From assembly GCF_001457835.1 (NCBI RefSeq), contig NZ_LN898230.1, positions 79,600 through 143,599 of the forward strand: 64,000 nt of DNA, given 5' to 3'. The DNA is from Fenollaria timonensis (GTDB lineage: Bacteria; Bacillota; Clostridia; Tissierellales; Peptoniphilaceae). Shown piece after piece: positions 1-64,000 of this stretch (positions within the stretch are counted from its first letter, which is position 1; the number at the start of each line of letters is the position of its first letter). The notes under the pieces were generated by a model, which made no database searches, had not been told where the DNA came from, and worked only from the letters and a program-made list of their open reading frames with translations. A program made the translations under genes and the position numbers.

Positions 1-42
1 TGTGATATGCACCCACAAACCCGGACAAAATAACCGCGTTTA

Positions 43-837
43 TTACACGGCTTGTAACCTGTACTCAACAGGTGACAGGCCGTTTAATTTTGTCTTTATT
101 CTCTTGTTGTTATACCAGTCAATATATTCTCTAATAGCAGCTTCTAATTCCTCAATAGTTTTGTAGTTTTCACAGTAAAACATCTCTTGTTTTAACAATC
201 CAAAGAAATTTTCCATGGGTGAATTATCTAGGCAATTTCCTTTTCTAGACATACTCTGTTTGATCCCATATTTTTCAAGTGTATATACCCAACTCCTATG
301 TTGGTAATGAAAGCCTTGATCGGTGTGGATCATTAAGTTATGCTTTACAGGTATGGTTTGTATTGCGTCTTTTAATGACTTTAGTGTGAACTCTACTGTT
401 GGAGATTTGCTTATGCTGTAGGAAATTATTTCTCCGTTATACAGATCCATTATTGGAGATAGGTAGAGTTTTATTTCCGAATTTCTTATTCTAAACTCTG
501 TTACATCACTTACCCATACTGTATTTATCTTATCCACATAAAAGTCTCTATTTAAATTATTTTTAGCAACTTTACCTACATTGCCTTTGTATGATGAGTA
601 GGCTTTTCTTCTTAAGCCATACTTGTTACATAAGAGATTGTTTTCTTTCATGATTCTAAGAACTTTTTTATGGTTCATAATTATGCCTTCTTTTTTTAGT
701 TGTAAGCACACTCTTCTGTAGCCATATCTTCTTTTGGATTCTTCAACTACTCTCTTTACTCTTTCAATATCTTTGGCTTCTTTTGTATTTACTTCCTGTA
801 GTTTCTTCTCCCATTCATAGTAAGAGCTTTTTGGCAA
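43..837 (-). CDS. IS3-family transposase OrfB (DDE integrase)
   Basis: This is the catalytic half of the IS3 transposase. It cuts and joins element ends through a retroviral-integrase-like DDE core. Counting from the TTG at 837, the triad is D111 (in WVSDVTEF), D173 (in HTDQGFHYQ) and E209 (in NSPMENFFG). An HTH_21-like region precedes it (around residues 25-70). The frame is open upstream of 837 through the end of orfA and lies -1 relative to orfA. The functional product is therefore probably an OrfAB fusion made by programmed -1 frameshifting in the A-rich stretch near 910-925, not a protein started at 837. No stop or indel interrupts it, so it may be active. Confidence 0.9.
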   Translation of the reverse strand: MPKSSYYEWEKKLQEVNTKEAKDIERVKRVVEESKRRYGYRRVCLQLKKEGIIMNHKKVLRIMKENNLLCNKYGLRRKAYSSYKGNVGKVAKNNLNRDFYVDKINTVWVSDVTEFRIRNSEIKLYLSPIMDLYNGEIISYSISKSPTVEFTLKSLKDAIQTIPVKHNLMIHTDQGFHYQHRSWVYTLEKYGIKQSMSRKGNCLDNSPMENFFGLLKQEMFYCENYKTIEELEAAIREYIDWYNNKRIKTKLNGLSPVEYRLQAV

Positions 838-899
838 ATCAGCAGTCTCTAGCCAATACTTTAAAGGTAATTTCTTGTATTTTTGCCTTAGTTCAAAAA

Positions 900-1430
900 T
901 TATTTTGGTCTTTTCTTTGTTTTTTGCAATCTCTTTTGAACTAAGGCTTCCAGTTTTTTTTCGTATTCTAGCCTTGCTTTTAGGTATAGATTTTCTTGTC
1001 TTAATTTAATTAACTCTTCTTTTTCTGAAGGGGTAAATTCATTTATCTTATCTTTGCTCATATTAGAATCTCCTAGTTTCTTTGGCCTTCCTCTCTTCCC
1101 ACATAAACCTTCAAAACCTTTTTCTTTATACTTCCTTTGCCAGACAGCTATTGTGGATGGCTGTTTGATTTTGAAGTGTTCTGCAGTTTCTTTGTAGGAT
1201 AGACCATTTATTTTCCTATATTCTATCACAGATAATTTAAATTCTCCACTATATGAACTATTTTTAATACTTTTCTTGAGGCCTTCTTCACCAAACATTC
1301 CATATGACTGAATCCAATTTCGAATTGTATCTTTAGATATCCCATATTTTTTCGATAGATAAATTTGTCCATATCCTTCTTGGTTTTCTTTTACTATTTT
1401 TAATTTCTCTTCATATGTTATTTTTTTCAT
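900..1430 (-). CDS. IS3-family OrfA (helix-turn-helix DNA-binding protein)
   Basis: This 176-residue protein provides end recognition for the IS3 transposase. It holds two helix-turn-helix units. The first is around residues 10-50 (YLSKKYGISKDTIRNWIQSY) and the second around 65-110 (SYKETAEHFKIKQPSTIAVW). A leucine/lysine-rich coiled C-terminus (about 130-165) is the usual OrfA multimerisation segment. The start ATG at 1430 is preceded on the minus strand by a purine-rich GGGGGTATTTTA leader next to the right inverted repeat. The C-terminus overlaps the OrfB frame, as expected for frameshift-controlled IS3 elements. Confidence 0.9.
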   Translation of the reverse strand: MKKITYEEKLKIVKENQEGYGQIYLSKKYGISKDTIRNWIQSYGMFGEEGLKKSIKNSSYSGEFKLSVIEYRKINGLSYKETAEHFKIKQPSTIAVWQRKYKEKGFEGLCGKRGRPKKLGDSNMSKDKINEFTPSEKEELIKLRQENLYLKARLEYEKKLEALVQKRLQKTKKRPK

Positions 1431-1533
1431 TAAAATACCCCCTTATTTCCGTGTCCGGATTTAAGGGGGCAGTACAAAGGCTCTCTTTTTTGTGTGCGTT
1501 TTTATAAAATGTATATGATTTGATTGAAAATCA

Positions 1534-1562
1534 TTGCAATTAACTTTATGTAGGTATATAAT
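1534..1562 (+). promoter_or_regulatory. Promoter of the LPXTG adhesin
   Basis: TTGCAA (1534-1539), a 17-bp spacer and TATAAT (1557-1562) form a good sigma-70 type promoter outside the IS. The roughly 75-nt leader carries two small perfect stem-loops back to back. TACTCAAA pairs with TTTGAGTA (1568-1590), and TGCAAAG pairs with CTTTGCA (1591-1610). A strong AAGGAGGG ribosome site lies before the ATG at 1643. The tandem stems could stabilise or regulate the message. Confidence 0.7.
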
Positions 1563-1642
1563 AATAGTACTCAAATAAAATTTTTGAGTATGCAAAGTTA
1601 TATCTTTGCAAAATAAAATATAAAAAGAAAGGAGGGAGAGAA

Positions 1643-4600
1643 ATGAAGAAATTAAATGTGATTATACTAACAATGATACTAAGCTTAGTTATCTTTGCAG
1701 GTGTAAACGTCATGGCGATGGATGAAAATACAGTAAAGACAGAAGAGCCAAAGACAGTAATTTCTGAAGAAGCTCCCAAAGGTATTGAGGGAGGAAATAC
1801 AGCTGAAGAAGTAAAAGCTGAAGAGAAAGAAGAAATTGTAGAGGAAGGAAATAAAGAAGCGAGTGCTCCTATTGAAGACAAAACTACAAAAACAGATGTA
1901 GAAAATGTTGACATGGGGGGGGTGCCAAGCTCTAATATAGATACAGATAAGACTGTAGAGCCTGAAGACAAAAAGCCTTCCGATGCAAAAGAAGAAACAA
2001 AATCAGAAGAGGAAGCTGAAGGAAAGACTAATGAAGAAGATAAAAAGTCTGAAGAAGTAAAAGATGATAATAAAGAAGAAGATAAGAAGCAAGAAGAAAA
2101 TAAAGATGGCGACGACAAAAAAGAAGAAGCAAAAGATTCTGATACTAAAACAGACGAAGAAAAAGCTAAAGAAGATACAGAAGAAAAGACTGAAGAAGAA
2201 AAAGCTAAAGAAGGTACAGAAGAAAAAGCTGGTGAAAAAGCTGAAGAAGGCGAAAAAACTGAAGAGAAGACAGAAGCAAAAGAATTAAAGGCTGGCGAAA
2301 CACTAGAAATAGAAGAACTAGCTGAAAATCCTATAGCTTTAGGAGCAGGACAAGGTAGTGGAGCTGAAAAAGTTGTTGAAGTAAGTACGTTTGAAGAATT
2401 AAAGAATGCAATTGCAGAAGCAGGTTCTACTCCAACAATCATCAAGATTATGCAAAGCTTTGATATAAGTGAAACGATTATAATAAAAGCAGATCAAGAC
2501 ATAACAATTACATCTGGCGCTGATAGAAGTAAAGCAGATAATCAAGTCACACCAATTGGCGAAGATAAAATAACTATGCCAGAACCAGATAATGACATGG
2601 AAAGAAGACAAGAGCTTGTTAAAGAAGCAGAAGCTAAAGGTGAACAAGCTCTTGAAGATACAGATTTAGAAAAGAATCCATTGCCCAATGTTGATATTAT
2701 TTTAAAAAGAGCTAAAGATTTTAAGGCAACACTATTTAAAGTCGAAAAAGGAGCTACGTTAACTTTAGGAAAAGATAATAAGGATCCATTATTTATAGAT
2801 GGCAATAAAGATGTGAAAACAGCTATAGAACATGGATCAATAATTGATGTGTCTGGCGAACTTACTATGAATGGAGGATTTATTGCCAACAGCAATAATG
2901 AACACGTTAATTCTGCGCCTATTTATGTGCATGAAGGTGCTACATTCACTATGAATGGCGGCAGAATTACTTCTAATAAAAATATTTCTAAAGGTCAATC
3001 AACATTCAATGCAGCTGGAGCTGTTTATATTGATGAAGGTGGCAAATTCACTTTAGAAAGCGGAAGTCTTGATAATAACGAAGCACCAGTAGGTGGCGTA
3101 TTTTTAGGACGAATTTTCGGAAATAAAAATGGTAAAAGAATTAAAGCTCTATTTACAATGAATGGAGGTCTTATTGCTAATAATAAAGGTCCATTGTATG
3201 ACAACTTAGAACCAGAGACAGAAAATTATGGCGGTGCTGTACATGTAGATTCACTTGCTAATTTTATATTCAATAATGGTATATTAGCTGGAAATGAATC
3301 TTACCATGGAGGAGCTGTTGCTATTAATGATAATTATGTTACAGGTACTAATGGCGTAAACTATTCTAATATTCAAAATGTTGATTATGATGAATATATT
3401 AAATATGCTGGAGCGTACTACACTCAATATGGTGGACTTATTTATAAAAATATAGCCAAAGTTCATAATGATGGTAACACATCGGGTGCAGGTGGAGGCA
3501 TTTATATCAATGCATCGACTGCTACATTAAAAGGTGGTTATCTTTTAAACAATAAGTCTGAAAATATGGGCGGAGGAATTTATGTTTCTATTGTCCCACA
3601 CGTTTTAAAGTTAGAACATGTATTGATTAGTCAAAATAAAGCTATAAATGGTGCTTACTATCATCTTTCTGCTGGTAATGGCGGGGGATTTTGGCATTGT
3701 CCAGCAGGAAATGTAGATTTTGAAGATTTTAATTCAGTTTACATTTTTGATAATGATGCTTCATCTGGTGGTAAAGACATTTTTACTCATGGAAAAAAAG
3801 ATAATTATAGTATTTTTAATGGAGAAAGTTATGATTTTCCAAAATTCTTAACAAATATATCTCCAATAACAGAACAAGGAAATATTATAAAATATCTATA
3901 TAACGGCAAAGAAGTTCCAGAATGGATGTATCACACAGACAAAGCTGTATCTTTACAAGCTATATATAATGCTCAAACAAAAAATGAAGCTTGGACAAAC
4001 TCTAATCTATTTATTATGGGCAACACTGCTTTAAAGGGTGCTGGAATTGGATCAAACGCTAACACTACTCCTCCAGGAAAAACTGGCGAATATGAAATAA
4101 CTATAGATAAAAAGTGGCATAAATCGATTCCTGAAGATAAAAAACCTAAAAGCATTTGGGTTGATTTATTTATAGGAGACGCAAAATATGGCGAAGTTGA
4201 ACTAAGTAAAGATAATGATTGGACTGCAAAGTTTGAAAATCTACCTTTTACAGCTGAAGAGCTTATGAAAAAGAAGATCAGCTACTCAATAAAGGAAAGA
4301 AATGATGATTTCTACTCTGTTATAGATGAAACATTAAATTCTTTAGAGGTTGAAAGAGTATTTGCTGGTGAAAAATACCCTAATGATGATAATGCCATTA
4401 ATTTTGATATGCCACCTCACAAGCAAATGGACTACAAAATCGTATTTATCCATAAGGATAAAAATGGTAAAGAAATCTCGAGGGAAGATATTAAAATTGA
4501 CTATAAGGAAGATAAAGAGAAATGGACTGGCCTCGTAAAAGATATGCTTCTTGATAAGTTTAAGAATCTTAAAGATGTAAAAATAACATATCATAGTTAT

Positions 4601-6670
4601 GAAAAAGCCTATGAACCATCTCCTGATTGGGTTGGCCTTGGCTACAATGGTTTAACTGCTGATTCAAATTGGTGGGAAGAAAATGGTCCTTGGCATGAAG
4701 CCTATATACTCGAAAAAGAAGACGGTACAGTTGAAATTCAACTACCATATCTTTGGACTCAATATATGGGGAATCCAGATCATACAACTGATGATTACAC
4801 AAAAAATACCAATGGTTATAGGTTAGCGTTAGTGCCAAATCATAGATTTACCATTACTAACTATCCATATTCAGAAATACCTGTAGTGAAAAAATGGGAT
4901 GAATCGATAGAAGAAAAGGATATTCCTGATTCTGTTAAGGTATATTTATTGAGAGATGGAATAAGAGTTAAGGATAAAGATGGAAACGATCGTTACGTTA
5001 TCCTATCTAAAGATAATGGATGGAAAGGTAATTTTGACAAACTTCCATTTTTTGAATTAGATGGCATGGGATTTGAAAAATATTGGGTTAAGGAAGATTC
5101 TGAAATATTTATCCCACTTGTTACAAGAAAAGAAAATTCTATTTTAAATATTAGAGTTGAAAGGGATAAAGATTCTGATAAATATCTAATTTATAAAGAT
5201 TATACAGGTGGATATTTTAGAATTAATTATATACCTTTTGAAGTGCACTATATTTACAAAGTTGGGAATAAAGAAGTAAAAGAAGTTTATACAAAAAAAC
5301 TAGAGCCATATAGAGTTGATGGATGGGATTGGCATTTAGACACAGTTATCAAAGATATAGTAATGAATGGAAAATTTAAAGATTCAGATATAGAAATTAA
5401 AATGTATTACGATGAAAATGGAAAGCCGTTCCCAAGAAACCTTGGACAGTATGAAGCGAACTGGGATGGTGACATTGTTACAAACGATGATCCATATGTC
5501 CTTAAATTAGTTGAAGAAAATGGAAAGTTAGTTCTTTATGTACCAAAGTTAACAGATGTTGGCGATAATGACAATTTACTTTATGTAAAACCATATACTG
5601 AAGAAGGTAAGAAATATTTTGAGCTTACAAACTATTATCAACCAAAACATCGTATTGAAGTTGAAAAAGTTTGGGATACTGAAAACACTGAATCTATCCC
5701 TAAAAATCTTAAGATTAAGATAAAAGGAAAGTATGTTGATAAAGAAATAACTCTTACACCTGAAGAGTGGAAATACATGGAAGAATTCCTAGGAAAAGGG
5801 ATTCTATCTACAAACAACTACGAATTTACTGAAGAAGACTTAGAAAAATTTGACGGAAAACAGTCTATTGAAACAACTATGGATTTTGATGCTAAAGACA
5901 AGATTGTAAAATTCTTTGGCACAGACAAGAAAGAATTGACAAAAGATGAATTCTTAAAAATGATTCAAGGCAAAAAATACTCATTTGAACTTAAAGAAGC
6001 AGCCGAAGATAAAGCTGAGGTAGAACTTAAATATGATGAAGATGGAAACTTGATCATCGTATATCCAGTTGATGTAGTAATTACAGAAGTAGCTAAAGTC
6101 ACTTTCACTAACACAGAAAAACCTGAAGAGCCAGAAGAACCACCTACACCAGAAACAAAAACTATAACAGTTAGAGTAAATAAAGTTTGGCAAGCTCTTG
6201 GCAAAACTAGAGATATACAAGTTGAGCTGTATATCAATGGCGAAGCAAGCGGCAAAATCCTTACTTTAAACGCAGCTAACGGCTGGAGTGCAAGCTTCAC
6301 TAATCTTGATTTAGAAGACGAATCAGGAAGAAGATACACATACACTGTTAGAGAAGTAGGCGAAAAGGACAATATCTACAATATTGACGATAGAAAGTTC
6401 GAGGTAAGCTACTCTGGTGAAATGTACAAAGGTTTCACTATACTAAACAAAGAAGTTCCACCAGAAGAACCTGAGGAACCAGAAGAACCTGAAGAAGAAG
6501 AACCAGAAGAACCACATGAACCAGAAGAAGAAAATGAAAAGCCTAAAGACAAGAACAGATTACCAAAGACTGGCGTTACAGAAGACGCTTTAGGTATATT
6601 CTTAGGTTTAATGATTTTACTTGGACTTGTATATATCAAGAAAAAGTTTATCGTAGAAAAAAGTAAATAG
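1643..6670 (+). CDS. LPXTG cell-wall-anchored adhesin with beta-helix and Cna-B domains
   Basis: This 1,675-residue surface protein is probably sortase-anchored to peptidoglycan and adhesive. A signal peptide (residues 1-25, ending VMA) leads into an E/K-rich low-complexity region (about 30-225). Next comes a right-handed beta-helix-like region with repeated TMNGG turns (near residues 409, 436 and 506) and many GG/NN ladder positions, up to about 700. At least four Cna-B-like modules begin near residues 817 (ITIDKKWHKS), 1080 (PVVKKWDES), 1337 (IEVEKVWDT) and 1507 (VRVNKVWQA). Such modules are often stabilised by Lys-Asn isopeptide bonds. A Pro/Glu-rich wall-spanning spacer (about 1605-1638) precedes LPKTG (1640-1644), a hydrophobic segment and a Lys-rich tail. 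A G8 run (1915-1922) sits in codons 91-94. The frame is open as sequenced, but one slip would truncate the protein before any adhesive domain. The ligand is unknown. Confidence 0.9.
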   Translation: MKKLNVIILTMILSLVIFAGVNVMAMDENTVKTEEPKTVISEEAPKGIEGGNTAEEVKAEEKEEIVEEGNKEASAPIEDKTTKTDVENVDMGGVPSSNIDTDKTVEPEDKKPSDAKEETKSEEEAEGKTNEEDKKSEEVKDDNKEEDKKQEENKDGDDKKEEAKDSDTKTDEEKAKEDTEEKTEEEKAKEGTEEKAGEKAEEGEKTEEKTEAKELKAGETLEIEELAENPIALGAGQGSGAEKVVEVSTFEELKNAIAEAGSTPTIIKIMQSFDISETIIIKADQDITITSGADRSKADNQVTPIGEDKITMPEPDNDMERRQELVKEAEAKGEQALEDTDLEKNPLPNVDIILKRAKDFKATLFKVEKGATLTLGKDNKDPLFIDGNKDVKTAIEHGSIIDVSGELTMNGGFIANSNNEHVNSAPIYVHEGATFTMNGGRITSNKNISKGQSTFNAAGAVYIDEGGKFTLESGSLDNNEAPVGGVFLGRIFGNKNGKRIKALFTMNGGLIANNKGPLYDNLEPETENYGGAVHVDSLANFIFNNGILAGNESYHGGAVAINDNYVTGTNGVNYSNIQNVDYDEYIKYAGAYYTQYGGLIYKNIAKVHNDGNTSGAGGGIYINASTATLKGGYLLNNKSENMGGGIYVSIVPHVLKLEHVLISQNKAINGAYYHLSAGNGGGFWHCPAGNVDFEDFNSVYIFDNDASSGGKDIFTHGKKDNYSIFNGESYDFPKFLTNISPITEQGNIIKYLYNGKEVPEWMYHTDKAVSLQAIYNAQTKNEAWTNSNLFIMGNTALKGAGIGSNANTTPPGKTGEYEITIDKKWHKSIPEDKKPKSIWVDLFIGDAKYGEVELSKDNDWTAKFENLPFTAEELMKKKISYSIKERNDDFYSVIDETLNSLEVERVFAGEKYPNDDNAINFDMPPHKQMDYKIVFIHKDKNGKEISREDIKIDYKEDKEKWTGLVKDMLLDKFKNLKDVKITYHSYEKAYEPSPDWVGLGYNGLTADSNWWEENGPWHEAYILEKEDGTVEIQLPYLWTQYMGNPDHTTDDYTKNTNGYRLALVPNHRFTITNYPYSEIPVVKKWDESIEEKDIPDSVKVYLLRDGIRVKDKDGNDRYVILSKDNGWKGNFDKLPFFELDGMGFEKYWVKEDSEIFIPLVTRKENSILNIRVERDKDSDKYLIYKDYTGGYFRINYIPFEVHYIYKVGNKEVKEVYTKKLEPYRVDGWDWHLDTVIKDIVMNGKFKDSDIEIKMYYDENGKPFPRNLGQYEANWDGDIVTNDDPYVLKLVEENGKLVLYVPKLTDVGDNDNLLYVKPYTEEGKKYFELTNYYQPKHRIEVEKVWDTENTESIPKNLKIKIKGKYVDKEITLTPEEWKYMEEFLGKGILSTNNYEFTEEDLEKFDGKQSIETTMDFDAKDKIVKFFGTDKKELTKDEFLKMIQGKKYSFELKEAAEDKAEVELKYDEDGNLIIVYPVDVVITEVAKVTFTNTEKPEEPEEPPTPETKTITVRVNKVWQALGKTRDIQVELYINGEASGKILTLNAANGWSASFTNLDLEDESGRRYTYTVREVGEKDNIYNIDDRKFEVSYSGEMYKGFTILNKEVPPEEPEEPEEPEEEEPEEPHEPEEENEKPKDKNRLPKTGVTEDALGIFLGLMILLGLVYIKKKFIVEKSK
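1915..1922 (+). repeat. G8 homopolymer in adhesin coding sequence
   Basis: Eight consecutive G residues span the codons for Met-Gly-Gly-Val near residue 91. Together with the C8 run at 35160 it is the longest G/C homopolymer I find in this AT-rich window. Gain or loss of one G would shift the frame and end translation in the acidic region, which makes it a candidate slipped-strand phase-variation switch. Confidence 0.8.
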
Positions 6671-6688
6671 TTAAATCTATTATAAAAG

Positions 6689-6727
6689 ATATCTGCTAGG
6701 CACATATGAGCCTGGCAGATATTTTTT
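6689..6727 (+). terminator. Terminator of the adhesin gene
   Basis: ATATCTGC-x-AGGC pairs with GCCT-x-GCAGATAT across an 8-nt loop, followed by a run of six T. It lies 19 bp after the adhesin stop codon. Confidence 0.85.
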
Positions 6728-6729
6728 GC

Positions 6730-6762
6730 AAAAAAAATAGTAGGAAGCATCTCTTCCTACTA
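6730..6762 (-). terminator. Terminator of the minus-strand lipoprotein gene
   Basis: TAGTAGGAAG (6738-6747) pairs with CTTCCTACTA (6753-6762). On the minus strand it is followed by a T run (the A8 at 6730-6737). It lies between two convergent genes. Confidence 0.75.
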
Positions 6763-6787
6763 TATATACATATCTATTAAAAATTAT

Positions 6788-7585
6788 CTACTTAAACTCA
6801 AATGTAGTCATCTTTTCTTTGCCGCCATCGCCTTTGTAGACTAGATCGAATTTTTCTGCCTTGCCTTTTGCGTGATTGAAGTAGAAAAGCGCGTGCTCTG
6901 TCTTGCCGCTTGCGATATTTATCTTGAATTTGGCTGCATCGTACTTACCTCTGTCTGTGTAAAGCGTTGCGCTTAGTAGCTCTCTGTCCCATTTCTCAGT
7001 GCTCATAAGTTTTGCTCTGACTTCCATACCCTCAGTAACTTTACCAAGTGATATGAACTGTATATTGATTTTGTCTTTATCAAAGTCACTTAATTGCCAA
7101 GCGTGCGGCTCGTACATCGATGGTGCAAACTTGAATACATCGTCTTTATCCTTGTAGATGTAGATGTACTGCGCAGTATTTGAGTTGTTAAAGCTCAAAG
7201 TGTATCTAAGCTCGATTGCGTGTTCATCAACTTGGCTCGCTTCAACATCTGATACTTCGATGTCAATGTCTTTAAGTGCTTCGCTTGTCTCTTTGTTAAG
7301 CGCTCTGTATTCATCACGCGTCATGTCAACCGCTGTCAAATACTCATCGCTAACCATCTCTGAGAAGGCTTCGTAATTTTTCTCTGCTATACTCTTCTTA
7401 ATAAAGCGTTTAAGCGCATTAACAAAGTCGTCGTCGATGTCATCAGCCTTTGGCTCTTTGCCTTCGCTAACGTTCCAGTCTTTTATCTCTTCCTTTGTAA
7501 ACTTCGTCTCTTTTTCTGAACATGCTGTCAATGCCATAAGCATGGCCACTAGCATAGTTATAAATAAAATAAATTTCTTTTTCAT
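6788..7585 (-). CDS. Predicted lipoprotein of unknown function
   Basis: This 265-residue protein has a lipoprotein signal peptide: Lys-rich start, hydrophobic stretch, lipobox LTAC with the acylated Cys at about residue 22. It is therefore tethered to the outer face of the membrane. After a charged linker the segment KRFIKKSIAEKNYEAFSEMV at about residues 61-80 begins an alpha-helical/beta-sheet region like NTF2-fold or DUF4878-type lipoprotein domains, but I cannot assign a family. The C-terminal half (about 170-265) is beta-rich. It is transcribed alone, divergently from the M20 hydrolase, from an overlapping promoter. A and G content and codon use match the neighbours. Confidence 0.7.
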   Translation of the reverse strand: MKKKFILFITMLVAMLMALTACSEKETKFTKEEIKDWNVSEGKEPKADDIDDDFVNALKRFIKKSIAEKNYEAFSEMVSDEYLTAVDMTRDEYRALNKETSEALKDIDIEVSDVEASQVDEHAIELRYTLSFNNSNTAQYIYIYKDKDDVFKFAPSMYEPHAWQLSDFDKDKINIQFISLGKVTEGMEVRAKLMSTEKWDRELLSATLYTDRGKYDAAKFKINIASGKTEHALFYFNHAKGKAEKFDLVYKGDGGKEKMTTFEFK

Positions 7586-7604
7586 AATTCACCTCAACAT
7601 GAAT

Positions 7605-7664
7605 ATATTACTACATCTACAGCAATTTGTCAAGCTTGACAAAACGCGGCTCTTGATGTAAGAT
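7605..7664. promoter_or_regulatory. Divergent promoters sharing an 18-bp palindrome
   Basis: For the plus strand, TTGACA (7636-7641), 17 bp and TAAGAT (7659-7664) drive the M20 hydrolase. For the minus strand, TTGACA (complement of 7628-7633), 17 bp and TAATAT (complement of 7605-7610) drive the lipoprotein. The two -35 boxes are the arms of the perfect palindrome TTTGTCAAGCTTGACAAA (7626-7643). RNA polymerase cannot easily occupy both at once, and the palindrome could also be a dimeric-repressor operator. Confidence 0.75.
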
Positions 7665-7683
7665 TTAGCTAGTAGGTGATAAG

Positions 7684-8847
7684 ATGGATTTAGTTTTATA
7701 TAGAAGATTTTTTCACAAAATCCCCGAGCTCGGCTTTGAAGAGATTCAGACGACTAAGGAGATCATTAAAATACTTGAAAATTTTAATTGTAAACTTTAT
7801 TATGGCAGGGCGCTTTACGAAAAGGGCGCCGAGAGTAAGATGAGCGACATCGATAAAGGCTTCACTGGGGTGATGGCTGAGTTTGGCGCGGCTCCGTACT
7901 TTTTATTCAGAGCTGATATCGACGGGCTCAAGATAAAGGAGACGAGTGATATAACGCATTTACCGAACACCTTTGGCTTTGCCTCGACTAATGGCAATAT
8001 GCACGCCTGTGGTCACGACGGACACATAGCCTTGGCACTTAGCTTATGCGAGCGCTTTAGTAAGTCTGGAGAATCGGCTCGTGTACTATTTCAACCTGCA
8101 GAAGAAGGGGTTCGCGGCGCAAGAAGCATGGCGGACTTTATTACAGAGGATGTGGGTGGATTTTTATCATATCACATTGGTTTAGGCGAGGAAAAGGGCT
8201 ACATTGGTGTTGGAACGACTGATTTTTTGGCAACTACCAAGCTTGATATGAGCTTTTTCGGAAAGGCGGCGCACGCAGCAAACGCTCCTGAAAAGGGGAT
8301 CAGCGCTCTTACTATTGCCATGGCTTTTATAGATATGATAAAGGATCTTACAATTGATGCTCATAGCAAAAAATTTATAAACATCGGTATTATAAATGGC
8401 GGCGGCCAAAGAAATGCTATCATGGATAAAATTACTTTGGGTATGGACCTTAGAACGGATAGCGACGAGGCGATGGATGAGATGCTTTCTTCTATGGAGA
8501 AGATTGCAAGATGCGTATCTGAGGCGAAGGGCGCGAGCTACGAGATGAAGGTGCTTGCAAAGGCAAATGCATATAAGGAAGAGAACTATGAACTAATTGA
8601 TAGAGTGATTGAAAAACTTAAGGCAAATGAGATAAAGACTCATAGAATGCCAAGCTTTGGCGCGAGTGAAGATGTGACTTTTTATCTTAAGAAGCTTAAG
8701 AGCCGCGGCGTTCCAGCCATGCACATGATGCTGGGAACGAATTTAAAGGGGCCGCACCACAGCGATACATTTGACTTTGACGAGGAAGATTTAGAGTTCT
8801 TCTACAAGGCCATAGGTCTAGCGTATGAGGAGATGAAAGAAGAGTGA
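7684..8847 (+). CDS. M20-family amidohydrolase/peptidase (HipO/AbgA-like)
   Basis: This 387-residue cytoplasmic metallohydrolase is likely to cleave N-acyl-amino acids or small peptides. Metal ligands are visible in HACGHDGH (residues 107-114), in the catalytic-glutamate motif QPAEEG (137-142) and in the late histidine of GPHHSD (around 357). The lid/dimerisation domain lies between about 185 and 295 (GKAAHAANAPEKG). Length and motif order match the amidohydrolase subfamily of M20 (IAL, HipO, AbgA, YxeP) better than the PepT or DapE branches. The exact acyl substrate cannot be read from sequence. It is monocistronic, between its own promoter and a terminator whose stem overlaps the stop codon. 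Confidence 0.85.
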   Translation: MDLVLYRRFFHKIPELGFEEIQTTKEIIKILENFNCKLYYGRALYEKGAESKMSDIDKGFTGVMAEFGAAPYFLFRADIDGLKIKETSDITHLPNTFGFASTNGNMHACGHDGHIALALSLCERFSKSGESARVLFQPAEEGVRGARSMADFITEDVGGFLSYHIGLGEEKGYIGVGTTDFLATTKLDMSFFGKAAHAANAPEKGISALTIAMAFIDMIKDLTIDAHSKKFINIGIINGGGQRNAIMDKITLGMDLRTDSDEAMDEMLSSMEKIARCVSEAKGASYEMKVLAKANAYKEENYELIDRVIEKLKANEIKTHRMPSFGASEDVTFYLKKLKSRGVPAMHMMLGTNLKGPHHSDTFDFDEEDLEFFYKAIGLAYEEMKEE

Positions 8848-8864
8848 TGAACTCTTCTTTTTTT
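8836..8864 (+). terminator. Terminator of the M20 hydrolase gene
   Basis: AAAGAAGAGT pairs with ACTCTTCTTT and is followed by T residues. The left arm includes the last codons of the gene and the 5-nt loop includes the stop codon. Confidence 0.8.
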
Positions 8865-8904
8865 AGTCTCTTTAAACTTTTCGCGTATCATCTTGATAAA
8901 ATCA

Positions 8905-8933
8905 TTGCAAAAAAAATCTATATGTGTTATAAT
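8905..8933 (+). promoter_or_regulatory. Promoter of the EF-G-like gene
   Basis: TTGCAA (8905-8910), 17 bp and TATAAT (8928-8933). The roughly 100-nt leader starts with the hairpin GTGAAG...CTTCAC (about 8940-8962) and ends with the ribosome site GAGGAGG before the ATG at 9038. Confidence 0.75.
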
Positions 8934-9037
8934 ATTTTTGTGAAGAAATTATTATCTTCACGCTAAATTTTTTTACATATAACGCTTTTATAAAGTAAAT
9001 CGATAAAATAACTATATTTATATGAGGAGGAAAAAAT

Positions 9038-11107
9038 ATGAAGGCTTACGATGCAAGCAAAATCAGAAACGTATCCCTTTTGGGACACAGTAGTAGTGGT
9101 AAAACTATGCTAGTTGAATCACTTTTATACGCAACAGGAGCTATCTCTAGGATGGGTAAGGTTGAAGACGGAAATACTGTTGGAGACTTTTCCAAAGAAG
9201 AGATACAAAGAAAGGTTTCTATCAATACAAAGGTTATTCCTGTAGAATATAATGATGTTAAATACAATTTCCTTGATACACCTGGTTACTTCGACTTCAT
9301 TGGTGAGATGTACGGTGCAAAGAGAGCGTCAGAAGGCTCTATACTAGTTATTGACGCGCAAGCAGGCGTTGAAGTAGGAACTGAAAAAGCGTGGAAGAAC
9401 TTAAATAAATATCATACACCAAGATTTATCTTCTTAAATAAGATGGATAAGGAAAATGTTAAATTCGACGAAGTTTTGGAAGATATAAAAACAAAACTTG
9501 GTGGCCATATAGTTCCACTAGTTATGCCTATTGGCGAAGCTGAAGGCTTTAAGGGCATGGTTGACTTAATTCAAGACAAGGCTTACAGCTATGAAGGTAG
9601 AAAGAGAACTGAAATTCCTGTTCCAGCTGAGTGGGATGGCTATATTGAAAAGCTTAGAGGCGAGTTAAACGAAGTCGTTGCTGAAACATCTGAAGAGCTT
9701 ATGGAAAAGTATTTTGCAGGTGAAGCCTTTACTGATGCTGAATTTAAAGAAGGTATAAAGCAAGCTGTTAGAAATGGTGAATTAACTATACTTATGGTAG
9801 GTAGTGTTGAAAAAGGCATAGGCATGGAACTACTTCTTCATAAGATTCAAAGATATTTCCCTGCTCCAAACGAAGTAGGCGCATACACTGGCACATGGGA
9901 AGATAAAGAAGAATTGAGAAAAGTTGATGAAAACGAACCATTCTCGGCAGTTGTTTTCAAGACTATAGTTGACCCATTCGTAGGAAAGTTATCATTATTC
10001 AAAGTTATATCTGGTAAGATTACTAAATCTACACCATTATACAATGCAAGTCAAGAAGTAGATGAAAAGCTTGGCGGATTATTCTACTTAAGAGGTAAGA
10101 CTCAAATCGATACTGATAGCATCATCGCAGGAGATATCGGTGCTACGAGTAAACTTGAACACGCTCGCACTGGCGATACGCTATGCGACAAGGCTCATCC
10201 TGTTATATTCGAGAGAATTAGGTATCCAAAGCCAACTCTATATATGTCGGTAAGACCTGTAAAGCAAGGCGAAGACGAAAAGATAGGCGTTGCGCTTAAC
10301 AAGATGACTGCGGAAGACCCAACATTTGAAGTAATTAGAAATCATGAGACTAAGGAACTTTTAATTGGTGGTCAAGGTAACATGCAATTAACAGTTATTA
10401 AAGATAAATTGAAAAACACATTTGGCGTTGAGATTGAACTTGACGATCCAAAGATTGCTTACAGAGAAACTATTAGACAAAAGGCTGAAGTTCAAGGTAA
10501 GCACAAAAAACAATCAGGCGGCGCTGGTCAATACGGTGACGTTTGGGTAAGATTTGAACCACATGATGGAGATGACTTTGTATTTGCTGAAGAAGTATTT
10601 GGTGGAGCAGTTCCAAAGAACTTCTTCCCAGCAGTTGAAAAAGGTCTTAGAGAATCGCTTGAACATGGCGTTTTAGCAGGATACCCAGTAGTACATGTTA
10701 AGGCAACATTATACGATGGATCATACCACGACGTTGACTCAAACGAAATGGCGTTCAAGATCGCTGCACAATTGGCATTTAAGAAGGGTATGCAAGAAGC
10801 AAAACCAATCCTTCTTGAACCTATAGTTAAGGCAGAAATAAAAGTACCAGAAAGCTACTTAGGCGACGTTATGGGCGATATGAACAAACGTAGAGGCAGA
10901 ATTTTAGGTATAGACTCACAAGATGACGGTACACAAGTAATCACAGCAGAAGTACCTCATTCAGAAATGTTTAGATACGCAATAGACCTAAGAGCGATGA
11001 CACAAGCAAGAGGCTCCTTCCAAATGGACTTTGTAAGATACGAAGAAGTACCACAAGACCAAGCAAATAAGATTATAGAAGCAGCCAACGCAGAAAAAAA
11101 TAAATAA
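9038..11107 (+). CDS. Elongation factor G-like GTPase (EF-G paralogue)
   Basis: This 689-residue translational GTPase has the full EF-G domain order: G domain, II, III, IV, V. The P-loop is GHSSSGKT (16-23) in place of the canonical (A/G)H(I/V)DAGKT. Switch I carries QRKVSINT instead of the RGITI motif. DTPGY (80-84) and NKMD (134-137) are intact. Domain IV keeps DGSYHDVDS, with the histidine that sits at the decoding site in EF-G. The altered P-loop and switch I are hallmarks of the EF-G-like paralogues found beside the true fusA in many Firmicutes and actinobacteria. Their role in translation, recycling or stress is not settled. It is not linked to rpsL/rpsG/tuf, which also argues against it being the housekeeping EF-G. 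It is monocistronic, with its own promoter. Confidence 0.85.
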   Translation: MKAYDASKIRNVSLLGHSSSGKTMLVESLLYATGAISRMGKVEDGNTVGDFSKEEIQRKVSINTKVIPVEYNDVKYNFLDTPGYFDFIGEMYGAKRASEGSILVIDAQAGVEVGTEKAWKNLNKYHTPRFIFLNKMDKENVKFDEVLEDIKTKLGGHIVPLVMPIGEAEGFKGMVDLIQDKAYSYEGRKRTEIPVPAEWDGYIEKLRGELNEVVAETSEELMEKYFAGEAFTDAEFKEGIKQAVRNGELTILMVGSVEKGIGMELLLHKIQRYFPAPNEVGAYTGTWEDKEELRKVDENEPFSAVVFKTIVDPFVGKLSLFKVISGKITKSTPLYNASQEVDEKLGGLFYLRGKTQIDTDSIIAGDIGATSKLEHARTGDTLCDKAHPVIFERIRYPKPTLYMSVRPVKQGEDEKIGVALNKMTAEDPTFEVIRNHETKELLIGGQGNMQLTVIKDKLKNTFGVEIELDDPKIAYRETIRQKAEVQGKHKKQSGGAGQYGDVWVRFEPHDGDDFVFAEEVFGGAVPKNFFPAVEKGLRESLEHGVLAGYPVVHVKATLYDGSYHDVDSNEMAFKIAAQLAFKKGMQEAKPILLEPIVKAEIKVPESYLGDVMGDMNKRRGRILGIDSQDDGTQVITAEVPHSEMFRYAIDLRAMTQARGSFQMDFVRYEEVPQDQANKIIEAANAEKNK

Positions 11108-11110
11108 ATA

Positions 11111-11166
11111 AAATATTTTTCAAGCACGGAGTGCCAAGGTTCACGTCCGTAAGGACGGGGTTCTTC
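11111..11166 (+). repeat. Hairpin repeat unit A
   Basis: This unit holds stem 1 (GCAC-gga-GTGC), the linker CAAGGTTC, stem 2 (GTCC-gtaa-GGAC) and the tail GGGGTTCTT. It is the short form of a repeat family seen five times in this window. The 29-bp stretch at 11113-11141 recurs with one mismatch at 11384-11412. Confidence 0.75.
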
Positions 11167-11173
11167 TATTTTA

Positions 11174-11336
11174 CATCGCTGAAAGCGATGGCAAGGTTCA
11201 CGGGACCCACCCGAAGCTAAAAAAAGCATACACAAATAATATATTTTTCATATTTATTCTCTTAAGGAGGACGTACTGATTAAGGTACGTCTTTCTTATT
11301 GTGTATGCTTTAGCTTCGTTGGTGGGTGTGGTTCTT
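11174..11336 (+). repeat. Hairpin repeat unit B with a 27-bp inserted stem
   Basis: This unit holds stem 1 (ATCGCT-gaa-AGCGAT), the linker GCAAGGTTC (11191-11199), a long composite stem and the tail GGTTCTT. In the long stem, ACCCACC pairs with GGTGGGT, CGAAGCTAAA with TTTAGCTTCG, and GCATACACAA (11226-11235) with TTGTGTATGC (11299-11308). Only a 4-nt and a 2-nt bulge interrupt it. The 63-nt apical loop contains a further hairpin, GACGTAC/GTACGTC (11270-11291). No open reading frame fits it. The architecture resembles an untranslated structured RNA or a palindromic mobile repeat. Confidence 0.7.
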
Positions 11337-11348
11337 TTTCTCTTAGAG

Positions 11349-11380
11349 AAACACACAGGTTTTACTTGTGTGTTTTTCTT
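11349..11380 (+). terminator. Terminator following repeat unit B
   Basis: AAACACACA pairs with TGTGTGTTT and is followed by TTCTTT. It is preceded by the motif CTCTTAGAGAAACACA, which recurs before the next terminator at 11546. Confidence 0.75.
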
Positions 11381-11383
11381 TAT

Positions 11384-11415
11384 ATATTTTTCAAGCACGA
11401 AGTGCCAAGGTTTAT
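11384..11415 (+). repeat. Hairpin repeat unit C (truncated)
   Basis: GCAC-gaa-GTGC plus CAAGGTT repeats the first half of unit A, differing from it by a single base in the 3-nt loop. The second stem is absent and the sequence turns AT-rich. Confidence 0.65.
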
Positions 11416-11461
11416 TTAATTTGTGATAAGTTAAAAAAAGTATATAAGGTTTTCATATTTT

Positions 11462-11535
11462 AAATTGCCGAAGGCAATTGCAAGGTTCCGGGGCACCCAT
11501 CCAACGCGAAGCGTTGAGATAGGGTCGGGTTCTTA
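11462..11535 (+). repeat. Hairpin repeat unit D
   Basis: AAATTGCC-gaa-GGCAATT, the linker GCAAGGTTC (11480-11488), and a compound stem in which ACCC-ATC pairs with GAT-a-GGGT around the inner hairpin AACGC-gaa-GCGTT. The tail is CGGGTTCTT. Stem sequences differ from units A and B while pairing and linker are preserved, the pattern expected of a conserved RNA structure. Confidence 0.7.
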
Positions 11536-11545
11536 TTCTCTTAGA

Positions 11546-11585
11546 GAAACACATGGGTTAATTCTCATGTGTTTTTCTTTTTTTT
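11546..11585 (+). terminator. Terminator following repeat unit D
   Basis: AAACACATG pairs with CATGTGTTT and is followed by TTCTTTTTTTT. Like the terminator after unit B it is introduced by CTCTTAGAGAAACACA. Confidence 0.8.
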
Positions 11586-11649
11586 ATACAAGTCCATTCA
11601 CAATTCTAATAGAAATTTATACAAAATAGTTACACTTAATGTTTATCCA

Positions 11650-11695
11650 TTGTCAATCTTGGGTATTTATGTTATAATAGTCAAAGAAGGTCAAA
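11650..11695 (+). promoter_or_regulatory. ctsR operon promoter with CtsR operator
   Basis: TTGTCA (11650-11655), 17 bp and TATAAT (11673-11678) are followed at once by AGTCAAAGAAGGTCAAA (11679-11695). This matches the CtsR heptad direct repeat (GGTCAAA-NAN-GGTCAAA) with one deviation. The operator covers the transcription start, so CtsR should repress its own operon and release it on heat or protein stress. Confidence 0.9.
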
Positions 11696-11704
11696 GGTGA
11701 GAAT

Positions 11705-12163
11705 ATGTTAAGCGATGAAATACAATATTTTTTAAACAATTTAATTGAAGAAGAAGGCGGCAGCATACTTATCAAAAGAAGCGACATTGCCGTTAGATTC
11801 AACTGTTCGCCAAGTCAAATCAACTATGTCTTGACGACAAGGTTTGCGCCTCACTTTGGTTACTACATTCAGTCGAGAAGGGGCGAGGGCGGCTATATCA
11901 AGATCGAGAAGCTTGATCTTTTAGAGGATGAAGACGCATACAAAGAGATACTCATGGACGCCATTGGCGATAGCATCACCATAAAAGAAGCTCACGACAT
12001 CATCAGAAAGCTTTGTGATGACGAGATCATTACAAGGGATGAGAAGGAGATAATACTTGCTTCGATTGACGATAGGGCTCTTGCCATTGACATAGACAAG
12101 AGAAATGCACTTAGAAGTGATATATTAAAGAACATCCTATTGGTTTTACTGAAAAGGGGGTAG
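11705..12163 (+). CDS. ctsR: CtsR, class III stress gene repressor
   Basis: This 152-residue repressor of clp genes has an N-terminal winged helix-turn-helix (about 1-70) containing RSDIAVRFNCSPSQINYVL. A glycine-rich wing follows (RRGEGGYIKI), which is the tetraglycine-loop thermosensor region in the family. The C-terminal helical dimerisation domain runs from about 80 to 152. It is the first gene of the operon ctsR-mcsA-mcsB-clpC-radA, directly behind its own operator, 4 bp before mcsA. In the family, heat and McsA/McsB relieve repression. Here McsB appears catalytically dead, so heat sensing by the glycine loop may dominate. Confidence 0.95.
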   Translation: MLSDEIQYFLNNLIEEEGGSILIKRSDIAVRFNCSPSQINYVLTTRFAPHFGYYIQSRRGEGGYIKIEKLDLLEDEDAYKEILMDAIGDSITIKEAHDIIRKLCDDEIITRDEKEIILASIDDRALAIDIDKRNALRSDILKNILLVLLKRG

Positions 12164-12167
12164 TAAA

Positions 12168-12731
12168 ATGTTATGCGATGAATGCAACAAGAATGAAGCG
12201 ATGATTAATTTAAAGCTGATATTGGACGGCGAAATTATTGAAAAACACTTATGCACTGAATGTGCGCTAAAGGACTTTAACGAAATGAATCAAGGAGAAT
12301 ATGGAGAATATACGGATATGAATATAAATGAAAGCGATATAAGGAGCCTTTTTGAGGGCTTGCAAAAGCTATTTGGCTCGTTCGAAACTTATGAGTTCGA
12401 GGAAAAGGAGTGCCCTAACTGCCACATGAAGTTCAGTGATTTCAACAAGAACAGAACGCTTGGCTGCGAGGAGTGCTACAAGACTTTTGCCTACGAGATC
12501 AGACCGATTTTGAACTCTCTAAGAGGAGAAAAAACTTATGAGGGCCTACTACCAAAGAGGTATATGGACGCAAATCCTATGCACATGGAGATCATATCTC
12601 TTAAGAAGGAGCTAGAAGCCGCAATACAAGACGAAAACTACGAGAGAGCTGCTGAGCTTAGGGACGAGATCAAGGCGAAGTCCACGAAGGAGAAGGTGGA
12701 AGATGGCGAAATCAATGACAATTTACAATAA
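12168..12731 (+). CDS. mcsA: McsA, zinc-binding activator with UVR motif
   Basis: This 187-residue partner of McsB and ClpC carries treble-clef/zinc-ribbon Cys pairs at CDEC and CTEC (N-terminal) and at CPNC and CEEC (around residues 82-104). A C-terminal UVR motif (SLKKELEAAIQDENYERAAE, about 144-163) is of the type that contacts the ClpC middle domain. In Bacillus McsA stimulates the McsB arginine kinase and binds zinc and other metals. It overlaps the next gene by 29 bp, so McsA and McsB are translationally coupled. All zinc ligands are present although the partner kinase has lost its catalytic residues. Confidence 0.92.
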   Translation: MLCDECNKNEAMINLKLILDGEIIEKHLCTECALKDFNEMNQGEYGEYTDMNINESDIRSLFEGLQKLFGSFETYEFEEKECPNCHMKFSDFNKNRTLGCEECYKTFAYEIRPILNSLRGEKTYEGLLPKRYMDANPMHMEIISLKKELEAAIQDENYERAAELRDEIKAKSTKEKVEDGEINDNLQ

Positions 12732-13743
12732 ATATATACTAAACACGATTGTTTCTTTAAAGAGGAACATCAAGGGCTACAAGTACCCTGACATGCTGAT
12801 GTGGTCTAAGCTTAACGAGATTTTGAATATGGTTTTGGAAGCTTTAAAAAACACTAGCTACAGTTTTATGCTTTATGAAGTATCAAATATGGATAAGGAA
12901 AAGTTTGAGTACTTTTTAGCTAAGGGTTTTATGGATGAGTCAGTGAAAGAGAATATCACAAGAACGAAGCTTTTGCTTGATGAGGACAAGTCCATCGCCA
13001 TAGTTATAAATAACAATGACCATATTGAGATCAGAGTTCTGGGAACGGCAAGCGCTGACGAGCTAGTTGACATCGCCATAGACGTGGAGCGTGAGCTTGA
13101 TAAGTCAATCGAGTTCCAATTTGACGAAAACTACGGTTATCTTACGAGCGACCCCGTTAACATTGGCAATGGCATAAGCATAGCCAAAATCGTTCATCTT
13201 TATAGAAGGGACGAGTTTAACAAGGATGAGCTAAAAAGCGATGATATGTCTAAGATTAGGCTTACACCGCTTGTGGGGCCAAATGGCTCTAAGATAGAGG
13301 ACATCTACATCTTGGACGCTAATGTAAACAAGTTTACTAATATCGAGTCGTTTAAAAAGCTTTCCATGCTGACTGACCAAAATGTAATTGTTTACGAGAA
13401 TGAAAATAGACGCAGGTACCTTGAGCAAAATTATATCTTGATGAAGGATAGAATTATGAAGGCTTTGGAGATGATTAAGGTGGCGAGCCTTATCAGCTAC
13501 GACGAGGCACTTATCTACCTATCGAACCTGATGTTCGCAAGGAGCATGGACTTACTTGAGCCAGCTGATGTAAGCATCGACGCGGCTCTTTACCAAATGA
13601 TAACGCCTGAAGCTATCGAGTATACTTACTTTATTAGCAATAAGTCAGAAATTGACCAAAAGAGAGCGACTATACTTAGGGAAAAGCTAGGCAAGGTAAA
13701 ATTTATTGACAAGGATATTAAGGAAGAAGAAAATAATTTATAG
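12703..13743 (+). CDS. mcsB: McsB-like protein arginine kinase homologue, predicted pseudokinase
   Basis: Position in the operon, length (346 aa) and phosphagen-kinase landmarks identify McsB. The landmarks are GYLTSDPVNIGNG matching family GYLTSCPTNVGTG, NDHIEIR matching EDHIRIQ, and a C-terminal REKL segment. The catalytic positions are altered. The family phosphate-binding motif SSRIRLARN aligns with NTIVSLKRN, losing two Arg. NEEDH is NNNDH, losing both acidic residues. The reactive Cys of the SCPTNVGTGLR motif is Asp, and the following Arg is Ile. The RGxxGE nucleotide-loop motif is gone. The phosphoarginine-pocket motif RDxxRA is IDQKRA. The start at 12703 follows AAGGAGAAGG and overlaps mcsA. 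The frame is intact over 346 codons, so this is a retained protein and not a decaying gene. I infer a non-catalytic adaptor or scaffold role with McsA and ClpC. Confidence 0.85.
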   Translation: MAKSMTIYNKYILNTIVSLKRNIKGYKYPDMLMWSKLNEILNMVLEALKNTSYSFMLYEVSNMDKEKFEYFLAKGFMDESVKENITRTKLLLDEDKSIAIVINNNDHIEIRVLGTASADELVDIAIDVERELDKSIEFQFDENYGYLTSDPVNIGNGISIAKIVHLYRRDEFNKDELKSDDMSKIRLTPLVGPNGSKIEDIYILDANVNKFTNIESFKKLSMLTDQNVIVYENENRRRYLEQNYILMKDRIMKALEMIKVASLISYDEALIYLSNLMFARSMDLLEPADVSIDAALYQMITPEAIEYTYFISNKSEIDQKRATILREKLGKVKFIDKDIKEEENNL

Positions 13744-13769
13744 ATTTATATATAAGAAAGGAGATAAAT

Positions 13770-16244
13770 ATGGCAGTTTTTGGAAGATTTACTAGAAATG
13801 CAAGATTCTCATTTCAAATAGCCGAAGAAGAAGCTAGAAGGATGTTTAAAAGCGAAGTTGATCCTTCTCACGTTTTGATTGGCATTTTAAGCGCAAACAC
13901 GACTAAGGCGTCTGAAATTTTGAGGCAAAACGGCCTCGAAATGGAAGCTCTTAGAGAAATGGTGGAAAAACTATCTGTGCTTGACGTGAAAAAGCCAGAG
14001 GATATATATTATTCAGCAAGTTTGAAATATGTGATAGAGGAGTCCATCAAGATGGCGAACCAAGCAGGAGCTCCAATTGTAACGACTGAACACATACTTT
14101 ATTCAATAGTGAAGATGAACGAAGCGCCTGTTTCCATTATCTTGGAGAGATTTGGTGTAGATAGAGAGAGGGTTCTTTCGGCTCTTTCAGGCTACCTAAA
14201 TAGCCTAAGAAGCTTTAATCAAGGCGGCTTCCAAGACGAGGACGGCTTTGATGAAGATGCCGCTGATGATGGCGAAGCGCTTCAAAAATACACCTTGGAC
14301 TTAAATGAGCTTGCTATAAAGGATAAGATAGATCCTGTAATTGGCAGAGCGTCTGAAATTGAGAGACTTATACAAATACTAATGAGAAGGACGAAGAACA
14401 ATCCTGTTCTAATCGGTGAACCAGGTGTCGGCAAGACAGCCATCGCCGAAGGTCTAGCTCAAAGAATTGTTTCAGGAAACGTTCCCGAGATTATCAGAGA
14501 TAAGAAGATATTCTCCCTTGACTTAACTAGCCTAATCGCTGGATCAAAGTACAGGGGCGAGTTTGAGAGCAGAATCAAGAATTTACTTGAAGAGCTTAGA
14601 GAAAGAGACGACGTAATTCTATTTATAGATGAAATTCATACTATAGTAGGAGCGGGCTCGTCAGAAGGTTCGCTTGATGCGTCAAACATACTAAAACCAT
14701 ACCTTACAAGAGGCGAGATACAAATCATTGGCGCGACTACTGTTGATGAATACAGAAAATATGTTGAAAAGGACGCGGCTCTTGAAAGAAGGCTTCAAAC
14801 CATCATGGTGGAAGAGCCTAGTGAAGAAGATGCTATAAAGATTATAGAAGGTCTTAAAGATAAATACGAAGCGCATCACAGGGTATTAATCTCGCACGAA
14901 GCCATCGAGGCGGCTGTGACATTATCAAAGAGATATATATCAGATAGATATTTGCCAGACAAGGCCATAGACCTAATTGACGAGGCGCAATCACTTGTTA
15001 GAATGAAAAATTATGTTAGGCCACTATCACTTAAGGAGATAGAGGACGAGCTAAAAGAGATTGCATCTGAAAAGATTCAGGCGATACAGGCACAAGACTT
15101 TGAAAAGGCAGCTCAGCTAAGGGACAAGGAGCGCGAGCTTAAGGACAAGATGGACCTAGACAGAATTGAGTGGAAGCAAAAGTCAGAGCTAAACAGCATG
15201 AAGATAGGCTTTGATGATATCGCAAGAGTTGTCTCGAAATGGACTGGCATCCCTGTTGAAAAGCTTAGCGAAGAGGAAAAGGAAAAGCTACTAAACTTAG
15301 ATAAGAAGCTAAAATCAAGAGTCATAGGTCAAGACGAGGCAATAGATGTGCTTAGCCACTCGATAAAGAGGGCGAGGGTCGGCTTAAAGGACAAGAACAA
15401 GCCGATAGGCAGTTTTATCTTTGTTGGACCAACTGGTGTCGGCAAAACTTATCTTGCCAAAGCGCTTGCAGAGAGCCTATTTAACGACGAAAACGCTATG
15501 ATACGTATAGACATGAGTGAGTACATGGAAAAGTACAGCGTATCTAAACTTATAGGTTCGCCACCAGGCTACGTTGGCTACGATGAAGGCGGACAGCTAA
15601 CTGAAGCGATTAGAAAGAAGCCATTTTCAGTAGTTTTATTCGACGAGATTGAAAAAGCACATCCAGATGTGTTTAATGCACTACTACAGCTTCTTGACGA
15701 TGGCAGATTAACTGACTCAAAGGGCAGGACTGTAGACTTCAAAAACGCTGTCATCATCATGACTAGTAATGTCGGTGCAAGTAGATTCAAAAAGCAAAAT
15801 ACTTATGGTTTTGGCGATACATCAAGCGAAGAAAGAAGCGAAAAGAAGAAAATTTCCGAGATTGCTAACGAAGAGCTTAAGAAGACATTTAGACCAGAGT
15901 TTTTAAACAGGGTCGACGACATCGTTGTATTTAATCAACTAAAAGAAAATGATATAGAAAAAATCGTTCACTTGATGGCGGAAGACCTTAAGGCAAAACT
16001 TAAGGAGATGGGCCTAAATATCGAGATTGACAAGTCTGTTGAAGACGAGATTGCTAAGAAGGGCTTTGACCTTGAATATGGGGCAAGACCTTTAGAGAGA
16101 ACATTTAAGAAGATGATAGAGGATAGATTATCTGAAGAAATTTTGAAAAATAATGTTTCTAAGGATAAGAGCATCACTATCTATTACAATGGTAAGGAAT
16201 TGGAATTTAAAAATGGCAAAGAAGAAGAGCTTGTACAAGTGTAG
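13770..16244 (+). CDS. clpC: ClpC, AAA+ unfoldase of the ClpCP protease
   Basis: This 824-residue Hsp100 ATPase unfolds substrates for ClpP. It has an N-terminal double Clp_N repeat (about 1-145) and a first AAA+ module with Walker A GEPGVGKT (near residue 215) and Walker B FIDEIH. A middle domain with a UVR-type motif follows (about 430-460: [20 protein letters not shown]). The second AAA+ module has GPTGVGKT (near 552) and [12 protein letters not shown]. The C-terminal D2-small domain has GARPLERTF. The start follows GAAAGGAG. It lies 26 bp after mcsB and is under CtsR control. The middle domain is where McsA/McsB-type adaptors dock in Bacillus. Confidence 0.96.
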
Positions 16245-17574
16245 CGAGTGCGGCTACGAATCCAGCGGCTACTTAGGCAAGTGCCCCGAGTGTGGTTCTT
16301 GGGGCAGCCTTAAGGAAGTTTTGGAGGATACAAAAAAAGCAGTAAAAAAAGAAAAAATCGTAAGAAGCAAGGCAATGCAGCTAAAGACTGTCACTTCGTC
16401 AAACTCGGATAGGCTTAAGACGAGCTTCGAAGAGTTTAACAGAGTTATGGGCGAGGGCATAGTTAAGGACTCGGTTACAATACTTACAGCTAAGCCGGGC
16501 GCCGGCAAAAGTACACTTCTTTTGCAAATAGCGAACGACGCGTGCAAAAAAGGCCTTAAGGTCTTATACGCTTCAGGCGAAGAGTCCGAGAGCCAAATCA
16601 AGCAAAGGGCAGATAGGATACTTGATACTATCGAGGATGATCTATACATCATAAGCGATATGAGCCTTGACAATATTAAGGAAGAAGTCCTTAGGGTCGA
16701 CGCGGACATGGTAGTCGTTGACTCGATACAAACTGTTGAGCTTGATGAGTACAAGCCATCAAGACCTGCCTCACCAACACAAACAGTTGAGTGTGCTTAT
16801 GAATTAGTTAATCTTGCAAAAAATATACAAAGGCCTCGTATAGTTTTTATCGTGGGTCAAATGACTAAAGATGATGAATTAAGAGGCGTTAGAACACTAG
16901 AGCACCTTGTAGATACCGTTCTAGTTATGGATACTTATCAAAACGATTCCTTAAGAACCATTGTCGCGAGCAAAAATCGTTATGGAGCTACAGGCGAGAT
17001 GGGCTTTATGAATATGCAAGAGAGGGGCCTTGTATCGATCGACAATCCGAGCGAGTACTTTGTTTCGTCAAGGAAGGAAAACAATTTCCCTGGCAGTGCC
17101 ATAACTGTAAATATGGAAGGGACTAGACCAGTTATACTTGAGGTCGAAGCCCTTGTAACGAAGTCATATACACCATATCCATCGCGTATAAGCGAGAATA
17201 TGTCAAGAGAAAAACTAAATACACTACTTTCAATCATGGAAAAGAGATTAAACGTTGATATGTTTGATAAAAACGTCGTAATCAAGTCCATGGGAGGACT
17301 CAAGCTTAAGGAAGACGCATCGAATCTTGCTTTAATCGCGGCAATATATTCACAGCTAGTGAATAAGGTCTTAAGCTCAGACACAGTCTATATTGCTGAC
17401 ATATCCTTAACGGGCGAACTTAAAAAAGTGCCTCAGCTTGAGAGAAGACTTAAAGAAGCCGAACGCATGGGCTATAAAAAAGCAATAATTAGTAGCGAAG
17501 CAAAACTATCGACAAAGTTCACAAAATTAGAGCTAATTAAATGCTCTTCCTTAATAGATGCACTTAAAGAATAA
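16213..17574 (+). CDS. radA: RadA/Sms DNA repair ATPase
   Basis: This branch-migration helicase acts in recombinational repair. The start at 16213 ([10 protein letters not shown]) follows AAGGAATTGG and overlaps clpC by 32 bp. An in-frame ATG at 16153 would add 20 residues with no family match. A C4 zinc finger (Cys10, 13, 24, 27) precedes a RecA-like core with Walker A AKPGAGKS (about 93-100). The RadA signature KNRFG appears as KNRYG (about 254). The C-terminal Lon-protease-like domain runs from about 285 to 453. radA last in the ctsR-clpC operon is the usual Firmicute arrangement. The stop codon lies inside a hairpin repeat of the family seen at 11111-11535. Confidence 0.95.
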   Translation: MAKKKSLYKCSECGYESSGYLGKCPECGSWGSLKEVLEDTKKAVKKEKIVRSKAMQLKTVTSSNSDRLKTSFEEFNRVMGEGIVKDSVTILTAKPGAGKSTLLLQIANDACKKGLKVLYASGEESESQIKQRADRILDTIEDDLYIISDMSLDNIKEEVLRVDADMVVVDSIQTVELDEYKPSRPASPTQTVECAYELVNLAKNIQRPRIVFIVGQMTKDDELRGVRTLEHLVDTVLVMDTYQNDSLRTIVASKNRYGATGEMGFMNMQERGLVSIDNPSEYFVSSRKENNFPGSAITVNMEGTRPVILEVEALVTKSYTPYPSRISENMSREKLNTLLSIMEKRLNVDMFDKNVVIKSMGGLKLKEDASNLALIAAIYSQLVNKVLSSDTVYIADISLTGELKKVPQLERRLKEAERMGYKKAIISSEAKLSTKFTKLELIKCSSLIDALKE

Positions 17575-17624
17575 GAACCCCGTCCTTGCGGACGTGAACC
17601 TTGCAATTGCCTTCGGCAATTTAA
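17571..17624 (-). repeat. Hairpin repeat unit E (inverted)
   Basis: Read on the minus strand it is AAATTGCC-gaa-GGCAATT, GCAAGGTTC, GTCC-gcaa-GGAC and GGGGTTCTT. The first stem matches unit D and the second matches unit A. It overlaps the radA stop codon, so transcription of radA traverses it in antisense. With AAGAAAAAAAATC after it, it may also act as a weak terminator. Confidence 0.75.
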
Positions 17625-17645
17625 GAAAAAAAATCTATAAAAGGC

Positions 17646-17708
17646 TTGACAAAGATTATATAATATGATATCATAAAACTTTACTTTTTAGCCGAACTGT
17701 GATACAAT
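17646..17708 (+). promoter_or_regulatory. Two tandem promoters upstream of the CarD-like gene
   Basis: P1 is TTGACA (17646-17651), 17 bp, TATCAT (17669-17674). P2 is TTTACT (17680-17685), 17 bp, TACAAT (17703-17708). Both point to the CarD-like gene starting at 17757. Confidence 0.65.
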
Positions 17709-17756
17709 ATACTATAAGTATGAGATTATCATCTAAGGAAAAGGGAGGCGAGAAGT

Positions 17757-18233
17757 ATGTATGAAGTAGGAGATATGGTTTGTTATCCAATGCATGGAGC
17801 GGGCATCATAGTCGACATAGAAAAGAAAAACATTCTAGGCAAGAGTGAAGAGTATTTTGTTGTTAAGATACCTATAGGTGCTATGAAGGTTATGATACCT
17901 GTTAAAAATGCAGAAAAAAGAGGGATAAGATCAATCATTGAGAAAGAAAAGTTAAAAGATGTAGTTGAAGTATTAAAGGAAGAACCGACAAAGATGAGCA
18001 CTAACTGGAACAAGAGAGTTAGGGATAATACTGCGATTTTGAAGGAAGGAGACATCTTCGAAGTTGCTAAAGTTTACCGTAACCTAAAGAGCTTGGATGA
18101 TAAGAGAAATCTTTCGACCGGAGAAAAAAAGATACTTCACGACACAAAGAACATTTTGATGAGTGAAATGATACTCTCTTCCGGCAAATCATACGAAGAA
18201 ATAGACAAGATTATCTACGAGGCAGTAGAGTAG
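17757..18233 (+). CDS. CarD/CdnL-type RNA polymerase-binding regulator
   Basis: This 158-residue transcription factor has an N-terminal CarD/TRCF-type RNA-polymerase-interacting Tudor fold (about 1-65; YEVGDMVCYPMHGAGIIVDI). An all-helical DNA-binding C-terminal domain follows (about 70-158) with an alternating Arg/Lys pattern and the conserved LSxGEKKIL stretch (about 120-128). CarD proteins stabilise open promoter complexes, notably at rRNA promoters. The ribosome site is AAGGGAGGCG. The next gene begins 8 bp downstream and carD, the PIN-TRAM gene, ispD and ispF are almost contiguous, forming one operon. Confidence 0.9.
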   Translation: MYEVGDMVCYPMHGAGIIVDIEKKNILGKSEEYFVVKIPIGAMKVMIPVKNAEKRGIRSIIEKEKLKDVVEVLKEEPTKMSTNWNKRVRDNTAILKEGDIFEVAKVYRNLKSLDDKRNLSTGEKKILHDTKNILMSEMILSSGKSYEEIDKIIYEAVE

Positions 18234-18241
18234 GAGGAAAA

Positions 18242-19306
18242 ATGTTTAAAAAAATTATGAAAGTCGTCATGCTCCTCATAGGCGGAGCAGCAGGCTACGG
18301 CGTAAGTTTATTGGCCATCAGCCTTGTACCAACATTTCATAATTATAGTATCTATGTATCGGTATTTTTATCCATTTTATTTGCAATTATTTTTTATTTA
18401 TTGTCAGATACTATATTTACACGACTTATTAATGTTGGTGACAGGGTTGAGATCGAGCTAAGAAGGTTCACTAGCTTGGACCTTATCTTAGGATTAGCAG
18501 GATTATTACTTGGGCTAGTCATAGCGTTTTTGCTATCGCAGCTCGCTATGAACATAGGTATACCAGTACTTGGACCAGTTTTGTCCGTTATATTCTATAT
18601 ACTATTTCCATATATTGGTATTATAGTTACGACTAGAAGAAAGGACATTTCAAATATTGGAGAGAAATTTACTCAAAAGAGCACAGTAAAAAAATCAAAG
18701 AAAAAAGATACAAATCTATACAAAATTCTTGACACATCTGTTATAATAGATGGTAGGATTAAAGACATCGCTAGCTCGGGTTTTATTGAAGGTACTTTAG
18801 TAATACCTAATTTTGTCTTGCAAGAACTTCAGCACATAGCTGATTCGGCGGACGATCAAAGAAGAAAAAGAGGTAGACGCGGTCTGGACATACTTAAGCA
18901 AATGCAAAACGAAGCAATAGTTGATATTGAAATATCAAACGAAAAGATTGACACAGTCGAAGAGATTGATGACAAGATACTTGAACTAGCCGCTATGATG
19001 GACGCAAAAGTCCTTACTAACGACTACAACCTAAACAAGGTTGCCCAAGTTAGAGGCATAGAAGTCCTTAATATCAACGAACTTGCCAATGCGGTTAAGC
19101 CAGTCATATTACCAAGCGAAGAGCTTGTAGTTGAGATAGTTAGAGCAGGTAAGGAAAAGAACCAAGGTCTTGCTTATCTTTCTGATGGCACGATGATAGT
19201 TGTCGAAGAAGCTAAGAAGAGGATAGGCGAAAAACTCAAAGTCGAGATAACAACAGTGCTTCAAACAGCTGCTGGCAAGATGATGTTTGCTAAGATTAAA
19301 GAATAG
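18242..19306 (+). CDS. PIN-TRAM membrane protein (YacL family)
   Basis: This 354-residue protein has four hydrophobic segments in the first 140 residues. A PIN-type nuclease domain follows (about 160-275) with acidic residues in KILDTSVIIDGRI, in ELQHIADSADD and in LTNDYNL. A C-terminal TRAM domain (about 285-350) is predicted to bind RNA. The composition matches YacL of Bacillus, which also lies next to carD/disA and ispD/ispF. The RNA target is unknown. The gene is 13 bp upstream of ispD in the carD operon. Confidence 0.9.
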   Translation: MFKKIMKVVMLLIGGAAGYGVSLLAISLVPTFHNYSIYVSVFLSILFAIIFYLLSDTIFTRLINVGDRVEIELRRFTSLDLILGLAGLLLGLVIAFLLSQLAMNIGIPVLGPVLSVIFYILFPYIGIIVTTRRKDISNIGEKFTQKSTVKKSKKKDTNLYKILDTSVIIDGRIKDIASSGFIEGTLVIPNFVLQELQHIADSADDQRRKRGRRGLDILKQMQNEAIVDIEISNEKIDTVEEIDDKILELAAMMDAKVLTNDYNLNKVAQVRGIEVLNINELANAVKPVILPSEELVVEIVRAGKEKNQGLAYLSDGTMIVVEEAKKRIGEKLKVEITTVLQTAAGKMMFAKIKE

Positions 19307-19319
19307 TTGGAGGAAATTT

Positions 19320-20048
19320 ATGATAGAGAATAACTTTGTCTCAGTTATAATTGCCGCTGCAGGCATGAGTAACAGGATGGGTTCAAAGGTCAACAAAGCT
19401 TTTCTGCGAATAAATGACAAGCCAATACTTGTTCATACCATAGAAAAGTTTGAAAGATCAAAGTACATCGACGAGATAATTATTGTCTGTAAAGAAGACG
19501 AGATAGATTACACAAGAAAAGAAATTGTGAACAGATATAAATTTACTAAAGTAGTTAACATTGTTAAAGGCGGTAAGGAGAGACAGGATTCAGTATATAA
19601 CGGGATCAAAGCCATAAGCATTAATTCTGATATAGTCTTAACACACGATGGAGCGAGACCTTTTATCAGAACTGAAACCATTAACAAAGCTGTTGAAACA
19701 GTTCTTGGCTGCGATGCTTGCGTTGTAGGTGTCAAGGTTAAGGACACAATCAAGTCAGTTAACGAAGACGACACAGTTCATCATACGCCAAAGAGGTCGC
19801 TTTTGTGGCAAGCTCAAAGCCCACAATGCTTTAAGAAAGAAATTTTGCTTAAGGGCTACGAACACGCTATAAAAGAAAATATATTAGCAACAGACGACTC
19901 GGCACTCGTTGAATTTGCTGGAGTTGAGGTAAAGATGCTTGAAGGCCACTACGACAATATCAAGATCACTACGCCAGAAGACTTAGTTATAGCAGAGATC
20001 TTCAATACGAACTGGAAGCAAAGGCTTAAAAGCACAGGTGCATTCTAA
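19320..20048 (+). CDS. ispD: IspD, 2-C-methyl-D-erythritol 4-phosphate cytidylyltransferase
   Basis: This enzyme makes CDP-methylerythritol from MEP and CTP, the third step of the non-mevalonate isoprenoid pathway. The CTP-binding loop is [18 protein letters not shown] (about 12-29, family AAGxGxRMG...K). Further conserved residues lie in HDGARPF and in TDDSALVE. The start at 19320 follows TTGGAGG. An in-frame ATG 33 bp upstream lies inside the preceding gene and lacks a ribosome site. It shares its final stop base with the ATG of ispF (TAATG). Confidence 0.94.
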
Positions 20049-20524
20049 TGGATATCAGAATTGGTAATGGCTATGACGTGCATAAGCTAGTCGAAGGCAG
20101 AGATTTAATACTTGGCGGAGTAAAGATAGAGCATGAAAAGGGGCTGCTTGGTCACAGCGATGCAGATGTTCTTATACACGCGATTATGGACGCCATCTTA
20201 GGCGCTATGGCGAAGGGAGATATAGGTTATCACTTTCCTGACACAAGTGATGCCTACCTTGATATCGACTCAAGAGTACTTCTTAGAAGGGTCTATGCCA
20301 TGGTTAAGGAAGAGGGCTACAGCATTTCAAATATAGACGCGACTGTCATTATGCAAAGGCCAAAGCTAAGACCATATATAGAAGGGATGAGAGAAAATAT
20401 TGCCAAAGATCTTGAGCTAAGTATTGACAGGGTGAGCGTAAAAGCTACAACTACAGAAAAATTAGGCTTCGAAGGAAGAGAAGAAGGGGTAAGCTGTATA
20501 GCAAGCACCATACTACTAAAGTAG
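20048..20524 (+). CDS. ispF: IspF, 2-C-methyl-D-erythritol 2,4-cyclodiphosphate synthase
   Basis: This trimeric zinc enzyme follows IspE in the MEP pathway. The metal ligands are in GNGYDVHKL (Asp and His near residues 9-11) and in [12 protein letters not shown] (about 34-45). The motif [10 protein letters not shown] (57-66) and the C-terminal [13 protein letters not shown] are canonical. At 158 aa it has the usual family length. It overlaps ispD by one base, which implies translational coupling. ispE is not in the window. Confidence 0.96.
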
Positions 20525-20562
20525 TATTTATTAGCATTTTATTAAGATAAGATTAAAAAAAG

Positions 20563-20590
20563 TTACAATCACGCTTAAAAGTGGTATAAT
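20563..20590 (+). promoter_or_regulatory. Promoter of the rhodanese lipoprotein gene
   Basis: TTACAA (20563-20568), 16 bp and TATAAT (20585-20590), followed by AAGGAGG ahead of the ATG at 20623. Confidence 0.65.
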
Positions 20591-20622
20591 ATCTATGGTA
20601 AAATTTTAAGGAGGTAATACAG

Positions 20623-21084
20623 ATGAAAAAATTATTATCATTAGCTTTAGTGCTTGTATTAGCATTTTCACTAGTAGCTTGCTCAAAGCCAGCAGAAAAC
20701 AAACCAGCAGATCAAGGAACAGAAAGCGTACCAGCAGACCAAGCTGATAGCGTTCAAACAGGAGAAAAAGCAACTATGACAGGTGACGAAGTAGTAGCAC
20801 TACAAGCAGACGCTGAACAAGAAGGTAAATACGTTATCGTTGACGTAAGAAGCGCTGAAGAATACGCTGCAGGTCACATCAAAGACGCAAAGAATATTCC
20901 TTTAGATGACATCAAGAACGATGCATCAGTTCTAGACGCTGACAAAGATAAAAAGATCGTTTTATATTGCAACTCTGGTAAAAAATCTGGAGAAGCTCAA
21001 GACGCTCTATTAGCAGCTGGTTACACAGACGTTGTTAACGCTGACGGCGTTAAAAACTACGAATACGATTTAGTAACTGAATAG
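20623..21084 (+). CDS. Rhodanese-domain lipoprotein
   Basis: This 153-residue extracytoplasmic lipoprotein has a lipobox LVAC with Cys20 as the lipid site. A short low-complexity linker (EN-KPADQGTE region) follows, then a single rhodanese domain (about 55-150). The domain includes VDVRSAEEYAAGHIKDAKNI and the active-site loop LYCNSGKKS, with the sulfur-carrying Cys near residue 116. Substrate and partner are not evident. Such lipoproteins are thought to handle persulfide or redox chemistry at the cell surface. It is monocistronic with its own promoter and terminator. Confidence 0.9.
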   Translation: MKKLLSLALVLVLAFSLVACSKPAENKPADQGTESVPADQADSVQTGEKATMTGDEVVALQADAEQEGKYVIVDVRSAEEYAAGHIKDAKNIPLDDIKNDASVLDADKDKKIVLYCNSGKKSGEAQDALLAAGYTDVVNADGVKNYEYDLVTE

Positions 21085-21102
21085 TATTAAAAACAAATGA
21101 AG

Positions 21103-21126
21103 AAGAGCGAGTGATCGCTCTTTTTT
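21103..21126 (+). terminator. Terminator of the rhodanese lipoprotein gene
   Basis: AAGAGCGA pairs with TCGCTCTT across a GTGA loop, followed by TTTT. Confidence 0.85.
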
Positions 21127-21167
21127 AGTACGAAAATTTATTAATACTAATAAGATTTTATTATATC

Positions 21168-21210
21168 TACCCTCTTTACTTGATGAATGAGTAAGGAGGG
21201 TATTTCTTTG
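21168..21210 (+). repeat. Hairpin repeat, upstream copy flanking the SLH phosphoesterase gene
   Basis: TACCCTC-x-TTACT pairs with AGTAA-x-GAGGGTA around GATGAATG-type loop bases, followed by TTTCTTTG. It is almost identical over about 38 bp to the hairpin at 24800-24841, with one substitution in the loop and one in the T run. It can act as a second terminator for the rhodanese gene. Confidence 0.75.
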
Positions 21211-21306
21211 TAAATAGTAAATAAAAATTCAATTGTACTTATAAATATGGTAAAAAATATTTATCTTCTGAAAATTTATATTATTTTTACATCTATATAT
21301 TCTTCC

Positions 21307-21312
21307 TATAAT
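21307..21312 (+). promoter_or_regulatory. Possible -10 box and short repeats before the SLH phosphoesterase gene
   Basis: TATAAT at 21307-21312 lies 54 bp before the start codon, with no clear -35 box. The 12-mer AATATTTATCTT occurs just upstream (about 21256) and again overlapping this box (about 21311). It may be a regulator site or chance in AT-rich DNA. Confidence 0.4.
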
Positions 21313-21365
21313 ATTTATCTTATAGAATAAGTCTCGTAGAAAATATTTATAAACTGGAGGTAAAA

Positions 21366-24300
21366 ATGAAAAATTTATTTAAAAGAACATTGTTGCTACT
21401 TATGGCGATACTTATGTTCATCTCTCCACTCAATGGAGTCATAGCAGAAAATGCCAATGAAGCTATCGTACTAAATAGCGGCGATACTAGCAGCGAAAAT
21501 GCTGATGAAGCAATCGTCTTATTTGGTGAAGATGCTAGTTCAAAAACTTCTAATGAAGTAGCTGAGCTAAAAAGCAATCCTAACAACACCTCTGATGCTG
21601 TTAATCGCACAGAAGATATTAAGTTTACACAAGAAATAAGCAAAGGAAGCGTTAAGATATCTCTTATGTCAGATATACACGTCTTGCCGAATGAGCTTAT
21701 TGCAGATAATCCTGCTTATACAAGAGCTATGCATGCAGATAGAAAATTGTTTACACAAAGCCAAGGCATTTTTGACGAAGCTATAAGACTAGCAGAAGAA
21801 AATGATTCAGAAATCATAATGATACCTGGCGACTTAACTAAGGATGGCGAAGTACAATCTCATAAGTATGTAAGCGAAAAGCTTGAAGCTTGGAAGAGTG
21901 GAAGAGAAGCTCAAGGCAAAAAGGCTGCATACTTTGTAATACCAGGTAACCACGACATTAATAACTACGATGGATATGACTTTACAACTTATAATAAAGA
22001 CACTGACACGGCAAAGCTTGCAGGACTAACTACGCATACAATGTTTAATAGCATGTACAAGTCATTATACGAAGACGCAGAGCTATATATAAACTCAGAA
22101 GAATACAAGAGCTATATGGCTAGTCATCAAGATGTAGCTGAAGGACACGGCTCTTCATCATATGCAAAGCATATTGATCTAGCTGGATCAATTGAAGGCA
22201 AAAGCGGACTTACTGTTATAGGCATAGATACATCCATAAACACTGCTGACGTTACTCCTAACGGTGAAGACTCTCATATCACAGCTGGTACTATGGGAGA
22301 AAACCTATATCAATGGGCTAAAAAACAAGTTATAGAAGCTAAAAAGAGAAATGACGTTGTATTTTTAATAAGCCATCACGGTTATATACTACACTTTGTA
22401 AAAGAACCAGAACTACTTAAAGAATACTTATTAAATGAATGGGACGAAAAGTGCTACGATGGTAAAAGGCCTGCAGAAGCCTTTGCTGATTTAGGCGTTT
22501 CTTATGTATTTACTGGTCATATGCATGCTCAAGATATTGCTAAGCTTGTAAGTAGAGACGGAAATACAATATATGATATAGAAACAGGTTCAACAGTTAC
22601 TTACCCTTGTCCTATACGTCATCTTGAGCTAAACAATGCAATAGCTACAGAAAATCCAGGACATGACTTAGATGTTAAGACAGAACTAATCAAAAATGTT
22701 ACTTATACAGATTCAGATGGAAGTCAAAAAAATATTACGGATTTAACGGAGTTTGCTAAGGGCACAGTAATTAACAAAGACTTAATTGTTGGTGCAAGTG
22801 GAGCTTTGTTTACAAGTGAGCTTTATAAAAACTTGTCGGGTGATCTAAGTAAATCAATAACTGGACTAATTGAGAACGAACCTGATCCAGCAAAAAGACA
22901 TGAAAAGCTTAGTGCTTATTTATGGGATAATTTAGAGCCAGTTATAATACCTATGCTAGCAGAAAAAGTTAAAGAAATGGATGAAAGAAATACTTTTGAA
23001 GCACATATAGAAGATAACGACAAATTAAAGCTAAATGCTAAAATTTATTATAAGCTTATGGGTAGAGATAGAGAAATTAATGCTAAAGTAACAATTACAA
23101 AAGATAATTTAGCAAAATTGGTAGAAGAACTATTGACTAAGATTAATAATAAATTAAAAGACGAAGATTTATTAAAGGGCTATGTTAAAAAACTAGCTGG
23201 ACCACTATTAAAAGCCAAAGTAACCGATAAAGTTACAGTTCAAGATTTAGCAAATTATGCTTATCTTTCTCACTTGGCAGGAAACGAAAAGCTTAGTACT
23301 GAAATTCAAGAAGCATATAATAAGATAGAAAAAGATGGAGCACTTGGAGATATATTAAGGCAAGTTAATGGACCACTTTCTGAAGTAGTCGATAATTTTG
23401 TAGATGGTTTAGATTACGATCCAGAACTTGTTGAAGTATTAGATACTAGTGAGTCTGGAAAAGATGCTTCACTTATCAAAATGGCGATTAATATGAAGAT
23501 AGGAAAGAGCGTAAAAGATACACTTACAAAATTAAAATTTATGAAATTTGACATTACAGCAGATGGAGCAAAAAATGTACTAGATCTAGATAAAATACTT
23601 GCTATAGAAGCTGTTCAAGGCGGTTTATCCTTAGCAGATAAATCAATTCTTGATATAGTTGATGCTTTTACAAGCGAAGATCAAGCTGCTTATCAAGAAT
23701 ACTCATACAAAGAAGATAATAATACAAAACTTTCTTGGCAAGCCAGCATGGACCCAGCTAATTTCACAGCAAGCATAAATGGAGACACAATAAGTATATC
23801 AAGCGGTGGCAATGATGAATACACAGGAAAACTTGTACAAGATGGAAAAGATATAGCTTTAGATGAAAATCATTCAGCAAGCTTTGCTTATGATAAAGAA
23901 TTTACTATTAAACTAGAAAGAGTCCTTCCTAACGGATATACATTAAATTATACATCAAACAATGTACTGATTAAAGAAAATACAATAGAACCAAATCCAA
24001 CCCCACAACCAGAACCAAATCCTGATAAAGACAATACTATAATTATACCGACATATGAACCTGATAATAGAGATGAGCACAACTATAGACCAAGAAGACC
24101 AAGAACAGAGAAAAAAGAAGATTATAAAGAAGAAACAAAGACTATTGAAACAAATACAAAACCTATAGAAAAAACAAAACTTAGTCCAATAGAAGTACCT
24201 GATAAAGTCTTGCCAGTTAATTTTACAGACATAGTCAATGAAAGAAGAAGAGATGCCATCATCAATCTTGCTTCAAGAGGCGTTTTAGCGGGTATTAAAA

Positions 24301-24764
24301 AAGATAAGTTCATGCCAAATACAACAGTTACAAGAGCCATGGTAGCTGCAGTCTTCATGAGAATATCAAGAGATAAGTTTATAAACACAAATATGAGCGC
24401 AAAAGATATAATGATGAAAGACTGGTACTTCAATTCAGTTAAGTGGGCAATGACACATGGTATTGTAGCAGGATACCCAGACGGATCATTCAAGCCTATG
24501 AAAAAAGTAAGTAGACAAGAATTAGCCGTTATGCTTGAAGGACTACTTAAACTATATAATATAAATATGCCTAATACTGTTGACGTTGACTATAGCGCAT
24601 ATAGCTATCTACCAGCATGGAGCCACGATGCAGTTATAGACGTAGTTAGAAAAGGATTGTTAGAAGTCGATCAAGATGGCAAACTTGGATACGATAAAGA
24701 AGTTAGTCGTACTGATTTTGCATACGCGATTGATAAGATAGTTGAGTTTGCATTAAACAATTAA
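21366..24764 (+). CDS. S-layer-homology calcineurin-like phosphoesterase
   Basis: This 1,132-residue secreted enzyme has a signal peptide (about 1-27). A metallophosphoesterase domain follows with all ligand motifs: SDIHV (about 101), GDLTKDGE (155), GNHDIN (194), SHHGY (337) and GHMHA (384). The middle region (about 430-860) is helical and unassigned. A Pro/Asn-rich linker and a charged Arg/Lys/Glu stretch (about 875-945) lead to three SLH repeats (about 950-1130) with recognisable INLASRGVLAGI, VKWAMTHGIVAGYPDGSFKP and IDVVRKGLLEV cores. SLH domains bind pyruvylated secondary wall polymers, so the enzyme should be held at the cell surface. Its substrate (nucleotides or phosphodiesters) is not evident. 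It is monocistronic. Confidence 0.9.
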   Translation: MKNLFKRTLLLLMAILMFISPLNGVIAENANEAIVLNSGDTSSENADEAIVLFGEDASSKTSNEVAELKSNPNNTSDAVNRTEDIKFTQEISKGSVKISLMSDIHVLPNELIADNPAYTRAMHADRKLFTQSQGIFDEAIRLAEENDSEIIMIPGDLTKDGEVQSHKYVSEKLEAWKSGREAQGKKAAYFVIPGNHDINNYDGYDFTTYNKDTDTAKLAGLTTHTMFNSMYKSLYEDAELYINSEEYKSYMASHQDVAEGHGSSSYAKHIDLAGSIEGKSGLTVIGIDTSINTADVTPNGEDSHITAGTMGENLYQWAKKQVIEAKKRNDVVFLISHHGYILHFVKEPELLKEYLLNEWDEKCYDGKRPAEAFADLGVSYVFTGHMHAQDIAKLVSRDGNTIYDIETGSTVTYPCPIRHLELNNAIATENPGHDLDVKTELIKNVTYTDSDGSQKNITDLTEFAKGTVINKDLIVGASGALFTSELYKNLSGDLSKSITGLIENEPDPAKRHEKLSAYLWDNLEPVIIPMLAEKVKEMDERNTFEAHIEDNDKLKLNAKIYYKLMGRDREINAKVTITKDNLAKLVEELLTKINNKLKDEDLLKGYVKKLAGPLLKAKVTDKVTVQDLANYAYLSHLAGNEKLSTEIQEAYNKIEKDGALGDILRQVNGPLSEVVDNFVDGLDYDPELVEVLDTSESGKDASLIKMAINMKIGKSVKDTLTKLKFMKFDITADGAKNVLDLDKILAIEAVQGGLSLADKSILDIVDAFTSEDQAAYQEYSYKEDNNTKLSWQASMDPANFTASINGDTISISSGGNDEYTGKLVQDGKDIALDENHSASFAYDKEFTIKLERVLPNGYTLNYTSNNVLIKENTIEPNPTPQPEPNPDKDNTIIIPTYEPDNRDEHNYRPRRPRTEKKEDYKEETKTIETNTKPIEKTKLSPIEVPDKVLPVNFTDIVNERRRDAIINLASRGVLAGIKKDKFMPNTTVTRAMVAAVFMRISRDKFINTNMSAKDIMMKDWYFNSVKWAMTHGIVAGYPDGSFKPMKKVSRQELAVMLEGLLKLYNINMPNTVDVDYSAYSYLPAWSHDAVIDVVRKGLLEVDQDGKLGYDKEVSRTDFAYAIDKIVEFALNN

Positions 24765-24799
24765 TTTTTAATAAGATATAGCTAAGCAAAATTAATATT

Positions 24800-24841
24800 T
24801 ACCCTCTTTACTTGATGAACGAGTAAGGAGGGTATTTTTTG
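24800..24841 (+). terminator. Terminator of the SLH phosphoesterase gene, downstream hairpin copy
   Basis: TACCCTC-x-TTACTT pairs with AGTAA-x-GAGGGTA and is followed by T6. It is the second copy of the hairpin found upstream of the same gene at 21168. Confidence 0.85.
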
Positions 24842-24964
24842 TAAAATTATATTAAATAAAAACTAAATACTTTACTCACACTTAACATATTGCACATACA
24901 ACATTAACAAAACTCATGTATCATAAACAAGTAATTGAGATATGAAAATTATTTAGGAGGATGT

Positions 24965-26047
24965 ATGAGTAAGATTTCTTTAAGACATGTATATAAAAAG
25001 TATGAGAATGGAATCGATAACGCTGTTAAAGACTTTAATCTTGAAGTAGAAGACAAAGAGTTCATAGTCTTTGTTGGACCATCAGGCTGCGGAAAGTCCA
25101 CAACGCTTAGGATGATAGCTGGACTTGAAGATATTAGTGAGGGTGAGCTACTAATCGATGGCAAGAGAATGAACGAGGTAGCACCAAAAGACAGAGGCAC
25201 TGCAATGGTATTTCAAAATTATGCTCTATACCCACACTTAAATGTTTATGACAATATTGGTTTTGGGCTAAAGATTCGTGGCGTTGACAAGGATATTAGA
25301 GATAAAAGTATTAGAGAAACTGCCGAAAAGCTTGGTTTAACTGAGTACCTAAAGAGAAAGCCGGTTGAGCTATCAGGCGGACAAAAGCAAAGGGTAGCTT
25401 TAGGCAGGGCCATAGTTAGAGACGCTGAAATCTTTTTAATGGATGAGCCTCTATCGAACCTTGATGCTAAGCTTAGAATACACATGAGAGAAGAGCTTGT
25501 TGAGCTACAAAGGGAGCTTGGCTCAACTGTTATATACGTAACTCACGATCAAACAGAGGCTATGACTATGGCTACAAGGATAGTTTGTTTAAAAGATGGC
25601 GTGATTCAGCAAGTTGGAACTCCAAAGGAGCTTTATGAAAACCCTAGCAATGTCTTTGTTGCGGGCTTTTTAGGAGCACCGCCAATGAATTTTATCAAAG
25701 GAAAAATTAGATACGGAAAACTTTATAATAGCAAAGGAAGGGCTCTTGCAAATTATTCTAATGTTGACAATAAAGACGTAGTCATGGGCATTAGGCCTGA
25801 GCACATTAGAATTACTGATAATGAAGATGATTTTGCACTAAAGATTAAGATGGTAGAGCTATTAGGAGCAGATTACCATATACATGGCGAGCTAGATGGA
25901 GACGAGATAACTCTTAGAGCAGATGCAAAGCTTGATATCGAGTCAAAAAGCGAGATACATATTGCATTTGTGACAGAAAATATCTTGTTATTTGATGCTA
26001 AGACAGAAAACAGAATTTTCTGGGAGGCAATAGATGGAGCTAAGTAG
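24965..26047 (+). CDS. Carbohydrate ABC importer ATPase (MsmK/UgpC type)
   Basis: This 360-residue ATPase energises the importer encoded by the next genes. Walker A is GPSGCGKST, the Q-loop is VFQNYALYPH, the signature is LSGGQKQR, and Walker B is IFLMDEPLSNLDAKLR. A C-terminal TOBE/MalK-regulatory domain (about 240-360) includes VMGIRPEHI. The start at 24965 follows TTAGGAGG. An in-frame ATG 30 bp upstream overlaps that ribosome site and is rejected. It overlaps the permease gene by 14 bp. MalK-type ATPases can serve several sugar importers. Confidence 0.92.
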   Translation: MSKISLRHVYKKYENGIDNAVKDFNLEVEDKEFIVFVGPSGCGKSTTLRMIAGLEDISEGELLIDGKRMNEVAPKDRGTAMVFQNYALYPHLNVYDNIGFGLKIRGVDKDIRDKSIRETAEKLGLTEYLKRKPVELSGGQKQRVALGRAIVRDAEIFLMDEPLSNLDAKLRIHMREELVELQRELGSTVIYVTHDQTEAMTMATRIVCLKDGVIQQVGTPKELYENPSNVFVAGFLGAPPMNFIKGKIRYGKLYNSKGRALANYSNVDNKDVVMGIRPEHIRITDNEDDFALKIKMVELLGADYHIHGELDGDEITLRADAKLDIESKSEIHIAFVTENILLFDAKTENRIFWEAIDGAK

Positions 26048-26966
26048 AGAAGTAAGCAAAGCAAAAGATAAAAGCAAAGCAAAAAGAGTTCGTGGAATAA
26101 AAAGTATAAGATTTTCAGGCTTTCTTGTCTATATAGTTTTGCCACTAATACCGCTTTTGGTATTTTGGTTCATCCCAATGATAGCGTCATTCTTACTAAG
26201 TTTTACAGATTGGGACTATATCAGCCCGACATTTAATGTAGTTGGCGCACAAAACTACAAGGACATACTTAGTAGCGATGCCTTTTGGCAAGCACTTAAA
26301 AATACTTTGTTATTCGGTCTAGGAACAGTAGTTCCGACACTTATCTTTGGCTTTTTGATGGCAATACTCATAGATAAATTTAGACGCGGCAAAGAGCTTA
26401 TACAAGGCTTTTTATTCGCACCATGGATTACGCCGATGGTTGCTATGTCTATAGTATGGAGCTGGATGTTTAGACCAGATATCGGCCTTATCAATAGAGG
26501 GCTAGCTATTTTTGGCATAAGTGGACCAAACTGGCTAACAGACTCAAACACAGCGCTCATCGCTGTAATGATAGTAACCGTATGGAAGACATCGGGCTGG
26601 TGCATGCTTTATTACGCAGACGCCATCAGCAAGATACCAAAGGATTTATTCGAAGCGTATGACCTAGAAGGCTCAAGTGTTTGGCAAAAGATAAAGTACA
26701 TCTATATGCCGATGACAGCAAAGACAACGCTGTTCTTAGCGGTTATAAGCCTAATTAACTCAATACAAGCCTACGATCAAATCAGTGTACTAACACGTGG
26801 TGGCCCAGCAGGATCAACAAGAACATTGCTTTATTTATTCTATCAAATGGCCTTCGAGCAATTCAACATGGGTAAGGCGACAACGGTAACCATGATTATG
26901 GTCGTCATTACTGGTATACTCGCTGGACTTATGTTTATCTTGCAAAAGAAGTTCGCAAATAGGTGA
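26034..26966 (+). CDS. ABC importer permease, MalF/UgpA type
   Basis: This 310-residue inner-membrane subunit has six hydrophobic segments. The EAA cytoplasmic loop appears as EAYDLEGSSVWQKIKYIYMP (about 206-225), which docks on the ATPase. The Lys-rich N-terminus is cytoplasmic. Homology to UgpA/MalF-type permeases implies a sugar or glycerophosphodiester substrate. It overlaps the genes on both sides, so importer subunits are co-translated. Confidence 0.9.
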   Translation: MELSREVSKAKDKSKAKRVRGIKSIRFSGFLVYIVLPLIPLLVFWFIPMIASFLLSFTDWDYISPTFNVVGAQNYKDILSSDAFWQALKNTLLFGLGTVVPTLIFGFLMAILIDKFRRGKELIQGFLFAPWITPMVAMSIVWSWMFRPDIGLINRGLAIFGISGPNWLTDSNTALIAVMIVTVWKTSGWCMLYYADAISKIPKDLFEAYDLEGSSVWQKIKYIYMPMTAKTTLFLAVISLINSIQAYDQISVLTRGGPAGSTRTLLYLFYQMAFEQFNMGKATTVTMIMVVITGILAGLMFILQKKFANR

Positions 26967-26971
26967 TAAAG

Positions 26972-27799
26972 ATGAAAAAACAAGTAAAATTAGTAAATAT
27001 AATAATAGTCACAATAGTAAGTATTATTACTTTCTTCCCACTTTTATGGATGTTTTCAAACTCGTTTAAAAGTGCGGAAAGCATAATCAGAGAGCCGATG
27101 AAATTAGCTCCAGAATTCTTTGACTTAAGAAATTTTAGAGGCGTTTTAGAGCAAGCACCATTTGACCTATATATTTTTAACAGTATAATCACATCCATCG
27201 CGATAGTTGTGCTTCAAATGCTAACGTCTATACTCATGGGATATGGCTTGTCACGCTTTAAGTTCAAGGGAAAGAAAGTTTTATTTGGGGCAATACTATT
27301 GACGTATATGCTGCCAGCTGCGGCGACTTATGTACCGAGCTATGTAATACTTGCTAAGATGAATTTAATAGATACACTAACTGGCATCGTAATATCAAAC
27401 GCGGCGAGCGTCTTTGCCATATATATGATTTATCAAACATTTTCATCCATACCAAAGGAGCTTATCGAAGCGGCTGAGATGGACGGAGCAAATAACTGGC
27501 AGATACTTTGGAGAGTTTTGGTACCAGTAGCAAAGTCTACAATACTTACAACTGCTTTAATTCAGTTCGTGGCGATGTACAATAACTACATGTGGCCATC
27601 ACTTATAACTAACAGCAAAAAGAATTATCTAATAAGCGTTGGCTTAAATATATTCTTTAATTCAAGAGGAAATTTCACTCAAAACCTACCTATGCTCATG
27701 GCAGCTAATGCAATAGCGGTACTTCCACTATTAATATTATTTTTAGTATTACAAAAGTGGTTTATCAAAGGCATCAGTGACAACGGCATAAAAGGCTAA
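26972..27799 (+). CDS. ABC importer permease, MalG/UgpE type
   Basis: This second channel subunit has six membrane segments and the EAA loop EAAEMDGANNWQILWRVLVP (about 168-187). The start at ATG 26972 is chosen because AGGTGAT lies 5 bp before it. The alternative GTG at 26963 sits within that ribosome site. It partners the preceding permease and the substrate-binding lipoprotein that begins 24 bp downstream. Confidence 0.9.
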   Translation: MKKQVKLVNIIIVTIVSIITFFPLLWMFSNSFKSAESIIREPMKLAPEFFDLRNFRGVLEQAPFDLYIFNSIITSIAIVVLQMLTSILMGYGLSRFKFKGKKVLFGAILLTYMLPAAATYVPSYVILAKMNLIDTLTGIVISNAASVFAIYMIYQTFSSIPKELIEAAEMDGANNWQILWRVLVPVAKSTILTTALIQFVAMYNNYMWPSLITNSKKNYLISVGLNIFFNSRGNFTQNLPMLMAANAIAVLPLLILFLVLQKWFIKGISDNGIKG

Positions 27800-27823
27800 A
27801 ATTATCATTATAGGAGGAAAAAA

Positions 27824-29179
27824 ATGAAAAAATTAAGAAGTTTAGCTGTAATACTTTTAGTATTATCACTAGTATTTACAGCGTGTTCACCAGCTGCTAA
27901 GGAAGCTATGGACGAAGGAGATAAGACTACAAGCGCTGAAGCAAATGAGTCAAAGAGCGAAGAAAAGAAAGATGAAACAGCTAGCGATAAGCCGGTTGAA
28001 ATTCAATTCTGGTATGGATTAGGCTCTGTAGCTGGAGAAACTATGGAAGAAATTATTAATGATTTTAACAATTCACAAGACAAGGTAAAGGTAACAGGCG
28101 TTCAACAAGCCGACTACGACGAAACTTATCAAAAGGTTCAAGCAGCTATTGCAGCTAATCAAGCACCAGCAGTTTTCATAGGTAGCAAGATTAAAGAAAT
28201 GGGTGAAGCGGGTCTATTGGCTGACTTAACACCATATATCGACGAAAGAACACCTCTTGATGATTATCTAGATGTATTCATGAAGCCAGATCAAATCGAT
28301 GGCAAAGTATATGCTTTCCCTGCTTATGGCACAACTCAAGTTATTTACTATAGAAAAGATTTACTTGAAAAAGCTGGATTAGATCCTCAAGATGTATATT
28401 CATCTTGGGACAAAGTCTTCGAAGCATCAAAGACTATGCAAGAAAAAGGCATAGCTGACTGGGGTCACCTAGTTATGTGGGGTCCAGATAACCTATCAGA
28501 TATTGCTTATAGCAATGGCGGAACTGTATTGTCAGAAGATGGTAAGACAGTAACTATCAACTCGCCTGAATGGGTTGAGGCTTGGGACTTTGTTAGAAAG
28601 CAAATTTTTGACGATAAAACTACTAAGATTGAATCAGGCGGACAAGGCTGGGAATATTGGTACAGAACTATCGATAACGTTATGAATGGTACTGCAATGA
28701 GCTATACTGGTTCATCAGGAGATAAGGGCGACCTTGATTTCACAAAGATCGACTCAATTCCTCAACCATCATTACATGATAAAAATGGTAAAGCTCAAGC
28801 AGGCGCACACAGCTTATTAGTTCCAGAAGCTGTATCAGAAGAACAAAAGAAAGCTGCTTATGAATGGATAGCATACTTCACAAGTCCTGAAATATCTGCT
28901 AAGTGGTCAATGAAGATTGGTTATATACCTGTTAGAAAGAGCACTATGGATATCGATGAATATAAGAAATTTACAGAAGAAAGTCCATATGCAAAGGTAC
29001 CATATGAACAAGCACTTACAGCTACACCAGTGTTTGTAGACCCAACTAAGGGACAAATCATAGACGCTTTAAAGATAGCTGCAGATAAAGTTGAATTACA
29101 AAACGTTCCAGCTAAGGAAGCACTTGACGAAGCACAAAAAGTAGCTCAAAAAGCACTTGATGAAGTACTAAATAAGTAA
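27824..29179 (+). CDS. ABC importer substrate-binding lipoprotein (family 1)
   Basis: This 451-residue solute-binding protein is anchored by Cys21 of the lipobox FTAC. An acidic linker (about 25-60) is followed by a bilobed family-1 fold (IQFWYGLGS start, the VPEAVSEEQKKAAYEWIAYF segment near the C-terminus). Aromatic residues such as WEYWYRT suggest a carbohydrate pocket. The ligand cannot be deduced. The downstream PHP phosphoesterase and HAD phosphatase would be compatible with a phosphorylated glycan or glycerophosphodiester. Confidence 0.9.
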   Translation: MKKLRSLAVILLVLSLVFTACSPAAKEAMDEGDKTTSAEANESKSEEKKDETASDKPVEIQFWYGLGSVAGETMEEIINDFNNSQDKVKVTGVQQADYDETYQKVQAAIAANQAPAVFIGSKIKEMGEAGLLADLTPYIDERTPLDDYLDVFMKPDQIDGKVYAFPAYGTTQVIYYRKDLLEKAGLDPQDVYSSWDKVFEASKTMQEKGIADWGHLVMWGPDNLSDIAYSNGGTVLSEDGKTVTINSPEWVEAWDFVRKQIFDDKTTKIESGGQGWEYWYRTIDNVMNGTAMSYTGSSGDKGDLDFTKIDSIPQPSLHDKNGKAQAGAHSLLVPEAVSEEQKKAAYEWIAYFTSPEISAKWSMKIGYIPVRKSTMDIDEYKKFTEESPYAKVPYEQALTATPVFVDPTKGQIIDALKIAADKVELQNVPAKEALDEAQKVAQKALDEVLNK

Positions 29180-29189
29180 GATTATAATT

Positions 29190-29220
29190 TGGGCGTCTCT
29201 ATATGAGGCGCTTATTTTTT
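29190..29220 (+). terminator. Weak terminator after the substrate-binding protein gene
   Basis: GCGTCTC pairs with GAGGCGC across a TATAT loop, followed by TTATTTTTT. It probably lowers, and does not abolish, read-through to the PHP gene 15 bp further on. Confidence 0.7.
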
Positions 29221-29234
29221 AATGAGAGGTATAT

Positions 29235-30641
29235 ATGCAAAGAGAAAAATTCTTAGATATAAAGTTAAATAAGGCTTATGACGTAGTAAATTTCACTGTT
29301 GATAAAGATATCAAGGCCCTAACAATTAAGTGGAGCAATAACAAACAGTTTTTTAGCGCCTACATTTTCGCTCCAGATAAGAAGCTTTATGCACAGATAA
29401 TAGCTGCGAAAGAAAATGGGGAAAGGCGTATAGCTATTATCCAATCTAGCTGTTCGCCTTGCTGCCAAAGCTTTAAGCCTAATATAGCTAAGGGCGTTTG
29501 GAGTCTTGAATATGGCGTTCTAAATAAGTGTGACGCAGATGATATCAGTCTTGAAATTTATGAAGGAGATTTAGATAGTGAAGAAAATAGCTTTAATGAA
29601 GTAAATTTATTTGATAGCATAAAGATGATGGACGATGGACCAAAGAAAACTTCTTATGCTGCGGACTTCCACACTCACACCATATATTCAGACGGTAAAA
29701 TGTCTAGAGAAGCCAATAATGATATGGCGATAAAGCAAGGACTAGACTTCTTTGTGCCTACGGATCACAATGTCTATCACTACACATGGCCAAAGCGTGA
29801 AGGCTTAAAAGTGTACCCGGGTATAGAGATAACATCTAGCCTTGGTCACATCAACTTATTATTTGCAGAAAAAACGCCATTTGCAGAGCATGCAATATAT
29901 GAGATTGAAGACGAAGAAGCACTTGTAAGGATAATCAAAGAGGCAAAGGACTACTCACTGATTACAGTGAACCATCCATGTATGCCGCCGTGGGACTTTC
30001 ATGCAAAATCATTTCCGCTTGATTTAATCACGTTTATGGAAGTGATCAACGATCCGACATATATGACATCTAAAAAGGCAATAAAAGACGCTATAAGGGC
30101 TTGGAGCTACTTATTAAACGATGGCTACAGAGTCATATCCATAGGCGGAAGCGATTCACACTTACTTCCAGAAGAAAAATATGAGGGTTCAGCATATCCA
30201 TCGCTTTTAGGAGACCCAAAAGCCATAGTTTACGCAAAAGAGAACACAGCCGAAGCTCTTAAAGACGCGATGCTGGCTGGAGAAGTGTCTGTGACTAGAT
30301 CAAAGGAGATAAAGCTTAGTGCCAATGGCTTAGCAAGAGAAAATGAAAACTTCACTGGAAGAGCAAGCTTAAGAGCGGAGTTACTCGAAAACAATTTTCA
30401 TTCATCAGCTCTTCATATATCTTGGATAATCGATGGCGAGTGCGTTAAAGATGAAAAGGCTAAAGAGTCGATGTTCAATATTGAAATAGACAGCGCTTAC
30501 CACTGGATAAGAGTAGATGTTTGGGACGAAGAAGGAAACCTTTATGGATACACTAATCCAATTTTCTTCAATAGAAAGACTAAGGAGCACGAGATGAAAG
30601 TCTGGGGCGATTTGATGGAGAAGATGTCAAATGAAAAATAA
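29235..30641 (+). CDS. PHP-domain phosphoesterase (CehA/McbA family)
   Basis: This 468-residue protein has an N-terminal beta-rich domain (about 1-140). A PHP metallohydrolase domain starts at ADFHTHTIYSDGKM (about 144-157). Other metal ligands are in PTDHNVYH, PGIEITSSLGHINLL and GGSDSH. A C-terminal beta domain runs from about 360 to 468. The family cleaves phosphodiesters or related esters, and members occur both in the cytoplasm and outside. No signal peptide is visible here. It follows the ABC importer and overlaps the HAD phosphatase by 11 bp, suggesting intracellular processing of an imported phosphorylated compound (inference). Confidence 0.85.
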   Translation: MQREKFLDIKLNKAYDVVNFTVDKDIKALTIKWSNNKQFFSAYIFAPDKKLYAQIIAAKENGERRIAIIQSSCSPCCQSFKPNIAKGVWSLEYGVLNKCDADDISLEIYEGDLDSEENSFNEVNLFDSIKMMDDGPKKTSYAADFHTHTIYSDGKMSREANNDMAIKQGLDFFVPTDHNVYHYTWPKREGLKVYPGIEITSSLGHINLLFAEKTPFAEHAIYEIEDEEALVRIIKEAKDYSLITVNHPCMPPWDFHAKSFPLDLITFMEVINDPTYMTSKKAIKDAIRAWSYLLNDGYRVISIGGSDSHLLPEEKYEGSAYPSLLGDPKAIVYAKENTAEALKDAMLAGEVSVTRSKEIKLSANGLARENENFTGRASLRAELLENNFHSSALHISWIIDGECVKDEKAKESMFNIEIDSAYHWIRVDVWDEEGNLYGYTNPIFFNRKTKEHEMKVWGDLMEKMSNEK

Positions 30642-31326
30642 TATAAAGGGCGTAATATTTGATAAAGACGGAACGCTTTTAAAATTTACTGACATTTGGA
30701 GGCTTAGTTTAGAAGAGCTCTTTGATTATTATGAGCTTGGTGAAGCTGATAAGATAGAGATAAGACAGGTAGTAGGAGTGAATGAAGACCACAGCATTAG
30801 AGAAAATTCTATATTTGCCTCAGGCACTATAGCTGATTTAGCAGAAGTATTTAGTAAATATGTTGACAAGAGTAAAGAAGCTCTTGATAAAGAGATAAGT
30901 GATTTCTTTTTAGCTTACTTAGCTAAGCATCCAGAATTGATTGTGGGGACGTGCGACGTTAAAAAGTGTTTTGACGAGCTAAAGAAACTTGATATCAAAG
31001 TAGCTGTCATAACAGCTGATAGCTTTAAGCAAGCGAAACTAAGTTTTGAGATGCTTGGCGTTTTTGATGAAATTGATTTTTTAGCAGCAGCTGATTTTTA
31101 TCCAAATAAATCAGATCCATCATCATTAGATGCTTTTTGTAAAGACTTTGGGCTAAGTAGAAAAGAAGTAGCCGTTGTAGGTGACTCACTAATAGATCTA
31201 GAGCTAGGTAAAGTAGCTGGGCTTGCTGTTGGCGTCACGTGCGGCGTAGGTACAAAAGAGATGCTTATGAAGGATGCGGATATTGTTTTGGATACGCCAC
31301 TTGATTTAATAAATGTATTAAGATAA
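30631..31326 (+). CDS. HAD-superfamily phosphatase (Gph-like)
   Basis: This 231-residue hydrolase has motif I FDKDGTLL (about 10-17, nucleophile and acid Asp), motif II VITADS and motif IV VVGDSLIDLELG. The helical cap between about 20 and 95 is of the phosphoglycolate-phosphatase type. It is translationally coupled to the PHP phosphoesterase (11-bp overlap). A plausible job is removing phosphate from the product of that enzyme. Confidence 0.88.
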   Translation: MKNNIKGVIFDKDGTLLKFTDIWRLSLEELFDYYELGEADKIEIRQVVGVNEDHSIRENSIFASGTIADLAEVFSKYVDKSKEALDKEISDFFLAYLAKHPELIVGTCDVKKCFDELKKLDIKVAVITADSFKQAKLSFEMLGVFDEIDFLAAADFYPNKSDPSSLDAFCKDFGLSRKEVAVVGDSLIDLELGKVAGLAVGVTCGVGTKEMLMKDADIVLDTPLDLINVLR

Positions 31327-31353
31327 GTAAATAAATATTAATTGGGTATAAAA

Positions 31354-31388
31354 GATGTGTGAAGCGAATACCGCTTTACACATTTTTT
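31354..31388 (+). terminator. Terminator after the HAD phosphatase gene
   Basis: ATGTGTGAAGCG pairs with CCGCTTTACACAT around a short loop and is followed by T6. It ends the importer/phosphatase unit; the next gene has its own ribosome site directly behind it. Confidence 0.85.
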
Positions 31389-31406
31389 GCGTTTAAGGAG
31401 ATATAT

Positions 31407-32123
31407 ATGAAGAACTTACTTATTATATTTACAAGGGTACCTATTGAAGGACACACTAAGACGCGTCTCGAGGACTTTTTATCTAAGAAAGATATAGTTT
31501 TATTTCACAAGAATCTTATTAAAAGGCTAGTAAACGAACTTAAGTCTGATAAATGGGATTTAGAAGTGCATGTGACGCCCATTAACAAGGTAGAAGTACT
31601 TAAAGAGCTGCTTGCAAACGAAGTATACAAGGCGCAAGCTGAGGGAAACCTCTTTGAGAGAATGGAGATTGCTATCGATACGGCTTTTAAGACTTACGAA
31701 AAGGTCGCTCTCATTGGCTCTGACATCTATGACATTAGCAAAAAAGATATCGAGGCCGCCTTTACTGCGCTTGATACAAACGATATAGTTTTTAATCCAT
31801 CATCGGATGGTGGCTATTCACTCGTCGCGTCGAAGATTAATTTAGATAATAAACTTAATATAGATTTTAAAAATAAATCAATGATACTCGAAGAAACTAT
31901 TAAAAATTTTAATACTTCGCTAATTAAGAGCCTTAGAACCGTTGATGATATTGACACGAAAGAGGATCTATTATATAATTACCTTGGTAAAAATGTGTAT
32001 TTTTTAAGTAAGGATGAGATTATCTTAGATGGCAAAAAAATAAAGCTTGATGAGACAATATTTTACGACTTAATAAATATAAATAATTGGGGGAATAATA
32101 ATGAAGAAAAAGAAAATTTCTAA
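31407..32123 (+). CDS. DUF2064/TIGR04282-type nucleotidyl/glycosyl transferase-like protein
   Basis: This 238-residue GT-A-like protein has the N-terminal motif LIIFTRVPIEGHTKTRL (TIGR04282 proteins: FxRxPxxGxxKTRL), the metal site GSDIYD and NPSSDGGYSLVA. Databases call the family arsenosugar-biosynthesis glycosyltransferase. That name is a guess from gene context in other genomes, and the real activity is unproven. The start at 31407 follows TTTAAGGAG. An ATG at 31359 lies inside the preceding terminator. It overlaps the VTT protein by 23 bp. Confidence 0.82.
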   Translation: MKNLLIIFTRVPIEGHTKTRLEDFLSKKDIVLFHKNLIKRLVNELKSDKWDLEVHVTPINKVEVLKELLANEVYKAQAEGNLFERMEIAIDTAFKTYEKVALIGSDIYDISKKDIEAAFTALDTNDIVFNPSSDGGYSLVASKINLDNKLNIDFKNKSMILEETIKNFNTSLIKSLRTVDDIDTKEDLLYNYLGKNVYFLSKDEIILDGKKIKLDETIFYDLININNWGNNNEEKENF

Positions 32124-32796
32124 GATAGTACTTATTTCTATCATATTACTAGTAATAGTACTGTATTTTGCAGTACCAAGTTTTAATGCGACTATGAAAA
32201 ATTTCGTAACTCAACTAGGAAGTCTTAATCTTGACGCTGTTATTGAGCTAATCAGGGGCTATGGCGTATATGCAGCTATCATTTCATTTATACTAATGAT
32301 TTTGCAATCAGTTCTTGCGCCAATACCAGCTCTATTAATCACTTTAGCAAATGCAGCAGTATTTGGCTGGTGGAAGGGCGCACTTCTTTCGTTCTGGTCA
32401 GCAATGGCTGGAGCGGCTCTTTGCTTCTACATCGCTAGAACACTAGGTAGAGACTATGTAGAAAAAGTTGTTACTAAGACAGGACTTGCTAAAGTTGACG
32501 AATTTTTCGAAAGATACGGCAAAAACTCAATACTTATATGCAGACTCCTTCCCTTCGTTTCATTTGACATAGTTAGTTACGCAGCAGGCCTAACACCTAT
32601 AAAGTTCTGGGACTTCTTCATAGCAACAGGTCTTGGACAACTTCCTGCAACTATTGTTTACTCATACTTAGGTAATTTAGCTGGCTCGACAAAGACTATA
32701 TTTATAGCAATAGTTTCCGTTGTTGCTCTAAGTGCCTTAGTTTATATGATAGGCAAGATATATAATGACAAGAAAAAAGCAAATAAATCCAATTAA
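32101..32796 (+). CDS. TVP38/TMEM64 (VTT domain) membrane protein 1
   Basis: This 231-residue integral membrane protein carries the VTT/SNARE-associated domain with the conserved stretch NAAVFGWWKGALLSFWSAMAG and the re-entrant motif RLLPFVSFDIVSYAAGLT. DedA/VTT proteins are implicated in scrambling or transporting lipid carriers, but this member is uncharacterised. It is embedded between two predicted glycosyltransferases and overlaps a second VTT gene by 32 bp. Confidence 0.88.
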   Translation: MKKKKISKIVLISIILLVIVLYFAVPSFNATMKNFVTQLGSLNLDAVIELIRGYGVYAAIISFILMILQSVLAPIPALLITLANAAVFGWWKGALLSFWSAMAGAALCFYIARTLGRDYVEKVVTKTGLAKVDEFFERYGKNSILICRLLPFVSFDIVSYAAGLTPIKFWDFFIATGLGQLPATIVYSYLGNLAGSTKTIFIAIVSVVALSALVYMIGKIYNDKKKANKSN

Positions 32797-33439
32797 GATA
32801 CTGAGCCTATTAATTATAATAATAGGCTCCGTTCTAGTTATAAAGTACGTGCCTATGGAAAAGCTCAAGGCCTTTATCGAAGAGAGAAGAGAGCTTTCAG
32901 AAGTCTTATACGTGGCAGCTTTTGCGATACTTCCAGTATTTTTCTTCCCAGTGCCAGTCCTTGCGCTTATAGCTGCTGCTCTATTTGGCTTTGTGAAGGG
33001 AAGCCTTTTGACCATGGTCGGAGCACTTTTAAATATGTCTATCATGTTTGTCATCGCAAGATACATAGGCAGAGACTTTGTTAGCGCCTTGGTTCATAAG
33101 CACGTGAGTAAAAAGACTTACGACAGATATTTTGCCAAAGATGCCAAGATCGCATCAGGACTATTTTTGTTAAGGCTTACACCAATCATTCCATACAATA
33201 TACTTAATTATGCTTATCCACTAACTGATATAAGCTTTTGGAAGTACCTAATCGTTTCTTTCTTGGGGATAATGCCTGGAACGCTTGTTTACCTAAACCT
33301 AGGTGACAAGATTAAAGACTACAAGTCCAAAGAGTTTTTGATTGCAGTTTTAATCATGCTCGCACTTGTAATAATTTCAGTTTTGCTTACAAAGTACGTT
33401 AACAAGAAAAATGATAGCAATAGTAGTTCCAGTATATAA
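32765..33439 (+). CDS. TVP38/TMEM64 (VTT domain) membrane protein 2
   Basis: This 224-residue paralogue of the preceding protein has the same re-entrant motif (RLTPIIPYNILNYAYPLT) and a positively charged N-terminus (MTRKKQ). Two adjacent VTT genes suggest a heteromeric membrane unit. It has no strong ribosome site and starts inside the previous gene, so it is probably translated by coupling. It overlaps the next gene by 29 bp. Confidence 0.88.
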   Translation: MTRKKQINPIKILSLLIIIIGSVLVIKYVPMEKLKAFIEERRELSEVLYVAAFAILPVFFFPVPVLALIAAALFGFVKGSLLTMVGALLNMSIMFVIARYIGRDFVSALVHKHVSKKTYDRYFAKDAKIASGLFLLRLTPIIPYNILNYAYPLTDISFWKYLIVSFLGIMPGTLVYLNLGDKIKDYKSKEFLIAVLIMLALVIISVLLTKYVNKKNDSNSSSSI

Positions 33440-34097
33440 GGAAGAAAAAAGCATAGAGCGCTTCATAAGGCACTTATATAGCTTAGATGGAGACTTCAAA
33501 GTCTACATAGCTTATGCAGATGGTGGAGACAAAACGCTTGATGTGCTTCATAAACTAAATAAAGAATTCCCATTCAAGATAGTTATGAGCGAAAAATCAC
33601 GTTCAGTTCAGATGAATACAGGCTTTAAAGAAACTAGCGAGGATAAGGTTATCTTTTTGCATGCGGACTCGTATTTAGATAAGGATGCCATAGTAAAGAT
33701 GGATAAGGCACTTGATAAGTATAGTGCCGCAGCCATTAAGATAAAATTCACAAGCAAAAGATTTTTAATGAAGGTCGTTGCCTTTAGATCAAATATAAGG
33801 CTAAAACTATATAATATTGCCTATGGCGATCAAGCTATGTCCTTTAGACGCGAGAAATTCATAGACATGGGCATGTTCAAAGAACTACCACTTATGGAAG
33901 ACTACGAAATGTCAAGAAGGCTCAAAAAAGAAGGAACAAGGATAAAGGCTATAGACTCATACGTTACGACAGACGCTAGACGCTTTGAAAACAGAGGAAT
34001 TATTAAAACCATAATTCTACATAAAAAGCTAAAATTAATGTTTTTACTAGGTTACCCGATAGAAGAGATCACAAGGAGATATAAAGATGAAAGATGA
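33411..34097 (+). CDS. Family 2 glycosyltransferase (TIGR04283 type)
   Basis: This 228-residue GT-A glycosyltransferase has VVPVYKEEKSIERF (about 4-17), ADGGDKT (about 37), LHADSY (metal-binding, about 83) and the acceptor-site acidic motif PLMEDYEMSRRL (about 160). It lacks transmembrane helices. TIGR04282 and TIGR04283 proteins often occur together with VTT and Fe-S proteins, as here. The acceptor is unknown and a membrane lipid is plausible. Confidence 0.85.
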   Translation: MIAIVVPVYKEEKSIERFIRHLYSLDGDFKVYIAYADGGDKTLDVLHKLNKEFPFKIVMSEKSRSVQMNTGFKETSEDKVIFLHADSYLDKDAIVKMDKALDKYSAAAIKIKFTSKRFLMKVVAFRSNIRLKLYNIAYGDQAMSFRREKFIDMGMFKELPLMEDYEMSRRLKKEGTRIKAIDSYVTTDARRFENRGIIKTIILHKKLKLMFLLGYPIEEITRRYKDER

Positions 34098-35043
34098 TAA
34101 GAAAAATTATTTAAAATACGTCAAAGATACTTGCCTCGACTGCTCACTATGCACACAAAACTGCGACTTTTTAACGAAATACAAACTAGACTTAGAAGAT
34201 TTTGCAGCTAGAGAGGACCTTGCTTACTCATGCTTCTTATGTGGCCGCTGCTACGAGGTATGTCCAGTAGATTTAGATGGCAGAGAGATCTCACTAATAC
34301 ATAGGAAAAATGAGGGCTTCGGCATGATGAAGTTTGAGAAGTCTCTATATAAATTCAGAAATAACTCAAATAAAGAGACTAGGGATTTATTATGGCTTGG
34401 CTGCTCATTTCCAAGAGCTTTTCCAGAAACAACTAAGAAGATGATAGAGATATTTAAGGACGATGGCTGTGACTACTCAATCGACTGCTGCGGTAAACCA
34501 GTCTTTGAGAGCGGTGACAAGGAGCGTGCGCAAAATAACATTGACCACGTCAAAATGCTATTACTTAAGAAAAAAGTAAAGAGAGTCGTTACATGCTGCC
34601 CAAACTGCTACCACTTCTTTAAAGATTACACAGACATAAACGTTATAACAATATATGAAAAGCTTCACGAGCTAGGCATAGGCAAGGTTTTTGAAGATAA
34701 GTTTCACATCTACCACCCATGTCCAGACAAAGTTCATAAAGAGATGTTTAAAGATTTAAAATACTTTATGCCAAATGCCAAAAGTGATTACAAAGACGTT
34801 CTATGCTGCGGCCTAGGCGGACTTGCGAGCCGCGATGAACCTGAGATAGCGAAAGCATTTTTAGATAGACTTAAAAATTATGAGAGCATGGTCACAACAT
34901 ATTGCGCAAGCTGCTCAATACAGTTCACAAAAAATCAAATATCTAATCAGCACGCACTTTGCATGATACTTGGCACAGATGAAAAAGTCGTCCCAACAAG
35001 CCTAGCTAGATTAATAAAGATGAAATTCTATGGCGGAAGATAA
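34087..35043 (+). CDS. CCG-domain Fe-S protein (HdrB/GlpC-like)
   Basis: This 318-residue redox protein has an N-terminal 2x[4Fe-4S] ferredoxin region (CLDCSLCTQNC, CFLCGRCYEVCP, within about 13-60). Two cysteine-rich CCG domains follow (CCGKPVFES about 136; CCPNCYHF; CCGLGGLASR about 239; YCASCS). The layout matches the heterodisulfide-reductase B/glycerol-3-phosphate-dehydrogenase C superfamily, which passes electrons to quinones or disulfides. It closes the glycosyltransferase/VTT cluster, with a good ribosome site (AAGGAG) and an 11-bp overlap with the previous gene. The physiological partner is unknown. Confidence 0.85.
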   Translation: MKDDKKNYLKYVKDTCLDCSLCTQNCDFLTKYKLDLEDFAAREDLAYSCFLCGRCYEVCPVDLDGREISLIHRKNEGFGMMKFEKSLYKFRNNSNKETRDLLWLGCSFPRAFPETTKKMIEIFKDDGCDYSIDCCGKPVFESGDKERAQNNIDHVKMLLLKKKVKRVVTCCPNCYHFFKDYTDINVITIYEKLHELGIGKVFEDKFHIYHPCPDKVHKEMFKDLKYFMPNAKSDYKDVLCCGLGGLASRDEPEIAKAFLDRLKNYESMVTTYCASCSIQFTKNQISNQHALCMILGTDEKVVPTSLARLIKMKFYGGR

Positions 35044-35050
35044 ATTAGAA

Positions 35051-35080
35051 AGATAAGTTCAATTGAGCTTATCTTTTTTT
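35051..35080 (+). terminator. Terminator of the glycosyltransferase/VTT cluster
   Basis: GATAAG-x-TC pairs with GA-x-CTTATC across AATT, followed by T7. Confidence 0.85.
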
Positions 35081-35153
35081 ATGCTAATCTTGATAAAATT
35101 ATCGACAAGGTATATAATTAAATAATTTACTTGAAAAAAAATTGAGATAGTTG

Positions 35154-35181
35154 TTGACACCCCCCCCATTTATGATATCAT
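35154..35181 (+). promoter_or_regulatory. ABC exporter promoter with C8 run in the spacer
   Basis: TTGACA (35154-35159), 16 bp and TATCAT (35176-35181). The spacer begins with eight consecutive C (35160-35167). Changing the tract by one base would give 15 or 17 bp spacing, so promoter strength could vary by slipped-strand replication. Confidence 0.65.
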
Positions 35182-35237
35182 TAACATATAAGCACTTTAG
35201 CATAGTGCTAAATACATTTGTACAAGGGGGACTTACG

Positions 35238-36932
35238 ATGAATGACCTAAGAAAAAGTTTTTTCAGAAATAATAAGTTACTATACTTATTGAGCCTAGCT
35301 TTATCTGTAGCAAGCATGATAATACTTATCTTTTTTGCTTATGTAGCGCAAAGATTACTCGATGTGGCAAATAAAGGCTCTTTAGATGAATTAAAAAGTG
35401 TAATATTATTTATGTTTATACTTATAGCTGCTTTACTTATAGTAGAGCTATTAGCTAAGTCTATTAAGGCAGCTTTTTTTAGAAAAGCAATGTATCAATA
35501 TAAAAACGATGCTTTTGGTATAATAACAAAGAAAGGCATAAGCTCATTTGCAAGTGAAGCAACAAACTCATATCTTTCAATACTTACTAATGATGCTACT
35601 TACATAGAAGAAAACTATCTTTCAGGAAGCATATTAATTGTTGTTAAATTAGTTTCTTTATTTGGTGGCTTAGCCATGATGATATATTATAGTTGGATTA
35701 TGACTATAGCAATAATATTATTGTGCTTAATACCTATAGCTGTATCTGTAGTTGTAGGCAATAAATTACAAGCGGTTGAAAAAGAAATTAGTGAAAAGAA
35801 CGAAAGTTTTATGGGGAAAATTAAGGATTTACTTAGCGGTTTCTTCATAATAAAAAGCTTTCATGCTGAAGATACTGCTATGAGATTATTTAAAGAAGAA
35901 AATAATGAACTTGAACGTGAAAAGCAAAGAAGAAAGAATACTGAAGGAAACATCAATGCTGTATCTATGGTTTTGTCTGGCGGCATACAAATGAGTATAT
36001 TTGCAGTTGGTGCAATTTTAGCTATTAAAGGACAAATAACGCTTGGCGTAGTTATTGCTATAGTACAACTTATGAATAATATAATGCAGCCTATACAAGA
36101 GCTGCCAATACTATTCGCAAAGAAGAAGGCAGCTAGTGGACTTATAGATAAGATGGAAGGCCTTGCTAAATCAAATGAAGAAGAAGTTGGCACTTTAAAA
36201 CTTAAAAATATTAGCGATGGTATTAAATTCGAAGATGTATCATTCTCATACAATGGTGATGATAAGCTGGCTCTTAAAGATCTAAACCTTAGCTTTGATA
36301 ATGGCAAGAGCTATGCCATAGTCGGAGAAAGTGGCAGTGGTAAGTCAACTATACTTAGACTTATAATGAGAGGCTACTTAAATTATGATGGTGCTATTAT
36401 GTTTGATGACAAAGATCTTAAGGATATAGAAAGCACTTCTCTTTATAATTTGCTTTCAATGGTACAACAAGATGTTTTTATATTTAACAGTACTATAAAA
36501 GATAATATAACTTTGTACAAAGATTTTGATGATGCTAAAGTTAATAGAGCGATAGAACTTTCTGGATTAAAATCATTGATTGAAAAAAAGGGATTAGACT
36601 TTAATTGTGGGGAAAATGGCGTTAACTTATCAGGTGGCGAAAGACAAAGAATATCGATTGCTCGTTCACTTCTAAAAAACACAAAAGTACTTTTGATGGA
36701 TGAGGCAACATCAGCTCTTGATGCAGAAACATCAAAATTGGTTTTAGATCAAATACTTTCTCTAGAAGAATTAACAAGGATAGTTATAACACATAGCTTA
36801 AAAAAAGAAGAACTTAAAAAATTTGATGAAATACTTGTTATGAAAAATGGAGAAATAGTTGAACAAGGCACTTATGATGAACTTATTACAAAGAAAGATT
36901 ATTTTTATTCGCTATGTAATATAAGTTTATAA
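35238..36932 (+). CDS. ABC exporter half-transporter
   Basis: This 564-residue type-I exporter has six N-terminal membrane helices (about 15-300). An ATPase domain follows with Walker A GESGSGKST (about 365), Q-loop MVQQDVFIFN, signature LSGGERQR and Walker B VLLMDEATSALD, ending in an H-loop histidine (VITHSL). The start at 35238 follows AAGGGGG. An upstream in-frame TTG at 35151 overlaps the promoter -35 region and is rejected. It is monocistronic. The substrate (peptide, drug or lipid) cannot be told. A degraded gene of the same architecture lies at 42220-43437. Confidence 0.9.
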   Translation: MNDLRKSFFRNNKLLYLLSLALSVASMIILIFFAYVAQRLLDVANKGSLDELKSVILFMFILIAALLIVELLAKSIKAAFFRKAMYQYKNDAFGIITKKGISSFASEATNSYLSILTNDATYIEENYLSGSILIVVKLVSLFGGLAMMIYYSWIMTIAIILLCLIPIAVSVVVGNKLQAVEKEISEKNESFMGKIKDLLSGFFIIKSFHAEDTAMRLFKEENNELEREKQRRKNTEGNINAVSMVLSGGIQMSIFAVGAILAIKGQITLGVVIAIVQLMNNIMQPIQELPILFAKKKAASGLIDKMEGLAKSNEEEVGTLKLKNISDGIKFEDVSFSYNGDDKLALKDLNLSFDNGKSYAIVGESGSGKSTILRLIMRGYLNYDGAIMFDDKDLKDIESTSLYNLLSMVQQDVFIFNSTIKDNITLYKDFDDAKVNRAIELSGLKSLIEKKGLDFNCGENGVNLSGGERQRISIARSLLKNTKVLLMDEATSALDAETSKLVLDQILSLEELTRIVITHSLKKEELKKFDEILVMKNGEIVEQGTYDELITKKDYFYSLCNISL

Positions 36933-36985
36933 TGTAAAGAATAAAAAATTGATAAGAATTAAATAGATAATAGACGCAAATACAA

Positions 36986-37020
36986 AAGCAGATGCACCTC
37001 AAAATGCATCTGCTTATTTT
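36986..37020 (+). terminator. Terminator of the ABC exporter gene
   Basis: AGCAGATGCA pairs with TGCATCTGCT and is followed by TATTTT. The ISL3 element inserted at the end of this T run. Confidence 0.8.
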
Positions 37021-37030
37021 AGGCTGTATA

Positions 37031-37069
37031 ATATCTATTGGGGAGTAAAACCTCAATAGATATTTTTTT
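37031..37069 (+). terminator. Terminator within the left end of the ISL3 element
   Basis: ATATCTATTG (37031-37040) pairs with CAATAGATAT (37053-37062), followed by T7. Lying between the left repeat and the transposase promoter, it would shield the transposase from incoming transcription. Confidence 0.75.
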
Positions 37070-37152
37070 GATAAAATTACAAAAAAAAGTTGCACTTGCA
37101 CACATTTTATCCTATACTTAAAATACCACTACAACATAGGAGGTGTGTACAA

Positions 37153-38328
37153 GTGCAAGAATATAATACCATAAATTTGCTAGCTTGTAAAGATGTAGTT
37201 GTTAACAATTTTAAAGAAGGTGAAAATGTAGTAGTTATAGAAGCACAGACAAAAAAGTTAAAAAGCTGCCCATACTGTGGTTCTAAACATATCTGGGTTC
37301 ATGATCACAGAACTCAAAAGATAAAAGATACACAGATGCATGGTAAAAAATGCATAATAAACCTAAGAAAAACTAGGTACAACTGTAAGTGCTGCGGGAA
37401 AAGAATTGATAGCAAAACAGAACTAGTAGCAAAGAAAATGACCATGACAAAAAGACTAGTAGCATCCATAGCTAGAGAGTTTAGAGAACTTTACTCAATA
37501 AAGTCAATATCAAGAAGATACTCAGTAAGCACATCAACAGTTACAAGAGTCCTATCTTACCTATCAGTAGAGAGAAAAAGTCTTCCAAAAGTACTTTTAA
37601 TAGACGAGTTTAAAGGCGACAGCGGTTCATACAAGTATCAATGCTCACTTCTAGATGGCATAACACATGAAATCATAGACATAGTTAAAAGTAGGCAAGA
37701 AAATATTTTGTTTGAATACTTTAAAAACATACCAAAAGAAGAAAGAGAAAATGTAAAGATATTTGTTAGCGATATGTCAAAAACATTTAAAAACGTTAAA
37801 AACGCATACTTTAAAAACGCAGTACACATAGCAGACAAATATCACTTCGTAAGACAAGTCTCTTGGAGCTTAGAAAACGTAAGAAAGAGAATACAAAAAG
37901 ATACATCAGCAGAAATGAGAATATACCTAAAAAGAAGTAAAAGCATACTTACAAAACCAATGCCAAAACTTAATGATGATCAAAAGCGAGAAGCAGCTCT
38001 AATGCTAGAGATAAGCGAAGAGCTAAGACTAGCATATGGCTTAAAAGAATCCTTCTATCAAGAAGTTCTAGTGCAGAAAAACAAAGAACAAGCACAATAC
38101 AAGGTAAACGCATGGATAGACATATGTAAAAAATCAAAACTTAAAGAGTTTAAATCATGTATAACAGCCTTTACAAACTGGTCTGATGAAATTACAAACT
38201 CATTTGACTACAAACATTCAAATGGAGCACTAGAAGGAAAACATACAAAGATAAAGACACTAAAAAGAAACAGCTTTGGTATGAGAAACTTCGAGAGGTT
38301 CAGAAAAAGAATAATGCTTTTAGACTAA
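37153..38328 (+). CDS. ISL3-family transposase
   Basis: This 391-residue transposase has an N-terminal zinc-ribbon (CPYCGSKHI ... CKCCGKRI), a helix-turn-helix (SIKSISRRYSVSTSTVTRVL, about 115-134), and a DDE core with ligands in LIDEFKGD and FVSDMSKTFK and a late Glu in SNGALEGKHTKIK. The GTG start at 37153 has AGGAGG 9 bp upstream. The longer ATG-initiated frame at 37090 lacks a ribosome site. The open frame suggests it is functional. Confidence 0.92.
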   Translation: MQEYNTINLLACKDVVVNNFKEGENVVVIEAQTKKLKSCPYCGSKHIWVHDHRTQKIKDTQMHGKKCIINLRKTRYNCKCCGKRIDSKTELVAKKMTMTKRLVASIAREFRELYSIKSISRRYSVSTSTVTRVLSYLSVERKSLPKVLLIDEFKGDSGSYKYQCSLLDGITHEIIDIVKSRQENILFEYFKNIPKEERENVKIFVSDMSKTFKNVKNAYFKNAVHIADKYHFVRQVSWSLENVRKRIQKDTSAEMRIYLKRSKSILTKPMPKLNDDQKREAALMLEISEELRLAYGLKESFYQEVLVQKNKEQAQYKVNAWIDICKKSKLKEFKSCITAFTNWSDEITNSFDYKHSNGALEGKHTKIKTLKRNSFGMRNFERFRKRIMLLD

Positions 38329-38355
38329 AATATATATATAAAACATCATAAAAAC

Positions 38356-38384
38356 CTAATAAGCCTATATAGGTTTATTAGTCA
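38356..38384 (+). terminator. Putative terminator of the ISL3 transposase
   Basis: CTAATAAGCCTA pairs imperfectly with TAGGTTTATTAG. There is no long T run, so it may be inefficient. Confidence 0.45.
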
Positions 38385-38524
38385 TGCAAAAATTACATAA
38401 ATTTGTGTTATTTTAAGTATATAAATTAAAAACGTGCAAATGTTAGTTTTAACATAAAAAGAGAGACTTAAATCAATAAGTCTCCCCAATATTTGACATA
38501 GAGCCTTATTTTATATCTCATATA

Positions 38525-39787
38525 CTATTCTTCTTTTTTCACCTGCAAATACTTTGGCCTTTTATAAAAGGTATCTAGTAGTGGCACCATAAATGCAGCT
38601 ATGAATCCACCGGAGAAACCATTGTTATAAAGGTTCAGTCCTGAGTGAAGGCCGCCGACGTTGTTTATAAGCGCCATGTGCAAGAAGCCTGCCAAGAAGC
38701 CTGCGAAGCTACCGTAGTAGTTTGAGATTGGGCAAAGTGTTGTGCCAAAAAGGCTAGCAAGTAGAAGTGCTGTGTCATGCGGGTTGTAGACGTTGATCAG
38801 GCTCGCGACGTATATGCCTAAAAATATTGGCAAGGCGTTTCTTATGTCTTTACCAATGAAGGCAAAGCCCATGATTGTCAGTATGCCGCCGATGATTGGC
38901 CCGTTTAGCTCGCCTCCGACAAGTATTACATAAAGCGTCGATACTATGCCAAGTGTGCCCGCATTTATTAGGCAGGCGCCGCTACCAAACTCTGCCTCGT
39001 AATTTTGAAGCATGGGTCCTATCCTCTTAAGAAGTTTAAAATAATTTATAAGTGCATTTTTTTCGCTAAGTCCCAAAATTATGAAGAGCATCGATAGAAG
39101 TAAAAGTAGTGGCAGGAACTTATCGTTGTATCCACTTAAAACTATGTGTCTTTGTGGCAGCTCTATGTTTATAGTCTTTAAAAAGCCTGAGTAGAACATG
39201 GCGATGATACCTGCTGTGAAGCCGCCATTGTAAAGGTTAAATCCCTTGTGAAACTCTTTGAATGGTTTTAAAAGCGGCGTAAATATAAAGCCGACTAAAA
39301 AGCCTGCGAAGAAGGCACAGACCACGCCAAAGACGCCGCCAACTAGTAAGTAGACGTTCGTCACCATTGGCGCGAGTGATGTAACGAAGAGGGCGTTTGC
39401 GATATTGTCTTCGATCTTGATTTTGTAAAGCCTTGTGAAGGCGATGACGCCAAACATTAGCGGCATTGAATTAAGTAGATTCTTGCCAAAGAGCGAGAAG
39501 CCCGACACAACGAAGACGGCGGCTATATGTATGCCTCTTAAGTCTATCTTTCTTATATTCATTATCATTATCGAGAATAGTGTGACTATGGAGCTATTAA
39601 CAAGGGCGGCTCTGATGTTTGCAAGCTTCATATAGTCTGTCACGAGAGATGCCGATGAGACGCAGATGATATTTAGGCCATTTACAATTTCATCTGGCGT
39701 GTTAAAGGCAAAGCCCGTTATAAATAAAAATATGGCGTATAAGTATAAAATTAAGTACTTATTTTTATAATCACTAAGGTTAATCAT
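38525..39787 (-). CDS. DUF1576 membrane protein
   Basis: This 420-residue polytopic membrane protein has about eleven to twelve hydrophobic segments in two internally similar halves. FNLYNGGFTAGIIAMFYSGF (about 184) is echoed by LNLYNNGFSGGFIAAFMVPL (about 383). The repeat resembles inverted or tandem-repeat transporters. The DUF1576 family, found in anaerobic Firmicutes, has no established function. The minus-strand start at 39787 is preceded by AAGGAGGCGC. It is transcribed towards the ISL3 element and divergently from ahpC. Confidence 0.85.
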   Translation of the reverse strand: MINLSDYKNKYLILYLYAIFLFITGFAFNTPDEIVNGLNIICVSSASLVTDYMKLANIRAALVNSSIVTLFSIMIMNIRKIDLRGIHIAAVFVVSGFSLFGKNLLNSMPLMFGVIAFTRLYKIKIEDNIANALFVTSLAPMVTNVYLLVGGVFGVVCAFFAGFLVGFIFTPLLKPFKEFHKGFNLYNGGFTAGIIAMFYSGFLKTINIELPQRHIVLSGYNDKFLPLLLLLSMLFIILGLSEKNALINYFKLLKRIGPMLQNYEAEFGSGACLINAGTLGIVSTLYVILVGGELNGPIIGGILTIMGFAFIGKDIRNALPIFLGIYVASLINVYNPHDTALLLASLFGTTLCPISNYYGSFAGFLAGFLHMALINNVGGLHSGLNLYNNGFSGGFIAAFMVPLLDTFYKRPKYLQVKKEE

Positions 39788-39841
39788 GTTATGCGCCTCC
39801 TTATCTTATATATATTTTACCATAAAAATAGATAAAATTGA

Positions 39842-39847
39842 TATAAT
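39842..39847 (+). promoter_or_regulatory. -10 box of the peroxiredoxin gene
   Basis: TATAAT at 39842-39847, about 70 bp before the start, with no convincing -35 box. The gene-free interval between the divergent genes is 130 bp. Confidence 0.45.
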
Positions 39848-39917
39848 ATTTTTTGTGATTTATTTAGGCGAATTGGGTATATATGGATTGAGCGAAAGGC
39901 TCGATAAGGAGGTATAA

Positions 39918-40487
39918 ATGACAAATTTAATAGGTAAACAATTAGACGAATTTAAGGTAAATGCATTTCAAGCAGGCAAGGACTTTTTCCAAGTAACAAA
40001 CGAAGACTTAAAGGGTCACTGGAGCGTACTTTTCTTCTACCCAGGAGACTTTACATTTGTATGCCCAACTGAACTAGAAGCACTTGCTGAAGAATATGAA
40101 AACTTTAAGAAAGCTGGCTGCGAAGTATATTCAGTTTCAACTGACTCTGAATTTGTTCACATGGAATGGCAAAAAACATCTCCAGCAGTTTCAAAAGCTA
40201 AATACGTTATGCTAGCTGACAGAGCATTTGAACTTTCTAGAATGCTTGGAGTTTTAAACGAAGAAGAAGGCCAAGCTTACAGAGGATCTTTCGTAATCAA
40301 TCCAGACGGCGTTATCACTGCTTATGAAATCCACGACATGGGTATAGGCAGAAGCCCTAAGGAATTACTAAGAAAAGTAGAAGCTTCAAAATTCGTTAAC
40401 GAACACGGAGACAAAGTCTGCCCAGCAAACTGGATGCCAGGCGAAGACACACTTACACCAGGCATGGACCTAGTAGGTACAATCTAA
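39918..40487 (+). CDS. ahpC: AhpC-type 2-Cys peroxiredoxin
   Basis: This 189-residue thiol peroxidase detoxifies H2O2 and organic peroxides. The peroxidatic Cys49 is in GDFTFVCPTE and the resolving Cys is in KVCPANWMPG near the C-terminus. The decameric-type AhpC signature (YRGSFVINPDG, about 124) is present. There is no adjacent ahpF, so the reductant must come from elsewhere. The ribosome site is AAGGAGG and a strong terminator follows. Confidence 0.94.
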   Translation: MTNLIGKQLDEFKVNAFQAGKDFFQVTNEDLKGHWSVLFFYPGDFTFVCPTELEALAEEYENFKKAGCEVYSVSTDSEFVHMEWQKTSPAVSKAKYVMLADRAFELSRMLGVLNEEEGQAYRGSFVINPDGVITAYEIHDMGIGRSPKELLRKVEASKFVNEHGDKVCPANWMPGEDTLTPGMDLVGTI

Positions 40488-40497
40488 GATACTTACA

Positions 40498-40528
40498 AGA
40501 GTAGGCGCATCTATGCCTACTCTTTTTA
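40498..40528 (+). terminator. Terminator of ahpC
   Basis: AGAGTAGGC pairs with GCCTACTCT, followed by T4. Confidence 0.85.
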
Positions 40529-40574
40529 CGTCTAGGGCATTTTAAAAAATTATCAAGATAAAGGGATAATTCGC

Positions 40575-40604
40575 TTGACGTATTAATATATTTAGTTGTA
40601 TAAT
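40575..40604 (+). promoter_or_regulatory. Promoter of the C69 dipeptidase gene
   Basis: TTGACG (40575-40580), 18 bp and TATAAT (40599-40604), followed by a leader with AAGGAGG before the ATG at 40650. Confidence 0.7.
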
Positions 40605-40649
40605 AAATATATAGGCAAAACTATGTGTGTAAATTAAGGAGGTTATTTT

Positions 40650-42065
40650 ATGAGAAAAACAGAGTGTACAACTATATTAGTTGGTAAAAAAGCGTCAATA
40701 GATGGAACTATCATCATCGCAAGAAACGAAGACTACCACGACGCTATAAACCTAAAGAAATTTGTGGTTCATGAAGCTAAGCCAGAAGGAAGCACTTATG
40801 AATCAGACAACACTAAGGTTAAAGTAGAATTGCCAAAGGGCGCTATGAGATATACAGCTATCCCATCAGACGATAAGAACGAGCCAGGCGCTTATGCTGA
40901 AGCAGGTTTTAACGAACTAGGCGTTGCAGTTAGCTCGACTGAAAGCTTATACGGCAACGAAAGAGTTTTAGCTCTTGATCCATTAGTTCTTGATGGTATC
41001 GCAGAAGATGCTATAAATGACTTAGTTACACCATATGCAAAATCAGCTCGTGACGGAATTAAATTTTTAGGCGAACTTATTAAGAAATATGGTTCAGCTG
41101 AAGGCAACGGTATCTTGTTCGCGGACAAGGACGAAGCATGGTACATGGAGATACCTACAGGACATCACTGGGTAGCAGTTAGGATACCTGATGATTGTTA
41201 TGCAGTTGCTCCAAACCACGTATGCATCGAACAAATAGACTTTAATGACAAAGAAAATTATATGTGGTCAGAAGGCATGGAAGAATTTGTTAAAGAAAAT
41301 AACTTAAATCCAGACTTCGAAGGATTTAACTTTAGAAAAGTTTTCGGCACATATAGAGAGCTAGACAGAGTTTATAATACACCAAGAGCTTGGTACGCAC
41401 ACAAACTATTGTCATCATGTGACTGCGACCCAACATGCGGCGACATACCTTTTATAAAGAAAGCTACAAGAAAGATCTCAGTAGAAGACTGCGCTAAAGT
41501 TTTAGGCTCACACTATAACGAAACAGAATTTGACCCATTAGGCTGGCAAGGAACAGAGCAAGAAAAGAAGAGATTCAGATGCATCTCACTATCAAGAACA
41601 GCTCACTCACATATCTTACAAGTATATCCAGACCTAGATGAAAAACTTAGAGGAGTAACTTGGTTATCCTTCGGAACAACAGCATTCAACCCATACGTAC
41701 CGTTCTTTAACTACGTTGAAGATACACCACAAGAATACAGAACAGTTCCTGAAAAGATGGACATCGACAACGCTTACTGGCTAGCAAAAGTTTTTGCATA
41801 CTACGCAGAAGAACACTACAAGCTATTCAACAGAGACACACACGAGTTTCTACAACGCATGGCAATCTATGGCAGACAAAGAGTTATGGAAGTTCAAAAA
41901 GGAGCAAAGGGCTTAGACGACAAAGCACTTATGAAGTACTTGACAGAAGAAAACCAAAAGACAGCTACTTACTTCATCGAAGAAACAAAGAAACAATTAC
42001 AAGATTACGCAACAAGAGCTTTGTTCACTTCAAAATTAACTTTCCAAATGGATAAAAACTTATAG
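40650..42065 (+). CDS. C69-family dipeptidase (PepD type)
   Basis: This 471-residue N-terminal-nucleophile peptidase has its catalytic Cys in MRKTECTTILVG (Cys6 after a five-residue propeptide), and the family marker IIARNEDYH follows. Other conserved segments are YAEAGFNELGVAVSSTES and EIPTGHHWVAVRIPDD. Members cleave broad dipeptides in the cytoplasm, and there is no signal peptide here. It is monocistronic, with a terminator 25 bp downstream. Confidence 0.92.
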   Translation: MRKTECTTILVGKKASIDGTIIIARNEDYHDAINLKKFVVHEAKPEGSTYESDNTKVKVELPKGAMRYTAIPSDDKNEPGAYAEAGFNELGVAVSSTESLYGNERVLALDPLVLDGIAEDAINDLVTPYAKSARDGIKFLGELIKKYGSAEGNGILFADKDEAWYMEIPTGHHWVAVRIPDDCYAVAPNHVCIEQIDFNDKENYMWSEGMEEFVKENNLNPDFEGFNFRKVFGTYRELDRVYNTPRAWYAHKLLSSCDCDPTCGDIPFIKKATRKISVEDCAKVLGSHYNETEFDPLGWQGTEQEKKRFRCISLSRTAHSHILQVYPDLDEKLRGVTWLSFGTTAFNPYVPFFNYVEDTPQEYRTVPEKMDIDNAYWLAKVFAYYAEEHYKLFNRDTHEFLQRMAIYGRQRVMEVQKGAKGLDDKALMKYLTEENQKTATYFIEETKKQLQDYATRALFTSKLTFQMDKNL

Positions 42066-42087
42066 AATTTAGTATTATGTATATGGA

Positions 42088-42116
42088 TGGGGCCTTATGA
42101 TGAGGCTCCATTTTTT
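42088..42116 (+). terminator. Terminator of the dipeptidase gene
   Basis: ATGGGGCCT pairs with AGGCTCCAT across a short loop, followed by T6. Confidence 0.85.
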
Positions 42117-42145
42117 GCTTTAGCATGAAAATAAATTATATGAGC

Positions 42146-42171
42146 TTGACAAATAATATGGGGGGTATAAT
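42146..42171 (+). promoter_or_regulatory. Promoter of the ABC pseudogene, with G6 run in the spacer
   Basis: TTGACA (42146-42151) and TATAAT (42166-42171) are only 14 bp apart, too close for normal activity. The spacer ends in six G (42160-42165). Expansion of the tract would bring spacing towards 17 bp. This mirrors the C8 spacer of the intact exporter gene at 35238. Confidence 0.55.
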
Positions 42172-42219
42172 GTATATATAGTCTAAAATAACTGGAGTAA
42201 TTAATGAAGGAGGTAATTT

Positions 42220-43437
42220 ATGAAAAAGTACATTAAAGCAAATTTAAAATATTTGATTTTATCAATTTTATTTGCACTACTAAGCACTATATCATTTTAT
42301 TTTTTAACAAGTAATATGGGTAAAGTTGTTGACGCAGCAGGAGCAGGAAACTTTGAAATTATTAAAGAAAGTTCTTTATATGCACTTTTATTTATAGTTC
42401 TATGGGTTTTTACTTCTTATCTTATGCTTATTTCTAGCAACAATTTTTCAAATAACGTTGCCTTATCATTAAATAGAGATTATTGCAGAGCAGTATTTTT
42501 AATGCCAACGGCTATATATGATAAGAGATCAAATGATTATTACATAAATTTAATGAACGAGGACTTAAACATACTAAGAAGAGATTATTTTTTTACTCTT
42601 AGCCATTTTGCAAGCTATGTAATACAAGCCATAGTTTTCTTAGTAGCTTTGTTCCTTATAAGTCCATACTTCTGTGCACTTAGCTTAGCATTTTCACTTT
42701 TACCATTCTTCTTAAGTAAGTTTGTCACTAAAAAATAGCAAAAGCTTCAAATGGAAGTTTCTCAGTCAAATGAAGAAAAATTTGGCGGAATAAAAGAAAT
42801 CGTTTTTGGATCACACCCTATAAAACAATCAGGTAATGAAGAAACTTTTATAAATCGCTATTTAAAAGTCTTAGGTAAAAATTTATCAACAATAAAAGAG
42901 TCAAATATAAAAATGAATATCTTTAATCAATCGATGCGTGGAGTAGGTTTATTGAGCCAATTAGTAATTTTATCTTTAGGCGCTTTATTGATACTAAAAG
43001 GTACAGTTACTACCGGTGACCTAATCATGTCTATGTTCTTTATAACATCAGTTTCAGACGCAGTTGGAAATGCTATAGAGACGTATAACAATATAAAATC
43101 GACTAAGGGCGTTGGAGATAAATTCTTAAATATGCTTAAGAGTAACGAAGAACTTCCAAAGGGCAGAGCCTTAGCATTAGAAGCAGGCAAAGTAAAAGAC
43201 GGAGTAAGTGTTAATAACTTTAGCTTTGCCTTTGGCGATAGAGATATATTTAAAAACTTCTCATATGAATTAGCCGATGGAGGTGCCTATGCAGTTATAG
43301 GCGAGAGCGGCAGCGGGGACAGTGATATAATGATGACAGATACAATAAATCCATTAAAATCAAAGTTTAAAGGCTTCCACAAAACTTTTAAACAAGACGA
43401 TTTAGGATTAAGTCTGTCATCTTTTTTATTAAATTAA
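42220..43437 (+). pseudogene. Disrupted ABC exporter half-transporter
   Basis: Residues 1-172 encode membrane helices (MKKYIKANLKYLIL...). An in-frame TAG at 42736-42738 interrupts the gene. The same frame continues CAA-AAG-CTT-CAA and runs through the rest of the transmembrane domain (HPIKQSGNEETFINRYL, LGALLILKGTVTTGDL) into the ATPase. At the P-loop the sequence changes from the expected GESGSGKST to GESGSGDSD. The remaining 38 residues bear no ATPase motif (no signature, no Walker B) before the stop at 43437. The protein is non-functional twice over. The break at the P-loop, immediately followed by conjugative-element genes, suggests the element's left boundary (inference). It is homologous in layout to the intact exporter at 35238. 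Confidence 0.88.
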
Positions 43438-43480
43438 CAAAAAAGAAAAGAAAACATAAGTAATAAGGATTGAAGAGAAT

Positions 43481-43771
43481 ATGATAATATTTAGAGTTTT
43501 TTTCAAAATCATATTGTTTCCTATTAGTATAGCGTTAAGTATCATCACTCTATTTTTAACGTTTGTATTAGGACTTAGTACAATATTTTTTAAACTGATT
43601 TCATTTATCGCTATTATGGGATTTTTAGGATCTGTTTATCATGGAGAAAAAGCACTTGCTATAGAGGCAATTATACTAGCATATCTTTTTAGTCCTTATG
43701 GTTTACCAGTGCTAGGATATTTTATTATAGAAGGGATAGAAGAGGTGAATGAAAGAATAAAAACAATTTAA
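43481..43771 (+). CDS. Small ICE membrane protein (CD1845-like)
   Basis: This 96-residue hydrophobic protein has three likely membrane spans (about 5-30, 35-50 and 62-82) and a short charged tail (EEVNERIKTI). The sequence resembles the CD1845 family carried near the start of many clostridial conjugative elements. The function is unknown. The ribosome site (AGGATTGAAGAGA) is modest. It is the first gene inside the presumed element. Confidence 0.6.
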   Translation: MIIFRVFFKIILFPISIALSIITLFLTFVLGLSTIFFKLISFIAIMGFLGSVYHGEKALAIEAIILAYLFSPYGLPVLGYFIIEGIEEVNERIKTI

Positions 43772-43800
43772 ATATAAAAATAAATAGATTAAAACGATGA

Positions 43801-43834
43801 AAAAGAGATAGCAAAATCAAAGCTATCTCTTTTT
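43801..43834 (+). terminator. Terminator-like hairpin before the replication initiator gene
   Basis: AAAGAGATAGC pairs with GCTATCTCTTT, followed by TT then ATATG. It lies 24 bp before the start codon of the next gene and ahead of its ribosome site. Confidence 0.75.
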
Positions 43835-43857
43835 ATATGAAAAGAAAGGGGGTTATG

Positions 43858-44835
43858 ATGAAAGAAATAGTTAAATTTGAATATTATTATGGCAATGAAG
43901 CAGAACAATATTCATTTTTTAGGATTCCCAAAACTTTGTTTACCGACTTAAATTTTAAAAAACTATCCGTAGAAGCAAAAATTCTTTATGGAATTCTACT
44001 CGATAGAATGAGCTTGTCAATTAAGAATAAATGGTTAGATGAAGAAAACAAGGTATACATCATCTATACCATAGAAGAAATTATGGAAGTATTAAATTGG
44101 GGGAGAAATAAATCGGTCAAAGTAATGAAAGAAATTGAAGAGATAGGATTATTAGAAAAAAAGAGGTTAGGACTTGGAAAGCCAAATTTACTTTATGTAA
44201 AGAACTTTATTTACACAGAAAATAATAAAACTACAGAAGTTTCAAAAGCAAACCTCAAGAAGTTTAAAAAACAAACTTCAGGAAGTTTAGAAAACAAACC
44301 TCAAGAAGTTTCAAAAGAGGACTCTAATAATACTAATATTAATAATACTGAAACTAATAATACTGATTTTAATAATACCACCCCCATATCCCCCTTAGAA
44401 AAGCTAGGAGAAAAATCAAAAAAAACTTTGGAGGAGGAAGAATTAAAAGAAACTATAAAAAAGAATATATCTTATGAAACCTTTGAAAAAGTAAGAATAG
44501 AAGAAAAGAAGCAAGTAGATGTAATGATAAATGTACTTGTAAAAGCCTTAACTAGCTTTACAAACATTAAAATAGGAGGGAGGCATATATCCAATGAAAA
44601 TTTTAAAGAAAAATTTCTAAGTCTTAACTATAAACACATAGACTATGTTTTGAAATACCTAAGAGAAAATGCTCCAAAGGATATTAGAAACATTAATGCC
44701 TATCTACTGACTCTCTTATACAATGCAGATGAAAGTATTAGAAACATAGAAGTCATAAAGAGAGAAGATCAGAAAAGAGAAAACTATGACTATAGTAACG
44801 ATGAGGATATTTGGAGAGAATTTTTAAATACTTGA
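43858..44835 (+). CDS. Replication initiator protein A-like protein (ICE)
   Basis: This 325-residue protein has an N-terminal RepA_N winged-helix domain (EQYSFFRIPKTLFTDLNFKK, LSVEAKILYGILLDRMSLS, about 15-110). This family initiates replication of low-GC plasmids and conjugative elements. The middle is Asn/Thr-rich (NNTNINNTETNNTDFNN, about 155-175) and behaves like a linker. The C-terminus carries a DUF6017-like helical region. The start at 43858 is chosen for spacing from AAAGGGGG; 43855 is possible. It overlaps no gene but lies 14 bp before the DnaC-like gene, with which it forms a replication pair. Confidence 0.85.
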   Translation: MKEIVKFEYYYGNEAEQYSFFRIPKTLFTDLNFKKLSVEAKILYGILLDRMSLSIKNKWLDEENKVYIIYTIEEIMEVLNWGRNKSVKVMKEIEEIGLLEKKRLGLGKPNLLYVKNFIYTENNKTTEVSKANLKKFKKQTSGSLENKPQEVSKEDSNNTNINNTETNNTDFNNTTPISPLEKLGEKSKKTLEEEELKETIKKNISYETFEKVRIEEKKQVDVMINVLVKALTSFTNIKIGGRHISNENFKEKFLSLNYKHIDYVLKYLRENAPKDIRNINAYLLTLLYNADESIRNIEVIKREDQKRENYDYSNDEDIWREFLNT

Positions 44836-44849
44836 TAGGAGAGGCGCAT

Positions 44850-45707
44850 ATGGAATTAATAAAAGAAATCTTAGAACAGAAAATAAAAAATGCAGAAACA
44901 AATAGTCCATCAAAAGATGAAGAAAATAGGAGTTATATAGATCAAGAAACAGGATTAAAATATTGTGCAAAATGTAAAACACCAATTGAAAAAGAAATAG
45001 ACTTCTTTGGAGAAATAAAAAAAGTTGGTATTTTATGTCAATGTAAAAAAGAAAGACAAAAATTAGAGGAAGAAAAAAGAAAAGAAAATAAAAGGCTTTT
45101 AAAAATTGAACACTTAAAAAAAGAGTGTTTTTCTGATCCTATCCTATTAAATTGGAATTTTAAAAATATGGACAAAGATAGTGAGCATGAAAAAGTAGCA
45201 AAAAACTATGTGGAAAAATTTGATGAAATATATGAAAATAATATAGGGTTAATTCTCACAGGGAATGTGGGATGTGGAAAAACATATCTTGCAAGTGCTA
45301 TAGCAAATGCTTTACTAGAAAAAGAAATATCAGTCAAAATGACAAATTTTTCAGTAATTTTAAATGATATGACTAACTTTGAGATTGATAAGAGTAAGTA
45401 TATAGATAACCTAAATCATAAGAAACTATTAATTATTGATGATTTTGGAATGGAAAGAGATACAGATTTTGCAGCTGAGCATATCTTTAACATAATAGAT
45501 AGTAGATATAGAAGTGGGAAACCTCTAATTATAACAACAAACTTAAATATATCAGCTTTAACTAATCCTGAAACTATAAAAGATAAAAGAATTTACTCAA
45601 GGATACTTGAAATATGCAGTCCCATTATATTTACAGGAGAAAATAGAAGAATAGAAAAAATGAAGGAGAAATCAAAATTAGCCTATGAAATATTAAAAAA
45701 AGAATGA
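44850..45707 (+). CDS. DnaC/IstB-like ATPase, copy 1
   Basis: This 285-residue AAA+ helicase-loader-like ATPase has an N-terminal Cys cluster (CAKCKTPI ... CQCKKE) that may bind zinc. Walker A is GNVGCGKTYLA (about 139-149) and Walker B is LLIIDDFGME (about 200). The sensor motif ITTNLN is followed by an arginine finger region near RIYSRILE. The start at 44850 follows TAGGAGAGG; the longer frame starting at 44811 overlaps the previous gene. A second, similar ATPase is at 61680. Confidence 0.9.
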   Translation: MELIKEILEQKIKNAETNSPSKDEENRSYIDQETGLKYCAKCKTPIEKEIDFFGEIKKVGILCQCKKERQKLEEEKRKENKRLLKIEHLKKECFSDPILLNWNFKNMDKDSEHEKVAKNYVEKFDEIYENNIGLILTGNVGCGKTYLASAIANALLEKEISVKMTNFSVILNDMTNFEIDKSKYIDNLNHKKLLIIDDFGMERDTDFAAEHIFNIIDSRYRSGKPLIITTNLNISALTNPETIKDKRIYSRILEICSPIIFTGENRRIEKMKEKSKLAYEILKKE

Positions 45708-45721
45708 AAGTAGGTGAGTGA

Positions 45722-46213
45722 ATGCAAAATGATGATATAAATAGCAGAACAATAGCCATAGTACAAAAAGCAAGTATAGTAACAGCCAAGCAAGTTATAA
45801 ATTTGATGAAGAAAATATTAGAAATAAATAAACATAAAGCGCAGACAGAACAGTCAAGACCCTTAGAAAAATTTAAAAAAGTAAAAGTAAAAGACCTTGT
45901 AAAAAAAGGTAAAGTAGAAACCTTAGAATTAAATGACATAGACTTAAAAGCATTGAAAAAAGAATTAAAAAGATATGGGGTGAAATTTTCCATAAAGAAA
46001 GATTTAGAAAATGGAAACAACATTATCTTTTTTCAAGCAAAAGATATAAAAGTAATGGAACAAGCTTTTAAAAAGACAGTCCAGAAATTTACTAAAGATA
46101 AGTCAAGAAAAAGAAAATCTGTAATAGAAAGGCTTAATAACTTCAAGGATAAAGTCAAAGATACTATTGACAGAGATAAGGTTAAACATAAGCATCAGGA
46201 ACAAAGTTTATAA
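45722..46213 (+). CDS. PcfB-family (DUF3801) conjugation protein
   Basis: This 163-residue protein has a predicted coiled helical N-terminus. A DUF3801/PcfB core contains the characteristic LKALKKELKRYGVKFSIKKD stretch (about 80-99) and IIFFQAKDIKVMEQAFKK. PcfB works with the VirD4-type coupling protein in pCF10-type systems, which fits the coupling protein encoded after the IS30. The C-terminus is Lys/Arg-rich. It lies 14 bp after the DnaC-like gene. Confidence 0.85.
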   Translation: MQNDDINSRTIAIVQKASIVTAKQVINLMKKILEINKHKAQTEQSRPLEKFKKVKVKDLVKKGKVETLELNDIDLKALKKELKRYGVKFSIKKDLENGNNIIFFQAKDIKVMEQAFKKTVQKFTKDKSRKRKSVIERLNNFKDKVKDTIDRDKVKHKHQEQSL

Positions 46214-46251
46214 TAAAAGAACTTAGATATATAATATATATGATGAGAAGG

Positions 46252-46391
46252 CATGAATAGCTGTATTGTTGAATACTATGAAAAAGAAGATTGGAATCAT
46301 CCAGTAGAAGAATTTCTCTTATCTATAGATAAAAAATGAGAGCAGAAGTATTAGGAAAGAAACTAAAAGCTACCTTTGAAAGTAAAGTATA
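46252..46391 (+). pseudogene. HigB/RelE-type toxin remnant
   Basis: An open stretch encodes MNSCIVEYYEKEDWNHP followed by VEEFLLSIDKK and then a stop. The next frame continues MRAEVLGKKL. Together they match the start of HigB-type toxins (PVEEFLxSLDxKMRAKV), so the gene suffered a frameshift in an A run and lost its C-terminal catalytic half. No antitoxin gene is adjacent. Confidence 0.55.
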
Positions 46392-46401
46392 AGTGTATGA
46401 A

Positions 46402-46542
46402 ATGAAGAAAAATATTTGCCCAAAATGTAAAAGAAAGATGAAACAACAATTTATAGGCCTACTACATTGCAAGTGTGGTATAAGCTACCATAAAGATTTA
46501 GGATATTTTAAAAGAAATGAAAATGGAAGATTGTATAATTAA
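46402..46542 (+). CDS. Small zinc-ribbon protein
   Basis: This 46-residue protein has Cys pairs ICPKCKRKM and HCKCG that form a plausible zinc ribbon. The family is not recognised. Its stop codon is the last codon before the IS30 flank, so the insertion did not truncate it. A GTG at 46393 is an alternative start. No clear ribosome site is visible. Confidence 0.5.
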   Translation: MKKNICPKCKRKMKQQFIGLLHCKCGISYHKDLGYFKRNENGRLYN

Positions 46543-46545
46543 CTT

Positions 46546-47768
46546 AGCCACCAAATAAAAAAATCATGTGTACATATGGTATAGTATTAGTAACAAACAA
46601 AAAAACAACTATACGGAGGTACACATGACTCATATAAATTATACCATAGAATTTACAGAACGCAAGAAAAATTCACATCTATCACTACATGAAATGTCAT
46701 TAATACAGGCATGGAAAATAGATGGACATAGCAACAGAGAGATAGCAAGAAGGCTAAATAGAGCCCCGCAGACAATAAACAACGCAATAAAGAAAGGCAC
46801 AGTAAAGCAAAAGAGAATAATAAAAAGTAATAACAAAACATATACTTACTACGATGAAAAATACTTTGCCTTAACTAATTATGAGGTATATATAAACAAT
46901 AGATCTTCTTGCGGAAGAAGACCAAAATATATAGATATAGTCGAATTTCTTAAATGGGCAGACAATAAAATGTTAAAAGATAAATGGTCTCCAGATGTAT
47001 GTGTTGGATACGCAAAAGCAAATAGACTCTTTCCATCATCAGAAATACCATCAACAAAAAGCCTCTACAACTGGATAAATAAGTCACTAATGAAAACAAA
47101 AAATATAGATCTACTAGAAAAAGTAAAGAGAAAAAACAAAAATAGCACAAGAAGAACAAGACAAAACAAGAAAAAGCTTGGCATATCCATAGAAGAAAGA
47201 CCAGATAAAATACAAACAAGAGAAGAATTCGGCCACTGGGAAATAGATACAGTTATAGGTAAAAAGAAAAAGACAGATCCAGTACTACTTACATTAGTAG
47301 AAAGAAAAACAAGATATGAAAAGCTGATAAAAATACATGGAAAAACACCCGATGCAGTAGACATTGGACTTAAATTCTTAAAAGATAATGCGCAGTTAAA
47401 CAAAGAAATATTTAAAAGTATAACATCAGATAATGGTTCAGAATTTTCAAGCTTATCAGAATTAGCAGAATATGTAGATATATATTTTTGTCATCCATAT
47501 ACATCATGGGAAAGAGGAACTAGTGAATGTCAACATAAATTAATACGAAGATTTATACAAAAAGGCACATCAATAGAAGAAGTATCAAAAGAAAAAATAT
47601 ACAGAATAAACGAGTGGATGAATAATTTGCCAAGAAAAATCTTTAATTACAAAACTGCAAAAGAAGAGTTCATAAAGGAAATAAAACAGCTTAAAAGTAT
47701 CTAGTTTAATAAAAATAAATACTTTTAAGCTATACTATACATTTAGTCTATATGATGTCTGGGTGGCT
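46546..47768 (+). mobile_element. IS30-family insertion sequence
   Basis: Inverted ends AGCCACC (46546-46552) and GGTGGCT (47762-47768) are flanked on both sides by AACTT (46541-46545 and 47769-47773). The flank may be a 5-bp target duplication. Alternatively the repeats extend to TTAGCCACC/GGTGGCTAA and no duplication remains. The element contains one intact IS30 transposase gene. It separates pcfB from the coupling-protein gene. Confidence 0.85.
46625..47704 (+). CDS. IS30-family transposase
   Basis: This 359-residue DDE transposase has an N-terminal HTH_38 domain (HLSLHEMSLIQAWKIDGHSN, then IARRLNRAPQTINNAI). The integrase core has FGHWEIDTVIGKK (first Asp), ITSDNGSEF (second Asp) and the late acidic motif YTSWERGTSECQHKLIRRF. 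The start at 46625 follows CGGAGGT. The upstream in-frame extension to 46568 is not favoured. The open frame is intact, so the element may be active. Confidence 0.93.
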   Translation: MTHINYTIEFTERKKNSHLSLHEMSLIQAWKIDGHSNREIARRLNRAPQTINNAIKKGTVKQKRIIKSNNKTYTYYDEKYFALTNYEVYINNRSSCGRRPKYIDIVEFLKWADNKMLKDKWSPDVCVGYAKANRLFPSSEIPSTKSLYNWINKSLMKTKNIDLLEKVKRKNKNSTRRTRQNKKKLGISIEERPDKIQTREEFGHWEIDTVIGKKKKTDPVLLTLVERKTRYEKLIKIHGKTPDAVDIGLKFLKDNAQLNKEIFKSITSDNGSEFSSLSELAEYVDIYFCHPYTSWERGTSECQHKLIRRFIQKGTSIEEVSKEKIYRINEWMNNLPRKIFNYKTAKEEFIKEIKQLKSI

Positions 47769-47802
47769 AACTTATTGTTGCAATTTATAAAGAAATGAAA
47801 AT

Positions 47803-47883
47803 ATGATTTTTGTCTTGGAAAGAAAAAAGATAGGTAAAAAAATAAAACAAGTTCCAGTAATAAGATATAAAAAAGATAAATAA
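47803..47883 (+). CDS. Very short ORF downstream of IS30
   Basis: A 26-codon frame (MIFVLERKKIGKK...) is rich in Lys/Arg, with no clear ribosome site. It could be the 3' remnant of a gene disrupted around the IS30 site. I cannot assign a family. Confidence 0.25.
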   Translation: MIFVLERKKIGKKIKQVPVIRYKKDK

Positions 47884-47893
47884 AATACTAATG

Positions 47894-47917
47894 GGTAGAG
47901 AAATCTACTCTTTTTTA
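47894..47917 (+). terminator. Terminator-like hairpin before the coupling-protein gene
   Basis: GGGTAGA pairs with TCTACTC (one G-T pair) across GAAA, followed by T6 and the ribosome site GGAGAGG. Confidence 0.65.
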
Positions 47918-47927
47918 TGGAGAGGAA

Positions 47928-49730
47928 GTGATTAATTCGAAAATACTAAATGAAATAATAAAAGATATAAAAAATGTTTTTAAGATAAGAGATAAGAAGA
48001 AATTTGTATTAGAAAATCTTCCTTACCTCTTATTTTTTTATATAGGAAATATCTTTGCAAGCCATGTCAACTCTTATGTAGGAGGAGATATAATAGATAG
48101 AATTATAGTAGCTTTTAGTCAAATAGATACTTTAAACTATATTCCATCATTAAAAATAAAAAATCTGATACCCGGTCTAATTCTATCAGTAGTTATTAAG
48201 TTAATCCTTATACAGAAAAAGAAAAAAGCAAAAAAGTTTAGAGAGGGCAGAGAATATGGATCGGCAAGATGGGGAAATGAAAAAGATATTGAGCCATACA
48301 TTGACAAGAAGTTTGAAAACAATGTGCTATTAACTCAAACTGAAAGACTTACCATGAACAATAGACCTAAAAATCCAAAATATGCTAGGAATAAAAATGT
48401 ATTGGTAATTGGAGGTTCTGGAAGTGGTAAAACAAGGTTCTTTGTAAAGCCGAATCTCATGCAAATGCACTCTTCATATGTAGTGACCGATCCAAAAGGA
48501 ACATTAGTCTTGGAATGCGGAAAAATGTTGGAAAGAAATGGATATGAGATAAAAATACTAAATACAATAAACTTTAAAAAATCCATGAGATATAATCCCT
48601 TTGCATACTTGAAAAGTGAAAAAGATATTTTGAAATTAGTACAAACAATAATTGCAAATACTAAGGGAGAAGGAGAAAAATCAACTGAGGATTTCTGGGT
48701 AAAAGCTGAAAAACTCTACTATACAGCCTTAATTGGATATATTTTTTATGAAGCTCCTAAAGAAGAACAGAACTTTACAACTCTACTTGCTATGATAGAT
48801 GCAAGTGAGGTAAGAGAAGAAGATGAAAATTTTAAAAATGCAGTAGACTATATGTTTGAAGCATTAGAAAAAGAAAAGCCAAACCATTTCGCAGTAAAAC
48901 AATATAAGAAATACAAACTTGCAGCAGGAAAAACTGCCAAATCAATCCTTATATCCTGTGGAGCAAGGCTTGCTCCATTTGATATTCAGGAACTTAGGGA
49001 CTTAATGAAAGAAGATGAACTGGAGCTTGATACACTTGGAGAAAAGAAAACAGCTTTATTCGTAATAATATCGGATACAGATGATACATTTAACTTTGTA
49101 GTATCAATAATGTACTCACAATTATTTAATCTATTATGTGATAAAGCAGATGATGAATATGGCGGAAGACTTCCTATTCATGTGAGATGCCTACTTGATG
49201 AATTTGCAAATATCGGCTTAATTCCTAAATTTGAAAAGCTGATAGCAACTATTAGAAGTAGAGAAATATCAGCTTGTATAATATTACAAGCACAATCACA
49301 ACTAAAAAGTATCTATAAAGATAATGCAGATACCATAGTTGGCAATTGTGATTCGACGTTATTTTTAGGAGGCAAAGAAAGAACAACATTAAAAGAATTA
49401 TCTGAAAGCCTAGGCAAAGAAACCATAGACCTATATAACACATCAGAAACAAGATCGAATCAAAAGAGTTTTGGACTAAATTATCAAAAAACTGGTAAGG
49501 AACTTATGAGTCAAGATGAAATAACTGTAATGGATGGTGGTAAGTGTATATACCAACTAAGAGGAGTAAGACCTTTCTTATCTTATAAATTTGATATTAC
49601 AAAGCATAAGAATTACAAGTTATTGGAAGATTATGATAAGAGAAATATATTTGACATAGAGAAATACCTACAGAGAAAAGATGAGGTTAAGTTAAAAGAA
49701 AGTATGGTAGTTGAAATATTAGATGAATAA
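47928..49730 (+). CDS. VirD4/TraG-type conjugative coupling protein
   Basis: This 600-residue membrane ATPase connects the relaxosome to the type IV secretion channel. Two N-terminal membrane segments (about 28-45 and 75-92) precede GSARWGNEKDI (about 107). Walker A is VLVIGGSGSGKTRFF (about 158), and VVTDPKGTLV (about 183) follows. Walker B is CLLDEFANIG (about 420), followed by the LQAQSQLKSIY motif. The family VirD4/TcpA acts with PcfB (45722). The GTG start at 47928 follows GGAGAGG. The protein is full-length although the channel genes downstream are missing. Confidence 0.93.
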   Translation: MINSKILNEIIKDIKNVFKIRDKKKFVLENLPYLLFFYIGNIFASHVNSYVGGDIIDRIIVAFSQIDTLNYIPSLKIKNLIPGLILSVVIKLILIQKKKKAKKFREGREYGSARWGNEKDIEPYIDKKFENNVLLTQTERLTMNNRPKNPKYARNKNVLVIGGSGSGKTRFFVKPNLMQMHSSYVVTDPKGTLVLECGKMLERNGYEIKILNTINFKKSMRYNPFAYLKSEKDILKLVQTIIANTKGEGEKSTEDFWVKAEKLYYTALIGYIFYEAPKEEQNFTTLLAMIDASEVREEDENFKNAVDYMFEALEKEKPNHFAVKQYKKYKLAAGKTAKSILISCGARLAPFDIQELRDLMKEDELELDTLGEKKTALFVIISDTDDTFNFVVSIMYSQLFNLLCDKADDEYGGRLPIHVRCLLDEFANIGLIPKFEKLIATIRSREISACIILQAQSQLKSIYKDNADTIVGNCDSTLFLGGKERTTLKELSESLGKETIDLYNTSETRSNQKSFGLNYQKTGKELMSQDEITVMDGGKCIYQLRGVRPFLSYKFDITKHKNYKLLEDYDKRNIFDIEKYLQRKDEVKLKESMVVEILDE

Positions 49731-49781
49731 ATTTAAAATTAAAAGTAAGATAGATATTTAGGAAAGATTAAAAGAAAATAC

Positions 49782-49810
49782 TTGACAAAAAATATTTTAT
49801 AACATATAAT
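49782..49810 (+). promoter_or_regulatory. Promoter of the Abi-family gene
   Basis: TTGACA (49782-49787), exactly 17 bp, and TATAAT (49805-49810): a consensus promoter, stronger than anything near the surrounding transfer genes. It shows that the Abi gene is a separately controlled cargo unit. Confidence 0.8.
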
Positions 49811-49816
49811 AATATC

Positions 49817-49881
49817 AACAGTACCCGACACGCCTCTTAACAATGCGGACCAAGTCGGGTCATTTGATTTTAGGAGAAAAA
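49817..49881 (+). ncRNA. Structured leader of the Abi gene, candidate antitoxin RNA
   Basis: The roughly 65-nt leader folds on paper into ACCCGAC...GTCGGGT (about 49822-49860) enclosing CGC...GCG. It ends with AGGAG before the start codon. Known HEPN-type Abi proteins can be held in check by RNAs encoded beside them. I recall such reports for AbiF-like proteins but cannot verify them here. A plain 5' UTR is the alternative. Confidence 0.45.
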
Positions 49882-50745
49882 ATGAAAAAAATCTATCAAG
49901 AACCGATTAGTATAGAAAATCAAGTAAAAAATTTAATAGACTTAGGACTTTTAGTGGAAGATAAAACTTATGCTAAGAAAATTCTTGGAAGAATATCCTA
50001 TTATAGGCTGATTAAAGCTTATAGTATCACATTAAAAAAAGATGGAAGATATATATCAGGAACAAGTTTTGAAGATATTGTAAGTTTATATAAATTTGAT
50101 AGAGAACTTAGACAGCTTATATTTGAAACAATAGAGCATATTGAAGTTTCTTTAAGAGCAGTTATCACAAACTATTTTTCTTTAAGATATGGGAACTTTT
50201 CATATAAAGATATGAATAATTTTGAGAAACAAAAGGAACAAGAAAGGGTACTAGAAGAATTAGCAAGGGAAGTTAAAAGAAATAGACGCTCACCATTTAT
50301 AAAAAACTTTAAAGACAATTATGAAGGTGGAGAAATTCCACTCTATGCAGTGATAGAAGTAGCAAGTTTTGGAACTTTATCTAAAATGTATAAGAATATG
50401 AAAAATGAAGATAAAAGTAAAATTGCAAAAGTCTTTCATACAGACTACCATTACTTTGAATCTTGGATAGAAAATTTTGCCTATATAAGAAATATATGTG
50501 CCCATTATGGCAGGCTATATGGAGCAAAGCTTACAAAATCACCAAAGCTATATAAAGAATATTTAAAAAATAATATTTCAAACAATACAATATTTGCTAC
50601 ATTAGTTAATCTTAAAATAGTTTCTGAAGAAGAAAATTACAAAAAATTTTATCATGATCTAACAGCACTAATAGCAAGATATGAAAATATTGAATTAAGA
50701 CATGTTGGCTTTATAGAAAACTGGAAAGAATTACTAAAACCATAA
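49882..50745 (+). CDS. Abi-family (AbiD/AbiF-like, HEPN) abortive-infection protein
   Basis: This 287-residue Abi_2-family protein has the N-terminal signature SIENQVKNLIDLGLLVEDKT and the ISYYRLIKAY helix (about 38). The central region is FDRELRQLIFETIEHIEVSLRA. The HEPN RNase motif R-x4-H appears as RNICAHYGRLY (about 204-214). Family members abort phage infection by RNA cleavage once triggered. The start at 49882 follows TAGGAG; the upstream in-frame ATG at 49843 lies inside the leader hairpin and is rejected. It sits as cargo between the coupling protein and SSB genes. Confidence 0.88.
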   Translation: MKKIYQEPISIENQVKNLIDLGLLVEDKTYAKKILGRISYYRLIKAYSITLKKDGRYISGTSFEDIVSLYKFDRELRQLIFETIEHIEVSLRAVITNYFSLRYGNFSYKDMNNFEKQKEQERVLEELAREVKRNRRSPFIKNFKDNYEGGEIPLYAVIEVASFGTLSKMYKNMKNEDKSKIAKVFHTDYHYFESWIENFAYIRNICAHYGRLYGAKLTKSPKLYKEYLKNNISNNTIFATLVNLKIVSEEENYKKFYHDLTALIARYENIELRHVGFIENWKELLKP

Positions 50746-50763
50746 AATTAAATAGAGAAATCT

Positions 50764-50793
50764 ACACCGAAAAAAACATTTCGGTGTTTTTTT
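50764..50793 (+). terminator. Terminator-like hairpin after the Abi gene
   Basis: ACACCGA pairs with TCGGTGT around an A-rich loop, followed by T6 and ATG. Confidence 0.8.
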
Positions 50794-50811
50794 ATGCCCA
50801 AAGGAGGAAGA

Positions 50812-50844
50812 ATGAAATATATACGAGATGAGCCGAAAAAATAA
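50812..50844 (+). CDS. Ten-codon mini-ORF with a strong ribosome site
   Basis: AAAGGAGG lies 7 bp before ATG, which encodes MKYIRDEPKK and then TAA. It could be a leader peptide or the stump of a truncated transfer gene. It is the only frame between two terminator-like hairpins. Confidence 0.3.
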   Translation: MKYIRDEPKK

Positions 50845-50883
50845 GATACAGAGAAAAATGAATATTAATCAATAAGAAGTAGA

Positions 50884-50911
50884 AGCGATAGAAAAAACTA
50901 TCGCTTTTTTT
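50884..50911 (+). terminator. Terminator-like hairpin before the ssb-like gene
   Basis: AGCGATAG (50884-50891) pairs with CTATCGCT (50898-50905), followed by T6 and ATGG. The ribosome site AAGGAG follows directly. Confidence 0.8.
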
Positions 50912-50934
50912 ATGGAATAAAGGAGATAGAACAA

Positions 50935-51258
50935 ATGGAGAGAGAAATGCTAAATATTAATGGAAATCTAGTAGGAGAAATAAAAACAACTGAAATAGAT
51001 ACAAAGGAAGGAGAAAAAGAGGTAGCTAACTTCACAATAGTTAGAAAGAACAAAGAAGAAGGAAAGGTTAAAAAAGAATATATCTACTGTAATCTCTACG
51101 GGGAAAAGGCAAAAAGTGTGAAGGAATTTAAAAGTGGAGAATACATCCATATTTTTGGATATTTTAAGGAAACAAAAAAAGAAGACAAGACATTTAAAAA
51201 TTTTATCGTAAAGCACATAAATAAAATTAAAAAAGAAGAAAAAGAGGAGGAAATATAA
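50935..51258 (+). CDS. Small SSB/OB-fold protein of the conjugative element
   Basis: This 107-residue protein looks like a minimal OB-fold single-stranded-DNA-binding protein: MLNINGNLVGEI (strand 1), VANFTIVRKNK (about 30-40), YIYCNLYGEKAKSV (about 48-61), YIHIFGYFKE (about 70-79). The tail is Lys/Glu-rich. ICE-borne SSB proteins coat transferred strands. Its stop codon is immediately followed by the Maff2 gene (ATG at the next base). Confidence 0.75.
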   Translation: MEREMLNINGNLVGEIKTTEIDTKEGEKEVANFTIVRKNKEEGKVKKEYIYCNLYGEKAKSVKEFKSGEYIHIFGYFKETKKEDKTFKNFIVKHINKIKKEEKEEEI

Positions 51259-51474
51259 ATGGAATTTTTTACACAAGCAGTAAATGTATTAAAAATATTA
51301 GTTACAGCAATTGGTGCAGGGCTTGGAGCATGGGGTGTTATCAACCTGATGGAAGGTTATGGGAATGACAACCCTGGTGCTAAATCTCAAGGTATTAAGC
51401 AGCTTATGGCTGGAGGGGGAATTGTACTCATAGGTTTAAAACTAATACCGCTATTAGCAAACGTGTTAAAATAA
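51259..51474 (+). CDS. Maff2-family transfer protein
   Basis: This 71-residue membrane protein has two hydrophobic segments (about 8-28 and 48-68) flanking a Gly/Asn loop. MEGYGNDNPGAKSQGIKQLM is typical of the Maff2/VirB2-like small subunit in clostridial elements. It may form the pilus-like channel component. The ribosome site is GAGGAGG. It is followed after one base by the truncated VirB6 gene. Confidence 0.85.
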   Translation: MEFFTQAVNVLKILVTAIGAGLGAWGVINLMEGYGNDNPGAKSQGIKQLMAGGGIVLIGLKLIPLLANVLK

Positions 51475-51475
51475 A

Positions 51476-51793
51476 ATGTTTAATATAGTAGATAAGATCA
51501 AAGAGTTTTTTTCGGAGATACTTATTGATATGATCAAGGAAAATTTAAGCGGAATGCTCCTTGATATAAATGATAAAGTATCAACGATAGCAAATGAGGT
51601 AGGAAAGACTCCGAGTGGATGGAACTCGGAGGTTTTCCACTTCATAAAGTCTATTTCAGAAAATGTTATACTTCCCATAGCAGGTCTTATCATAACGGCT
51701 GTACTATGTATTGAATTAATTCAAATGGTAATGAACAAAAATAATATGCATGATGTTGTATTCTATAAGAGAAGTTATTCCAATATAGAATAA
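51476..51793 (+). pseudogene. VirB6/TrbL-type channel gene, truncated after 105 codons
   Basis: The first about 98 residues match the N-terminus of VirB6-like ICE proteins (helical leader, IPS-type soluble segment, first membrane span ILPIAGLIITAVLCIELIQM, then NKNNMHD). The usual protein is about 280-300 residues with five or more further spans. Here the sequence switches at MHDV to VFYKRSYSNIE and stops. The rest, and the VirB4 gene that normally follows, are gone, so self-transfer from this module is unlikely. The junction lies near 51770. Confidence 0.75.
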
Positions 51794-51869
51794 CCTCAAA
51801 TATAAAATACAAATTATCAAGCCTATTTACGATTGTTACAACCAAATAAATGAATTAGAAATATTGGAA

Positions 51870-52679
51870 CTACTTTTTTCTTTTCCTAAAGTTAATACCT
51901 GAGTTTTTAATGATAGGAGATTTCTTGAATAGTCTCCTTAAAAATTCCTTTTCATCTTCAGATAACCTTTTATACTTTAGTTGAAAGGAATTACAGAAAA
52001 TTTCAATGAACTTGTCTATATTGTTCCCTGAAGAAACCATGATTTGACGAATTTTTTGCAATGATAAAGTATCATCATCTTCAGGAATACTATCAATATC
52101 CTGTTCATGTTTTTTACGAATATCTTTTAGAATAGTATCCCATGTTTTATGAGTAATATGACAAAAGAAATCTTCTTCACCCACTTGAGCAGCCGATAGA
52201 GTCCTTAAAGTATGGTCACTATCAATATTGGGATGTTGACTAATGATTTCAGCCCTGACAGTTTCAAGAGAAGAATTTAAGTCATTAAATCGCTTAGTAG
52301 CAACACCATCAACAAAAATTTCCGTATTAGCCATAAGCTCCCTAAACTTATCATGTGTAGCAATTTCACAAAGTAAACGATTATTTATAGAACTACTTAG
52401 CAATAAATCAATCATATTATCACTCAAGTGTAGATTAGTTAAATCTGTATTTGGGTGATTTTTATTTTCCGTAAGGCAAAGCAAATAGTCGGTAGAAACA
52501 TTATAAAACTGTGCAAGTGTAACTAAATTACCATGATTGATTTCTTTATAGTCATCATTTTCATAGTTACCTAAAGCAGATTTTGAAATACCTGTTAGCT
52601 TAGCTAATTCCTCTAAATTCAAATTATGAGCAACTCTTAAATCTTTTAAGCGTTCCTGTAAGGTTATTTTACACTTCAT
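51870..52679 (-). CDS. XRE-family transcriptional regulator (ICE type)
   Basis: This 269-residue protein has an N-terminal helix-turn-helix (LQERLKDLRVAHNLNLEELA, TGISKSALGNYE, about 7-50). A long all-helical C-terminal region may sense a signal or mediate oligomerisation. Similar proteins are encoded at the regulatory end of clostridial conjugative elements. It is transcribed against all neighbours, with ribosome site AAGGAGG on the minus strand. It is probably the element's repressor, but no operator could be identified. Confidence 0.82.
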   Translation of the reverse strand: MKCKITLQERLKDLRVAHNLNLEELAKLTGISKSALGNYENDDYKEINHGNLVTLAQFYNVSTDYLLCLTENKNHPNTDLTNLHLSDNMIDLLLSSSINNRLLCEIATHDKFRELMANTEIFVDGVATKRFNDLNSSLETVRAEIISQHPNIDSDHTLRTLSAAQVGEEDFFCHITHKTWDTILKDIRKKHEQDIDSIPEDDDTLSLQKIRQIMVSSGNNIDKFIEIFCNSFQLKYKRLSEDEKEFLRRLFKKSPIIKNSGINFRKRKK

Positions 52680-52743
52680 GACAGATAACCTCCTTAATAC
52701 AAAATATTCTTAATAAATATTATATCATACTAAGTCCACAATC

Positions 52744-52932
52744 GTGGAAAAATGGGAGCGAAAACGGATATTCCAAGATTTAGGACATACGGGAAGAATA
52801 GCAAAAATACAATATCATACAGACATAAAGAAAATTGTTCTTTTACAATTGAATGAGCGGTCTGTAAGGATATGTATCTATGGGGAAGTAGGCGATGACT
52901 TTATATGTAGTAGAAAAGAGCCCGTCAAGTAG
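52744..52932 (+). CDS. Small hypothetical protein, possibly a remnant
   Basis: This 62-residue frame (GTG start) begins EKWERKRIFQDLGHTGRIAK and ends FICSRKEPVK. It has no recognised domain. There is no ribosome site and the frame stays open a few codons upstream, so it may be the truncated end of a longer element protein. It diverges from the XRE regulator gene. Confidence 0.35.
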   Translation: MEKWERKRIFQDLGHTGRIAKIQYHTDIKKIVLLQLNERSVRICIYGEVGDDFICSRKEPVK

Positions 52933-53014
52933 AACGAAACGTCGCTGTGAGATTCAGGGGCAGGAACTATATCAGGTGTAACCGACAAAAATTAGAATCA
53001 GATAACAAAAACTA

Positions 53015-53043
53015 TTGACAAATAAAAATAATTATGGTATCAT
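53015..53043 (+). promoter_or_regulatory. Promoter of the small XRE gene
   Basis: TTGACA (53015-53020), 17 bp and TATCAT (53038-53043). It overlaps an apparent TTG start, so that start is invalid. Confidence 0.7.
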
Positions 53044-53077
53044 TGTCTTAACCAAAAAGAAAGGTTTAAAAACAAGA

Positions 53078-53314
53078 GTGAAAAATAGGATTAAGGAGTT
53101 GAGAAAACCATTGGGTTTATCTCAACATAGATTAGGAAAAAGGTCAGGAGTAACAAGAATAACAATAAATAGGATAGAAACAGAAAATACAGTGCCTACA
53201 TTAAAGGTGGCAAATGATATTGCAAATACTTTGGGTGTGTGTATATATCAAGTATTTGATTTAGATGGCACAGGACGTTATAAATGTTTAAATTGTAATT
53301 GTGATAATAATTAG
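53078..53314 (+). CDS. Small XRE-family regulator
   Basis: This protein of about 78 residues is essentially one helix-turn-helix (VKNRIKELRKPLGLSQHRLG, RSGVTRITINRIE, VPTLKVANDIANTLGV) with a short Cys-rich tail (KCLNCNCDNN) that might bind metal. The GTG at 53078 is used as start because the promoter covers the upstream TTG. The AAAGG box is 13 bp away, so the start is uncertain. It precedes the bacteriocin operon and may control it or the element. Confidence 0.75.
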   Translation: MKNRIKELRKPLGLSQHRLGKRSGVTRITINRIETENTVPTLKVANDIANTLGVCIYQVFDLDGTGRYKCLNCNCDNN

Positions 53315-53335
53315 CAAATTTCATTGCTAATTTAT
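53309..53335 (+). terminator. Weak terminator after the small XRE gene
   Basis: TTAGCAA pairs with TTGCTAA across TTTCA, followed by TTTATG. It overlaps the stop codon. Confidence 0.5.
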
Positions 53336-53472
53336 GTTATATCTTAAAATAAAGGGAGGTTTAAGTAAGAGTAATTATATGAATCCTCAAAGGTATAGAA
53401 ACGGAGATTGATTAGTTTTTGAGTTGATTTGGTAATTTGAAAAAAGTTGTATTTAAAATTAGGAGGATTATT

Positions 53473-53901
53473 ATGAAACTTAAAAATAAAATTATCAGCA
53501 GTTTATTATTATCGAGTGTTTTAATTACTCCAATTGCGGCGTATGCAGCTAGTGAGAGTCTTGATGGTGGAAGTGGTTCTTGGTATGGTGGAATAGATAA
53601 TCATGTTTTATATTCCAAAGTATGGGATCATAAAGCGGATGGAAGAAGATATCATGCAACTGTTTGGGTAAAGGATGATAATGGAGACAGAGATGAAGTG
53701 ACAGGAACAACTAATGGTATTGATGCAGATGGTGAAGTAATAGTTACCAAAAGTGCATCTTATGATCACTTTTTTACTCCTAATAAGGCTGGTTATAAGG
53801 ATTACGCTGTTATAACAAATCGTAGTATGGATTATAATGAAATGAGTACTGCACCTACTCCTGTTGAACTTGAAGTTGATTTGTGGGATGAGTTACAATA
53901 G
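53473..53901 (+). CDS. Lactococcin-972-family bacteriocin precursor
   Basis: This 142-residue secreted peptide precursor has a sec signal (MKLKNKIISSLLLSSVLITP, cleavage after AYA, about residue 28). The mature part begins ASESLDGGSGSWYGG and has a compact beta-rich region (VLYSKVWDHKADGRRYHATV). The lactococcin-972 family (LcnB-like, lipid-II-targeting class IId-type) shares the W-Y-G-G start and Trp/Tyr spacing. Identity is low but the next two genes are the family's own transport/immunity genes. The start at 53473 follows TAGGAGG; an in-frame TTG at 53437 is rejected. There is no Cys in the mature peptide, as in lactococcin 972. Confidence 0.8.
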   Translation: MKLKNKIISSLLLSSVLITPIAAYAASESLDGGSGSWYGGIDNHVLYSKVWDHKADGRRYHATVWVKDDNGDRDEVTGTTNGIDADGEVIVTKSASYDHFFTPNKAGYKDYAVITNRSMDYNEMSTAPTPVELEVDLWDELQ

Positions 53902-53921
53902 TATTGAATTGTAATAACATG

Positions 53922-53950
53922 GGGAGTGAGAATTCTCACTCCCTTATTTT
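53922..53950 (+). terminator. Palindromic attenuator between bacteriocin and transporter genes
   Basis: A perfect 22-bp palindrome (GGGAGTGAGA and its complement, 53922-53943) is followed by TTATTTTT. It should cut most transcripts after the precursor gene, giving more peptide than transporter. Confidence 0.8.
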
Positions 53951-53970
53951 TATTATTGATGGTGATTAGT

Positions 53971-55851
53971 ATGAAAAAATTATTTACATTGACCGGTGTT
54001 TTTGCAGGAATATACTTAGTATTTTTATTTATACTTTTTTCAAGTTCTCTGATTTTCCCTAATACTCAGGGACAGTTGTATGACTGTACGTTAGAAAAAA
54101 CAATTACTGCAAAAGAATTAAGTGACATATCGAACAAATATAAAATTACAACATTTACAACTGAATATAAAAACACTAGTTTTTTTGAAAAAGACATAAC
54201 CTTTAATTTTTTTAATAATTCAGATGTCAACAATATTAGATATGGATTGCAAAAAAAAATAATTAGAGCTAATAAAATCCTGTACGAAGAAAATTCAAAT
54301 GAGGAACTAAAAATACAAAGATTTTGGGCTATAAATAATAATGAAGCTAATTTTAAATTATTTTCTGAAGATTTAAAAGAATATGTTTTACAAAAAGAGG
54401 AATTTGAAAGTCATAGAATGAATTTCTCGATTGTTTTTGCGGAAAAAAATATAGAGTTTTTTATATGTGTAATAATGTTTTTGATTTTTTGCGTAAGCAT
54501 ATATTATATATTGCGAAGCAAAGAAATTGCCATATTGAAATTAAATGGATATAATATTTTTGTTATCTCCATGAAGATTTTAGCAAAAGCAGTGCAACAG
54601 ATTACGATAGGGTATACCATAATAGGATTGGCTTTTATTGTTTATTTAAATTTGCTTGACGGTACTCTGATTGGTGATTTTTTAAGACTTTATATGTATA
54701 TATTTATATGCTTATTTGTGGCAATGTTAGTTATATGCATAATCGGTGCGGTCTTTATTAAAATATTAAAAATAATACCTGCCTTAAAAAACAATAAAAA
54801 CAATAAAATTCTTATTATTTTAGTAGTGGCGTTTAAGGTGGCTATAACGGGTATATTTATATTTTCTGCTACTCACTTATGTAATGACTATTTAGACTAT
54901 AAATTAACCACTGAGGGTTATGAAAGTATAGAAAGTAAAAATTTCAATTATATAAAAACATCAAAAACACCAGACGGAAATCTAATGGAAAATATATTGA
55001 TTGCTATGGAAAAGAGCAACTTAGAAGATATTTATGATTATTCTAATCCAAGCTATAGTTTAAATGGACATGAGGTATTTAATAACATTAAAAAAAGAGA
55101 AGAGATGATTACGAATCCACCTGTGATTAGAATGTCTCATAATATGCTAAAATATGTAAAGATATATTCAGAGGATAATTCTGTTATTGATGTAAACTCT
55201 TTTGATAATAGAAAAACAATCATATTACTACCTAATAACTTGAGAAATAGAGCAAACGAAATACTAAAAAAATACGATGATATATCAAATTCAAAAGTTA
55301 TATATATAAAAGACAAACAAGAACATTTTAATTTTTTAAGACCTAACGAAAAAGTTTATAATGCTATTTATTTATTGAAACCTATAGAAAGAAGTATTTA
55401 TTTTAATAATGGTAGAGTTGTTTTTGGTAAAGAATCAACAGTTAAAATGGAAAAATATTTACTGAAAATAGGTGCAGATAAAGGAACGGTACAACTTATT
55501 AACTTGGAGTCTGAACACAAAAAAATGTTAGATTATATGCAGTTAAAGTTGATAGATAATATTCAGTTGTTTTTTATAAATACATTATCGTTTTTCTTAG
55601 CAATTATTGCAGTTGGTATTGTTTACTGCGAGTTTAGAAAAAAAGAGATTGCGATAATGAAAGTATCATCACAAAAACCGCTTAGGGTAATTTCTGTATT
55701 ATGTAGTGTAAATGTAGCAATTACAACGGTAATAAGTTTGATTTTGAATCCGTTATTATGCACTGTTTGTGGATTGGAAATTGTAATATATATTCTAATC
55801 GTTTATTTATATTATTCGAGAAAAGCTGTAAGCGTTTTGAAAGGTGAATAA
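53971..55851 (+). CDS. Bacteriocin-associated integral membrane protein (DUF1430)
   Basis: This 626-residue permease-like protein has eight hydrophobic segments. The layout is like FtsX/MacB permeases: a single N-terminal span (about 5-27), an extracellular domain, three spans (about 165-290), a second outer domain, and three C-terminal spans (about 530-620). DUF1430 proteins are always found beside lactococcin-972-type precursors and are thought to give immunity or export. The start at 53971 is chosen for MKKLFTLTGVF and a GGTGAT ribosome site; an upstream ATG at 53926 lies in the attenuator palindrome. It overlaps no gene and lies 19 bp before the ATPase start. Confidence 0.87.
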   Translation: MKKLFTLTGVFAGIYLVFLFILFSSSLIFPNTQGQLYDCTLEKTITAKELSDISNKYKITTFTTEYKNTSFFEKDITFNFFNNSDVNNIRYGLQKKIIRANKILYEENSNEELKIQRFWAINNNEANFKLFSEDLKEYVLQKEEFESHRMNFSIVFAEKNIEFFICVIMFLIFCVSIYYILRSKEIAILKLNGYNIFVISMKILAKAVQQITIGYTIIGLAFIVYLNLLDGTLIGDFLRLYMYIFICLFVAMLVICIIGAVFIKILKIIPALKNNKNNKILIILVVAFKVAITGIFIFSATHLCNDYLDYKLTTEGYESIESKNFNYIKTSKTPDGNLMENILIAMEKSNLEDIYDYSNPSYSLNGHEVFNNIKKREEMITNPPVIRMSHNMLKYVKIYSEDNSVIDVNSFDNRKTIILLPNNLRNRANEILKKYDDISNSKVIYIKDKQEHFNFLRPNEKVYNAIYLLKPIERSIYFNNGRVVFGKESTVKMEKYLLKIGADKGTVQLINLESEHKKMLDYMQLKLIDNIQLFFINTLSFFLAIIAVGIVYCEFRKKEIAIMKVSSQKPLRVISVLCSVNVAITTVISLILNPLLCTVCGLEIVIYILIVYLYYSRKAVSVLKGE

Positions 55852-55870
55852 TTTTCACAAGGAGGATTTT

Positions 55871-56491
55871 ATGATTGAGCTTAAAAAAGTATCCAAATCA
55901 TATGGAGATAAAGTATTATTTAATAATTTTAATTGCAATGTTAAAAAAGGAGAGTTTGTAGGTATTAAAGGTTGCTCAGGTAGTGGTAAATCAACTCTTT
56001 TAAATATAATAGGCTTGTTAGAAAACTGTGATAGTGGAGATATTATAATAGATGGTGATAAAGTAGATTATAAAGATAAAAAAAAGGTAAAAAAATTATT
56101 AAAAACACATATGGGTTATCTATTTCAAAATTTTGCGTTAATAGATGACTTTACAGTTTTGGAGAATTTATCAATAGGAATTAGTGGTAATAAGAACGAA
56201 AAAATCAATAAGATAAAAAAAGTTCTTGGGGATCTAAATTTAGATGTTGATTTAAATAAGAAAATATTCAAACTTTCTGGAGGTGAGCAACAGAGAATTG
56301 CAATAGCAAGACTTATATTACAAAATAAGTCTATAATATTAGCGGATGAACCAACTGCATCGGTTGATCCACAGAACAGGGATATAATTTTAGATATATT
56401 AAAAAAATTAAATAAAGAAGGAAAAACGATTATTTTAGTTTCACATGATGACTATGTGATAGAACATACAGATAGAGTTATATTCTTATAA
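55871..56491 (+). CDS. Bacteriocin ABC transporter ATPase (lactococcin 972 type)
   Basis: This 206-residue MacB/LolD-like ATPase has Walker A GCSGSGKSTLL (about 36-46), Q-loop LFQNFALIDDF, signature LSGGEQQR, Walker B IILADEPTASVD and H-loop VSHDDY. It pairs with the DUF1430 permease to export or clear the bacteriocin, providing self-protection. The start at 55871 follows AAGGAGG; the longer frame at 55844 starts inside the previous gene. A terminator follows. Confidence 0.9.
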   Translation: MIELKKVSKSYGDKVLFNNFNCNVKKGEFVGIKGCSGSGKSTLLNIIGLLENCDSGDIIIDGDKVDYKDKKKVKKLLKTHMGYLFQNFALIDDFTVLENLSIGISGNKNEKINKIKKVLGDLNLDVDLNKKIFKLSGGEQQRIAIARLILQNKSIILADEPTASVDPQNRDIILDILKKLNKEGKTIILVSHDDYVIEHTDRVIFL

Positions 56492-56496
56492 ATTAT

Positions 56497-56544
56497 ATTA
56501 TAAAAGGACTATGGTAAAATACTTTAGTCCTTTTATAATATTTT
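56497..56544 (+). terminator. Terminator of the bacteriocin operon
   Basis: ATTATAAAAGGACTA pairs with TAGTCCTTTTATAAT around a 13-nt loop, followed by ATTTT. Confidence 0.85.
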
Positions 56545-56619
56545 AGATTTAGTAACTCGGATTGGAGAGTAAAACTTCCAACCTGAGTTGATTGAAAAAT
56601 AGAAACGGAGAAAATAAAT

Positions 56620-57024
56620 ATGAAAGAATTAGAAAATGTAATGATTAAATTAGAAAAAGTTACAAAGAAAAAAGAGCAGATGGACAATCAAATTAAGCTA
56701 TTGAAACAGAAAGAAAAGAAGCTTAAAAGAAGTGCAGAAACAAAAAGAAAAGTAAGGAAAGGTGGAGTGTTTGAAGCCTTTGAAAGAGAAATTACAGGTA
56801 TGCAGGAAGAAACAAATAATGATTTGATCTATGACTTTTTAGACTATATCCTATCAGATAATAGGAATAGAGAAAAACTAAAGGAACTTACAGAAATTTA
56901 TCTTAGAGACAGAGAAATTCCTGTAGAAGAAATTGAAAATCTTGATGATGAAAATGATAGCTTAGATAATCTAAAAGACGAAAACTTAGATGAAGATTTG
57001 GAAGCTGGCTTTTTAGAAAGTTAA
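56620..57024 (+). CDS. DUF3847 mobilization-associated protein
   Basis: This 134-residue, highly charged coiled-coil protein (about 1-45 Lys-rich: KVTKKKEQMDNQIKLLKQKE) has a helical middle and an acidic C-terminus (DDENDSLDN ... EDLEAGFLES). DUF3847 proteins commonly precede MobA/MobL relaxase genes. They may be relaxosome accessory (nicking-helper) proteins, a role that is inferred. It is 417 bp upstream of the relaxase with the candidate oriT between them. Confidence 0.8.
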   Translation: MKELENVMIKLEKVTKKKEQMDNQIKLLKQKEKKLKRSAETKRKVRKGGVFEAFEREITGMQEETNNDLIYDFLDYILSDNRNREKLKELTEIYLRDREIPVEEIENLDDENDSLDNLKDENLDEDLEAGFLES

Positions 57025-57084
57025 GATTAAAAAATAAAGAATAGATAGGTGGCTTTTATGAAAACTAAATGTAAAAATTGATGT

Positions 57085-57121
57085 AGCAAAGTGGAGAGAT
57101 TTTTAACACTTTGCTTTTTTA
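57085..57121 (+). terminator. Terminator-like hairpin after a 7-codon stub
   Basis: AGCAAAGTG (57085-57093) pairs with CACTTTGCT (57107-57115), followed by T5. A 7-codon frame (MKTKCKN) with a ribosome site GGTGG lies just upstream at about 57058. Confidence 0.8.
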
Positions 57122-57149
57122 TTGATTTTTAATCAAGAAAAAACAAAGT

Positions 57150-57310
57150 TCACAGGGGTTAAGGGGGAGTAGCCCACTTGAACAAATAAAAATGCTTTAG
57201 CGTTTTTGTTTCCTTAGCGGAGCGAATAGCTTTCTACAAGAACGCAAATCACCGAATGTAGTCGGTGTATCTTTGCGCCCTTTGAAAAAGGGAGTAAAGA
57301 TACTTACTAC
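57150..57310 (+). other. Candidate origin of transfer (oriT) for the MobA/MobL relaxase
   Basis: This gene-free, unusually GC-rich stretch carries nested inverted repeats. CGCAAA (57243-57248) pairs with TTTGCG (57272-57277) and encloses ACCGA...TCGGT; CCCTTT pairs with AAAGGG (57278-57292) beside it. A further repeat GCTTTAGCGTTTTTG lies at about 57193-57207. Position between DUF3847 and the relaxase gene is the usual oriT site. The nick position cannot be read from sequence alone. Confidence 0.6.
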
Positions 57311-57353
57311 CATAAAGATTATAAAATATTGAAATTTAATATAGGATAAAGAT

Positions 57354-57395
57354 AAGCAGATAGAAAAATTATTAAAGAAAATCTATCTGCTTTTC
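57354..57395 (+). terminator. Terminator-like hairpin before the relaxase gene
   Basis: AAGCAGATAG pairs with CTATCTGCTT around an A-rich loop, followed by TT-C-TT-ATG. It precedes the ribosome site AAAGGAG of the relaxase. Confidence 0.7.
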
Positions 57396-57440
57396 TTATG
57401 TTGAAGAATAAAAAATAAAAAATGAAAGGAGCGAAAAATA

Positions 57441-59141
57441 ATGGAGATAAAAAGTCTGCATACTCGTGTAGACATAGTATCAAGATCAAAGGGAGCAAGT
57501 GTAATAGCAAAAGCAGCATATAATGCAAGGAATAAATTAAAAGATGAATACTATGGAAAAACCCATGACTATTCAAAAAAAGAAGATCTTGTATTTTCAA
57601 AAATATTTCTACCAGAACATATACCAAAAGAATTTTCCAACAGAGAGTACCTGTGGAATAGTGTTGAAAAAATAGAGAAAAATAAAAACTCTCAACTTGC
57701 AAGAAATCTACTCTTTACAATTCCAAGAGAATTAAATGAACAGGAGAGAATAAAACTTATCAGTGAATTTATTGAAGAAAACTTTACCTCTAAAGGTATG
57801 ATAGCAGATTGTAATATTCATAATCCTATGGCAAGCGATAATGAAGAACAGCCACACGCCCATATCCTACTTACCCTTAGAGAAATTGACGAACAAGGAA
57901 AATGGAAACCTAAAAGCAGAAAAGAATATATCCTTGATGAAAATGGAGAAAAGATAAAGCTAAAAAGCGGTAACTACAAAGCAAGAAAAGTAAACTTAAA
58001 TGATTGGAATGAACCTGACAAAGCAAAAGAATGGAGAGAAAACTTTTCAAAGAAAGCAAATGAGTATTTAGAAAAAAATAATATAGATAAAAGAATTGAT
58101 CCACGCACTTTTGAAGAACAAGGTAGAGAAGAACTGCCACAAGTTCATTTAGGGACAGCAAGCTATCAAATGGAGAAAAAAGGTATACAGACAGAAAGAG
58201 GAAATCATAACAGAAAAATCATAGCCTTAAATAAAGAGTTCAAAAAATTAAAAGAAGAAATTGCAGAAATAAGCAGTTGGATTTTAAGTTTGATAAATAT
58301 GGTAAAAGGACTGTTGAAAGGATTTTCTAAAGAAAAACAAGAAGAATATAACCTAACTCCAGACCTTTTTGATGTTTATTCCTATCTTGAAACCTACTAT
58401 AAAATTCAAAAGGAACTTTCTAAAAATCTAAGTTATGACAGTAGAATGAGAAAAGAACATTTTGACTCTAAAAAATATGTTAATGCCCTATCCTATATGA
58501 GCAGCAATAACCTAAAGACAATCATAGATATACAGTGTAAAAAAGATGAAGTATTGACAAAGCTAAAAGAAAATAAGGAAAGCATAGCCGACTGTAATAA
58601 GCAAATTAAGAACATAGAAACTATAATCAAACAGGCTAAAATAATGAGAGAACATAAAACTGTCTATGATAGATACAAAGGAGCTGGTAATTCTATCTTC
58701 AGTAAAATAGCAGGAACAAGTAAAGAAGAATATTACAATTCCCATAAAGAAGAAATTGATAAATATATTAGAGCAAAATCTATTCTAAAAAAATTAAGTG
58801 GAAGTGAAAAGATAGAAACAAAGAAATGGGAGAAAGAAAAAAGAGAGTTGCAGACAGATATAAATCATCTCACTTTTAACCAAAAATTTATAAAAGAGGA
58901 AATTACTCAAATAAACCATATCAAATATGTAGTAGGAGAAGTAAATAAAGACTTTGGAATAGTTATAAATATTGAGATAGAAATAGCCTATAAAAAAGCT
59001 ATTGCAAGAGGAGAAAAACCAAGTGTAAAAATGGCATTAGAAGAATTTCAAAGGCAGATTAAAAAAGAGGATAGGCAAAAAGCATGGGCAAAGAAGTATT
59101 ACAAGAATAAAGACCATATTCATAAGGAAACTGAAAGATAG
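57441..59141 (+). CDS. MobA/MobL-family relaxase
   Basis: This 566-residue HUH endonuclease nicks oriT and becomes covalently bound to the 5' end. The N-terminal strand IKSLHTRVDIVSRSKGAS and AAYNARNKL (about 25-36) are typical of MobA/L. The metal-binding histidine motif is QPHAHILLTLR (about 137-147). The catalytic Tyr is probably in YNARNKLKDEYYGK. The C-terminal half (about 270-566) is a long charged coiled coil, possibly for accessory contacts. It is intact and not tied to the VirB6-deficient module, so it may be mobilised by another conjugation system in the cell. Confidence 0.9.
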   Translation: MEIKSLHTRVDIVSRSKGASVIAKAAYNARNKLKDEYYGKTHDYSKKEDLVFSKIFLPEHIPKEFSNREYLWNSVEKIEKNKNSQLARNLLFTIPRELNEQERIKLISEFIEENFTSKGMIADCNIHNPMASDNEEQPHAHILLTLREIDEQGKWKPKSRKEYILDENGEKIKLKSGNYKARKVNLNDWNEPDKAKEWRENFSKKANEYLEKNNIDKRIDPRTFEEQGREELPQVHLGTASYQMEKKGIQTERGNHNRKIIALNKEFKKLKEEIAEISSWILSLINMVKGLLKGFSKEKQEEYNLTPDLFDVYSYLETYYKIQKELSKNLSYDSRMRKEHFDSKKYVNALSYMSSNNLKTIIDIQCKKDEVLTKLKENKESIADCNKQIKNIETIIKQAKIMREHKTVYDRYKGAGNSIFSKIAGTSKEEYYNSHKEEIDKYIRAKSILKKLSGSEKIETKKWEKEKRELQTDINHLTFNQKFIKEEITQINHIKYVVGEVNKDFGIVINIEIEIAYKKAIARGEKPSVKMALEEFQRQIKKEDRQKAWAKKYYKNKDHIHKETER

Positions 59142-59241
59142 AAAAGAGCCTTTATTTTTGGTATAATTATGTCAATTAAAATAAAACTTTGATGATAAAA
59201 TGAGCTTATTTGCTATAAGCTGTTTATGATAAAAAATTAAA

Positions 59242-59262
59242 ACTCGTACCGCTGGTGCGAGA
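59242..59262 (+). promoter_or_regulatory. Hairpin upstream of the DUF1016 nuclease gene
   Basis: CTCGTACC pairs with GGTGCGAG (one mismatch) across GCT. There is no T run, so it is not an intrinsic terminator. It might be an operator or RNA structure controlling the next gene. Confidence 0.4.
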
Positions 59263-59294
59263 ATTGAGATAAAAAAGCGATTGGAGTTGTAAGA

Positions 59295-60368
59295 ATGGAT
59301 AAAAAAGATTTAGCTATCATAGGAGATAGTGAATATAAAAAATTACTTTTAGATTTAAAGGAAAAAGTTAGACGCAGTCAATTAAAAGCAGCAGTAAAAG
59401 TTAATTATGAGTTACTCGATTTGTATTGGAACTTGGGGAAAGAAATTGTTGAAAAACAAAAGCAATATTCTTGGGGTGATAGTTTTCTAAAATTATTGAG
59501 TAGTGATTTAAGAAAAGAATTTCCAGACATGAGAGGATTTTCAGCCGTAAACTTAAAACACATAAGATATTGGTATAACTTTTATAATGATTACCTAATT
59601 GGGTTACGAGCTGTAACCCAATTATCGGATATTGAAAGAAGGATAAAAAGTATTCCTTGGGGACATAATCAAAGGATTATGTATAAGTGTAAAGATGTCA
59701 AAGAGGCTTTGTTTTATATAGATAAGACTATTGAAAATGGGTGGAGCAGGACGGTTTTGGAACATCAGATTGATGGAGATTTATATAAAAGGGTTGGGAA
59801 TGCAGTTACTAATTTTGACAATAGATTACCGGCTGTCCAATCTGAATTAGCTAAGCAAACAATAAAAGATCCATACAACTTTGATTTTCTAACAATAAGG
59901 GATAAATATGATGAAAGAGAGTTGGAAGAGGCATTAGTAAATCAAATAACTTCTTTTCTTTTGGAACTTGGTACAGGATTTTCTTACATGGGTAGGCAAG
60001 TTCATATCAAGGTTGGAGAAAGTGATTTTTATATAGATTTACTTTTCTATCATGTTAAACTACACTCCTATGTTGTAGTAGAATTAAAGACAGAGAAATT
60101 TAAGCCGGAATTTGTAGGACAACTCAATTTTTATGTAACAGCTGTAAATAAGAATATGAAATCAAATAGTGATAATCAAACCATAGGAATACTAATTTGC
60201 AGAGATAAAGATAATGTAGTCGCTGAATATTCGCTTGAAAATATCTCACAGCCAATAGGAATAAGTAAGTATGAAATTAGCAAACTACTTGAGCAGGAAT
60301 ATAAAAGCAGCTTACCATCTATTGAAGAAATAGAAGAGTCTATAAAAGAATTAGATTCAGAAAAATAA
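59295..60368 (+). CDS. DUF1016/YhcG-family PD-(D/E)XK nuclease
   Basis: This 357-residue protein has an N-terminal DUF1016 winged-helix region (KVNYELLDLYWNLGKEIVEK, about 36-55; GFSAVNLKHIRYWYNFY, about 84-100). A C-terminal PD-(D/E)XK nuclease follows, with the catalytic residues likely in SDFYIDLLFYH (Asp, about 250) and VVVELKTEKFKPE (Glu-x-Lys, about 264). YhcG proteins contact nucleic acids and occur on mobile elements, often next to restriction or defence genes. Substrate specificity is unknown. It is cargo downstream of the relaxase, preceded by its own hairpin. Confidence 0.85.
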   Translation: MDKKDLAIIGDSEYKKLLLDLKEKVRRSQLKAAVKVNYELLDLYWNLGKEIVEKQKQYSWGDSFLKLLSSDLRKEFPDMRGFSAVNLKHIRYWYNFYNDYLIGLRAVTQLSDIERRIKSIPWGHNQRIMYKCKDVKEALFYIDKTIENGWSRTVLEHQIDGDLYKRVGNAVTNFDNRLPAVQSELAKQTIKDPYNFDFLTIRDKYDERELEEALVNQITSFLLELGTGFSYMGRQVHIKVGESDFYIDLLFYHVKLHSYVVVELKTEKFKPEFVGQLNFYVTAVNKNMKSNSDNQTIGILICRDKDNVVAEYSLENISQPIGISKYEISKLLEQEYKSSLPSIEEIEESIKELDSEK

Positions 60369-60421
60369 AAAATGAAAATGGCAAATAGTTATTAAATAAA
60401 TAGCCATATACACTTACAAAG

Positions 60422-60452
60422 GGCGGTAGAAGTAAAATCTATCGTCTTTTTT
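60422..60452 (+). terminator. Terminator after the DUF1016 gene
   Basis: GGCGGTAGA pairs with TCTATCGTC (G-T pairs) across GTAAAA, followed by T6. Confidence 0.7.
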
Positions 60453-60579
60453 ATTTGAAGGAAGGACGAAAATATAAGTAAAAACAAAAGATTATTACAG
60501 GAATAAGGAAAGATGAAATCCTAAAATAGGACAACATAAAAAACAAAAGCTGATGGAACAAATCGTTCGGTCAGATAAA

Positions 60580-60732
60580 TAAGCTGACGCACTGTTTCAG
60601 AGCATAAGGCTGCGTACCCATTTTGAGAACGCAGATAGAAAGATGAGTCCTCGTTTTAGGGACGCATATAGCCTGTGTCATGTTTCATGATGGCAGTTTT
60701 ATAAGGATGCCCTGTTTTGGGGCGTGCTAACT
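60580..60732 (+). other. Gene-free block of five consecutive mini-hairpins
   Basis: This stretch has no open frame and a higher GC content than its surroundings. Successive stems with T-rich loops include CTG-TTT-CAG (about 60592), GCGT..ATTTT..AACGC, GTCC-tcgtttta-GGGAC, TCATG-TTT-CATGA and GCCC-tgtttt-GGGGC (about 60708-60724). Each has a different stem and a GTTTT/GTTTC-like loop. It could be a structured RNA, or origin iterons for the initiator gene that follows. Confidence 0.5.
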
Positions 60733-60734
60733 AT

Positions 60735-60802
60735 AAAGGGTGTCGTAAATCACGACTTCCTTAAAAACTAAGAGGGGGTAACGATTTGTTACACCCTTTT
60801 TT
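60735..60802 (+). terminator. Multi-stem terminator/attenuator before the replication gene
   Basis: AAGGGTGT (60737-60743) can pair with ACACCCTT (about 60791-60798). Between them lie GTCGT-aaatc-ACGAC and GGTAAC-gattt-GTTAC. T6 follows. The inner GTAAC/GTTAC hairpin competes with or stacks on the outer stem, as in attenuators. Confidence 0.65.
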
Positions 60803-60824
60803 AGAAGAAAAGAGAGGAGAAAAA

Positions 60825-61547
60825 ATGGCAGATAAAAGAATGTTTTCACTAAAGATAGTGGATAGTGACTTATTTTTGGATATGCCACTAAGTAGTCAGT
60901 GCCTATATTTTCATCTATCAATGAGGGCAGATGATGACGGATTTGTGGATAATCCTAAGAAGATAATAAAAATTATAGGAGCAAATGAAGATGACTTAAA
61001 AATCCTAATTACAAAGGGATTTGTAATTGTCTTTGAGAGAGGAATTATAGTCATTACTCATTGGAAGATAAATAACTACATCAGAAATGACAGACGAAAA
61101 GAAACTATGTATATTACGGAAAAACAAAGTTTAACACAAACAGAAAACGGAGCATATATAAGGCTTGAAAATCTTGGTATACCAAATGAAAACCAAGTGT
61201 CAACCGTTTGTCCGCATAGTATAGGTAAGGGTAGATTAGATAAGGTTAGTATAGATAAGGGGAGCATAGAACAGGCTAGCCCCTTTTCTCTTTACGGAGA
61301 ATATAAAAATATTCGATTAACTGATGAGGAATACCAAAAGCTAAAGGATAGGCTAAAAGGACATACCGATACGATGATTGAAAAATTATCAAGATATATC
61401 AAAGGTTCAGGAAAAGACTACAAAGACCACTATGTAACAATCCTTAATTGGTATGAACAGGACAAAGAGAAACTAACACAGAAAAATATTCAAAATAAAA
61501 GTTCTAAAACCTATTCAACCAACTATGAGGACAGCGACAGCCTATAA
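60825..61547 (+). CDS. Phage-type replisome organizer / DnaD-like replication protein
   Basis: This 240-residue protein has an N-terminal winged helix (KRMFSLKIVDSDLFLDMPLS, QCLYFHLSMRADDDGFVDNP, IGANEDDLKILITKGF, about 4-75) of the phage replisome-organizer type. A basic linker (NDRRKETMYITEK) and a helical C-terminal end follow. It is followed by a DnaC-like loader gene, and the two would load the helicase at the element's origin. The start at 60825 follows AGAGAGGAG. The frame begun at 60786 overlaps the terminator and is rejected. Confidence 0.87.
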   Translation: MADKRMFSLKIVDSDLFLDMPLSSQCLYFHLSMRADDDGFVDNPKKIIKIIGANEDDLKILITKGFVIVFERGIIVITHWKINNYIRNDRRKETMYITEKQSLTQTENGAYIRLENLGIPNENQVSTVCPHSIGKGRLDKVSIDKGSIEQASPFSLYGEYKNIRLTDEEYQKLKDRLKGHTDTMIEKLSRYIKGSGKDYKDHYVTILNWYEQDKEKLTQKNIQNKSSKTYSTNYEDSDSL

Positions 61548-61557
61548 ATATCATATA

Positions 61558-61655
61558 ACAAGGTGGAAAGGTGTTTTTAGAGTATTAAAGCTGAAAGAGG
61601 TATCAGAGTATACCCAATATAAAAAATAAGCCTTAAAACGCATTCCACCACTTAA
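61558..61655 (+). promoter_or_regulatory. Long imperfect stem in the leader of the second DnaC-like gene
   Basis: GGTGGAA (61562-61568) near the previous stop codon pairs with TTCCACC (about 61644-61650). The flanking bases also pair imperfectly, so the spacer may fold into one long hairpin before the ribosome site AAGGAGG. Confidence 0.4.
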
Positions 61656-61679
61656 ATAAGAACAAGGAGGATGAAAGCT

Positions 61680-62534
61680 ATGAATAACAAAGATACTCAA
61701 AATATGATAACTACAAAAATACAAGGTACAGATTTTACCTACAACAAAGAAACTCACTATGAAAAAGACGGACATATCTATTGTAAGACTTGTAATGAAA
61801 GAATAGACGGAAAGCCTATTCCAATGTTAGATAAAAAGCTAATGATAATTAGAAATGCTTGTAAATGTGATAGAGATAGAGCAGAGCAAGAAAAATTAAG
61901 AGAAAAGCAGATTGAACAGGATAGACTTAGAAAAAACTGCTTTATATCCAAAAATCAAATAGCCTATACCTTTGAAAATGCTGATGAAGATACCGACAAA
62001 GAAATCATCAAAAAAACTAAAAACTATGTAAAGCATTTTGAAGAAATGAGAAAGGACAATGTAGGTTTACTCTTATATGGAAATGTAGGAAGTGGTAAGA
62101 CCTATCTTGCTTGTTCAATAGCAAATGCCATAATCACAGAGTATTCCTATACTGTTAAAATGATAAACTTTGCACAGATACTAAATGATTTACAAAAAGG
62201 TGGCTTTAACCTTGATAGAAATGAATATATAGAGCAAATAACAAATCCTACTCTACTAATCCTTGATGATTTTGGAATAGAAAGGAATACAGAATACGCC
62301 TTAGAGCAAATCTACAATGTGATAAATGCAAGATACCTAAAGGCAAGACTGACCATTATAACTACAAACCTAAATTTCAAAGACATAGAGAAAGAACAGG
62401 AAGATATAATGCTTGGCAGGATTTATTCAAGGATAATAGAAATGTGCTTACCTCTTAGGGTAATAGGACTTGATAGGAGAAAAATACAAAGTAAAGAAAA
62501 GCTGAAGAAAGCACAAAACTTAATAGACGAGTAA
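61680..62534 (+). CDS. DnaC/IstB-like ATPase, copy 2
   Basis: This 284-residue AAA+ helicase-loader-like ATPase is homologous to that at 44850. It has a Cys pair (YCKTCNE) and a second (NACKCDRD), Walker A GNVGSGKTYLA (about 140), Walker B LLILDDFGIE (about 200) and ITTNLN. The start at 61680 is 9 bp after GGAGG; the ATG at 61671 directly touches the ribosome site. It acts with the upstream organizer protein. Two such initiator/loader pairs in one 20-kb region imply two merged elements. Confidence 0.92.
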   Translation: MNNKDTQNMITTKIQGTDFTYNKETHYEKDGHIYCKTCNERIDGKPIPMLDKKLMIIRNACKCDRDRAEQEKLREKQIEQDRLRKNCFISKNQIAYTFENADEDTDKEIIKKTKNYVKHFEEMRKDNVGLLLYGNVGSGKTYLACSIANAIITEYSYTVKMINFAQILNDLQKGGFNLDRNEYIEQITNPTLLILDDFGIERNTEYALEQIYNVINARYLKARLTIITTNLNFKDIEKEQEDIMLGRIYSRIIEMCLPLRVIGLDRRKIQSKEKLKKAQNLIDE

Positions 62535-62536
62535 AG

Positions 62537-62572
62537 GCGATTGAAAAAGTAGAAATTCTAATCGCTTTTTTT
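62537..62572 (+). terminator. Terminator-like hairpin before tnpW
   Basis: GCGATT pairs with AATCGC across an A-rich loop, followed by T7. The ribosome site AGGAAGGAG lies just after. Confidence 0.75.
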
Positions 62573-62593
62573 ATTTTACAGGAAGGAGAATTT

Positions 62594-64000
<1,407 letters not shown>

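Follow-up and report, generated by a model that had tools for sequence, protein, structure and literature searches.

Behind the EF-G gene of Fenollaria lies a series of hairpins whose stems differ in sequence while keeping their pairing, and a further copy is found in inverted orientation beside radA. The question that this locus raises is whether the hairpins belong to a small RNA family or to a palindromic mobile repeat, the two readings which the initial annotation had offered. It was addressed in the window (G000:C8:79600-143599; the whole stretch of 64,000 nucleotides that was analyzed, from a genome of 1.74 Mb in 8 contigs) and by comparison across genomes.

Hairpin Units Behind the EF-G Gene and Beside radA

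The EF-G gene is upstream of units A to D, all of which read on the forward strand. Unit A (11124-11165) starts with a first hairpin, hp1 (GCAC-GGA-GTGC; 11124-11134), followed by C, AAGGTTC, a second hairpin, hp2 (CGTCC-GTAA-GGACG), and GGTTCTT, the core occupying 11136-11165. Unit B (11174-11336) has its hp1 at 11174-11190, AAGGTTC at 11193 and a long hp2 with arms at 11193-11218 and 11312-11336; between these arms sits a nested module (11223-11311, forward strand) bounded by a 13-bp perfect inverted repeat (11223-11235/11299-11311), inside which there is a CTCTTA...TCTT hairpin (11259-11297). Unit C (11395-11451, the right end being approximate) is a decayed copy: hp1 (GCAC-GAA-GTGC; 11395-11405) is followed by the linker CAAGGTTT, with neither hp2 nor GGTTCTT. 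Unit D (11462-11534) consists of hp1 (AAATTGCC-GAA-GGCAATT; 11462-11479), AAGGTTC, a long hp2 with an inner CGC-GAA-GCG hairpin, and GGTTCTT. On the reverse strand, unit E (17573-17622) lies at the end of radA, its tail overlapping the radA stop codon, and is made up of hp1 (AAATTGCC-GAA-GGCAATT; 17605-17622), GC, AAGGTTC, hp2 (CGTCC-GCAA-GGACG) and GGTTCTT (core 17573-17602). The layout hp1-CAAGGTTC-hp2-GGTTCTT, initially ascribed to all five units, is found in A, B, D and the inverted E, but not in C, where the linker is also mutated. The same terminator module was said to end two units, and it does: a terminator-like hairpin with a T-tract follows both unit B (11340-11380, forward strand, beginning CTCTTAGAGAAACACA) and unit D (11538-11579, forward strand). 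The nested hairpin reported for unit B is enclosed as described, but the 27-bp stem around it is interrupted by bulges.

The arms of hp1 vary with their pairing kept (GCAC/GTGC, CATCGCT/AGCGATG, AAATTGCC/GGCAATT). The linker CAAGGTTC occurs 6 times in the window against 1.4 expected, a count reached in 0 of 100 shuffles; two of these copies (25456 and 48433) are outside any unit, and neither has a match to the covariance model R1 described below. A coding explanation for 11111-11585 was rejected, the 92-residue reverse open reading frame at 10957-11235 being a mechanical listing that overlaps the EF-G gene. Folding of single units with their flanks gave z-scores from -1.2 to -2.7 for A, B, C and E, and -6.2 for D including its terminator; apart from D with its terminator, single units thus fold modestly, and the decision falls to comparison.

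Copies in Fenollaria and its Family

A pattern in which no pairing was asked, CAAGGTTCN{6,36}GGTTCTT, matched 5, 5 and 10 times in three Fenollaria genomes (G000, G001 and G002), and from 0 to 2 times each in 58 other genomes of the same family or order, where reversed controls likewise gave 0 to 2. By eye, the inner part is paired in all 20 Fenollaria matches, and 15 of these were used to build R1. In the window, R1 scores 74.6 bits for unit A (11115-11170) and 60.4 bits for unit E, both of which are training sequences, 25.7 bits for unit D and, weakly, 21.8 bits for unit C (11386-11421); it gives no match to unit B at E ≤ 0.01. With 150 first-look candidates per genome scored and the training units included, at least 21, 49 and 46 places were found at E ≤ 1 in G000, G001 and G002. 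Stricter filters (E ≤ 0.01), applied to a draw of 61 genomes of the family, gave 18, 44 and 40 places in the Fenollaria genomes, 29 in G770, one in G021 and none in the 56 further genomes of the draw. G770 and G021 belong to one genus, different from Fenollaria, so that the hosts in this Bacillota family are two genera. A model built from the units and scanned across genomes, the check put forward at the outset, thus finds many further copies in the genome and its relatives; the lack of such copies, which was to count toward refutation, did not occur.

Among the listed hits, Fenollaria units are clustered in one part of the chromosome (G002:C1, the single contig of that genome, 231-775 kb, with one pair at 1037 kb; G000:C7 373-588 kb); those of G770, unlike them, are spread along the contig. 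A presence throughout the Bacillota was rejected: the pattern AAGGTTCTN{4,24}AGGTTCTT matches 23 of 398 genomes of the phylum, with more than two matches in the window's own genome only, and the matches in other Bacillota genomes are taken as chance because their inner parts look unpaired by eye.

Distribution in Patescibacteria and Other Bacteria

A contig scan with AAGGTTCWCGN{6,14}CGRGGTTCTT, in which the CG...CG ends are already required, returned at least 80 stretches. Beyond Fenollaria, the listed matches include many Patescibacteria (Nealsonbacteria, Woesebacteria, Blackburnbacteria, Parcubacteria and WWE3) and, by eye, the layout is also seen in a few Clostridia/Bacillota MAGs; several of the listed matches resemble chance occurrences in coding sequence. 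The recurrent core in Patescibacteria and the few Clostridia MAGs is hp1-C-AAGGTTC-hp2-GGTTCTT. In 17 genomes chosen from the scan loci, R1 (E ≤ 0.01) matches from 1 to 15 places each. Within the phylum of G061, AAGGTTCTN{4,24}AGGTTCTT is found in 20 of 286 genomes, some of the matches being single and unpaired, with counts of 32 in G061, 19 in G098, 11 in G074 and 6 each in G265 and G334; the reversed control never exceeded two matches per genome across the 286. The distribution of the units is patchy, taking in a few anaerobic bacteria and some of the tiny, uncultured Patescibacteria. Carriage by phages was considered and rejected; a scan of viral contigs gave three pattern matches, one of which (L261) has a paired inner part and no evident hp1.

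Conserved Pairing in Diverging Arms

Covariation was assessed in an alignment of 15 units (A2), picked by pattern without a pairing requirement, in which some hp1 rows are misaligned. In A2, 93.7% of cells are paired against 86.6% in shuffles, both sides have changed in 13 cells against 3.3 in shuffles, and the covariation score of 0.194 lies above the shuffled value (0.095 ± 0.017; 0 of 500 shuffles as high) and above slid pairings (0.003-0.080). Two other measures are unexceptional, namely the double-change pairs (4; 69 of 500 shuffles as high) and the further pair types (9; 365 of 500).

When each anchor may carry one mismatch, inner stems of 4 bp or more are seen in Fenollaria at 59 of 193 places (47 distinct; 3.8% in shuffles) and elsewhere at 61 of 231 (41 distinct; 2.8% in shuffles). 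Both figures are biased upward, since part of the loci had been supplied by R1 or by a pattern that requires CG...CG ends, and a few of the places are chance. The two anchors have changed together in three copies (AAGGTTT with AGTTCTT). Of the 44 Fenollaria units, 16 have a perfect hp1, as do 41 of the 76 from elsewhere, while shuffles give 17%; hp1 is thus less secure than hp2.

The loops of hp2 are tetraloops in 25 of 35 distinct Fenollaria sequences, and the eight of these that are GNRA would suit an RNA. GNA triloops are known for unusual stability in DNA, and among the distinct hp2 sequences from outside Fenollaria 15 of 30 triloops are GNA, 11 of them closed by C-G (1 in 16 is expected by chance; p ~ 5e-11, the sequences not being independent). 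Around hp2, AAGG stands on one side and TTCTT on the other, with GTT facing GTT in wobble or mismatch pairs. Folded as RNA, units A, D and E include the AAGG/TTCTT pairing; folding of the window units and of the L145 units as DNA keeps the hairpins and does not predict that pairing. The structure does not settle whether DNA or RNA is the recognized form, and the placement data favor DNA mobility.

Dispersed Copies, Unit-Free Loci and Units Within Genes

Sixteen G770 copies were aligned on their cores, out of the 29 matched by R1 (20 loci were read; two tandem copies, one copy with a short hp2 and the G021 copy were left out). Pairwise identity is 0.56-1.0 from -19 to +3 and falls to ~0.2-0.5 beyond, which delimits an element of ~70 bases in unrelated flanks; the leftmost T-tract may be part of the target. 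Within Fenollaria, another dispersed repeat is found with a unit at three loci (L033, L027 and L031) and without one at seven (L030, L106, L125 and L190 in one alignment; L138, L187 and L139 in another), the difference being a single block of 43-44 bases; these alignments have no row for L089 in one set or for L125 in the other. As the loci are paralogous, loss cannot be distinguished from gain, and we infer that the direction was that of insertion. By eye, this second, larger repeat has its own hairpin, with covarying outer arms around a conserved CATCTAG...GAGC-GNA-GCG...ACG.ATATG core.

Units are also found within protein-coding genes. In galU of a Blackburnbacteria MAG (L077), an in-frame unit, which we read as 48 bases long, stands opposite gaps of 15 and 2 residues in the best solved relative, and leuS (L276, G294) holds two in-frame units, 48 bases apart, where 40 query residues face 3 in the relative. 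A DnaG-like reading frame (L264, G098) stays open across one in-frame unit; solved relatives show the relation to DnaG and stop short of the unit. One reading frame of AAGGTTC is shared by galU and leuS, and another is used in the DnaG-like frame.

In three species, arrays occupy the same gaps, behind the EF-G gene and next to radA, with different units in different orders; in the radA gap, the units of G001 and G002 differ from unit E, and the G002 counterpart of unit B carries longer nested content between hp2 arms that are similar. In the G002 array behind the EF-G gene (L183), some units are followed by a third module, TTCTTATTC plus a variable stem plus GAATAAGAA, which would fold as a further long hairpin. 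Neither excision nor a circle nor a fresh insertion was observed. Of the two readings offered at the outset, the mobile one gains from the sharp-ended dispersed copies, the host repeat with and without a unit, the in-frame units and the patchy copy number, and what speaks for an RNA role is the pairing; we read the units as a palindromic repeat that is mobile, and not as a small RNA.

Ends of the Unit and Adjacency to Terminators

Tandem copies repeat in the order hp1-C-AAGGTTC-hp2-GGTTCTTA, and by eye the left flank frequently ends in TA or a T-tract; in G770 the ends read TTTTATT...TTCTTATT. A terminator-like hairpin with a T-tract is present within 75 bases upstream at 14 of 26 G770/G021 places, a set that also counts the second unit of tandems and contains some spurious places, a few in all, while controls taken 300 bases off gave 1 and 1, and the opposite strand just downstream has such a hairpin in 3 of the 26. 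In Fenollaria such hairpins are not enriched upstream (5 of 60 places, against 4 and 10 in the controls and 2 on the opposite strand), and in the set of Patescibacteria and others the enrichment is weak (11 of 97, against 5 and 2 in the controls and 2 on the opposite strand). The terminator preference is thus seen in one genome only.

Search for an Enzyme

The Y1 domain PF01797 was found in 10 of 12 unit-bearing against 16 of 40 unit-free Patescibacteria (p = 0.009), the 12 having been chosen from 20 pattern-matched genomes mostly for a paired inner sequence and the 40 being the first of 266 unit-free ones. With further genomes added, the count becomes 21 of 27 unit-bearing genomes (p = 0.002), the added ones being drawn differently and clade structure being uncontrolled. 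PF01797 is absent from six unit-bearing genomes (G066, G071, G075, G076, G098, which has 19 units, and G181). No unit lies in 57 PF01797 loci (171,221 bases; 39 loci from unit-bearing genomes; out of ~129 Y1 places), and a set of 30 Y1 loci gave one weak R1 match; in Fenollaria, R1 hits fall in the stretches of 3 of 12 Y1 loci (L151, and L157 with L159, which are one place). In the 57 PF01797 loci there is no transposase gene flanked by units, the arrangement termed REPtron.

An IS200-like Y1 element of ~0.65 kb is present in Fenollaria in near-identical copies (L150 and L152 in G000; L149, L151 and L154 in G001). As a source of the units it was rejected, since comparison of the near-identical copies showed termini unlike the units. 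The GTAG/CGTC tag is not at the G770 ends, and GTAG or CGTC occurs anywhere in the 37-base upstream stretch of 5 of 44 Fenollaria units and 5 of 76 other units, the downstream side having been read by eye. No enzyme is tied to the units.

A Probable Mobile Palindromic Element and its Alternatives

We consider it likely that each unit is a copy of a small palindromic DNA element that is mobile and non-autonomous and is composed of hp1, one to three bases, AAGGTTC, hp2 and GGTTCTTA(T). The form recognized would be a folded single strand, in which case the arms may drift while pairing is kept and the AAG-GTT-C / G-GTT-CTT frame around hp2 stays fixed. An enzyme acting in trans would then use AAGG, 5' of hp2, as a guide pairing with the CTT of TTCTTA on the cleavage side, 3' of hp2, as in transposition of the IS200/IS605 type, and joining would take place on the 3' side of a site that is T-rich or ends in TA, and in G770 often directly after an intrinsic terminator. 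Mosaics such as that behind the EF-G gene could then have arisen as units were amplified locally, nested in one another and exchanged among arrays. Counting against this reading are the lack of an enzyme tied to the units, the 57 Y1 loci that hold no unit, the six unit-bearing genomes lacking PF01797, the differing ends of the Fenollaria IS200-like element, the adjacency to terminators that is confined to one genome, the less secure hp1, the GNRA tetraloops of Fenollaria and the DNA folds that do not predict the AAGG/TTCTT pairs.

The covariation above shuffles and slid controls, the fixed G-U pairs and the GNRA loops would also be expected of a structured small RNA or 3'-UTR RNA family, with stems kept as a regulator, processing site or mRNA stabilizer, and units A to D, lying between the EF-G gene and terminator-like modules, may be transcribed. 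Against this stand the dispersed, sharp-ended copies in unrelated flanks, the host repeat with and without a unit, the in-frame units in galU and leuS, and the upstream terminator-like hairpin at 14 of the 26 G770/G021 places, where the preceding transcript should have ended. Nor do the units reach the gathering score of any Rfam family: five sub-threshold matches within 11080-11620 (spanning 11204-11587) score 12.9-22.5 bits against gathering scores of 45-440, and a relaxed search of eight loci gave four matches to other features, two below the gathering score. The sole match in the window at the gathering score is an abiF RNA (RF03085; 49824-49860), just above threshold at 38.1 bits; elsewhere, a Fluoride riboswitch (L184:3016-3082, in G001) lies upstream of a 397-residue reading frame, close to a unit array. 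An RNA family is on balance unlikely, and the locus carries a warning that covarying paralogous intergenic hairpins need not imply a small RNA. Group IIC introns enter DNA behind terminator hairpins, and the mostly one-way orientation at the G770/G021 places (14 of 26 upstream against 3 downstream on the opposite strand) would suit a retroelement-like route, with copying via RNA by a reverse transcriptase and entry behind terminators; we think this improbable, as the adjacency to terminators fails in Fenollaria and no Rfam group II intron match was found in 11080-11620 or the eight loci.

Tandem and clustered palindromes, complementary stem changes and the enrichment of PF01797 in the unit-bearing Patescibacteria tested (p = 0.009) would also fit a genuine REP family mobilized by a RAYT (TnpA_REP), possibly one of a subclass with atypical repeats. 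The G770 ends without GTAG/CGTC, the empty Y1 loci (57, of which 39 are from unit-bearing genomes) and the unit-bearing genomes lacking PF01797 speak against such a family, to which we give a low probability; the available text of PMC6006769 reports Y1 subclasses without GT[AG]G in their flanking structures, so that a Y1 enzyme is compatible with the missing tag. Very unlikely as the whole story, finally, is an origin with no transposition at all, through local duplication and gene conversion, in which template switching in quasi-palindromes mimics covariation. Such switching is known to keep the arms of quasi-palindromes complementary, and neighboring tandem arrays with exchanged modules, together with the 205-base tandem blocks in L033, are in keeping with it, but the 16 dispersed G770 copies, the in-gene units and the presence in distant phyla are left unexplained. 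Duplication and conversion may account for the growth of arrays and the diversity of arms within the mobile element that we favor. A broader proposal, to which we give an even chance, is that the units belong to a hitherto undescribed superfamily of mobile single-strand elements with two hairpins, which crosses phyla and is marked by the constant AAG-GTT-C / G-GTT-CTT frame and by arms that drift. Its enzyme would read shape and frame rather than a GTAG-type tag, and its members could target terminator T-tracts and, in Patescibacteria, be tolerated within essential genes, where they add a peptide in frame.

Comparison with Known Repeat Families

BOX/RUP and attC-like repeats form modular mosaics with folded-strand sites and variable stems; the units likewise lie in modular mosaics with variable stems, but differ in showing no boxA/B/C order and no gene cassettes. 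Rickettsia palindromic elements insert in frame in protein genes, and the units, palindromic and in frame in coding genes, share with them that in-gene copies keep the frame (galU, leuS). They differ in sequence and in being two-hairpin units of ~48 bases with an AAGGTTC/GGTTCTT core; a CGTC end is mentioned for the Rickettsia elements in the available text of PMC3733652. A TIGR-Tas array, which would have box C/D motifs around paired spacers and a Nop-domain gene beside it, appears unlikely, as the fixed core of the units does not resemble the UG...CCA repeats given in the available part of PMC12045711. The ends of IS200/IS605 elements are described, in the available text of PMC8266576, as a hairpin that has a short guide on its 5' side and a cleavage motif on its 3' side, and hp2 has a comparable guide/cleavage-like layout with a T-rich or TA-ending left flank; in contrast, Fenollaria's own IS200-like ends differ, and the Y1 loci on the Patescibacteria side hold no unit in 57 and one weak R1 match in 30. 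Among the titles listed by our literature search there was no paper on this repeat; subscription papers were mostly outside its coverage, and we do not claim that it is absent from print.

By behavior the units are REP- or RPE-like. In the available texts of PMC3733652, PMC8266576 and PMC6006769, REP/BIME sequences are short, high-copy palindromes, mostly intergenic, single, tandem or clustered, with complementary stem subfamilies, and are recognized as a folded single strand; the units resemble them as high-copy dispersed palindromes with complementary stem variation. Two of the REP features that were tested are missing from them, namely a GTAG/CGTC tag and a transposase at their flanks: they have two different hairpins with a fixed AAGGTTC/GGTTCTT around hp2 in place of the tag, no transposase gene was found beside them, and their hosts are two Bacillota genera of one family and Patescibacteria. 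REP-like palindromes are known from Proteobacteria and several other phyla (available text of PMC3733652), and the available parts of the three REP texts (PMC3733652, PMC8266576 and PMC6006769) do not mention “Firmicutes.” Fenollaria, one further genus of its family and some minimal genomes of Patescibacteria hold an object similar to REP, with a shared core and without the known tag or an attached transposase. The AAGGTTC/GGTTCTT frame provides a defined search target for finding the enzyme, and the units offer a natural case of drifting palindromes and supply essential proteins with 16-residue inserts in organisms that have little DNA to spare.
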